Assembly (NCBI GenBank): GCA_025362135.1
Contig: JANYHZ010000147.1
Span: 1 to 37,056 of the forward strand
Direction of reading: 5' to 3'
Source of the DNA: Betaproteobacteria bacterium
GTDB taxonomy: Bacteria; Pseudomonadota; Gammaproteobacteria; Burkholderiales; Usitatibacteraceae
DNA length: 37,056 bases
Positions within the stretch are counted from its first letter, which is position 1; every line of letters starts with the position of its first letter. The notes below the pieces were generated by a model that did no database searches, was not told the origin of the DNA, and worked only from the letters and a program-made list of their open reading frames with translations. A program made the position numbers and the translations under genes. Below are positions 1-37,056 of the stretch, piece by piece.

Positions 1-2191
1 CGCTTTGAATCAGCGGCGCGCCACCCAGGGGTAGCACGACGCTATCTATCCATGCGGCATCCTCACCGGCTGCGCCGACGCCATCTTTTTCGTATGTCCA
101 GTAGAGGGTATGCGCGCCCACAGAAATATTGAAACTGACCATGCCCCAGGGGACGTCGCCCGATGCACCCAACCCGCCGGCACCGCAGGCACCACCGATG
201 TTCTGCTCCACGCTATCGATATAAAAGCGCAGGCAGTCCTTGCCGCTTTGGCTCGAAACGCGGCGTGCGAAGCTGATCGTCCCGGCGACGAAGTTGCCGG
301 CAAACTGGATACGCGCGCTGCCGGCGTCTGCCGTCGGGTTTGATTTAAGGCTGCACGCAGCGCCAAAGAAAGAATCCGTGGCAACCGCCCAACCAGAAGC
401 TGAGATGGTCCAGCCTGTCAGCGGCAGCATACAGCCTGGCGGAAAGTTGTCGGTGTCCGCATCGTTGATCGAGACGGTGGCAGTGGCGGTCGTGCCACCG
501 GGGGCACCGATCGATACGCCACCCGCAGGCGAGTCCATTGTGACGTTAAAGGTTTTCGGGCCGTCAACCACGCCGTCCTGCAAAATTGGGATCGTCATGT
601 TTTTGGTCCCGACCTCGCCGTTTGCCCAGTTGAGAGTGCCGGATTGGGCGATGAAGTCGGTCCCTGCGGTCGCGGTTCCAACGTTGGTGGCATAGTTCAC
701 CGATACCGCTCCGGCAGAGCCCGCGTGACGCGCGGCAGATAGCGTAATCGATCCGGCCGCCTCACTTACGAAATAATTTATAGGCGAGAAAATGACGGTT
801 CCGGCACCACTGAGATTTACTGACGCACGGAAATTGGCCGTGGTCTCGCGAGTATCATTGAGTGCTTTGAATTCCTGCGCGTTGGTGTTGCCGGTGGGTG
901 CTGACGAGTAATAAACATTCGGGTTGGAAAAATAGGGGATGCGAGGGCAATTGATCGCTGGCACTTGCGCATCACATTGCGCGCTGATTGCCATTACGCT
1001 ACGAAAGCGGTTGCCCAGATCAACATATCCATGTGCGTAATTGATCGGTAAGGTGATGGTGCTGCCTTCCGGGGTGACCGTAGTGCCTGAATTTCCATCG
1101 AATACATCGTGCTGCAAGCCCATGTTATGGCCAAGCTCATGACCGAAACTGAAATTGCTGGTGGCGCAATTTCGGTCAACGACGTTGAACCCCTGGCTCG
1201 CAAAACTGGCCGACTCGTCCAACATCAGATTCGAGAGTCCGCACGCGCCTGAATAATTTCCCCACAGGCTGACCAAATCCGCGCCATATAAATCACGCAA
1301 ACGATGGACATCATCCATAAAGCCGTCGGTCACCCCCTGGAGGCGCGCTAAGTCAGTAGAAAAATCCACTTCCGTATAGTTGACCTCGCCAGCATAAACG
1401 AGGCGCAAGCGTTGCTTCACTTGGCTATTGCCATACGCATTGTTGGTCTCAGCGATGCCAAGATTGATGAGTGAATTCATCGCCGCTGTGCCGCCCTGTG
1501 AAATACGCGCGGCTGGCGTGTACACCACCAGGACATCAATCAGCGAACCGTCATCTACCGCTGTATTGACCGCCGTTTCGGCTGGCCTGCGCACCTTGGT
1601 AACGACAGGCACTGCGCGCGCTGCAACCGCTGCTGGCAGTGCGATGTGATCGGGCGGCAGCGCGGTGGCGTCTATTTGTCGCATCACATGCCCTGCCTCG
1701 CCGAAATTCCTGATCTCATATTTGTCGCCGAGCACATTCACGTTGCCCGATACCACGCCATTTTCTTCGACGATCACGACGCTGCTCAACGCAACGCCCG
1801 GTACCGTGCCAACGTAGGCTGTGCCATTGCTGCCAAAGCGCTCGGTGCGGGTGATCTGCACAAGCAACACGGCATCGTCGAAAAATACGATGCGGATTGT
1901 CTGCGGCATGTCGGTCTTTAAGGCCTCACGTACCTTTTGCAATGCCAAAAAATTGATCGCTACCGGGCGGGTGCGGGTGACTTCGCGGGCTTGCATAGCG
2001 TTGGCCAACGCAGCATAGGCAGGCATTGCGGATTTGACCGAGCCCGCGTGCAAAAGATTAACGACGTTGTTTTCAGTAGGCTGCCGGTCAATATTGTCGC
2101 CGCTAACCCCTTGCGCCCAAGCGACCGCGGCACAATGCAGATAAGCAATGACGAGTGTTCTGGTAAACCCGTTGACGGACATAAATTGCAT
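1..2191 (-). CDS. Secreted reprolysin-like zinc metallopeptidase with Calx-beta domain (partial, C-terminus beyond left edge)
   Basis: One frame stays open from the start near 2191 to the left edge, giving at least 730 residues. The N-terminus is short and hydrophobic and ends near AVAWAQ, which looks like a signal peptide, so export is inferred. The catalytic motif HELGHNMGLQHD lies at about residues 351-362 (codon for the first His at 1141). It supplies the three zinc His and the general-base Glu of metzincins. A downstream SVMA may be the Met-turn. Residues ~470-577 form a Calx-beta repeat ending in SINDAD. A jelly-roll-like region containing AAWIDSV follows. The closest families I know are reprolysin-like and M72 peptidyl-Asp metallopeptidases; the substrate is unknown. 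ATG codons at 2191 and 2182 are both possible starts, and neither has a clear ribosome-binding site. Confidence 0.85.
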   Translation of the reverse strand, partial: MQFMSVNGFTRTLVIAYLHCAAVAWAQGVSGDNIDRQPTENNVVNLLHAGSVKSAMPAYAALANAMQAREVTRTRPVAINFLALQKVREALKTDMPQTIRIVFFDDAVLLVQITRTERFGSNGTAYVGTVPGVALSSVVIVEENGVVSGNVNVLGDKYEIRNFGEAGHVMRQIDATALPPDHIALPAAVAARAVPVVTKVRRPAETAVNTAVDDGSLIDVLVVYTPAARISQGGTAAMNSLINLGIAETNNAYGNSQVKQRLRLVYAGEVNYTEVDFSTDLARLQGVTDGFMDDVHRLRDLYGADLVSLWGNYSGACGLSNLMLDESASFASQGFNVVDRNCATSNFSFGHELGHNMGLQHDVFDGNSGTTVTPEGSTITLPINYAHGYVDLGNRFRSVMAISAQCDAQVPAINCPRIPYFSNPNVYYSSAPTGNTNAQEFKALNDTRETTANFRASVNLSGAGTVIFSPINYFVSEAAGSITLSAARHAGSAGAVSVNYATNVGTATAGTDFIAQSGTLNWANGEVGTKNMTIPILQDGVVDGPKTFNVTMDSPAGGVSIGAPGGTTATATVSINDADTDNFPPGCMLPLTGWTISASGWAVATDSFFGAACSLKSNPTADAGSARIQFAGNFVAGTISFARRVSSQSGKDCLRFYIDSVEQNIGGACGAGGLGASGDVPWGMVSFNISVGAHTLYWTYEKDGVGAAGEDAAWIDSVVLPLGGAPLIQS

Positions 2192-2252
2192 TGATTTCGT
2201 GTTGGTAGTGCGTGTGTGGCGAAATTGTCGGACCCACGATACATATTCCTTG

Positions 2253-2258
2253 ATTATA
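2253..2258 (-). promoter_or_regulatory. Candidate -10 box for the metallopeptidase gene
   Basis: The minus strand reads TATAAT here, about 62 nt upstream of the ATG at 2191. I see no convincing -35 hexamer at 16-18 nt, so only the -10 match supports the call. Confidence 0.3.
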
Positions 2259-2319
2259 GTTGCCGTCGCGAGAAATATGGCCCACAAACAATGAACGCAT
2301 GACAGGCTAAAATGTTGTC

Positions 2320-3570
2320 ATGGCTTCCATTGCACCCGCCGCTGATTCACTCAAGTCCGACGTCGCCATTATTTCCCTGGTCGGTTTTGCACACGGTACT
2401 TCCCATTTTTTCCACCTGATGTTGCCGCCGCTGTTCCCTTGGTTCATGACAGAGTTCGCTCTCGGTTACGCGCAAGTCGGATTGTTGATGACCATGTTTT
2501 TTGTCATCTCGAGCATCGGTCAGGCGATTGCCGGGATTTGGGTGGATCGTTTCGGCGCACACCGCGTGCTGTGCACAGGCGCAGGCTTGTTGACGCTTTC
2601 CGGCGTGCTTGTGTCGGTCGCACCGAATTTTCTCGGGCTGATGGGTGCGGCGGCGGTCGCTGGTGTGGGTAACAGCGTATTTCATCCGGCCGATTTTGCG
2701 TTAATCAATCGCCGCGTGTCGGCGCAACGATTGGGCCATGCATTTTCGATGCATGGCCTTTCCGGCAACATTGGTTGGGCAGTGAGCACCATCGCAATGC
2801 TGGCCTTGGCGACGGCGTTCGGATGGCGCGCTGCCGGGTTGGGCGCGGCGCTGTTTGGTGCTGCTTCTTTCACACTGTTGGTCTGGAAACGCGATCTGTT
2901 GCAGTACGAATTGCAATCGGCGGCGAAAGCCGCCGCAACCAATCCCAATGTAACCAAACGCGGTAGCTGGTACTTCCTGCGCACTTCAATGGTGTGGTTC
3001 GCATTCGCCTTCTTCTTCTTTTCCACGTTCGGCTTCGGTGCCCTGCAGAACTTCGCGCCTTCACTGTTGCGCGATCTTTACGGTCTTTCACTGACTGCTG
3101 CAACATCAGCCCTTACGATCTATCTCATTGGAAGTTCGATGGGGTTGGTGTGGGGCGGTTTTCTGGCCAAACCGGGCAACCAGCACGAACGCTATGTCGC
3201 CTTTTCGCTCGCCAGTGGCGCTGCGCTCGCAGTGCTATTGTCATTTGGCGTGTTGCCGGGCTGGCTGGTGCTGCCAATCATGGCGGCGATGGGTTTTGGT
3301 ATCGGCATCGCGGGTCCGTCGCGCGATTTGCTGGTGCGTACGGCGACCAAGGCACGGCTGGGTGAGGCCGCGTTTGGGCGCGTCTATGGCATGGTCTATT
3401 CCGGTCTGGATGTCGGGCTCGCGCTCTCACCGATTGCCTTTGGTTTACTACTCGACAATCAGTTGCCCGAGCTGGTATTTGTCGGCATCGCGTTCACGCT
3501 GGCGATGGCGATTGTTGCGGCGACCGCGCTGGGACGGGTGGTGGCTTCTTCGGCCCCGTCCCAAAATTAA
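2320..3570 (+). CDS. Major facilitator superfamily (MFS) transporter
   Basis: This 416-residue protein has about twelve hydrophobic segments, the usual MFS layout, and should sit in the inner membrane. The loop between segments 2 and 3 reads GIWVDRFGAHRVL, a form of the MFS motif A (GxxxDRxGxR). The early HGTSHFFHLMLPP segment resembles MFS proteins of the fosmidomycin-resistance (Fsr) type, but the substrate cannot be read from sequence. It is divergent from the metallopeptidase and convergent with the glutathione transferase, so it is probably transcribed alone. No Shine-Dalgarno sequence precedes the ATG. A TAAAAT at 2308-2313 would place the transcription start at or next to the start codon. 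Confidence 0.85.
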   Translation: MASIAPAADSLKSDVAIISLVGFAHGTSHFFHLMLPPLFPWFMTEFALGYAQVGLLMTMFFVISSIGQAIAGIWVDRFGAHRVLCTGAGLLTLSGVLVSVAPNFLGLMGAAAVAGVGNSVFHPADFALINRRVSAQRLGHAFSMHGLSGNIGWAVSTIAMLALATAFGWRAAGLGAALFGAASFTLLVWKRDLLQYELQSAAKAAATNPNVTKRGSWYFLRTSMVWFAFAFFFFSTFGFGALQNFAPSLLRDLYGLSLTAATSALTIYLIGSSMGLVWGGFLAKPGNQHERYVAFSLASGAALAVLLSFGVLPGWLVLPIMAAMGFGIGIAGPSRDLLVRTATKARLGEAAFGRVYGMVYSGLDVGLALSPIAFGLLLDNQLPELVFVGIAFTLAMAIVAATALGRVVASSAPSQN

Positions 3571-3584
3571 GGTTCAAACACTAC

Positions 3585-3632
3585 CATTGGTGCGAGTTTC
3601 CAACGCTTTGTGGCTTGAAAACCGCACCAATG
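3585..3632. terminator. Inverted repeat between convergent MFS and GST genes
   Basis: Two perfect 10-nt arms, CATTGGTGCG (3585-3594) and CGCACCAATG (3623-3632), are separated by 28 nt. They lie between the stop codons of two convergent genes. The loop is long for an intrinsic terminator and no T-tract follows directly, so a bidirectional terminator role is only a guess. Confidence 0.35.
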
Positions 3633-3646
3633 CTTGATCTACGTTA

Positions 3647-4273
3647 TTAAATGCTTTCCCCTCTCGCCCTGCGCGCGGCGATCCCACCTTCCCGCGCCCA
3701 GCAGCGATCCAGCCACCGCCGCACGCCGGGAAAATTCTCCAATGGCATCGCCAGCGCGCGGTACATCACTGACGCCGTATTGAGATCGACAACCGTAAAG
3801 TTGCCACCAAGAATATATGCGCGACCGATCAGGGTTTTCTCCAGAACGCCAAGCGGTTTCTGCATTTTTCCCCACGATGTCGTCGCGACGTTTGCATCGC
3901 GTTCGGCTTCCGGTTTGCCGTTGGTGTTGAGATACCAGTTGAAGCTGTGCATCTCGACTTCCGTGAGAACCCACATCGCCCATTGAATGCCCTGCGCTTT
4001 TTCCTCGATTGAATTGAGACTGATTTGGGAGGGGAACTTCATGTCGAGATAGAGATTAATCGCGAGCGATTCATAGACCGCAAAGCCATCGACAACGCAG
4101 ATGGGAATCTTGGCGTTCGGGTTCCAATCCGTGTAGGGCGGTTGTTTCAGTGCCGGATCTGTGGTGACAATGGGATCGGCTTCAAAGGGGAGCTTCAATT
4201 CGGTCAGCATCCAGATATTGCGCATTACGCGCGAGGCGGGTGTACCGATGAGTTTGATGTTGGGTGTGGACAT
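3647..4273 (-). CDS. Glutathione S-transferase family protein
   Basis: The 208-residue length is typical of cytosolic GSTs. The N-terminal half (about residues 6-82) looks like a thioredoxin-fold GST_N domain. It contains NPNAKIPICVVDG, with the conserved cis-Pro after I/V, and the YESLAINLYL segment, which matches the glutathione-binding E-S motif. The C-terminal part is helical and includes FTVVDLNTASV, the N-capping box region of GST_C. It probably conjugates glutathione to electrophiles or acts as a peroxidase; the substrate is unknown. It starts 39 nt after the PIN-domain gene and may be the last gene of the minus-strand row that begins with the ETF-QO gene. Confidence 0.88.
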   Translation of the reverse strand: MSTPNIKLIGTPASRVMRNIWMLTELKLPFEADPIVTTDPALKQPPYTDWNPNAKIPICVVDGFAVYESLAINLYLDMKFPSQISLNSIEEKAQGIQWAMWVLTEVEMHSFNWYLNTNGKPEAERDANVATTSWGKMQKPLGVLEKTLIGRAYILGGNFTVVDLNTASVMYRALAMPLENFPGVRRWLDRCWAREGGIAARRARGESI

Positions 4274-4312
4274 AGTAAATGTTGTTGAACCTTGGTGGAA
4301 TGACGCCTCGAC

Positions 4313-4807
4313 TTAACCCAGCGTGCAGGGACTATTGTCCAACTGTTCAGTGAGCCTGGCAATCAACTGTTGCACATTGAGTATCGTCACGCCGAATTTT
4401 ACCGCGCGCGACTTGAGCCCCAATACCGCATTGTCCCGCGAGACCAGGATGTCCGCCTGGCTATGGAACGCGAGCGCAAGGAATGGTTCGTCGTCACGGT
4501 CGCGACAGCGCGGAAACCCGCCAGGCAACATCAATTGCTTTGTCGAAAACCCCGACGGCATAGCGGCAATGGTCGTCTGCGATTGATAACGTGCGAATAT
4601 TTCCTGCTGCCGTGTACGATCCAGTTTTAGCTGCGGATAGGTCAACACCCGTCCGAGTTCTTCAATGGCGGGCGGGTGGGTGAGAATCTGAATTCTCGCG
4701 TCGCGCACGCCTTGCCGCAGCGGATTCATGAATGGGTCATCGAACACCAGCCAGTCGATGACGACGTTCGTATCGAGTACCAGCCTGATTTGCGCGGTGG
4801 CGCTCAC
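4313..4807 (-). CDS. PIN-domain protein (putative VapC-like ribonuclease), no antitoxin beside it
   Basis: From the GTG at 4807 the product is 164 residues. It has the acidic PIN residues: Asp12 in LVLDTNVVIDW, Glu49/Glu50 in PAIEELGRVL, Asp103-Asp106 in CRDRDDEPFLALA and Asp125 in ILVSRDNAVLGL. Such residues bind the metal of a single-strand RNase. The layout fits the family annotated as putative toxin component, PIN family. The GTG was chosen because it overlaps the stop of the flavoprotein gene as GTGA. The open frame continues upstream to 5020, but that part lies inside the neighbour and looks non-coding. No small antitoxin-like gene is adjacent, so it may not be a toxin. Confidence 0.8.
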   Translation of the reverse strand: MSATAQIRLVLDTNVVIDWLVFDDPFMNPLRQGVRDARIQILTHPPAIEELGRVLTYPQLKLDRTRQQEIFARYQSQTTIAAMPSGFSTKQLMLPGGFPRCRDRDDEPFLALAFHSQADILVSRDNAVLGLKSRAVKFGVTILNVQQLIARLTEQLDNSPCTLG

Positions 4808-5988
4808 ACCGCTTGCCCGGCAGCGACGCCGGATGCCCACGCCCACTGAAAATTGAATCCGCCCAGGTGGCCCGTGACATCGACAACTTCGCCGATAAAA
4901 AAAAGGCCGGGCACGGCATTGACTTGCATGGTCCTGGACGACAGCGCATGTGTATCGACGCCACCCAAAGTCACTTCGGCCTTGTTGTAGCCCAAGGTAC
5001 CAGAGGGCTTTATCTGCCAATCCTGAAGCCCTTCAAGCGCGCTGGCGAAGACTTTATCGCTGAGCTGTATGACGGGCTTGGTGAGTTGATGCGCTTCGCA
5101 CCACTGCTGTGCAAAGCGCCTCGGCAATCGCTCGCTCAGGAGATTGTTAAATTGCGTCTTTGCGCCGCGCTGGTCGGTGAGCCATTCGACGACGCGGCGA
5201 TCAGGCAAAAGGTTGATGTGGATCGGGGCTTTAGGCGAACCAATTTGCCAGTATGAGGAAATTTGCAGGATCGACGGTCCGGAAAGCCCGCGATGTGTCA
5301 GCAACAGCGCTTCATGAAACACGCCGCCGTTGCAAGAAACCTCCGCGTCCAGCGACAGCCCGGAGAGATCGCCGTATCGGGCGAGACTCTCAGGGTCGAA
5401 ACTGAGCGGGACGAGCGCAGCGCGCGGCGGCACGATGTTGAGCCCGAACTGCTCGGCGATTTTGTAGCCGAACGGCGTCGCACCGATCTTCGGCACCGCC
5501 AGACCACCTGTCGCGATAACGAGTGCAGCAGCGTGGAAATCACCTTGCGCAGTCTTGACGTGATATTGCTCGTCTACGCGTGACACCGCCGCAACGATGC
5601 AGTTCATGCGCGTTTCCACCTGCGCGCGATCACACTCGGTTTTGAGCATGTTGATGATCTGTACCGCGCTGTCGTCACAGAATAATTGTCCGAGCGTTTT
5701 CTCGTGCCAGGCGATGTCGTGACTATCCACCAGCTTGATGAAATCCTGCGGCTGGTAACGCGCGAGGGCGGACCGGCAGAAATGCGGATTTGTCGAGAGG
5801 AAGCTTTCGGGACGCGTGTGGATATTGGTGAAATTACAGCGACCGCCGCCGGAAATGCGGATCTTCTCGCCCAGCTTGTGATAATGATCGATCAGCAGCA
5901 CGCTTTTGCCGCGTTTGCCAGCTTCCGCCGCGCACATCATACCGGCGGCACCAGCACCGAGGACGATCACGTCAAACGCGGTTTTCAA
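4804..5988 (-). CDS. NAD(P)/FAD-dependent oxidoreductase, HI0933/YhiN family
   Basis: The product is about 394 residues from the TTG at 5988. It opens with a Rossmann FAD-binding motif (VIVLGAGAAGMMCA). Then follows GEKIRISGGGRCNFTN, the signature of the HI0933 flavoprotein family. Near the C-terminus FIGEVVDVTGHLGGFNFQWAW is also family-typical. The biochemical role of this family is not settled. The TTG at 5988 overlaps the tag stop as TTGA. An alternative TTG at 6015 would add nine residues and a 31-nt overlap. The stop overlaps the PIN gene start as GTGA, so translational coupling on both sides is likely. Confidence 0.85.
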   Translation of the reverse strand: MKTAFDVIVLGAGAAGMMCAAEAGKRGKSVLLIDHYHKLGEKIRISGGGRCNFTNIHTRPESFLSTNPHFCRSALARYQPQDFIKLVDSHDIAWHEKTLGQLFCDDSAVQIINMLKTECDRAQVETRMNCIVAAVSRVDEQYHVKTAQGDFHAAALVIATGGLAVPKIGATPFGYKIAEQFGLNIVPPRAALVPLSFDPESLARYGDLSGLSLDAEVSCNGGVFHEALLLTHRGLSGPSILQISSYWQIGSPKAPIHINLLPDRRVVEWLTDQRGAKTQFNNLLSERLPRRFAQQWCEAHQLTKPVIQLSDKVFASALEGLQDWQIKPSGTLGYNKAEVTLGGVDTHALSSRTMQVNAVPGLFFIGEVVDVTGHLGGFNFQWAWASGVAAGQAV

Positions 5989-6569
5989 CGCGAGACTTCT
6001 TTGTACCGGAAACAATCGAGAAGATGATCATTCACCATGCCCGTGGCCTGCATGAAGGCGTAACAGATCGTCGAGCCGATTAATTTGAAACCGCGTTGTT
6101 TCAGTTCGTCACTCATGGCGTCGGACTCGGCCGTGTTCGCTGGCACCGCTATCGTTGATGACCACCGGTTTCGCCGTGGCTTGCCACCGATAAATGTCCA
6201 GATGAAGGCATCGAAACTGCCGAATTCTTTTTGAACACGCAAAAAGGCTTTGGCATTGATGACTGTGCTCCGAATTTTCAGGCGATTGCGCACGATACCC
6301 GGATTGAGGAGCAGTGCGGCTAATTGCTCGTCTGAAAATCGGGCAACTTTGACGGGGTCGAATTCAGCAAACGCCGAGCGATAATTTTCGCGCTTGTTGA
6401 GAATCGTCGACCAGGATAGGCCCGCCTGCGCGCCTTCGAGAATGAGGTATTCGAACAGCAGGCGATCATCGTGAATCGGAACGCCCCATTCATGATCGTG
6501 ATAATCCGTGTAGAGCTTTCCGAGCGACGAATGTTCGCACCAAGGACAGCGAATGACGGACTTCGGCAA
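5985..6569 (-). CDS. tag: DNA-3-methyladenine glycosylase I
   Basis: This enzyme removes 3-methyladenine from alkylated DNA to start base excision repair. The 194-residue product has the Tag landmarks: Cys8 and His24 near the N-terminus and His182/Cys186 near the C-terminus, which match the zinc-binding set. It also has YHDHEWGVP and LEGAQAGLSWSTIL with Glu45 at the position of the E. coli catalytic-pocket Glu38. The start is a TTG 7 nt after the CBS gene stop; the nearby ATG at 6576 is in another frame. The end overlaps the flavoprotein start by 4 nt. Confidence 0.93.
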   Translation of the reverse strand: MPKSVIRCPWCEHSSLGKLYTDYHDHEWGVPIHDDRLLFEYLILEGAQAGLSWSTILNKRENYRSAFAEFDPVKVARFSDEQLAALLLNPGIVRNRLKIRSTVINAKAFLRVQKEFGSFDAFIWTFIGGKPRRNRWSSTIAVPANTAESDAMSDELKQRGFKLIGSTICYAFMQATGMVNDHLLDCFRYKEVSR

Positions 6570-6575
6570 AGTGCA

Positions 6576-7013
6576 TCAACCCTTGATGTAGCTTTCCAAT
6601 TGGGAAATAGTGAATTCGTGATCGGCGATGATGTCGTTCATCAGGTCGCGAATCGAGAGCATGCCGACAACGGTATCGCCATCGACCACCGGCAAGTGTC
6701 GAATATTTTTTTCAGACATGATCGCCATGCATTCGCGCGTCCGCGTTTTCGGGCTGACCACCAGCACGTTGGCGGTCATGATGTCTCTTACCCGCGCTTC
6801 CTTGGAATTCTTACCCTGCAGCGCAATCTTGCGGGTGTAATCGCGCTCAGAAAGGATTCCGACCAGTTTGCCTTTTTCCATGACGATCAATGCGCCAACA
6901 CCTCTTTCGGCGAGTACCTTGATTGCATCGAACACGGTGTCATCCGGGGTGACGCTCCAGAGTGTTGCTCCGCTACCTGCGCGATTGTTGAACAGTTCCG
7001 AGACGGGTTTCAT
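6576..7013 (-). CDS. CBS-domain pair protein
   Basis: This 145-residue protein consists almost only of two CBS motifs. They lie at about residues 10-65 (ending GILSERDYTRKI) and 75-130 (ending GMLSIRDLMNDI). Tandem CBS domains usually bind adenine nucleotides or S-adenosylmethionine and act as regulatory modules. The partner here is unknown. The ATG has the best ribosome-binding site of this row, with GGGAGG seven nt upstream. It follows the ETF-QO gene by 64 nt and precedes tag by 6 nt, so it could be the entry point for translating the downstream overlapped genes. Confidence 0.88.
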   Translation of the reverse strand: MKPVSELFNNRAGSGATLWSVTPDDTVFDAIKVLAERGVGALIVMEKGKLVGILSERDYTRKIALQGKNSKEARVRDIMTANVLVVSPKTRTRECMAIMSEKNIRHLPVVDGDTVVGMLSIRDLMNDIIADHEFTISQLESYIKG

Positions 7014-7077
7014 GACAAACCTCCCTTATCTGTGTTCGTTGGGATTGGCTGCGCTGCAATGGCAGAATTCGAAGCGG

Positions 7078-8724
7078 CTACATGTTCGGGTAATTGGGGC
7101 CGCCACCACCTTCGGGAACCACCCACTTGATGTTCTGGGTAGGATCCTTTATATCGCAAGTTTTACAGTGTACGCAATTCTGCGCGTTGATCTGCAATTT
7201 CTTGGCACCGTCCGCAGCATCGATGAATTCGTACACGCCAGCGGGGCAATAGCGCGATTCCGGGCCGTCGTACAAAGCGAGATTGATATTGACGGGAACT
7301 TTCGCGTTAAGCAAAGTTAAATGCGCAGGCTGATCTTCCTCGTGATTGGTATTGGAAATGAATACCGAGGAGAGACGGTCGAACGTGAGCACGCCATCTG
7401 GCTTGGGATAGAGGATCGGTGCAACCTCGGATTTTTTCTTCAGCGTTTCATGATCGGCATGCTGGTGGTGCAGTGTCCATGGCGCCTTGCCGCCGAAAAC
7501 CACCTGATCGATACCGACCATCAAAGTACCGGTGTAGAGGCCTTTACTCATCCACGGTTTGAAGTTGCGCGCGACATGCAGTTCTTCACGCAGCCAGCTG
7601 ACCTCAAAACTGGCTGGGTAGTCGGTGAGTTCGTCGCCCTTGCGACCACTCTTCAGCGCTGCTTGAGCCGCATCCGCCGCCAGCATGCCGCTTTTGATCG
7701 CGGCGTGGCTGCCTTTGATGCGTGAGGCATTGAGAAATCCGGCATCGTCGCCGATCAGCACACCGCCCGGAAATGCCAGTTTCGGCAAAGATTGCAGGCC
7801 GCCGGCAGTGATGGCGCGTGCGCCGTAAGCGACGCGTTTGCCACCATTGAAAGTGCCGCGAATGGCTGAATGAGTTTTGTAGCGCTGGAACTCCTCGAAC
7901 GGCGAGAGGTATGGATTGCGGTAGCCGAGGCCAACGACGAACCCGACCGCGACCAGATTGTCTTCAAGATGGTACAGATACGAGCCGCCGTATGTTTCAG
8001 TATCGAGCGGCCACCCAGCAGTGTGAACCACCAAACCGGGCACGTGTTTTTCCGTTTTTACTTCCCACAGCTCTTTCAACCCCAGCCCAAAGACTTGGGG
8101 ATCGCACCCATCGCGCAAATTGAACTTCGTCTGCAATTGCTTGCCCAGATTGCCACGGCAACCTTCGGCAAAAAAAGTGTACCTGGCATGGAGTTCCATT
8201 CCACGCGCATACCGACTGGTGTGCTCACCATGTTTGCCGATCCCCATATCACCTGTAGCGACGCCTTTGACCGATCCATCGTCGTTAAATAACACTTCGG
8301 CCGCCGCGAAGCCGGGATAAATTTCCACCCCGAGCTCTTCCGCTTTGGTGCCAAGCCAGCGGCAAACATTTGCCAGGCTGATGACGTAATTGCCGTGATT
8401 CTTGAAGCAGTTGGGGAGCATCCAGTTCGGCACGTGGCGGGCGGACGAATGGGAAAGGAAAAGAAATCGATCTTCCGTGACAGGCTGATTGAGCGGTGCG
8501 CCTTGCGTTTTCCAGTCGGCAAACAACTCGGTCAGGGCGATCGGGTCCATCACGGCTCCCGAGAGAATATGCGCACCGACTTCCGACCCTTTTTCGACAA
8601 TGCAAACGCTGACCTCGGTGCCAATTATCGCGGCTTGTTGTTTTAACCTTATCGCAGCCGCCAATCCGGCTGGACCGGCACCGACGATGACGACGTCGTA
8701 TTCCATTGATTCGCGTTCGCTCAT
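7078..8724 (-). CDS. Electron transfer flavoprotein-ubiquinone oxidoreductase
   Basis: ETF-QO passes electrons from electron-transfer flavoprotein to ubiquinone, linking acyl-CoA and amino-acid oxidation to the respiratory chain at the inner membrane. From the ATG at 8724 the product is 548 residues, the family length. It begins with a FAD motif (VVIVGAGPAGLAAA). It ends with a 4Fe-4S segment containing CPAGVYEF and NCVHCKTCDIKDPTQNI, which supply four Cys. An in-frame start at 8808 would add 28 residues not typical of the family. An ATG at 8703 is also possible. The etfAB partner genes are not in the window. Confidence 0.93.
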   Translation of the reverse strand: MSERESMEYDVVIVGAGPAGLAAAIRLKQQAAIIGTEVSVCIVEKGSEVGAHILSGAVMDPIALTELFADWKTQGAPLNQPVTEDRFLFLSHSSARHVPNWMLPNCFKNHGNYVISLANVCRWLGTKAEELGVEIYPGFAAAEVLFNDDGSVKGVATGDMGIGKHGEHTSRYARGMELHARYTFFAEGCRGNLGKQLQTKFNLRDGCDPQVFGLGLKELWEVKTEKHVPGLVVHTAGWPLDTETYGGSYLYHLEDNLVAVGFVVGLGYRNPYLSPFEEFQRYKTHSAIRGTFNGGKRVAYGARAITAGGLQSLPKLAFPGGVLIGDDAGFLNASRIKGSHAAIKSGMLAADAAQAALKSGRKGDELTDYPASFEVSWLREELHVARNFKPWMSKGLYTGTLMVGIDQVVFGGKAPWTLHHQHADHETLKKKSEVAPILYPKPDGVLTFDRLSSVFISNTNHEEDQPAHLTLLNAKVPVNINLALYDGPESRYCPAGVYEFIDAADGAKKLQINAQNCVHCKTCDIKDPTQNIKWVVPEGGGGPNYPNM

Positions 8725-8755
8725 GAGGCATCTGGTTTTCGTTGTTGTTGCAAGT

Positions 8756-8761
8756 ATTATA
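8756..8761 (-). promoter_or_regulatory. Candidate -10 box for the ETF-QO gene row
   Basis: The minus strand reads TATAAT about 32 nt before the ETF-QO ATG. An overlapping TATTAT at 8755-8760 could serve the divergent thioesterase gene. No clear -35 hexamer is visible in either direction. Confidence 0.3.
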
Positions 8762-8793
8762 GAGGGAAGACCAATTCGGGACTTTGTGAGCTT

Positions 8794-9234
8794 ATGACTG
8801 CCAACCATCCGGAAACGATACCCGGCTTAAAACTTTCCTCCATGCGATTTCCTGTCCGCTGGGGAGAGATGGATGCACTGGGGCATGTCAACAATGCCGA
8901 GTATTTGCGCTATTTCGAAGAGAGCCGCACGCTTTGGGGTGAGTCGCTGGGCTTGCATCTGGATGGCAGGGGCGAGGGCATGATATTGCTCAAGGCGAAC
9001 ATCACATACAAAAAACAGGTGAGCTATCCGGCCAATATTGAGGTCACTTTGTTTGCGGGAAAAATCGGGCGCACCAGCTTCCATCTTGTCAATACGCTCA
9101 CGCTGGAAGGCGACCGCACGCCTGCGGCGATCGGTGAATTTGTAATTGTCTGGTTTGACTATTGCGCCAATAATCCTGTCGTCATACCCATGTCGCTCCG
9201 AGGCGCGTTGGAGGGTTCCGGAGTGGCAAATTGA
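8794..9234 (+). CDS. Acyl-CoA thioesterase, 4HBT hot-dog fold
   Basis: This 146-residue protein has the 4-hydroxybenzoyl-CoA thioesterase pattern. VRWGEMDALGHVNNAEYL carries the catalytic Asp, followed by YFEESRTLWGE and a central beta region (ITYKKQVSYP). Members hydrolyse acyl-CoA thioesters in the cytoplasm; the acyl chain preference is unknown. It is divergent from the ETF-QO gene, with only about 70 nt between them, and the two may share an interest in acyl-CoA metabolism. Its stop overlaps the TTG start of crcB as TTGA. Confidence 0.87.
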   Translation: MTANHPETIPGLKLSSMRFPVRWGEMDALGHVNNAEYLRYFEESRTLWGESLGLHLDGRGEGMILLKANITYKKQVSYPANIEVTLFAGKIGRTSFHLVNTLTLEGDRTPAAIGEFVIVWFDYCANNPVVIPMSLRGALEGSGVAN

Positions 9235-9629
9235 ACAATGGGGGCGTCGTTTTGAGTGGCTTTGTCGCTGTCGGCTTTGGCGCGGCAGTTGGCGCGTGGG
9301 CGCGCTGGGGGTTGTCGGTGTGGCTCAATCCACGCTACCTGTTCTTCCCTTTGGGTACCTTTGTAGCCAATGCAGTGGGTGGCTTTCTGGTTGGCCTGGC
9401 GGTGGCTTATTTTGCGAGACACCCGGAATTGTCGTCGGCGTGGCGACTGTTTGCGGTGACGGGTTTTCTCGGCGGCTTGACAACTTTTTCCACCTATTCG
9501 GCAGAAGTGATCAGCCTGATTGAGCGCGACGAGGTGATGTGGGCGCTAGGTGTGGCGACGGCACATTTGCTGGTATCGCTGTTGCTGACGGCTGTGGGGA
9601 TCTGGATTTACCGGTTGTTTGCAAATTGA
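9231..9629 (+). CDS. crcB: Fluoride ion channel CrcB/Fluc
   Basis: This protein exports fluoride across the inner membrane as a dimer. The 132-residue product has four hydrophobic segments. It carries the family motifs GAWARWGLS near the N-terminus, GTFVANAVGGFLVG and GFLGGLTTFSTY, which contains the conserved Thr/Phe residues of the pore. The chosen start is the TTG at 9231, within the TTGA overlap with the thioesterase stop and downstream of GGAG. I see no fluoride riboswitch, and the coupling leaves no room for one directly ahead of the gene. Its 3' end overlaps the convergent nnr gene by 22 bp. Confidence 0.92.
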   Translation: MNNGGVVLSGFVAVGFGAAVGAWARWGLSVWLNPRYLFFPLGTFVANAVGGFLVGLAVAYFARHPELSSAWRLFAVTGFLGGLTTFSTYSAEVISLIERDEVMWALGVATAHLLVSLLLTAVGIWIYRLFAN

Positions 9630-11155
9630 TTGTGGTCGTGGTCATGCGAGGCAAGCCCTGCATTCAGCAGCGTTCGCGCTTCGAAAATCACTTCCGACGC
9701 AGTGAGGCCATGCGGTGCCATGCCGTGCGCCAGACACTCATCCGCCGCAGCTCCGTGAAGATAAACGCCGAGCTTGGCGGCATCCAGCGCATTCAACCCC
9801 TGCGCGAGGAATGCGGCAATCATCCCGGAAAGTGCGTCCCCCATACCGCCCGACGCCATACCGGGATTGCCTGATGTGTTAATCCAGTAGCGCCCATCGG
9901 GCATGGCGATCACAGTGCCGGCGCCTTTGAGTACCGTCACGGCGCTGAACTTTTTCGCGATATTTCTTGCGGCGGCGATACGATCAGCGCGGACTTCGTC
10001 AGGGGTGAGCCCAAGCAATCGCGCCGCCTCACCGGGGTGTGGGGTAAATATCAAACTCGTTGATTGGTGGGGCGTTCCGGCCATTTTTGCCTGAAGAGAG
10101 GCGTGGATGCTTGGGTTTGCCGCAATCATCGTTAGCGCGTCGGCATCGATGACCATCGGCATCGGCTGTGCGAGCGCAGTTGTCAGCAGGCGCGGCGCGG
10201 TCTTGTCGGTACCCAAGCCCATACCGATCGCCAATGAGGTCATCGCTTCATCCGTGACAAGTTCTTCAGCCGTTCGCACCATGATCTCGGGGTGGAGGGT
10301 GTCAAAACCCGGCGCGTCCTTGGCGACGACTCCGAGGAATACTTTTCCTGGCCCCATGTGCAATGCCGCTCGGGCAGCGAGTACCGCTGCACCGATCATG
10401 CCAGCGGCACCGCCCACGATGCCGACGTTGCCAAAGCTACCTTTGTGCGAGTTCTTGCGCCTCTTCGGAATTAGCGGCGCGGCGCAGGCGCGGGTGAGCA
10501 ATTTTCCCGGAGATGTGACGGTGGCAAGCCCAAGTGAGTCGACGCAGATTTTTCCTGCACAATCGACGCCATCACCGGTGTAGAGGCCGGATTTTGCGCC
10601 AAGGAAAGTGAGCGTGAAATCGGCCTGGATCGTCACGCCGTGGGCAATGCCGGTATCTGCAGAGAGACCGCTGGGAACGTCGATGGCCAAAATCGGTACG
10701 TGATAAAGATCGGCATGCGAGTTCGCATTCGTGATCGCATCTGCAAATATGCCTTCTGGTGGGCGCTGCAAACCGATTCCAAAAAGGCCGTCGATGATGA
10801 GATCGTACTCTCCGTCATTAGGAAACTTTTTGACGACCGCGCCTTTGGCTTTGCGATAAGTGATACAGGCAGTCTTCGCAACCGGGTCTGCATTTTTTTG
10901 TTCACGCGGCTCCAGCAGCGTTACGCGCTGTCCGGCCTTGTTTAGCGCGGTCGCTGCCACCCACGCATCGCCACCATTGTTGCCGGGACCTGCCATTACG
11001 AGGATATTCGCACCGCGTTTTTTTTTGATGATCGTACATGCAAAAGCCGCCACTGCTGTGCCGGCGGCAAGCATCAAGGATTGCTTCGGATTTTTCTTTG
11101 CGTGCGCAGTCTCAATAGCGCGAATTTCCGCTGATGAATACAGGAAATCGCCCAT
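9608..11155 (-). CDS. nnr: Bifunctional NAD(P)H-hydrate epimerase / ADP-dependent NAD(P)H-hydrate dehydratase
   Basis: The enzyme repairs hydrated NADH and NADPH: the first domain epimerises R- and S-NAD(P)HX and the second dehydrates S-NAD(P)HX with ADP. The 515-residue product has a YjeF_N domain (about 1-215, with VMAGPGNNGGDAWVAA). It is followed by a ribokinase-like dehydratase domain (about 230-500, with FTPHPGEAARLLG and GNPGMASGGMGDALSGM). The ATG at 11155 begins MGDFLYSSAEIR, typical of the family, and lies 2 nt after the nadB stop. The open frame upstream to 11254 lies inside nadB. Confidence 0.93.
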   Translation of the reverse strand: MGDFLYSSAEIRAIETAHAKKNPKQSLMLAAGTAVAAFACTIIKKKRGANILVMAGPGNNGGDAWVAATALNKAGQRVTLLEPREQKNADPVAKTACITYRKAKGAVVKKFPNDGEYDLIIDGLFGIGLQRPPEGIFADAITNANSHADLYHVPILAIDVPSGLSADTGIAHGVTIQADFTLTFLGAKSGLYTGDGVDCAGKICVDSLGLATVTSPGKLLTRACAAPLIPKRRKNSHKGSFGNVGIVGGAAGMIGAAVLAARAALHMGPGKVFLGVVAKDAPGFDTLHPEIMVRTAEELVTDEAMTSLAIGMGLGTDKTAPRLLTTALAQPMPMVIDADALTMIAANPSIHASLQAKMAGTPHQSTSLIFTPHPGEAARLLGLTPDEVRADRIAAARNIAKKFSAVTVLKGAGTVIAMPDGRYWINTSGNPGMASGGMGDALSGMIAAFLAQGLNALDAAKLGVYLHGAAADECLAHGMAPHGLTASEVIFEARTLLNAGLASHDHDHNQFANNR

Positions 11156-11157
11156 TT

Positions 11158-12753
11158 TCACGGCACCAGCACAGTATCTATCGCGTCCTTCGCGAGGCCA
11201 GGGTAGTCGAGGCTGTAATGCAGGCCACGGCTTTCCTTTCGTTCCTGCGCGCAACGGACAATTAATTCCGCAGTCTGCACGAGATTTCGCAGTTCGATCA
11301 GGTCATTCGAGATGCGAAAGTTAGCGTAGTAATCGTGGATTTCCGATTGCAGCAGATTGATGCGGTGCATGGCGCGCTCGAGGCGCTTATCCGTGCGCAC
11401 GATGCCTACGTAATCCCACATGAAGCGGCGCAGCTCGTCCCAGTTGTGAGAGATGATGACCTCCTCATCGGCGTTGGTCACGCGGCTCTCGTCCCATAGG
11501 GGCAAAGGGTACGAGACACGTGTCGGTTGTTTCAACATATCGCTGGCGACCGCTTCAGAAAAAACCAGGCATTCGAGTAGCGAATTGCTCGCCAGGCGAT
11601 TGGCACCGTGCAAACCGGTGCAGGATACTTCGCCGATGGCATAGAGATCATCGACATCGGTACGCCCGTTCAGGTCGGTAACAACACCGCCGCAGGTGTA
11701 ATGCGCCGCCGGTACAACCGGGATTGGGTCAGTAGTGATATCGATACCCAGCGAGAGGCATTTTTCATAGATGTTCGGGAAATGCTCCAGCAGGAAATCT
11801 GCTGGTCTATGCGAGATATCCAGATAGACAAAATCGAGACCACGCTTTTTCATTTCAAAATCGATGGCGCGGGCGACCACATCACGGGGTGCCAACTCCG
11901 CACGCTTGTCGTGGTGGGGCATGAAGCGCTCGCCAGCCATGTTCCTGTTTTTACTGTCAGGCAGCCGCAAGTGTCCACCTTCGCCACGAACGGCTTCGGT
12001 AATCAAATACGATTTGGCCAATGGATGGTAGAGGCAGGTGGGATGGAACTGGATAAACTCCATGTTGGCGACGCGACATCCAGCCCGCCAGCTCATCGCC
12101 ACGCCGTCGCCGGTGGCTACATCCGGGTTAGTGGTATAGAGATAAACTTTGCCCGCGCCGCCTGTGGCCAACACGGTGAAACGCGCGTTGATCGTGTGTA
12201 CGGCACCGGTGGGATTGTTCAGTGCATATGCGCCGTAGCAACGTTTTTCACCAAGTCTGCCAAGTTTTGCCGACGTGACCAGATCGACCGCAAGGTGGTG
12301 CTCCAGTACCTCGACGTTCGGATGCGATTTCAGTTGCTGCACCAGCGTCTTTTGTACGGCACGACCGGTTGCGTCGGCTGCGTGCGCGATGCGGCGGTGC
12401 GAATGTCCGCCTTCGCGGGTCAGATGCAACTCCGCCCCGTTGCGGTCGTCGCGCGTGAAGGGCACACCCTGTGCGACCAGCCACTCCACGGCGCTGCGAC
12501 CGTGATCAACCACAAATCGCACAGCCGCGTCGTTGCACAGTCCGGCACCTGCGACATGGGTGTCACGGATGTGGTTGGCGGTCGAATCTTCTTCGCTCAG
12601 CACCGCAGCGATACCGCCTTGCGCCCACGCGCTGGCGGCATCAAGAAGCTCTTGTTTAGTGAGCAACGCAACCTTTTGTGTTTCCGCGAGTCTCAATGCC
12701 AGTGACATGCCGGCGAGGCCGCTGCCAATAATCAGAACGTCGTAGTGTTTCAT
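11158..12753 (-). CDS. nadB: L-aspartate oxidase
   Basis: NadB oxidises L-aspartate to iminoaspartate, the first step of de novo NAD synthesis. The 531-residue product starts with a FAD motif ([15 protein letters not shown]). It carries the succinate dehydrogenase/fumarate reductase flavoprotein features [15 protein letters not shown]-like [21 protein letters not shown] and [21 protein letters not shown]. The ATG at 12753 begins [10 protein letters not shown], so the upstream extension to 12828 is unlikely. It is divergent from rpoE, as in many proteobacteria. It is followed after 2 nt by nnr, which puts NAD synthesis and NAD(P)HX repair in one transcription unit. Confidence 0.95.
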
Positions 12754-13071
12754 GGGTGGGCTCAAAGCGGCTAGTATTGACGCGCTTGCGAGGTCAGTGG
12801 GTGAACTATTCCTCGCCGGGCGGGTCATTTGTTCGGGTTTTATGTAGGTTGTCAGGTTTTGATGTGGAATTTTACGGAAATTTCCGATGGTGCAACTTAG
12901 GCAGGGAGAGCAGTGATGGCAGAGTTGACGTTTATAATACCCGACGTAGTGGGGCTTAACAGCAGGTCGTATATGGGCAAATCAGCGCCGAATGCGTTCG
13001 CGTGTCTGGAAAATGAAACTACGAGCGCCGCAACCATTGCAGCGCGACCAGTGACTCAGGGAAAAGTGTTG
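12754..13071. other. Divergent nadB/rpoE intergenic region (318 nt)
   Basis: No separate gene is evident. The region should hold the nadB and rpoE promoters. I see a TATAAT at 12933-12938 without a convincing -35, and a poor sigma-E-like pair (GAACTA at 12803, TCATT 16 nt later). The frame of rpoE is open leftward to 12913, and the ATG at 12916 has AGGGAG seven nt upstream. Confidence 0.5.
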
Positions 13072-13671
13072 ATGAGCGATCGCGAAGTCGATCAACAATT
13101 GGTGGTGCGCGCGCAGGCGGGAGACAAACGCGCGTTTGAATTGTTGGTGATCAAATATCAGCGCAAGGTGGAACGTTTGCTGTCGCGCATCATTCGAAAC
13201 CAGGATGAAATTCAGGATGTTGCCCAAGAATCATTCATTAAAGCATATCGTGCGCTTGCCAATTTTCGCGGCGACAGCGCGTTCTACACCTGGCTTTACC
13301 GCATCTCCGTGAATACCGCAAAGAACTATCTGGTCAGTCAGGGCCGCCGTGCGCCGACGAGCACGGGCTATGATGCTGAAGAAGCTGAAAGTTTTGAGGA
13401 TGCCGTCGGGCTGCGTGACAACGCAACGCCGGACGCACTCCTGATGTCGAAGCAAATCGCCGAAATTGTTAATTCGACAATCGACAAGTTGCCAGAGGAG
13501 TTAAGAACCGCGATTACGCTACGCGAAATCGAGGGTTTAAGTTACGAAGAAATCGCGCAGATCATGGATTGTCCGATCGGGACAGTTCGATCACGAATCT
13601 TTCGTGCCCGTGAAGCGGTGGCTGAACAATTGCGTCCACAACTAGGCACGACGAAGGACAGGAGATGGTGA
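13072..13671 (+). CDS. rpoE: RNA polymerase sigma-E factor (extracytoplasmic function)
   Basis: This is the envelope-stress sigma factor, held inactive by RseA at the membrane. The 199-residue product has sigma region 2 (FELLVIKYQRKVERL, EIQDVAQESFIKAYRAL, TWLYRISVNTAKNYL) and region 4 (LREIEGLSYEEIAQIM, IGTVRSRIFRAREAV). These are close to RpoE/AlgU. The ATG at 13072 begins MSDREVDQQLV, the usual start, with AGGGA nine nt upstream. An in-frame ATG at 12916 would add 52 residues. The stop lies 1 nt before the rseA ATG, and the operon continues through rseB and mucD. Confidence 0.95.
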   Translation: MSDREVDQQLVVRAQAGDKRAFELLVIKYQRKVERLLSRIIRNQDEIQDVAQESFIKAYRALANFRGDSAFYTWLYRISVNTAKNYLVSQGRRAPTSTGYDAEEAESFEDAVGLRDNATPDALLMSKQIAEIVNSTIDKLPEELRTAITLREIEGLSYEEIAQIMDCPIGTVRSRIFRAREAVAEQLRPQLGTTKDRRW

Positions 13672-13672
13672 A

Positions 13673-14212
13673 ATGAACGAAAAATTATCTGCCCTGATGG
13701 ACGGGGAGCTTGATCACAGTCAGGCACGGTCGGTAATCAAATCGCTTGGCAGCGATGATGTGTCCCGCGAGCAATGGGATTTGTATCACGTTATCGGCGA
13801 GGCCCTGCGTGGCGACGATCTCAACCGGTCAAATGCGCGTGATGCGGGCACCATTGCGATTTTTGCGGCGCTTGCACTGGAGCCGACGGTATTGGCACCG
13901 CAGATGATCAAACAACCGGTAGAAAGGCGTACCCGTATCGCCTTGGCGATGGCTGCCTCAGTGATTACCATATCCGCAGTCGGCGTGGTCGCATTACAGC
14001 AGCAAAATGGGCAAGTGTCACCGATACAACTGGTGCAACAGGTTGCTCCAAAGCCGGTCGCGCTGAACAAACTGCCACTTTCGGCTGTGGAAGTGCGTGT
14101 AAATGATTATCTTGTCGTGCATCGGCAGTTTTCGAATCCAGGTGCATTCCAGCCGGTTACCTTGAACCGTGATATGCGTGGCACCAGTGTGCCGCAGGCC
14201 GTCGGCAAATGA
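13673..14212 (+). CDS. rseA: Anti-sigma-E factor RseA/MucA
   Basis: RseA binds sigma-E in the cytoplasm and is cut by regulated proteolysis under envelope stress. The 179-residue protein has the N-terminal RseA_N pattern (EKLSALMDGELDHSQ, REQWDLYHVIGEALRG). One transmembrane segment follows at about residues 87-106 (ALAMAASVITISAVGVVAL). The rest is a Gln/Pro/Val-rich periplasmic tail. GGAG about 12 nt before the ATG, within the end of rpoE, is the probable ribosome-binding site. Its place directly after rpoE and before rseB supports the call more than the divergent tail does. Confidence 0.9.
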   Translation: MNEKLSALMDGELDHSQARSVIKSLGSDDVSREQWDLYHVIGEALRGDDLNRSNARDAGTIAIFAALALEPTVLAPQMIKQPVERRTRIALAMAASVITISAVGVVALQQQNGQVSPIQLVQQVAPKPVALNKLPLSAVEVRVNDYLVVHRQFSNPGAFQPVTLNRDMRGTSVPQAVGK

Positions 14213-14349
14213 GACAGGCATGTGGTCGAAGAAGTGATTTGCTGTCGCGGTGCGTGAGTGGTTGCAGGGAAAAAGCAGCTGCAAGTCCAAAGGCATTTAA
14301 GATTTAAATACCCAGCAGGGAGTGTAGTTTTTTTGGCGCATGAATTGAA

Positions 14350-15375
14350 ATGAAAAGTTGGGTGAAGTCACAATCAGTATTTGCCGCGCTAATTGCGGGC
14401 ACCAGTATGCTTGTCGGTGTTGTGGGCGCTCAAACCGGCTACAAGGCTGCGCAAACGCCACTTACGGTTCCGCTTGATGGCCGCGAATGGCTTGATCGAA
14501 TCGCAAAATCGGCGCGGGAATTGCCTTATACGGGCGTTTTCATCCAGCAGACTGCTGACGGAGTGAGTACATCGCGTATTACGCATATGGTCGACCGACA
14601 GGGTGTTGAGCTCGAAAAGCTCGAAATGCTTGACGGGCCGCAGACCGAAATTATCCGTCGCAATGAAGAAATGTTTTGCTACCATCCAGATGTGAAGACA
14701 GTCCGGGTTGACAGACGAATCAGCGGTCGTTTTTTTCCGTCTCTCATTTCGGGTGATCCCAAGGCGATCGCTGAAAATTACCGCGTGACGCTTGGCAGCG
14801 TCGAACGCGTCGCCGGCTTCGATTGTCAGTGGGTGATCATCGAGCCCAAAGATGCTATGCGCTATATGCAAAAATTATGTGCAGAACTTGGTACTGGTCT
14901 CTTGCTTAGGGCGCGGCTCTATAACGATCGTAACCAGATGCTGGAACAATTCATGTTTACGCAGCTTGATTTGAGCCGCAGCTTGGCAAAACACTCACTG
15001 AGGTCCCGTTTTGAGCAACTGCCGGGTTGGCAAACGACTGACTCCGCCAAACCGGCGAAGACGACATCAGAGACCGGCTGGAAGGTAGCCCACCTTCCTG
15101 TGGGGTTCAAAAAAGTAGCGGAGATGATTCGCACATTGGTTGGTCGACCAGCACCTGTATCGCAGCTTGTGTTTTCAGATGGCCTCTCGCATGTATCGGT
15201 ATTTGTCGAGCCGATGCGGGGTGATCCGCAGACGTCGGGGGCGCGTATGACCGATGACAGCCCAATTGCGTTTGCGATGCGTCCCGTGGCGGACCATCAA
15301 GTAACAGTGATGGGGGAAGTGCCGGTTGCGGCAGTTCAAGCCATCGTCGACAGCGTGATGCAGAAGGGTAGATAG
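14350..15375 (+). CDS. rseB: Sigma-E regulatory protein RseB/MucB
   Basis: RseB is a periplasmic protein that binds RseA and shields it from cleavage until lipoprotein or LPS signals appear. The 341-residue product has a signal peptide (hydrophobic AALIAGTSMLVGVVGA). It is followed by the N-terminal LolA/LppX-like domain (EWLDRIAKSARELPYTGVFI, FCYHPDVKTV) and a smaller C-terminal domain (PVSQLVFSDGLSHVSVFVE). It is separated from rseA by 137 nt with no strong Shine-Dalgarno sequence directly before the ATG. It may depend on readthrough from the rpoE promoter. Confidence 0.9.
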   Translation: MKSWVKSQSVFAALIAGTSMLVGVVGAQTGYKAAQTPLTVPLDGREWLDRIAKSARELPYTGVFIQQTADGVSTSRITHMVDRQGVELEKLEMLDGPQTEIIRRNEEMFCYHPDVKTVRVDRRISGRFFPSLISGDPKAIAENYRVTLGSVERVAGFDCQWVIIEPKDAMRYMQKLCAELGTGLLLRARLYNDRNQMLEQFMFTQLDLSRSLAKHSLRSRFEQLPGWQTTDSAKPAKTTSETGWKVAHLPVGFKKVAEMIRTLVGRPAPVSQLVFSDGLSHVSVFVEPMRGDPQTSGARMTDDSPIAFAMRPVADHQVTVMGEVPVAAVQAIVDSVMQKGR

Positions 15376-15418
15376 ACAGGTTCATGCGACACAATTAAAT
15401 GGTCGTTTTGCGATTTTT

Positions 15419-15437
15419 CGCCGGGTACTTCCCGGCG
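15419..15437 (+). terminator. Hairpin between rseB and mucD
   Basis: The perfect 7-bp GC stem CGCCGGG/CCCGGCG with loop TACTT is preceded by ATTTTT and followed by AGTTGTTTT. This is a weak intrinsic-terminator shape. It may reduce readthrough into mucD, whose ATG lies 22 nt downstream. Confidence 0.45.
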
Positions 15438-15459
15438 AGTTGTTTTAAATGGAGAAAAT

Positions 15460-16950
15460 ATGACAACACGTATCGATAAAAGCCTGCAGCGCATGATGGC
15501 TTCAATACTTATTTTGGCGGGAACGCTGTTCTTCGTGAATGCCAAAACGCTTGCGAAGGACTTGCCGGATTTCACGGAATTGGTTGAGAAACACGGACCT
15601 GCAGTGGTCAATGTCAGTACCAAAACAAGATCAGGGAATCAGCGTGGGCAGCAGCAGTTTGACGAAAATGACATGTATGAATTCTTCCGCCGTTTCATGC
15701 CGCCGGATGCGTTACCAAACCCGCGCGGCAATCCGAACACGCCCAATTCACCACGCCGCAATCCGCGTCAACCCAGCCCAAATCAGGAGGCACCGTTGCG
15801 CGATTTAGGCTTAGGGTCGGGGTTCATTATTTCCACAGATGGATACGTGATTACAAATGCGCATGTCGTGCAGCGTGCTGATGAAGTCACGGTAACATTG
15901 ACTGACAAGCGCGAATTCAAGGCGAAGGTCATCGGCACGGACGAGCGTACCGATGTTGCCGTATTGAAGATCGATGTAACCGGCCTGCCAAAGCTCAGCA
16001 TCGGCGATTCCGACAAGGTGCGTGTCGGTGAATGGGTGCTCGCGATCGGTTCGCCGTTTGGTTTTGAAAATACGGTGACTGCAGGAATCGTCAGCGCCAA
16101 GAGCCGCGACACCGGCGACTTTGTGCCTTTTATCCAAACCGACGCCGCCGTAAATCCAGGCAATTCTGGTGGGCCGTTATTTAACACCAAGGGGGAGGTA
16201 ATCGGTATCAATTCACAGATTTTCAGCGGTAGCGGTGGCTATCTCGGAATTTCCTTTGCCATCCCCGTGAACACCGCGATGAACGTCGCAAACCAGTTGA
16301 TCAAGACTGGCAAAGTAAATCGGGGCCGTATTGGCGTGTCAATTCCCAACCCGATCACCAAAGATCTGGCTGAATCGTTGGGACTGCCCAATACGAAGGG
16401 GGCGCTAATCGATTCGGTGGAGAAGGATACGCCCGCTGACAAGGCCGGCATCCTTGCACAAGACATCGTCCTGAAGGTGAACGGCAAACAGATAGAGACC
16501 AATATCGACCTGTCGCGTACGATCGGTAACACTGCACCCGGAACAAAGGTGGTGATGTCGATCTGGCGCAAGGGCGGTCTGAAGGAAATTACGGTCACGG
16601 TGGGTGAAATACCAAGTGACACGCGCGTCGCAAAAGCACCGGACAAGAAAGACGAGAAAAAGGAAGCAACGCCGAATCGCCTCGGTCTCGTCGTTGGCGA
16701 GGTTGCTGCGGATGATCGTAAAGCATTGAAGATCGACAGCGGTGTGATGGTCAGTGATTCCGATGGCGCAGCCGAGCGTGCCGGCATTCGTCAGGGGGAT
16801 GTCATTCTCGCGGTAAACAATACCGATGTGAAATCGGTCAGCCAGTTCAACGACATCATTGCCAGGCTCGATGCCAAGAAAGCTGTCGCACTGCTCATCA
16901 GGCGGGAGAACCAGACGCGTTATGTGACTTTGCGAATCGATTCAAAGTAG
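15460..16950 (+). CDS. mucD: Periplasmic Do-family serine protease/chaperone MucD (DegP-like)
   Basis: This HtrA protease degrades misfolded envelope proteins and dampens the sigma-E response. The 496-residue product has a signal peptide (residues ~1-33) and a Pro/Asn/Arg-rich linker at ~85-112. The trypsin-like domain carries His135 (ITNAHVV), Asp165 (DERTDVAVLK) and Ser236 (NPGNSGGPL). Two PDZ domains follow at about 295-380 and 405-490. GGAG eight nt upstream marks the start. Placement after rpoE-rseA-rseB is as in the mucABCD arrangement, although no rseC/mucC homologue lies between them here. Confidence 0.94.
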   Translation: MTTRIDKSLQRMMASILILAGTLFFVNAKTLAKDLPDFTELVEKHGPAVVNVSTKTRSGNQRGQQQFDENDMYEFFRRFMPPDALPNPRGNPNTPNSPRRNPRQPSPNQEAPLRDLGLGSGFIISTDGYVITNAHVVQRADEVTVTLTDKREFKAKVIGTDERTDVAVLKIDVTGLPKLSIGDSDKVRVGEWVLAIGSPFGFENTVTAGIVSAKSRDTGDFVPFIQTDAAVNPGNSGGPLFNTKGEVIGINSQIFSGSGGYLGISFAIPVNTAMNVANQLIKTGKVNRGRIGVSIPNPITKDLAESLGLPNTKGALIDSVEKDTPADKAGILAQDIVLKVNGKQIETNIDLSRTIGNTAPGTKVVMSIWRKGGLKEITVTVGEIPSDTRVAKAPDKKDEKKEATPNRLGLVVGEVAADDRKALKIDSGVMVSDSDGAAERAGIRQGDVILAVNNTDVKSVSQFNDIIARLDAKKAVALLIRRENQTRYVTLRIDSK

Positions 16951-16953
16951 ATC

Positions 16954-17211
16954 TTGAAACAATTGACGGTGCTGTCACGTAGCTACTGCCACCTTTGCGA
17001 CGACATGATTGCGGCCTTGCAGGAAATGCAGGGCCGTTTTTCTGGATCCTTTGTCGTTGAGGTAGTCGATATCGATCGCCACCCTGCGCTTGAAACGAAA
17101 TGGGGCGACAAGGTGCCGGTTTTGCTCGATGGAGATGTGGAGATATGCCACTATTTTCTCGACGCGGATCGGCTGACATTGCATCTCGTCAATCCGGAAA
17201 CAAGGGCCTGA
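16954..17211 (+). CDS. Glutaredoxin family protein
   Basis: This small 85-residue thioredoxin-fold protein has the redox motif CHLC (Cys12, Cys15) after LTVLSRSY and the cis-Pro segment KVPVLL. The length and the sequence EICHYFLDADRL fit the DUF836/glutaredoxin-like group rather than classical glutaredoxins. It begins with a TTG three nt after the mucD stop, so it belongs to the rpoE-rseA-rseB-mucD transcript. Its partner is not known. A strong hairpin follows 41 nt after its stop. Confidence 0.85.
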   Translation: MKQLTVLSRSYCHLCDDMIAALQEMQGRFSGSFVVEVVDIDRHPALETKWGDKVPVLLDGDVEICHYFLDADRLTLHLVNPETRA

Positions 17212-17252
17212 AAGGTCAATTCACGAACGCTTTTGAGGTAGAATGAAGCCAT

Positions 17253-17292
17253 ACAACAAATAAGGGCACCCTTGTGTGCCCTTATTTGTTGT
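17253..17292 (+). terminator. 17-bp hairpin between glutaredoxin gene and lepA
   Basis: Arms 17253-17269 and 17276-17292 are perfectly complementary (17 bp), with loop CCTTGT. The GC core is GGGCAC/GTGCCC, preceded by an A-rich and followed by a T-rich run (TTATTTGTTGTT), the shape of a bidirectional intrinsic terminator. It ends only 16 nt before the lepA ATG, so it also lies in the lepA leader. The efp terminator at 26961 shares the AAGGGCAC core. Confidence 0.75.
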
Positions 17293-17308
17293 TGGACATC
17301 ATAACATT

Positions 17309-19102
17309 ATGAATTTAATAAGAAATTTCTCCATCATCGCGCATATTGACCACGGCAAATCAACGCTGGCGGATCGCATTATTGAGCGTTGCGGCGGGCT
17401 TTCCTCCCGCGAAATGGAATCCCAGGTGCTCGACTCGATGGACCTGGAGCGCGAGCGTGGAATCACCATCAAGGCGCAGACGGCGGCGTTGACATATAAG
17501 GCTCGGGACGGATTGACTTATGAGCTCAATCTGATCGATACGCCAGGTCATGTAGACTTTTCGTATGAAGTTTCCCGTTCGTTGTCAGCCTGTGAGGGCG
17601 CGTTGTTGGTGGTAGACGCATCGCAAGGTGTGGAAGCGCAGACGGTGGCAAATTGTTACACCGCTACCGATTTAGGTGTGGAAGTGACACCGGTACTGAA
17701 TAAAATTGATCTCCCCAGCGCAGACCCGGCGCGAGTAATCGCAGAAATCGAGGACATTATCGGCATTTACGCCGAGGATGCAGTGCAATGCAGCGCCAAG
17801 ACAGGCGTAGGTATTGAGGAGGTGATTGAAACTGTTATCGCCAAAGTGCCGCCGCCAAAAGGCTCTCCATCGAAACCGCTCAAGGCGTTGATAATTGATT
17901 CCTGGTTCGATAATTACGTGGGTGTCGTCATGCTGGTTCGTGTGGTTGACGGCGTGATAAGGCCGAAAGACAAGATCTTACTGATGGCTTCGGGCGCCCA
18001 GCATCTTGTAGAGCAAGTAGGGGTATTCACTCCACGCTCGCAGTCCCGCCCTCTACTTTCAGCCGGCGGCGTCGGTTTTATCATTGCTGGCATCAAAGAG
18101 CTCAAGAATGCCAAGGTCGGCGACACGGTCACGCTTTTGGAAAACCCCGCAAAAGAAGCATTGCCGGGCTTCAAGGAAATTAAACCCCAAGTGTTCGCCG
18201 GCCTGTACCCGATTGAGTCCAATCAGTACGATGCTCTTCGGGATGCGCTCACCAAACTTCAGTTGAACGATTCCTCGTTGCGGTTCGAACCAGAGACCTC
18301 GCAGGCGTTGGGTTTCGGTTTCCGTTGCGGCTTCCTCGGCCTGTTGCACATGGAAATCGTGCAGGAGCGTCTCGAGCGTGAGTACAACATGGACTTGATC
18401 ACGACGGCACCAACGGTGATCTACCAGATATTGTTGCGCGACGGCACGGTGTCGGAAATCGAAAACCCATCACGTCTGCCGGATCTGGCGAAAATCGAAG
18501 AAATCCGCGAACCGATGATCATTGCGACGATGCTCATGCCGCAGGAGTATGTCGGCTCGGTCATCATTTTGTGCAATCAAAAGCGCGGTGTGCAAGTCGA
18601 TATGGAATATCACGGTCGGCAGGTGATTTTGAAGTACGAGATGCCGATGAACGAAGTCGTCATGGATTTTTTCGACAAGCTGAAATCCGTTTCACGTGGC
18701 TATGCGTCTCTTGACTACGAGTTTAAGGAATACCGTGTGTCGGACCTCGTGAAGCTCGACATTCTCATCAACGGGGATAAGGTCGACGCATTGTCCTTGA
18801 TCGTACATCGTGCAAATAGCCAATACCGTGGGCGAGAACTCGCCAGCAAGATGCGCGAATTGATTCCGCGGCAGATGTTTGATGTTGCCGTGCAAGCGGC
18901 GATCGGTGCCAACATCATCGCTCGTGAAAACATTAAAGCGCTTCGCAAGAACGTGATCGCCAAGTGTTATGGCGGCGATATTTCACGGAAGCGGAAATTG
19001 CTCGAAAAGCAAAAGGCCGGTAAAAAGCGTATGAAACAGGTTGGTAATGTTGAAATACCCCAAGAAGCATTTCTGGCCATCCTGCAGGTCGATGGAAAAT
19101 AG
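17309..19102 (+). CDS. lepA: Elongation factor 4 (translation GTPase LepA)
   Basis: LepA/EF4 is a ribosome-binding GTPase related to EF-G, involved in translation quality and initiation. From the ATG at 17309 the product is 597 residues, the usual length. It begins [19 protein letters not shown] with the G1 P-loop. Other motifs are RGITIKAQ (G2), DTPGHVDF (G3), NKID (G4) and SAKTG (G5). The C-terminal EF4-specific domain contains [22 protein letters not shown]-type sequence and a Lys-rich end. An upstream in-frame ATG at 17276 lies inside the hairpin and would add 11 atypical residues. It heads the lepA-lepB-rnc-era cluster. Confidence 0.97.
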
Positions 19103-19225
19103 CTCAATTTGCGATATATCAGCTGGGATCGCTATCCGTCGCATCGACGCGTCGAGACCGAATTTCGCAACGCATAATCGAAACATGCAATTTAATTTGA
19201 CTAACTCTGGAAAAGACGCAAAACG

Positions 19226-20236
19226 ATGAATTGGGAAATGATCGGTTGGTTGGCGCTTGCGACGAGCGGGTTGGTCATTGTGGCGAGCTTTTTTGTTGGA
19301 CGGCCAAACACGGCGGTGGCAGCGACCGCAGCGGATGGACGTCAGGATCAACATTCTGTGCACGCGTGGCTCGAAGTCGCCTGGCCAGTATTTTTTATCG
19401 CCATTATGGGAATGCTAACGCTCAAGGAGGTCATGGGTTTTCCCGCCGTGCTTTTGCTCGCGACGCTACTAACGGGCCTCGTGTGGCTTGTCGATATATT
19501 TGTGCTGAAAAAATCGCGGGCGACCAAATCGGTCGAGCCGGTCGTAGTAGAAATGGCGAGAAGTTTTTTCCCCGTCATCCTGATCGTATTCGTACTGCGT
19601 TCGTTTCTGTACGAGCCGTTCAAGATTCCTTCTGAGTCGATGGTACCAACTCTGGTGGTGGGTGACTTTATTCTGGTCAACAAATTTACTTACGGCGTGC
19701 GCCTCCCGGTGCTCAACAAAAAAATTATTGATGTTGGCTTGCCAAAACGCGGGGATGTTATGGTATTTCGGTACCCCGAAGATCCAACTAAGGACTTTAT
19801 CAAGCGTGTTGTCGGCCTGCCCGGCGACAAGATAGCCTACAAAAACAAGCGCCTGGTAATAAACGATCAACCGATCACCACCGAACAACTGGATTCACAG
19901 ACGCGGGTCGACGATCGCCTCGCTTTCCAGAGCTATGACGTGATTCGTGAAAAACTTGGCGAAAAGCCACACATTTCCTATCTTGATCCCAGAGCGCAAG
20001 GCGTTCGGCTTGGCGGGGTCCGCGAGTTCCCAAATCGCGGCAATTGCGCATACAATGACGACGAAATGACCTGTACGGTACCGGCTGGACATTACTTCAT
20101 GATGGGTGACAACCGGGACAATAGCGAAGACAGTCGATATTGGGGATTCGTACCGGAGGACAATATCGTTGGGAAGGCAGTCTTGGTCTGGATGAACTTC
20201 AGTGCCATGAAGCGTATTGGTACATCCATTGAGTGA
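19226..20236 (+). CDS. lepB: Signal peptidase I
   Basis: LepB cleaves signal peptides from secreted proteins at the periplasmic face of the inner membrane. The 336-residue product has several N-terminal hydrophobic segments (about 5-24, 52-68, 72-95 and 113-127). The S26 catalytic dyad follows: Ser138 in IPSESMVPTL and Lys193 in FIKRVVGLPGD. The C-terminal box is GHYFMMGDNRDNSEDSRYWG. It lies 123 nt downstream of lepA, with no terminator between them. Its stop overlaps an upstream alternative GTG of the next gene. Confidence 0.96.
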   Translation: MNWEMIGWLALATSGLVIVASFFVGRPNTAVAATAADGRQDQHSVHAWLEVAWPVFFIAIMGMLTLKEVMGFPAVLLLATLLTGLVWLVDIFVLKKSRATKSVEPVVVEMARSFFPVILIVFVLRSFLYEPFKIPSESMVPTLVVGDFILVNKFTYGVRLPVLNKKIIDVGLPKRGDVMVFRYPEDPTKDFIKRVVGLPGDKIAYKNKRLVINDQPITTEQLDSQTRVDDRLAFQSYDVIREKLGEKPHISYLDPRAQGVRLGGVREFPNRGNCAYNDDEMTCTVPAGHYFMMGDNRDNSEDSRYWGFVPEDNIVGKAVLVWMNFSAMKRIGTSIE

Positions 20237-20262
20237 ACATTGATTTCGGCCGTGAGGATCCC

Positions 20263-20643
20263 ATGAAAATACCGACAAGAAGTCTTAGGCAGCAGGAAGG
20301 GATTGGCTTCATCGGCCTTATTTTTATTTTTGCCGTGGCCGCAGTCGTCCTGCTGCTTGGCTTGAAGCTTGTGCCTGTTTATCTGGAGCTATTTTCTGTC
20401 AAGAAAGTGATGGCCGCGATGGCGCAGGGCGAAGAAGTGAAAAGCGGCACCGTCACTGACATCCGGAAAAGTTTTGATCGCCGTGCAGTCATCGACAATA
20501 TACAGGCCGTGACGGCGGCGGATTTGGAAATTACCAAAGATGCCGGCGAGACCGTCGTCGTAGCGACTTGGCAGCATCGGGTGGCATTATTTACCGGTTA
20601 TACGCTTCTGGTTGATTTTAGTGTGAGTACGAAGGACGGCTAG
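20263..20643 (+). CDS. DUF4845 domain protein (small membrane-anchored protein)
   Basis: This 126-residue product has one N-terminal transmembrane segment (about residues 13-36, GFIGLIFIFAVAAVVLLLGLKL) and a soluble rest. It matches what I know of the DUF4845 family, which is often found directly after lepB in betaproteobacteria. Its function is unknown. The ATG at 20263 has GAGGA just upstream. A GTG at 20233 that overlaps the lepB stop as GTGA would add ten residues and lacks a ribosome-binding site, so I prefer the ATG. The next gene, rnc, starts 16 nt after its stop. Confidence 0.8.
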   Translation: MKIPTRSLRQQEGIGFIGLIFIFAVAAVVLLLGLKLVPVYLELFSVKKVMAAMAQGEEVKSGTVTDIRKSFDRRAVIDNIQAVTAADLEITKDAGETVVVATWQHRVALFTGYTLLVDFSVSTKDG

Positions 20644-20659
20644 TTGCCTCTCCACCCAT

Positions 20660-21367
20660 ATGACACTGAGCGAGCTAGAGCAAAAGCTCGGGTATAAGTT
20701 CACCAATACCTCACTCCTTGAGCAGGCGTTGACTCACCGCAGTATCGGGGCGGGTCACAATGAGCGCCTTGAGTTTCTGGGCGACAGCATCCTTAATTGT
20801 TGTATCGCAAACTTGATTTTTGCCCAGTTTCCCTCAATGCCAGAAGGAGAGCTGAGTCGGCTGCGCGCCAACTTGGTGAACCAGTCGGTTCTGGCTGAGA
20901 TATCGGCAGACCTTGAACTCGGCACCCTGCTGCGTTTGGGCGAAGGCGAGCTCAAGACCGGTGGTGCGCACCGTCCCTCGATCCTGGGCGATGCCTTGGA
21001 GGCGATTCTCGGCGCGGTGTTTCTCGATGCTGATTTCGGGGCGGCTTCGGCTGTCGTACGTTTGTTATTTGCAACTCGCATCGGAACAACCCGAAATGCG
21101 AAACCGCTCAAGGACGCGAAAACCGAACTGCAGGAGTGGCTGCAAGGCAGGCACTTGCCGTTGCCGGCGTACACGGTGAAGCGCATCGATGGTGAATCGC
21201 ATCGTCAGACTTTTCACGTGGAGTGTGAATTGGTTTCCTTTGGCATTAGGTGCGAGGGAGTTGGCACCTCCCGCCGCATAGCTGAGCAGGAGGCGGCAGC
21301 CAGCGCACTGACTGCAGTAGCCGAACACCATTGTGCTGAATTTGCTGCCGAGACAATGAAAAAATGA
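20660..21367 (+). CDS. rnc: Ribonuclease III
   Basis: RNase III cuts double-stranded RNA, processing rRNA precursors and regulating mRNAs. The 235-residue protein has the catalytic domain with the signature NERLEFLGDSILN and the second acidic motif LGDALEAILGAVFLD. A double-stranded RNA-binding domain follows at about residues 155-222 (DAKTELQEWLQGR, RRIAEQEAAASALT). The stop overlaps the era start as ATGA. No clear Shine-Dalgarno sequence precedes the ATG. The rnc-era-recO order is conserved and autoregulated in E. coli. Confidence 0.96.
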   Translation: MTLSELEQKLGYKFTNTSLLEQALTHRSIGAGHNERLEFLGDSILNCCIANLIFAQFPSMPEGELSRLRANLVNQSVLAEISADLELGTLLRLGEGELKTGGAHRPSILGDALEAILGAVFLDADFGAASAVVRLLFATRIGTTRNAKPLKDAKTELQEWLQGRHLPLPAYTVKRIDGESHRQTFHVECELVSFGIRCEGVGTSRRIAEQEAAASALTAVAEHHCAEFAAETMKK

Positions 21368-22251
21368 AAGCAGAATTTCGTTGCGGCACGGTCGCAATTA
21401 TCGGACGACCAAATGTCGGCAAGTCGACTTTGCTCAATCATCTTGTCGGGCAAAAGGTAAGTATTACTTCCAATAAGGCACAAACGACCCGCCACCGCAT
21501 TACTGGAATTTTGACGGACGAAACGACGCAGTATCTGTACCTCGATACGCCTGGCTTTCAAAAGACCCATGACAACGCGCTCAATAGAGTATTGAATCGC
21601 ACCGTGAGTCAAACGGTGATTGATGCAGACGTTGTAGTCGCGATCATAGAAGCTATGCGTTTTTCCGATGCGGATGCGCAGGTTCTGAAGCAGGCGAATG
21701 GCAGCGCGTGCCTGATTCTCGCAATAAGCAAGTGTGATCGCGTGAAGGAAAAGGCAAAGCTGCTCAATTTCCTGAAGGACGTTCAAACGAAGGCAAACTT
21801 CGTCGCGATGGTCCCCATCAGCGTAAAGCACAAACAGACGCTGGAGGAGCTGAAGAAAGTCATCCGCACGCATCTGCCTGTGGCACCTGCTATCCACGAC
21901 GCGGAACACTTTACCGACCGCTCCGAGCGCTTCATGGCCTCGGAATTCATACGCGAAAAAGTGTTCCGCCAATTGGGCGACGAATTGCCCTACGCCGCAA
22001 ACGTATTGATAGACAAGTACGAGGAGGTTGGCGAGCTTAGACGGATATTTGCCAGCATTGTCGTCGAGAAGACCAGCCAGAAGGCGATTCTGATTGGCGA
22101 GAAAGGTGAACGTCTGAAGCGCATCGGTACGGATGCGCGTAAAGAAATGGAAGCCAGCTTTGGCTGCAAAGTGTATCTGGAACTTTGGGTGCGCGTCAAA
22201 AAAGGCTGGGCAGACGACGGGGCCTTGATCCGCCAGTACGGCTATGAATGA
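21364..22251 (+). CDS. era: GTPase Era
   Basis: Era is an essential GTPase that binds the 3' end of 16S rRNA and aids 30S assembly. The 295-residue product has G1 (GRPNVGKST), the switch segment AQTTRHRITGI, G3 (DTPGF) and a C-terminal KH domain (about 205-290, with AILIGEKGERLKRIG). The G4 position reads ISKCD, where NKxD is expected, so the guanine-contacting Asn is Ser here. The DNA at this site is clearly read as AGC AAG TGT GAT. The start overlaps rnc by 4 nt and the end overlaps recO by 8 nt. Confidence 0.96.
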   Translation: MKAEFRCGTVAIIGRPNVGKSTLLNHLVGQKVSITSNKAQTTRHRITGILTDETTQYLYLDTPGFQKTHDNALNRVLNRTVSQTVIDADVVVAIIEAMRFSDADAQVLKQANGSACLILAISKCDRVKEKAKLLNFLKDVQTKANFVAMVPISVKHKQTLEELKKVIRTHLPVAPAIHDAEHFTDRSERFMASEFIREKVFRQLGDELPYAANVLIDKYEEVGELRRIFASIVVEKTSQKAILIGEKGERLKRIGTDARKEMEASFGCKVYLELWVRVKKGWADDGALIRQYGYE

Positions 22252-23053
22252 CCTGTCCCACCGGCCATCGCAAGTTGAAGCGTCAAAGCCTCCAGCCAAA
22301 CAGGGGCGGCAGTTCATCGGTCAGTCTGATGCAGCATTTGTATTGCACACCTATGCTTACCGTGAAACGAGCTTGATCGTTGAAACATTTACGCATCTGC
22401 ATGGCCGCGTTGTCATGGTGGCAAAGGGGGCCAAGCGGCCGCATGGTACGTTGCGGGGCGTACTGAATCCGTTTCAAGGGCTTGCAATGGTCTGGTTTGG
22501 CAGGGGCGAAATGAAAACATTGAAATCAGCTGAGCAAGAGCAGATTCTGCCGCAACTGTCGGGGGCCGCGTTATTGTCCGCTTTTTATTTGAATGAACTT
22601 TTGTTGAAGCTCGCGAGCCGGGAAGATCCCCATGAGCGTCTTTTTGATGCCTATGCCGCGACGATTGCGTCACTTGCGATGTTACCGGCGGGAACCCGGT
22701 CTACGCGGGAAATTGCACCCATCCTGCGCCAATTCGAGGTCGCGTTGCTGCAGGAGCTTGGCTATGCCTTGCAGCTTCAGGAAGAGGCGGATAGTCACGT
22801 GCCGATTCGGGCCGACCGCGAATATTTTTACCTTATAGAACGTGGCCCCATATCGGCAGGCTTGGTGGCACGACAATCGGGACTCGCAGACAGCTTGCTT
22901 TTGCACGGCAAGACGTTATTGGACATGGCCTGTTGCGATTATCGCGATCCGCAAACACAGTCGCAAGCTAAGCAGTTGATGCGCATGGCGATCAACCATT
23001 TGCTTGGTGACAAAATACTCCATACCCGTCAGTTGATACGCGATATGCGTTGA
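22244..23053 (+). CDS. recO: DNA repair protein RecO
   Basis: RecO acts with RecF/RecR to load RecA on gapped single-stranded DNA. The 269-residue protein has the N-terminal OB-fold (AFVLHTYAYRETSLIVETFT, GRVVMVAKGAKRP) and a helical C-terminal part (LSAFYLNELLLKLASREDPH). The start ATG lies inside the 3' end of era with an 8-nt overlap. The first ~30 residues before the OB fold are poorly conserved in the family, so a later start cannot be excluded. Confidence 0.92.
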   Translation: MNDLSHRPSQVEASKPPAKQGRQFIGQSDAAFVLHTYAYRETSLIVETFTHLHGRVVMVAKGAKRPHGTLRGVLNPFQGLAMVWFGRGEMKTLKSAEQEQILPQLSGAALLSAFYLNELLLKLASREDPHERLFDAYAATIASLAMLPAGTRSTREIAPILRQFEVALLQELGYALQLQEEADSHVPIRADREYFYLIERGPISAGLVARQSGLADSLLLHGKTLLDMACCDYRDPQTQSQAKQLMRMAINHLLGDKILHTRQLIRDMR

Positions 23054-23074
23054 ACCCAAATTTTCTTCGCTCTC

Positions 23075-23815
23075 ATGGCCAAATTAAGCGTCAATCTGAA
23101 CAAAATAGCATTGCTGCGAAACACCCGCGCTTTAGGCATACCCAGCCTGACGCGCGCGGCCCAAATCGTCGTCAACGCTGGTGCAGACGGTATTACGGTG
23201 CACCCCCGGCCGGATGGTCGCCACGTTCGGGCAGATGACGTGAGCGAATTGGCCACGTTGCTGAAGGCAACACCTGGCGTGGAGTTCAATATTGAGGGCA
23301 ATCCATTTCATAATTTGCTTGAGTATGTGCGTACGGTACGCCCGCATCAATGTACGCTCGTGCCAGATGAAAGCGGACAGTTCACCTCGGACCACGGCTG
23401 GGACCTCGCCAAAGATGCCACCAGGCTGACACCCATCGTGGCTGAACTTAAGTCACTGGGCATACGCGTTAGTCTGTTCATGGATCCAGTGCCTGCGGCT
23501 ATGTCGCATGCCCGCTCGTTGGGCGTCGATAGAATAGAGCTTTATACCGAACCCTATGCCGAAGCCTTTGGCACACAAAATCAGACAGTGGTATTGAATC
23601 GGTACGTGGGGGCAGCAAACGCTGCCCGGTCAGCCGGTTTGGAAATCAATGCCGGGCACGATTTGAATCTCCAAAACCTGCCCGCGTTTGTCCGCGCTGT
23701 ACCAGGACTAAAAGAGGTATCCATTGGTCACGCATTGGTCGCAGACGCGCTGGAATTCGGGTTGGCTGAAACCGTAAGACGCTATCTCGTGGCGGCGCGC
23801 GCGGAGGGCGAGTGA
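23075..23815 (+). CDS. pdxJ: Pyridoxine 5'-phosphate synthase
   Basis: PdxJ condenses 1-deoxyxylulose 5-phosphate with 3-amino-2-oxopropyl phosphate to form pyridoxine 5'-phosphate. The 246-residue protein is a TIM barrel. It has LSVNLNKIALLRNTR, GADGITVHPRPDGRHV, FNIEGNP, QCTLVPDE, SLFMDP and the C-terminal phosphate-binding GHALVADALEFG. It follows recO after 21 nt and its stop overlaps the GTG start of acpS as GTGA, as in the E. coli pdxJ-acpS pair. Confidence 0.96.
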   Translation: MAKLSVNLNKIALLRNTRALGIPSLTRAAQIVVNAGADGITVHPRPDGRHVRADDVSELATLLKATPGVEFNIEGNPFHNLLEYVRTVRPHQCTLVPDESGQFTSDHGWDLAKDATRLTPIVAELKSLGIRVSLFMDPVPAAMSHARSLGVDRIELYTEPYAEAFGTQNQTVVLNRYVGAANAARSAGLEINAGHDLNLQNLPAFVRAVPGLKEVSIGHALVADALEFGLAETVRRYLVAARAEGE

Positions 23816-24192
23816 TCTACGGTATCGGCACTGATCTGGTCAACATCAAGCGTATTGAAGAGGTATTGTTTCGTTTTGGTGATCGCTTCCTGCATCGTAT
23901 CCTTAGCGAAGAAGAGGCGGCCGAATATGCCCAATCTTCCCAGCCTGCGCGGTTTGTCGCCAAGCATTTTGCGGCGAAGGAGGCATTTTCGAAGGCGTAC
24001 GGTACGGGTATCGGCGAAGATGTCGGCTGGCATGATGTCCGCGTAACGCATGACGCGTCTGGCAAGCCATTGATTCAAAACAGCGAAGTGCTCGGAGAAA
24101 AGATGCTCGCCCGACAGATCACACATACACATCTCTCAATCACGGACGAAACCGGACACGCGCTGGCGTTCGTCATAATCGAAAAATCATGA
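23812..24192 (+). CDS. acpS: Holo-[acyl-carrier-protein] synthase
   Basis: AcpS transfers 4'-phosphopantetheine from CoA to acyl carrier protein, activating it for fatty acid synthesis. The 126-residue protein begins IYGIGTDLVNIKRIEE, with the metal-binding Asp, and has RFVAKHFAAKEAFSKAYGTGIG with the second acidic site. The start is GTG within the GTGA overlap with pdxJ. The stop overlaps the nagZ ATG, so translation of pdxJ, acpS and nagZ is probably coupled. Confidence 0.95.
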   Translation: MIYGIGTDLVNIKRIEEVLFRFGDRFLHRILSEEEAAEYAQSSQPARFVAKHFAAKEAFSKAYGTGIGEDVGWHDVRVTHDASGKPLIQNSEVLGEKMLARQITHTHLSITDETGHALAFVIIEKS

Positions 24193-25229
24193 CACTGTCT
24201 TTTCCTTTGGGCCCGGTAATGTCTGACGTCGTCGGGCTGGAACTTACCACAGAAGACGTGCGGCGTCTGCAGCACCCGGTGGTTGGGGGCGTGATTTTGT
24301 TTGCGCGCAACTTCATTTCCCCGGAGCAACTAAAGGCGCTGACAGCAAGCATTCACGCTTTGCGCGAGCCGAAGCTGCCCATTGCCGTCGACCATGAAGG
24401 GGGCAGGGTACAACGATTCCGCGATGGCTTCACGGCTATTCCTGCGATGCGATTGTTGGGGCAGCTATGGGATCACTCACCGCTGGAAGCCATACAAGTG
24501 GCTGAAAGCGTTGGCGTCGTAATCGCCACGGAGCTCGTCAGTCACGGTGTTGACTTCAGCTTTGCGCCTGTACTGGACGTAGACTGGGGCGAGTCTGGGG
24601 TGATCGGTGATCGCGCGTTTCATAAAGACCCATCGGTGATCGCAAAACTTGGAAATGCGTTGATCGCGGGGATGGCCGACGCCGGTATGCGTGCTGTCGG
24701 GAAGCACTACCCTGGCCACGGTTTTGTGCGCGAGGATTCGCATCATGAGATTCCACTGGATGATCGCAGCTTTGACGAAATTGACAAAGCGGATTTGATT
24801 CCATTTCGATTGCTCGCGAGGCAGGGGTTGAGTGCGGTGATGCCTGCGCACGTGATCTATTCCATGGTGGATTCGAAACCCGCTGGTTTTTCATCGATTT
24901 GGTTGAAGGATATTCTCCGTGGACAATTGGGTTTCGACGGCCTGATATTCAGTGACGACCTGTCGATGGAAGGCGCATCCACAGCAGGTGGCGTCACCCA
25001 GCGAGCGCATGCGGCACTTGATGCGGGCTGCGACATGGTGCTGTTGTGCAATGACCCAACGCAAACCGATGCATTACTGGATGGCTTAACGGCAGACGGC
25101 GTCGTTCCGGGTGTCGATTTATCCCGCCGTCTGCAACGCATGCTCGGCGATCCCGGCGCCAGAAATGAAGCGCGATACCAGGCCGCACGCAAGGCGGTAG
25201 GCGCGCTCCCTACGTCTTCACGAACTTGA
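24189..25229 (+). CDS. nagZ: Beta-N-acetylhexosaminidase NagZ
   Basis: NagZ is a cytoplasmic family 3 glycoside hydrolase that removes GlcNAc from anhydro-muropeptides in cell-wall recycling. The 346-residue protein has IAVDHEGGRVQRF, VGKHYPGHGFVREDSH with the catalytic His-Asp loop, and LIFSDDLSMEGA carrying the Asp nucleophile. No signal peptide is present, as expected. The start overlaps acpS as ATGA and the stop overlaps the earP start as TTGA. Confidence 0.95.
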   Translation: MTLSFPLGPVMSDVVGLELTTEDVRRLQHPVVGGVILFARNFISPEQLKALTASIHALREPKLPIAVDHEGGRVQRFRDGFTAIPAMRLLGQLWDHSPLEAIQVAESVGVVIATELVSHGVDFSFAPVLDVDWGESGVIGDRAFHKDPSVIAKLGNALIAGMADAGMRAVGKHYPGHGFVREDSHHEIPLDDRSFDEIDKADLIPFRLLARQGLSAVMPAHVIYSMVDSKPAGFSSIWLKDILRGQLGFDGLIFSDDLSMEGASTAGGVTQRAHAALDAGCDMVLLCNDPTQTDALLDGLTADGVVPGVDLSRRLQRMLGDPGARNEARYQAARKAVGALPTSSRT

Positions 25230-26320
25230 TTCGCCCTGGCGTTTCCTGCGACATTTTCTGTCGCGTAGTTGATAATTTTGGCGATATCGGCGTCACCTGG
25301 CGGCTGGCGCGGCAATTGACTCTGGAACACGGCGTGCCGGTTCGATTGATTGTCGATGATCTCCGCAGTTTTAGCAGGATTGAGCCGACGATTGACATTA
25401 CGCGTGGGTCTCAGGAAGTGAACGGCGTCACGGTGATCGGTTGGGAGCAGATAGTCCGCCTTGAGCCAGCATCACTTGTTATCGAGTCATTTGCCATCAA
25501 TTTGCCGATGTCTTATGTGGCTGCCATGGCGGCAAACGTATCGAAGCCGGTATGGATAAATCTCGAATATCTCAGTGCCGAATTATGGGTTGGCGAGCAC
25601 CATTTGCTGCCATCGCCACATCCAAAACTGTTACTCAACAAATATTTTTTCTTTCCCGGATTTGCGCCAAATACGGGCGGCCTGATTCGCGAGCGAAACC
25701 TGTTGGCCGAACGCGATGCTTTCGCCTCTATCGACAATGTGAATCATTTGCGTATTTTTTTGTTTAGCTACGCCAACGCCGCAGGTGACAATCTGATCCG
25801 GGCAATGCGGGAATCGAGCACAGTTGTGAAATGCACAATTCCGCACGGCGCATTTGCCGCAAACTTGCAATGTGGAAGCGGGCTATGGAATCAGCCGTCT
25901 CACGACTTCGCGATAGAAACGATTCCGTTTGTAGCTCAACGGACGTTTGACCGCGTGCTGTGGAGCCACGATGTGTTGTTCGTACGTGGTGAGGATTCCT
26001 TCGTGCGTGCACAGTGGGCGGCCAAGCCGTTTGTCTGGCACATTTATCCGCAAAGCGAAAACGCGCATTGGGTGAAACTGCACGCGTTTCTTTTGCTCTA
26101 CTGTGACGGACTCGAAAGAAATGCCGCCTCGGCGCTAAGAGAACTTTGGCGTGCCTGGAATGCAGAAGACAGCGCCGAGATCGGTGCCGCGTGGCGACGC
26201 TTTATAGACAACCTGCCCACACTGCAAGTGCATGCAGGAGTATGGTCGAAAAAGCTCGCGCAAATGCCTGATTTAGCGGCCAACTTATTGAGTTTTTACC
26301 AAAAAAGCGTTAAAATTTAA
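25226..26320 (+). CDS. earP: EF-P arginine rhamnosyltransferase EarP
   Basis: EarP attaches rhamnose from dTDP-rhamnose to Arg32 of EF-P, which activates EF-P for polyproline translation. The 364-residue product has the catalytic pair Asp16/Asp20 in VVDNFGDIGVTWRLARQL, spaced as in characterised EarP. The C-terminal donor-binding segment reads VRGEDSFVRAQWAAKPFVWHIYPQ-like. The start is the TTG at 25226 within a TTGA overlap with nagZ. The neighbouring efp encodes Arg32, which confirms the pairing. Genes for dTDP-rhamnose synthesis are not in the window. Confidence 0.95.
   Translation: MIRPGVSCDIFCRVVDNFGDIGVTWRLARQLTLEHGVPVRLIVDDLRSFSRIEPTIDITRGSQEVNGVTVIGWEQIVRLEPASLVIESFAINLPMSYVAAMAANVSKPVWINLEYLSAELWVGEHHLLPSPHPKLLLNKYFFFPGFAPNTGGLIRERNLLAERDAFASIDNVNHLRIFLFSYANAAGDNLIRAMRESSTVVKCTIPHGAFAANLQCGSGLWNQPSHDFAIETIPFVAQRTFDRVLWSHDVLFVRGEDSFVRAQWAAKPFVWHIYPQSENAHWVKLHAFLLLYCDGLERNAASALRELWRAWNAEDSAEIGAAWRRFIDNLPTLQVHAGVWSKKLAQMPDLAANLLSFYQKSVKI
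26288..26316 (+). promoter_or_regulatory. Candidate sigma-70 promoter for efp
   Basis: TTGAGT (26288-26293) and TAAAAT (26311-26316) are spaced by 17 nt. They lie within the last codons of earP and would start transcription about 55 nt before the efp ATG. Confidence 0.6.
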
Positions 26321-26379
26321 GGCTTTGCTTGGCTCCTTTGCGCGCCAATCGAATTCCCTAACAAGTTTCAGGACCAAAA

Positions 26380-26934
26380 ATGAAAATCGCTCAAGAACTC
26401 CGCGTCGGAAACGTCGTGATGATCGGCAAAGACCCGATGGTCGTGCTGAAAGCTGAATACAGCAAAGGTGGCCGCAATGCTGCTGTGGTCAAAATGAAAT
26501 TCAAGAATCTGTTGACGTCCTCCGGCATGGAAACCGTATACAAAGCCGACGACAAGTTTGATGTCGTGCAGTTGGAGCGCAAGGAAGTTACGTACTCGTA
26601 TTTTGCAGATCCGCTCTACGTATTCATGGACAGTGAATACAACCAGTTTGAAGTTGAAGGCGAAAACATGGGTGACGCGCTCAACTATCTCGATGCGGGC
26701 ATGGCGTGTGATGTGATTTTCTATGACGGCAAAGCCATTTCGGTTGAACTGCCGACCTCTGTCGTTCGCGAGATCGAGACCGAGCCAGCTGTACGCGGAG
26801 ATACCTCAGGCAAGGTGTTGAAGCCCGCCACGATCAAGCCGACCAATTTCAAGGTTTCTGTACCCCTGTTTTGCGGAAGTGGCGACAAAATTGAAATTGA
26901 TACGCGGACTGGGGAATATCGTCGTAGAGTGTAG
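26380..26934 (+). CDS. efp: Translation elongation factor P
   Basis: EF-P relieves ribosome stalling at consecutive prolines. The 184-residue protein has the three beta-barrel domains of the family. The modified loop reads [10 protein letters not shown] with Arg at residue 32, the form rhamnosylated by EarP rather than lysylated by EpmA. The C-terminus has [20 protein letters not shown], the usual signature. AGGA seven nt upstream is a good ribosome-binding site. A promoter candidate upstream and a terminator 26 nt downstream suggest efp can be made as a single-gene transcript. Confidence 0.97.
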
Positions 26935-26960
26935 AAATCAACGCGAGCGACTAATATGCC

Positions 26961-26995
26961 AAAGGGCACGGAATTCCGTGCCCTTTCTCATTTGA
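26961..26995 (+). terminator. Intrinsic terminator after efp
   Basis: Positions 26961-26986 are perfectly palindromic: arm AAAGGGCACGG, loop AATT, arm CCGTGCCCTTT, followed by TCTCATTTG. The stem has 11 bp with flanking A and T runs, as expected for a rho-independent terminator that could work in both directions. Confidence 0.85.
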
Positions 26996-27007
26996 ACGTA
27001 GGAACCA

Positions 27008-27035
27008 TTGACCCGGCCATGTGCTAATCGATAAT
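27008..27035 (+). promoter_or_regulatory. Candidate sigma-70 promoter for uvrC
   Basis: TTGACC (27008-27013) and GATAAT (27030-27035) are spaced by 16 nt, just after the efp terminator. The leader to the uvrC ATG would be about 125 nt. Nothing else is evident in this intergenic stretch. Confidence 0.55.
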
Positions 27036-27166
27036 TTTCACTTCTCTCGTTACAATACTTATGACTGCCGAGTGAGCGAACATGTATTCCGCGACGTGTT
27101 CCATACAACCGGCACCCGCCCGTATTCATCGACAGTAGGCTGATCGGCCACGACCCAAATCGCACC

Positions 27167-28996
27167 ATGAGCGAAGCCACCTTCGAACCTAAGTCCATTC
27201 TTGCGCAGTTGCCGAATCTGCCGGGCGTATATCGCATGAAGAATGCGGCGGGAGAGGTGATTTATGTTGGCAAGGCACGCGACCTGAAAAAACGTGTCTC
27301 GTCCTATTTTGTGAAACAGCATTCCAGTCCGCGCACAACGTTGATGGTGTCGCATATCGCGGCCATCGACACCACGGTTACGCGCAGCGAATCCGAAGCG
27401 TTGTTACTGGAAAACAATCTGATCAAGTCGTTTGCCCCCCGTTACAACGTGCTGTTTCGGGACGACAAAAGCTATCCCTACATCATGGTGACCGGGCATG
27501 CCTTCCCGCAGATTCGTTTCTATCGCGGCGCTCACGTGAAGCCCAACCACTACTTCGGACCCTTCCCCTCCACTTGGGCGGTACGCGATACGCTGCATCA
27601 TTTGCAGAAGGTATTCAAGCTGCGAACGTGCGACGACAGCGTCTACGCCCACCGTTCGCGCCCTTGTCTGTTGCACCAGATTGGCCGATGTTCGGCACCG
27701 TGTGTCGGACTGATCGATGCGGCCAGTTACCAACGCGACATCGGCAATGCCGAGCTATTTCTCGAGGGGAAGGAGACTGAAGTATTGGACCAACTCAATC
27801 AAAAAATGGAGGCGGCGGCGGCGGCACTTAAATTTGAGGTGGCCGCGAGATTTCGCGACCAGATCCGATCTTTGCAGCGCGTGCTTACCAAGCAATTTGT
27901 TGAATCATCCAGTGAGCGGGATGTTGATGTCATTGCCGGGGTGGAGGTCGCCGGTACCTGGTGCGTCAATCTGGTGATGATTCGGGGCGGGCGGCACCTT
28001 GGCGACCGAAGCTTCTTTCCGGTAAACGCCGGGGACGCGAACTTGCAGATGATCGTCGATGCCTTTATCGATCAACATTACAGTACCCAGTCAGCACCCG
28101 CACAGCTAATCATGGATGGCAAGTTCGACACCAGCGAATGGCAGGACGCACTTTCTGAAACTGCGGGTCGTCGGGTACTGATTGTCTCGCGGCCCATCGG
28201 CGAGGGCAAGATGTGGATGGCCATGGCCTCGAAAAACGCAAGATTCGCAATCGAACAGCGGCTGGCTGAAAAGGCATCTCTCGAAAATAGGTTGTTGCTG
28301 ATGCGGGAAGCACTGCAAATGGAGGGTCTGAATCGGGTCGAATGTTTCGACATATCCCACACGATGGGGGAGGCTACCGTCGCTTCTTGCGTGGTGTTTG
28401 ATCGGGGTGCCATGCAACCTTCCGACTATCGGCTCTACAACATTACCGGGATTACACCGGGGGACGACTACGCCGCAATGCGCGATGTTCTACTTCGTCG
28501 CTACAGGAAAATTATCGACCAGGCAGAGAACGCAACTGAGCCTGTACTCAGGCCGGATCTGGTCTTGATTGATGGTGGCAAAGGGCAGCTTGGTGTCGCA
28601 GAAGAAGTAATGAATGAACTCGGTCTGTGCGACATTCAGCTAGTGGGCGTCGCCAAGGGAGAAGAGCGAAAACCAGGGATGGAAACGCTCATCTTTGGCA
28701 ACACACGCCGCGAACTGAATCTACCCAAGGACAACGTCGGTTTTCATTTGATCCAACAGATACGCGACGAGGCTCATCGCTTCGCTATCACCGGACATCG
28801 TGCGCGACGTGCCAAGAAACGCAATACTTCGCGGCTTGAAGACATCGTCGGCGTGGGCCCAAAGCGACGGAAAGCCCTGTTGGCGCAATTTGGCGGTCTG
28901 CAAGGCGTAATTTCAGCGAGCATAGATGACTTGGCGAACGTCGACGGTATCAGTCGCGACATGGCCGAAACGATCTACAACGAACTTCGCGGATGA
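27167..28996 (+). CDS. uvrC: Excinuclease ABC subunit C
   Basis: UvrC makes the two incisions around a DNA lesion in nucleotide excision repair. The 609-residue product has the GIY-YIG nuclease (about 15-95: LPGVYRMKNAAGEVIYVGKA). The UVR motif is near 205-235 (EVAARFRDQI), and the RNase H-like nuclease contains VECFDISHTMGEATVAS and DLVLIDGGKGQL. A C-terminal helix-hairpin-helix pair includes IVGVGPKRRKALL. No clear Shine-Dalgarno sequence precedes the ATG. pgsA follows after 17 nt, an order also seen in other proteobacteria. Confidence 0.96.
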   Translation: MSEATFEPKSILAQLPNLPGVYRMKNAAGEVIYVGKARDLKKRVSSYFVKQHSSPRTTLMVSHIAAIDTTVTRSESEALLLENNLIKSFAPRYNVLFRDDKSYPYIMVTGHAFPQIRFYRGAHVKPNHYFGPFPSTWAVRDTLHHLQKVFKLRTCDDSVYAHRSRPCLLHQIGRCSAPCVGLIDAASYQRDIGNAELFLEGKETEVLDQLNQKMEAAAAALKFEVAARFRDQIRSLQRVLTKQFVESSSERDVDVIAGVEVAGTWCVNLVMIRGGRHLGDRSFFPVNAGDANLQMIVDAFIDQHYSTQSAPAQLIMDGKFDTSEWQDALSETAGRRVLIVSRPIGEGKMWMAMASKNARFAIEQRLAEKASLENRLLLMREALQMEGLNRVECFDISHTMGEATVASCVVFDRGAMQPSDYRLYNITGITPGDDYAAMRDVLLRRYRKIIDQAENATEPVLRPDLVLIDGGKGQLGVAEEVMNELGLCDIQLVGVAKGEERKPGMETLIFGNTRRELNLPKDNVGFHLIQQIRDEAHRFAITGHRARRAKKRNTSRLEDIVGVGPKRRKALLAQFGGLQGVISASIDDLANVDGISRDMAETIYNELRG

Positions 28997-29013
28997 ACAG
29001 TTAGAATGCTGCT

Positions 29014-29583
29014 GTGACGCTGAATCTACCTAACCTTCTCACCTGGCTGCGCATCGCCGCTATTCCGCTGTTTGTTGCGGTTTTGTATCTTGATGACACG
29101 TGGCTGACCCAGCACCAGGCGAACATTGTAGCGACGTCAATATTTGTAGCTGCCGCGATTACCGACTGGTTCGACGGATATCTCGCGCGCAAACTGAACC
29201 AGATATCCGCTTTTGGCGCGTTTCTAGATCCGGTCGCTGACAAACTAATGGTTGCGGCAGCACTGATTGTTTTGGTGGAACTTGGGCGCACCGATGCGAT
29301 CGTCGCGCTGATCATTATTGGTCGTGAGATCACTATTTCAGCACTACGAGAGTGGATGGCGCAATTGGGCCAGTCAAAGAATGTCGCTGTGTCAATGCTT
29401 GGGAAAGTTAAAACCGTCTCACAGTTGGTGGCGATCCCTTTTTTACTTTATGACGGTACGCTTTTTGGCGTGATTGACTGTCGATTGACCGGTCGTATTC
29501 TGATCTGGGTCGCTGCCGCACTCACAATCTGGTCGATGTTCTACTACCTGAAAGCGGCGTTTTCGTCGGACAAAGTCGGCTAA
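29014..29583 (+). CDS. pgsA: CDP-diacylglycerol-glycerol-3-phosphate 3-phosphatidyltransferase
   Basis: PgsA makes phosphatidylglycerophosphate, the committed step of phosphatidylglycerol synthesis, in the inner membrane. The 189-residue protein has the CDP-alcohol phosphotransferase motif, with acidic residues spaced as D-G-x2-A-R-x8-G-x3-D-x3-D in DWFDGYLAR...GAFLDPVADKL. It has about four to five further hydrophobic segments. The start is GTG at 29014, beginning MTLNLPNLLTWLRI, the usual N-terminus. Its TAA stop overlaps the TAG stop of the convergent GGDEF/EAL gene. Confidence 0.95.
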   Translation: MTLNLPNLLTWLRIAAIPLFVAVLYLDDTWLTQHQANIVATSIFVAAAITDWFDGYLARKLNQISAFGAFLDPVADKLMVAAALIVLVELGRTDAIVALIIIGREITISALREWMAQLGQSKNVAVSMLGKVKTVSQLVAIPFLLYDGTLFGVIDCRLTGRILIWVAAALTIWSMFYYLKAAFSSDKVG

Positions 29584-32500
29584 AGTCGCTTTCCCTCCAA
29601 GGCTTGCATGTCGTGGGAGCGATGGTGTCTCTCCAGCATCGCGTCAAACCCTGTAATCGGCAGAGCCGGGCTAAACAGGTAGCCTTGATACGCGTCGCAG
29701 CCTTGTTCGGCAAGCAAGGCCAACTGCGCTTGGGTTTCAACGCCCTCCGCGATCACTTCCATGTCGAGCGCACGCGCTATGGCGATGATCGCGGAGATGA
29801 TAGCAGCGTCCTCGCGGTCGTGAAGGATATCTGACACGAACGTTTTGTCGATCTTGAGCGTATCGATCGGGAATCTCTTCAGGTGTGACAAACTGGAAAA
29901 GCCGGTGCCAAAGTCGTCAATCGCAACGCGTAAACCCAATTCGCGTAAGGCCCTCAAAATTCCGCCTACACCATCTGGGTCATGCACCATGCTGGTTTCA
30001 GTAATCTCGATCTCGATGCAGTCGGGGCGACACATTTCCCGCTCCAGACAATACTTGATGCGCGCCAGCAGAGTCGGCGTCTGGAATTGTCCTGCGGCGA
30101 GGTTAACCGCCAGGCGCATGTTCTTGTAACCCTTCTCATGCCACCGGCGCACCTGTGCAAAAGCGACATCCAGTACCCAGTTGCCAATCTCATGCATCAA
30201 GCCAGTTTCCTCAGCGAATTGCACAAATTCTCCCGGCATCACCAACCCGCGCGTCGGATGATGCCAGCGAAGCAACGCCTCCGCGCCGACGATACGCCCG
30301 CTGCGCATGTCAATTTTTGGCTGGTAGTAAAGCTCGAATTCGTTCCTGAGCAACGCTGATCGGAGGGCGTTTTCCAGAAGGCGCATTGCTGTACCTTGCG
30401 CAGCCAGTTCACCGGAAAAAAACTGAAACATATTCTTGCCAAGTTCCTTCGCGCGATACATTGCCATGTCCGAATTTTTCAGCAGCGTTTCAACGTCTTT
30501 GGCGTCGTCCGGGAATATGCTGATTCCGATCGATGCCGAGACATGGATATCATGCCCCTCGATGCTTGCGGGAAATCGAATTTCCTCGAGTATTTTTGTT
30601 GCGACGAGCCGCGGCGGATCGAGGTCGGTCAGTTGTTCGAGTACCACCATGAACTCATCGCCGGAAAGCCGCACCAGAAAATCACTCTCGCGTAATGTAC
30701 GCTTCAAGCGCTCCGCGATTTCGCGCAGGAGTTCGTCGCCAATACGGTGGCCAAGGGTGTCATTCACCTCCTTGAACCGGTCAAGGTCGATGAACAGGGA
30801 CGCAACACGCGTCCCGCTGCGGCGCGCGCGGGCTATTGCCTGGCGCATGCGATCCTGCAACATCGCACGATTCGGCAGATTGGTAAGGTCGTCGTGAGTG
30901 GCCTGATAAACGAGTCTCTCTTCCGCCAACACACGCGTGGTGACATCCTGTGCCAGTGACAGTATGGACACAATCTGGCCGGACTCATCGCGAAGGCTCG
31001 AGTTATACCACTCGCACCAGATGATTTGACCATCAATGCGGTAATTGCGATTCAGGCTGGTGGTGCGCGGCTGCCCCGTCTCCATGAGCCTCATTCCTGC
31101 CGCGGAAGGTTGGACGTCGTCATCAACCACGAAGCGCCATTCACGATAGTGTTTGCCAAGTACATCTCGTTCCGACCAGCCAAATATTTTTTCGGCCTGC
31201 GGAGACCAACGTCGGACTCTGAATTCCCGGTCCCACTCAATGACGGCTAGTGGCGAGTTCTCAAAGTGCGAGGTCAGCAACCAATTGGCACGACGCAGTT
31301 CGATCTCGGTGCGTTTCAATTCATCGATGTCGGTCGCAGCAGAATAAATGCCGATCACATTGCCGCTTGCATCGTAGCGCGGGGTGTATCTCAACGTCAT
31401 CCAGCGCTGTTTTCCGTCGCCGCTTGCGATCAGGCGCTCAGTTGAAACCGTTTCGCCTCTGAGCACACGGTCCCACAATGGCTTTACTTCATCGAATCGC
31501 TTTTGGCTGAAAATCGCAAGCAGATCTTTCCCGATCAGTTCCTCGCGCGTCTTTCCGACGAGCGATTCCAACCGTCGATTCACTAGACGATATCGGTAGG
31601 ACTTATCAATATAAGCCATGGGATAGGGCAGGCTGTCCATTGCGTTGCGCAATTCCGCCTCACTGCTTTCCAGTTCCACGTGGGCAGACCTGATGTCATG
31701 GATATCGGTGCCTACCACGTAGAGTCCTTGCACCTTGCCGTTTGGCCCAATGTCGGGAACGGTGCGAACGCGATGCCAGCGATGTCCGCCCTCAATTGTC
31801 TCCACCAGCCGTTCATAAACCACCGTTTCGCCAGCTAGCGCCCGTTTTACGAACGGTGCCGCAAGATCTGCGGCCACGCGTCCCAGTACTTGCTCGCTTG
31901 TCCTTCCGATGACTTCGTGACGCGCTTTTCCCCGCTGCGCCAGAAACGCATTATTGACGAACTTGTAGCGCCGATCACAATCCACATAGGCGATCGACTC
32001 TGGAATATTGTCCGTAAAAAGCCGCAGCTGCCGTTCCTGTTGTTGCAGGCTTTCACGCATGACAACGTCGTCGTGTATATCAGTGAGTACCGTGTAAATG
32101 CCGATAACTTTGCCATCCTCGCGCATGTCGGGAACGAGGTGTCCGCGCGTCCAGCGAACCCCCCTGTTGGGGAAATCGGCCAGACGTTCATAGGTTGTGG
32201 GGCGACCCCGCATCGCGGCGGCAATGTGGGGGTGAACGGCCGCGACAACATCTGCGCCAAACGCATCTTCCATGGTTTTGCCAACGACGTCGCTCTCCTT
32301 CAAGCCGAGCCACTCCTCGCCAGTCTTGTTGTAAAAGCGAACGCGCTGGTCTGCGCCGATATAGCTGATGGGCAATCCGATGTTGTCCGTAACGAGTCGC
32401 AATTGTCGTTCGCGATCGATGATTTGCTGCTTCAGTTGGTGGTCCCGCTCAATATCAGTGATCACGACGTAAACGCCGCTCACTTCGCCCGCTGGTGTTC

Positions 32501-33638
32501 GATCCGGAAACATGCTTACTCTTATATGTCCCGGTGGACGGCCCGGAAAGGTCGCGTAACGCTCGTACGTGATGGTCTCTCCTGCAATGGCGCGCGCGGC
32601 AAATGGCTGTTCCTCGGCAAACTCTTGTTCACCGATCACGTCGGCCCAATGTTTACCGATGATCTGATCCTCGGCATGACCGAACCAGTCACACGCAATT
32701 TGATTTACGTAGAGATAATGTAGATCGCGATCCGACTTGGAGAGCGGCATATCCACGCTATCCATCACCGAGCGAATTTCGCGCTCCTTGACGATCAACG
32801 CCTGGCGTAGCTGGTAGTCTTCCTCGATATCGTAACCAACGACGTAAACACCGGTAATTTGTCCGCCGGGCTGGATGTCCGGCAGGAATTCCATCCGCAA
32901 GTGCCGCTGCGCGCCGACGAGCGCTAGGGACAAGGTTTCCACATGTTGCGCTTCTCCCGACAGACAGCGATGAACGAACGGCACATAGAATTCATATGCA
33001 ACTTTAGGGAGAATGGTAGATACGTGCTGCCCAAGAATATTTGGATCGTGATTGCCGATCCACGCCTGGAACGGCTTGTTCATGAAGCGCAGCATTAGCT
33101 CGCGGTCTACGTAGAGAATTGGCCGACCGGTGTCATCGGTAAGATGGCGCAACATGCGCTCTCGTTCGATGAATGCATCATCCAGATCCTTCACGTCCTG
33201 TATCTGCACAATCTGCGCGAGAACGACAAGTAACGCGCCATCCGCTCCCCGAACAGGAAAGTACGCCACGCTAATCCACTTTGGTTTGCCTGCGGGATTT
33301 TTCCAGACACGAGTAAAACTGGCGGATGTACCCTGCGTTAATGCATGGACGAGGTACGGCTTTGCGACTTCATAACCAGGTGCCGAAACGATATCTTGGA
33401 GGTGCACGCCGAGGATCTCTGTCGCTCGTCGACCGGTTAGGTCGAGATACGCTTGATTTACCAAGACTACCCGCTCGTCAGTCCCGATTAAGCAGGCTGC
33501 CGTGCCAAGTGCGAGGAGTCCAGGCACGAGCGCTTGAATTTCTGGCGCCAGCGATGCTATTGTGTATTGGCCGTTGGGTATCAAGGGAAAGTCGCCAGCA
33601 GGAAAACAGTGTTGTGCATCGCATTTGGGCGCGAACAC
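29580..33638 (-). CDS. Multi-PAS diguanylate cyclase/phosphodiesterase (GGDEF-EAL)
   Basis: This 1352-residue protein has about seven consecutive PAS-like domains (roughly 45-155, 165-280, 290-400, 410-530, 535-655, 660-785, 790-905). A GGDEF domain (913-1075) and an EAL domain (1095-1340) follow. The cyclase signature reads SGDEF at 992, with a RESD inhibitory site five residues before it. The EAL domain keeps EALLRW (1120), EITET, DDFGTGFSS, KIDKTFV and EGVE, so c-di-GMP hydrolysis is likely. I see no transmembrane segment or signal peptide, so cytosolic sensing is inferred. The GTG at 33638 is the first start; a TTG at 33584 is possible. The ligands are unknown. Confidence 0.9.
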   Translation of the reverse strand: MFAPKCDAQHCFPAGDFPLIPNGQYTIASLAPEIQALVPGLLALGTAACLIGTDERVVLVNQAYLDLTGRRATEILGVHLQDIVSAPGYEVAKPYLVHALTQGTSASFTRVWKNPAGKPKWISVAYFPVRGADGALLVVLAQIVQIQDVKDLDDAFIERERMLRHLTDDTGRPILYVDRELMLRFMNKPFQAWIGNHDPNILGQHVSTILPKVAYEFYVPFVHRCLSGEAQHVETLSLALVGAQRHLRMEFLPDIQPGGQITGVYVVGYDIEEDYQLRQALIVKEREIRSVMDSVDMPLSKSDRDLHYLYVNQIACDWFGHAEDQIIGKHWADVIGEQEFAEEQPFAARAIAGETITYERYATFPGRPPGHIRVSMFPDRTPAGEVSGVYVVITDIERDHQLKQQIIDRERQLRLVTDNIGLPISYIGADQRVRFYNKTGEEWLGLKESDVVGKTMEDAFGADVVAAVHPHIAAAMRGRPTTYERLADFPNRGVRWTRGHLVPDMREDGKVIGIYTVLTDIHDDVVMRESLQQQERQLRLFTDNIPESIAYVDCDRRYKFVNNAFLAQRGKARHEVIGRTSEQVLGRVAADLAAPFVKRALAGETVVYERLVETIEGGHRWHRVRTVPDIGPNGKVQGLYVVGTDIHDIRSAHVELESSEAELRNAMDSLPYPMAYIDKSYRYRLVNRRLESLVGKTREELIGKDLLAIFSQKRFDEVKPLWDRVLRGETVSTERLIASGDGKQRWMTLRYTPRYDASGNVIGIYSAATDIDELKRTEIELRRANWLLTSHFENSPLAVIEWDREFRVRRWSPQAEKIFGWSERDVLGKHYREWRFVVDDDVQPSAAGMRLMETGQPRTTSLNRNYRIDGQIIWCEWYNSSLRDESGQIVSILSLAQDVTTRVLAEERLVYQATHDDLTNLPNRAMLQDRMRQAIARARRSGTRVASLFIDLDRFKEVNDTLGHRIGDELLREIAERLKRTLRESDFLVRLSGDEFMVVLEQLTDLDPPRLVATKILEEIRFPASIEGHDIHVSASIGISIFPDDAKDVETLLKNSDMAMYRAKELGKNMFQFFSGELAAQGTAMRLLENALRSALLRNEFELYYQPKIDMRSGRIVGAEALLRWHHPTRGLVMPGEFVQFAEETGLMHEIGNWVLDVAFAQVRRWHEKGYKNMRLAVNLAAGQFQTPTLLARIKYCLEREMCRPDCIEIEITETSMVHDPDGVGGILRALRELGLRVAIDDFGTGFSSLSHLKRFPIDTLKIDKTFVSDILHDREDAAIISAIIAIARALDMEVIAEGVETQAQLALLAEQGCDAYQGYLFSPALPITGFDAMLERHHRSHDMQALEGKRL

Positions 33639-33717
33639 ATGCCAGATAATAATATGAATTCATTTTTTAGAGCTCAATATTAAGCGCGGTTGTGACAATC
33701 TGGACGAGCACGGGGCG

Positions 33718-33745
33718 TTGACGCATGCGGGTTTTGCGCTATAAT
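33718..33745 (+). promoter_or_regulatory. Promoter of the tRNA gene cluster
   Basis: TTGACG (33718-33723) and TATAAT (33740-33745) are spaced by 16 nt, close to the sigma-70 consensus. The first tRNA begins 11 nt after the -10 box, leaving a very short leader. A GC-rich discriminator (GCGGCC) follows, typical of stringently controlled stable RNA promoters. Confidence 0.8.
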
Positions 33746-33755
33746 GCGGCCTTAC

Positions 33756-33831
33756 GCGGGAATAGCTCAGTTGGTAGAGCGCAACCTTGCCAAGGTTGAG
33801 GTCGAGAGTTCGAGACTCTTTTCCCGCTCCA
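33756..33831 (+). tRNA. tRNA-Gly (anticodon GCC)
   Basis: The 76-nt gene folds as a cloverleaf. The acceptor stem is GCGGGAA/TTCCCGC. The anticodon stem CAACC/GGTTG encloses TTGCCAA. The CCA end is encoded. The anticodon GCC reads GGC and GGU. Confidence 0.96.
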
Positions 33832-33837
33832 GGTTAC

Positions 33838-33870
33838 TTCGGGGAAGGTCTATACCTTCCCCGAATCTTT
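33838..33870 (+). terminator. Hairpin between tRNA-Gly and tRNA-Cys
   Basis: A perfect 12-bp stem (33838-33849 with 33854-33865, loop CTAT) is followed by TCTTTT. It looks like an intrinsic terminator or processing hairpin within the tRNA cluster. Confidence 0.65.
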
Positions 33871-33895
33871 TGTGCCATCCAGTAGATGGCACGAC

Positions 33896-33969
33896 GGCGG
33901 GTTAGCAAAGTGGTTATGCAGCGGATTGCAAATCCGTAGACATCGGTTCGATTCCGGTACCCGCCTCCA
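33896..33969 (+). tRNA. tRNA-Cys (anticodon GCA)
   Basis: The 74-nt gene has acceptor stem GGCGGGT/ACCCGCC, discriminator T as expected for cysteine, and an encoded CCA. The anticodon loop reads TTGCAAA. A smaller hairpin (GTGCCATC/GATGGCAC, 33872-33892) ends three nt before it. Confidence 0.96.
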
Positions 33970-34042
33970 GCTGTCACTAGTCGACTGGTTCCTTGCCATT
34001 CAAATCCCGTAAAATTTGGGGTGCATTTCGCTCATCGTCATC

Positions 34043-34132
34043 GCCCGGGTGGTGAAATAGGTAGACACAACGGACTTAAAATCCGTCGCCCTTTAACAAG
34101 GCGTACCGGTTCGATTCCGGTCCTGGGCACCA
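34043..34132 (+). tRNA. tRNA-Leu (anticodon TAA)
   Basis: The 90-nt gene has a long variable arm, as in class II tRNAs. The acceptor stem is GCCCGGG/CCTGGGC with one G-T pair, and CCA is encoded. The anticodon loop is CTTAAAA, reading UUA and UUG. Confidence 0.95.
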
Positions 34133-34385
34133 AAAAAACGCAGTAGACCAAGAGTGACGTAGCCGCATCGCAGAACGGCTGTTCATCGCCATCCGTGTGA
34201 GACGAAATCAAAAGCGGTCTTAATGCTGGTACGGATTGCCAACTAACCGATAACAACGTGAAGTAGAAAACTTGATTGCGCGGTTGCTACCGCCTTCTCT
34301 TTTTTAACGCTCTATTGTTGGCGCGGTCTCTGGCCCGATTTCGCCTGGAAAGGACCGCCGAATGGCGATCTCTGACACGCAGTCC

Positions 34386-35471
34386 TTACAGCGGGTCGAC
34401 CTTTTCCGGCAGCGTTGGCACGGTTTCGCCTTCAACCACCCAAGCCTCCAGCAAAGTGTACGCGACCGCCAGCACCACGGGGCCGACGAAAATCCCCACC
34501 AATCCGAAAGCCAGCAGGCCACCAATGACACCCGCGAAGATCAGCAAAAGCGGCAGGTCGGCACCCATGCGAATCAGCATGGGACGCAGAAAGTTGTCTA
34601 ACGTGGCGACCACCACGCTGACCACCAGCAGGAAGGTTCCCCACCCGGTGTCACCGCTCCAGTAGAGCCAGGCCACCGCCGGCACCAGCACCAGGAGCGG
34701 TCCGAGCTGCGCGAGGCATAGAACGAACATCACGACCGTGAGGATCCCGGCGAAGGGAACGTCAGCGATAGCGAGGCCGATACCGCCTATTACCGACTGC
34801 ACCACCGCCGTGACACCGACCCCTAGCGCGACGCCGCGGATCGCTTGCCCGGCGAGAATCACGGTCGCTTCGCCGTGCTTGCCGCCTAGTCGCCTGCCTA
34901 CGCGTATCACGGCGGCCGCAGCGGTCTCGCCTTTCGCGTACATCAGGGCAGCGAGTATCACGACCAGCAGCCCTTGTACGATCACAAAGCCGACGGTGCC
35001 GGCTTCCGCAACAAGCCAGCGCGCGAGCTGCACGGCATACGGCTGCACTTTAGGCCAGAGGGCTTGGGTGCCGGCTGCTGCTGCCTCCTCCCAAAATAGG
35101 ACAATCTTTGGACCGGCGAACGGCAGCGACGCGAGCCACTCGGGTGGCGTCGGCATACGCAGCTTTGCGAGTTGCTTGGCACCCTCGACGATTTCGTCGG
35201 TGTTCTGTATCAAGGTGGTGATGGCCAGCGTTACCGGTACCACGAACAATAACAGCAAGGCCAGCGTCATTCCCACCACAGCCAGTAGCCGCCGCTGCCA
35301 CAATCGCGCCTGCAGGCGTCGCATTAGTGGCCACGTGGCGACGACGATCGTCGTCGCCCAGATTGCCGGCCCGATAAAAGGGCGCAGGACCCAGAATGCG
35401 GCCAGGATCAGGCCGCCGATAAACAGTACGCCGAGCGTGGTGCGCGCGAGGTCGGGACGGGTCTCAGGCAT
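34386..35471 (-). CDS. AI-2E family transporter (membrane permease)
   Basis: This 361-residue protein has about eight hydrophobic segments in the AI-2E/UPF0118 pattern. Paired segments lie near the N-terminus (TTLGVLFIGGLILAAF, IWATTIVVATWPL), and the conserved late block is FLRPMLIRMGADLPLLLIF followed by FVGPVVLAV. Members range from autoinducer-2 exporters to sodium/proton antiporters, so the substrate is open. The start ATG has GGAG nine nt upstream. The gene appears more GC-rich than most of the window and follows the tRNA-Leu gene on the opposite strand. The 253 nt between them show nothing clear. Confidence 0.88.
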   Translation of the reverse strand: MPETRPDLARTTLGVLFIGGLILAAFWVLRPFIGPAIWATTIVVATWPLMRRLQARLWQRRLLAVVGMTLALLLLFVVPVTLAITTLIQNTDEIVEGAKQLAKLRMPTPPEWLASLPFAGPKIVLFWEEAAAAGTQALWPKVQPYAVQLARWLVAEAGTVGFVIVQGLLVVILAALMYAKGETAAAAVIRVGRRLGGKHGEATVILAGQAIRGVALGVGVTAVVQSVIGGIGLAIADVPFAGILTVVMFVLCLAQLGPLLVLVPAVAWLYWSGDTGWGTFLLVVSVVVATLDNFLRPMLIRMGADLPLLLIFAGVIGGLLAFGLVGIFVGPVVLAVAYTLLEAWVVEGETVPTLPEKVDPL

Positions 35472-35631
35472 GTCGCGGGGCTCCAGAATAAATCAGAAAT
35501 AACTTCGTCGTTCCGGAGCGAAGTATCTCACCCTGCATAGTTTTCACGAAAATCGTTTTGCAAATTTTTGCGCCGGTTTAGCCGGTTTGTATTGGCCGAT
35601 GCTTCGGGCTGTTAAGTATTTGGCCGCGGAT

Positions 35632-37056
35632 TCAATCCGCCATCGCCGGTTGTGGCGCATGTGCAGAGTCAGCCACATCCCCTGCCAGCACCATCGGTCC
35701 GCTTCCTGACCAGCGATCCAGATAGAGGTAAATCACCGGTGTGATGAACAGCGTAATCACTTGCGAGAAGAGAAGGCCCCCGACCACCGCCAGGCCGAGT
35801 GGTTGTCGCAATTCAGCCCCGGCACCCAGACCGAATGCAATCGGCATCGCGCCCATCAGTGCCGCGAGTGTGGTCATCATGATCGGCCGGAAACGCAACA
35901 GGCACGCGGTCCGAATCGCAATAAGCGGCGTCATGCCCCTGGTTCGTTGGGCATCGATTGCAAAGTCGATCATCATGATCGCGTTTTTCTTCACAATCCC
36001 GATGAGCATGACAATGCCAATGGTGGCAATAATCGATAACTCCATGCCAAACATCCAGAGAGTAATGAGTGCGCCGACAGCCGCCGACGGCAGCCCGGCG
36101 AGAATCGTCAGTGGATGTATGTAGCTTTCGTAGAGCACGCCCAGCAGCACATAGATCACCAGCAATGCAGCAATGATCAGCACCACTTGCCCGGCCTGTG
36201 ACGACTGGAAGGCCGCCGCGTCGCCACCCCATGCGGATAGAATGCTGGCAGGCATTTTCAGCTGATTGCGATACTGCAGGATCTTCTTCGACGCGTCGCC
36301 CAGCGCTACCCCCGGGGCCAGATTGAATGACACCGTCAATGCCTCAAGCTGGCCAGCGTGGTTGATCGAGGTGGCACCGATCTCGCGTCGCACGCTTCCC
36401 AATGCAGCCAGCGGGATCAGTTTTCCGCCCTTGGCTCGGACGAAAATCTTGTTGAAGGCGCTCTCATCGGCCCGGTCTTCACTGGCCACCTGCATGATCA
36501 CGGAATAGCTGTCGACCGATGTGAAAATCGTCGCGATCTGCCGCTCGCCGAAGGCCGAGTACATCGCACTGCGGATATCCTGAATGTTGACGCCCATCGT
36601 GTTTGCACGGTCACGGTCGATATCGAAACGTGCCTGCAGGCCCTTCAACTGGGCATCGCTCGTGACATCCCGAAACAGCGGGTCGCTGCGCATCAGGTTG
36701 ATCATGCCGTCGGTCGCGCTGCGCAGCGCGACGGTATCCACACTCTTGAGCGAATACTGGTATCGGCTCTTGCTGATCCGCCCGCCCAGTCGAAGATTTT
36801 GTAATGGGGTTGGAAAAATATTGACGCCGGCAATCGTGCGTGATTCGCGCCGGAGCGCTTCCACCACCTTGGACATCACGGGCCGCTCGCCACGCGGTTT
36901 GAGCGATACATAAATACGTCCGTTGTTGCCGTCAACGGCGTTAACGATGGCGGTATCAACGGCGGGATTGGCGCGAATGACGTCCCCCGTGCGTTGGAGC
37001 AATGCGCTCATCGCCGGAAACGAAATATCGTCCACCGCTTCGACGGTGATGAGAAT
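35632..37056 (-). CDS. RND multidrug efflux permease, MdtB/MdtC-like (partial, N-terminus beyond right edge)
   Basis: The frame is open through the right edge, giving the last 474 residues of a protein normally ~1030 long. It covers the second periplasmic loop (GDVIRANPAVDTAIV, TMGVNIQDIRSAMYSAFGE) and the last transmembrane helices. VLLGVLYESYIHPLTIL, LIGIVKKNAIMMIDFA and FRPIMMTTLAALMGAMP closely resemble MdtB/MdtC subunits of the HAE1 family. It would work with a periplasmic adaptor and an outer-membrane channel to export drugs or metabolites. Those genes are not in the window and probably lie to the right. The 160 nt between this gene and the AI-2E gene hold nothing clear. Confidence 0.92.
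   Translation of the reverse strand: MLITVEAVDDISFPAMSALLQRTGDVIRANPAVDTAIVNAVDGNNGRIYVSLKPRGERPVMSKVVEALRRESRTIAGVNIFPTPLQNLRLGGRISKSRYQYSLKSVDTVALRSATDGMINLMRSDPLFRDVTSDAQLKGLQARFDIDRDRANTMGVNIQDIRSAMYSAFGERQIATIFTSVDSYSVIMQVASEDRADESAFNKIFVRAKGGKLIPLAALGSVRREIGATSINHAGQLEALTVSFNLAPGVALGDASKKILQYRNQLKMPASILSAWGGDAAAFQSSQAGQVVLIIAALLVIYVLLGVLYESYIHPLTILAGLPSAAVGALITLWMFGMELSIIATIGIVMLIGIVKKNAIMMIDFAIDAQRTRGMTPLIAIRTACLLRFRPIMMTTLAALMGAMPIAFGLGAGAELRQPLGLAVVGGLLFSQVITLFITPVIYLYLDRWSGSGPMVLAGDVADSAHAPQPAMAD

Follow-up and report, generated by a model that had tools for sequence, protein, structure and literature searches.

What does a long hairpin do directly in front of an essential-looking row of genes, and can lepA be transcribed other than through it? 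This question is raised by a stretch of 37,056 nucleotides from a betaproteobacterial genome (hereafter, the window), in which lepA follows a sigma-E operon on the same strand and a hairpin stands between the two (Table 1).

The hairpin and its genomic context

The hairpin consists of 17 perfect pairs closed by a loop of 6 (CCTTGT), and it ends 16 nt ahead of the lepA ATG, just as the initial annotation had described it. It is the sole perfect stem of more than 12 bp with a loop of 3-10 nt in the window, compared with ~2e-5 such stems expected by chance at the window's base composition. The predicted RNA fold of positions 17240-17320 has an energy of -33.4 kcal/mol (z = -7.2), which none of 200 shuffles equalled. 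The only other perfect stem of at least 12 bp (loops 3-10) in the window is a 12-bp hairpin with a 4-nt loop at 33838-33865, located between tRNA-Gly and tRNA-Cys.

Table 1. Features upstream and downstream of the lepA hairpin, as positions in the window
Feature	Position	Strand	Basis
Sigma-E operon: rpoE (ORF 12913-13671), rseA, rseB/mucB, mucD/degP-like protease, glutaredoxin-like gene	12913..17211	+	Pfam and NCBIfam matches
Glutaredoxin-like gene, TTG start	16963-17211	+	Pfam/NCBIfam
TAGAAT, putative -10 box of the lepA promoter; G at -14, T at -17	17239..17244	+	TAnAAT conservation in relatives
Predicted lepA transcription start	17250..17252	+	Position of the -10 box
5' arm of hairpin, ACAACAAATAAGGGCAC	17253..17269	+	Exact reverse complement of 3' arm
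3' arm of hairpin, GTGCCCTTATTTGTTGT; T-rich part is the terminator tail	17276..17292	+	Exact reverse complement of 5' arm
Spacer between hairpin and lepA, 16 nt	17293..17308	+	Contains neither TAnAAT nor a Shine-Dalgarno word (AGGA, GGAG or GAGG)
lepA (elongation factor 4), first gene of the operon	17309..19102	+	TIGR01393, 985 bits
lepB	19226-20236	+	ORF and Pfam
DUF4845 gene	20233-20643	+	ORF and Pfam
rnc	20660-21367	+	ORF and Pfam
era	21364-22251	+	ORF and Pfam
recO	22244-23053	+	ORF and Pfam

The gene at 17309..19102 is lepA. The row that it leads ends with recO and is followed by pdxJ and then acpS; rnc is its fourth gene and starts 16 nt past the DUF4845 stop codon. From the spacing of the genes and from B. 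pertussis, we infer that lepA-lepB-DUF4845-rnc-era-recO (19226..23053 plus lepA) forms a single operon. A lepA-lepB-rnc-era operon had been proposed before; that row of genes is indeed present, but the DUF4845 gene between lepB and rnc had been omitted. According to a review, LepA (EF4), RNase III, and Era are all active in the making of the 30S ribosome (PMC10582724).

A simple consensus terminator scan did not flag the lepA hairpin, because its T-rich tail pairs within the stem. The same scan reported 5 sites of this type, against 2.7 expected in shuffles, and one flagged site, a terminator-like hairpin with a T tail at 17011-17037, lies inside the glutaredoxin-like gene and is probably a product of chance. 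At curated gathering scores, Rfam matched three tRNAs only in the window and left the lepA leader unmatched, as it did 12 and 10 related loci; at a relaxed threshold, the best score for the leader of the window was 24.4 bits, against a cut-off of 50.

The 3' arm also contains a GTG, considered as a possible start codon, that is in frame with lepA in the window, with no stop codon between (17276-17308). This GTG shares the lepA frame in 24 of the 46 genomes that carry GTGCCC, and the frame is open in 18 of these. While 24 of 46 exceeds one third, these genomes are not independent of each other, and the stem hides the codon.

A conserved box precedes the hairpin

The search for LepA covered 120 genomes (the window's own and 119 others from its genus, family, or order), of which 112 supplied an upstream region for reading. 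Left out were 5 genomes with no usable lepA 5' end (G014, G023, G025, G027, and G059), one with 204 nt of contig upstream (G116), and two others (G066 and G110). The sequence TAnAAT occurs within 150 nt of lepA in 100 of the 112 genomes, while shuffles predict 12.7. In the window this box, TAGAAT, ends 8 nt ahead of the hairpin stem.

The box overlaps the stop codon of the glutaredoxin gene in 35 genomes, where the stop codon supplies its first three bases (TAA/AAT or TAG/AAT; e.g., L029 and L041), and is wholly intergenic in 54. Among these 54 boxes, a T five bases ahead is kept in 47 and a G two bases ahead in 41. As TAnAAT and its T and G are kept where the sequence is non-coding, they are no by-product of coding. 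TAnAAT is also the -10 consensus of mapped transcription starts in B. cenocepacia, derived from 1733 upstream sequences (PMC4603805). Judging from its conservation and this match, the TAnAAT ahead of the hairpin likely marks the lepA promoter.

A consensus scan for promoters of the E. coli sigma-70 type left the TAGAAT box unflagged, however, and both promoter-like sites that it found in 16000-18500 lie on the minus strand. Another lepA promoter, with a different -10 box, might thus be located inside or past the hairpin, in which case the hairpin would not be part of the mRNA. More than 20 nt lie between hairpin and ATG in 29 of the 63 genomes that combine box and hairpin (described below), which would leave space for such a promoter. 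Yet only 1 of these 63 genomes has a further TAnAAT past the hairpin, and the gap is no wider than 20 nt in 34 genomes, the window's among them, so that we regard a second promoter as extremely improbable. With TAnAAT upstream of the hairpin in 100 of 112 genomes, the earlier claim that lepA is transcribed through the hairpin is probably right, and the lepA mRNA very probably begins with it.

The box and the hairpin form a module in Burkholderiales

We defined a module as TAnAAT, followed after 4-42 nt by a terminator-like hairpin and then by lepA. Of the 112 genomes, 63 carry this module, and they represent 30 of 50 families of the order; within the window's own family the count is 21 of 24 genomes, and within its genus 11 of 13. 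Part of the 63 rests on loose criteria. A loose scan for hairpins with a T tract found a match in 83 of 112 regions of 200 nt, and such loose hairpins also occurred in 23% of shuffled 150-nt regions; therefore, only the stricter counts carry weight. Under a stricter rule, the module preceded 56 of 112 lepA genes and none of 344 control genes, taken from 400 kb of one same-genus genome with the longest open frames as gene starts. With another strict rule, which set the box-to-stem distance at 4-35 nt, it was present in 56 of 112 lepA regions and in 0 of 1120 shuffled ones. Hairpins above a score cut-off were found in 69 of 112 lepA regions, compared with 3.5% of shuffles, and at the same cut-off in 3 of 111 and 7 of 112 cases for two stretches farther upstream.

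The module was not found in 49 of the 112 genomes and 20 of the 50 families, and part of these 49 genomes has hairpins with long loops or hairpins that were otherwise unscored. Among named betaproteobacterial loci (L200-L224), 11 of 25 carry the module, with L206 having only 25 nt upstream, too little to judge; it was absent at the single loci of Cupriavidus, Ralstonia, Massilia, Janthinobacterium, and Nitrosomonas. Other named loci contained it in 1 of 55 cases. Of 75 genomes sampled from the class outside the order, 29 were read: 14 of them showed TAnAAT, 12 a strong hairpin, and 3 the whole module.

Within the 63 modules, 56 have stems of 7-14 pairs, and loops are 3-6 nt long in 61, with lengths of 7 and 10 in the remaining two. 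The distance from the -10 box to the stem ranges from 5 to 41 nt and that from the stem to the lepA ATG from 2 to 98 nt. An alignment of 57 hairpins, which leaves out L021, L024, L043, L082, L086, and L097, contains pair-keeping changes on both sides at 6 of 9 pairs. The initial annotation had named conservation in relatives and compensatory changes as checks on the hairpin, and the outcome of both, in the 63 modules and in this alignment, bears it out. In two of the loci left out of the alignment (L021 and L024), the leader hairpin just ahead of lepA is a 29-30-bp palindrome with AAAAAGGGGTCAGATCCCTTTT, possibly a mobile repeat that has taken the place of the usual hairpin.

We considered whether the palindrome AAGGGCAC/GTGCCCTT could be a protein site in the DNA, i.e., an operator. 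This was rejected on account of the varying loop length, which a rigid dimer site would not allow. Nor does the conserved GGGCAC core of the stem appear to have a special meaning, since the rplT terminators of the order, found at 23 of 30 loci, look conserved in sequence too when compared by eye. None of 34 terminator-like hairpins in 400 kb of a single same-genus genome has this core. The window's genome holds six other GGGCAC palindromes, five of which resemble, by eye, ordinary terminators flanked by A and T. A second GGGCAC/GTGCCC hairpin with a T tail lies at 26964-26983 of the window; it is followed 67 nt further on by TACAAT (27051-27056) and then by the next long open frame. There, the terminator precedes the promoter, which is the usual order and the reverse of that at lepA.

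A probable leaky terminator at the start of the lepA transcript

The reading that we favor, and consider reasonably probable, assigns to the hairpin the role of a weak intrinsic (Rho-independent) terminator, which the lepA transcript would carry at its extreme 5' end. Polymerase would start at the promoter with TAGAAT and copy the hairpin at once. Some polymerases would stop at the U-rich tail, yielding an RNA of ~40-46 nt, and the remaining ones would read through to make the lepA-lepB-DUF4845-rnc-era-recO mRNA. The hairpin would also halt transcripts that arrive from the rpoE-mucD-glutaredoxin operon. The start site, the termination itself, the passage of polymerase into lepA, and a consequently low set level for the operon are predictions from the sequence. 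With an assumed start site, the RNA ended at the T tract would measure ~46 nt in the window and 34-51 nt in 54 of the 63 modules.

The layout of a leader terminator, with a predicted promoter followed by a terminator and then by the gene, describes the window and 63 of the 112 genomes, although the terminator of the window is weak. By a terminator score from the literature, the 63 lepA leaders had a median of 18.0, with 59 of 63 above 0, compared with a median of 40.3 and 21 of 23 above 0 for the rplT terminators of the same order. The lower scores of the lepA leaders suggest leaky termination, which an essential operon would require. The hairpin of the window scored 2.2, with the stem trimmed to TAAGGGCAC/GTGCCCTTA, and its T tail is interrupted (TTATTTGTTGTT). 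It thus stands at the weak end of the scores and could be nearly neutral for transcription.

Attenuation had been among the options offered initially for this hairpin. A leader terminator in the loose sense is indeed the reading that fits best; the classical type with alternative structures is not supported in the window, as only ~2 nt lie between the predicted start and the stem in the window, and neither an antiterminator nor a sensing structure was found ahead of the terminator. As ~2 nt leave no room for an antiterminator, any regulation in the window would need a trans-acting factor.

The hairpin could instead be a mere terminator, or insulator, of the rpoE-mucD-glutaredoxin operon, with a lepA promoter that happens to precede it and a read-through devoid of regulatory meaning. 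Consistent with this, a strong terminator-like hairpin between the upstream stop codon and the box is present in only 4 of the 54 genomes with an intergenic box and lacking in the other 50, and at four loci (L035, L037, L091, and L208) the hairpin encloses the -10 box, so that only transcripts from upstream would fold or stop there. An insulator would be better placed before the promoter, however, as a terminator of the upstream operon would lie ahead of the next promoter, whereas the hairpin follows the -10 box, and this order of promoter and hairpin is found in 63 genomes. It also holds regardless of the gene upstream, which is the glutaredoxin gene in 42 modules, mucD in 19, and no identified gene in 2. 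Furthermore, of 40 loci from a Comamonadaceae-like family, 11 show a terminator-like hairpin at 12-35 nt past the mucD stop codon and have kept the leader terminator nonetheless (two rules combined; 5 of 40 by the narrower rule alone).

Six Pseudomonas loci, compared by eye, all have a short hairpin and a T run ahead of lepA; a TACAAT box precedes the hairpin in five of the six. Four carry a separate strong terminator farther upstream, and these four, with their weak leader stems, resemble the Comamonadaceae-like loci in speaking against a mere insulator. On balance, a pure insulator seems rather unlikely to us, and the hairpin can fill the roles of attenuator and insulator both at once.

Possible RNase III processing and effects on translation

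The presence of rnc downstream in the same gene row, together with the 17 pairs of the window's stem, had led to the suggestion that RNase III cuts the hairpin and thereby controls rnc and the operon, as in the rnc leader of E. coli. The relatives argue against this, as 56 of 63 have stems of 7-14 pairs and carry the T tract of a terminator. Stems of 7-14 pairs are short for RNase III. A leader of the rncO type would have a long conserved stem directly ahead of rnc; at this locus, the long stem is not conserved, the hairpin precedes lepA, and the 16 nt between DUF4845 stop codon and rnc, the fourth gene, are too little room for a long stem. While E. coli RNase III does cut a leader stem of rnc, as described in a review (PMC10582724), control of this hairpin by RNase III is very improbable, and given the short stems of relatives we rejected it.

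The hairpin might also serve as a 5' stabilizer or as a translation element of the lepA mRNA, with termination being incidental. In the window, the stem would start ~2 nt from the 5' end of the RNA. In addition, lepA is preceded by a Shine-Dalgarno word (AGGA, GGAG, or GAGG) in no more than 5 of the 112 genomes from the order and in 3 of the 29 from outside; with the word absent in the other 107 of the order, lepA initiation may be unusual anyway. However, the T tract belongs to the conserved element and the ATG follows the hairpin at anything between 2 and 98 nt, features that fit termination more readily than a role tied to the ribosome site. We therefore consider this explanation quite improbable.

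A two-hairpin leader RNA in a Comamonadaceae-like family

In the family of G118, which is Comamonadaceae-like, the leader of lepA is larger. TACAAT is followed by a hairpin of the form CCAAC...GCAGTTGCCA...GTTGG and then by a terminator with a T tract (L280-L309, L114, L117, L210, and L217-L224; e.g., L305:1318-1394). Among 38 aligned leaders, 36 contain GCAGTTGCCA, L289 and L217 being different, and 36 have the GCAGUUGCCA loop. The alignment leaves out L222, and L302, L308, and L208 failed the extraction pattern, although L308 does carry the motif. An RNA ended at the terminator would be 63-67 nt long. Named loci with this leader include Comamonas, Acidovorax, Polaromonas, Xylophilus, and Ramlibacter, which, going by the shared leader, presumably belong to the same family.

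Of 80 genera searched, 63 contain the exact motif a single time; every copy shares the strand of lepA and precedes this gene by 35-220 nt. When the leader alignment was turned into a covariance model and run under strict filters on 150 genomes of the order, 3 matched, each of them from the G118 family; families were listed for 20 of the 147 unmatched genomes (127 unlisted). The two-hairpin leader had no Rfam match in the loci tested, and no antiterminator was recognized in it. Sequences in lepA complementary to the GCAGUUGCCA loop were found at no consistent place. As read from the sequence, two copies of the loop word GCAGUUGC can pair with each other by way of two G-U pairs.

These features allow a broader proposal, which we put forward tentatively, with less than even confidence. 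In a large part of Burkholderiales, the lepA operon may be governed by an undescribed leader RNA, the core of which would be the leaky terminator passed by every lepA transcript. In the Comamonadaceae-like family, this would have grown into the two-hairpin RNA of 63-67 nt, and its GCAGUUGCCA loop may bind a putative partner, be it a protein, an RNA acting in trans, or another molecule of the same leader. Such binding might set the read-through into lepA-lepB-rnc-era, or the RNA might act as a small RNA. The two-hairpin form offers itself as a candidate for a regulatory RNA that has not been described before.

Relation to known systems

The layout of the lepA leader is shared with the E. coli greA leader (GraL), in which a promoter-proximal terminator is reported to give short transcripts (cited in PMC2965389), and with the greA/rnk leader attenuators: each places a leader terminator close to the promoter of a housekeeping gene. 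The gene here is lepA, however, a sensing structure would find no space ahead of the terminator in the window, and the likeness is one of layout. Similarly, premature-terminator attenuators have a Rho-independent terminator between promoter and start codon, but are described with two alternative structures (PMC2965389), of which none was seen at the lepA hairpin. The main text of that survey contains 0 occurrences of lepA.

Like the E. coli rnc leader (rncO), the lepA hairpin is a leader stem ahead of a gene row that holds rnc and era. rncO lies within the 5' leader of the rnc-era mRNA (PMC10582724), whereas the lepA stem precedes lepA, is mostly short in relatives, and carries a T tract. With the operon-end terminators exemplified by rplT of the same order, the hairpin shares a T tract and a stem core that looks conserved in sequence; unlike the rplT terminators, of which 0 of 23 follow a conserved -10 box, it does follow one, and it scores lower.

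No title or abstract among the literature matches listed concerned a lepA leader terminator or leader RNA. Among the same matches, no paper was found on the control of the LepA/RNase III/Era gene row led by lepA.

The position of a terminator past the promoter in 30 families suggests that the first 40 nt of the message are where this row is kept at a low level or tuned. If true, the ratio of short to long RNA would offer a simple readout for what makes cells produce LepA.
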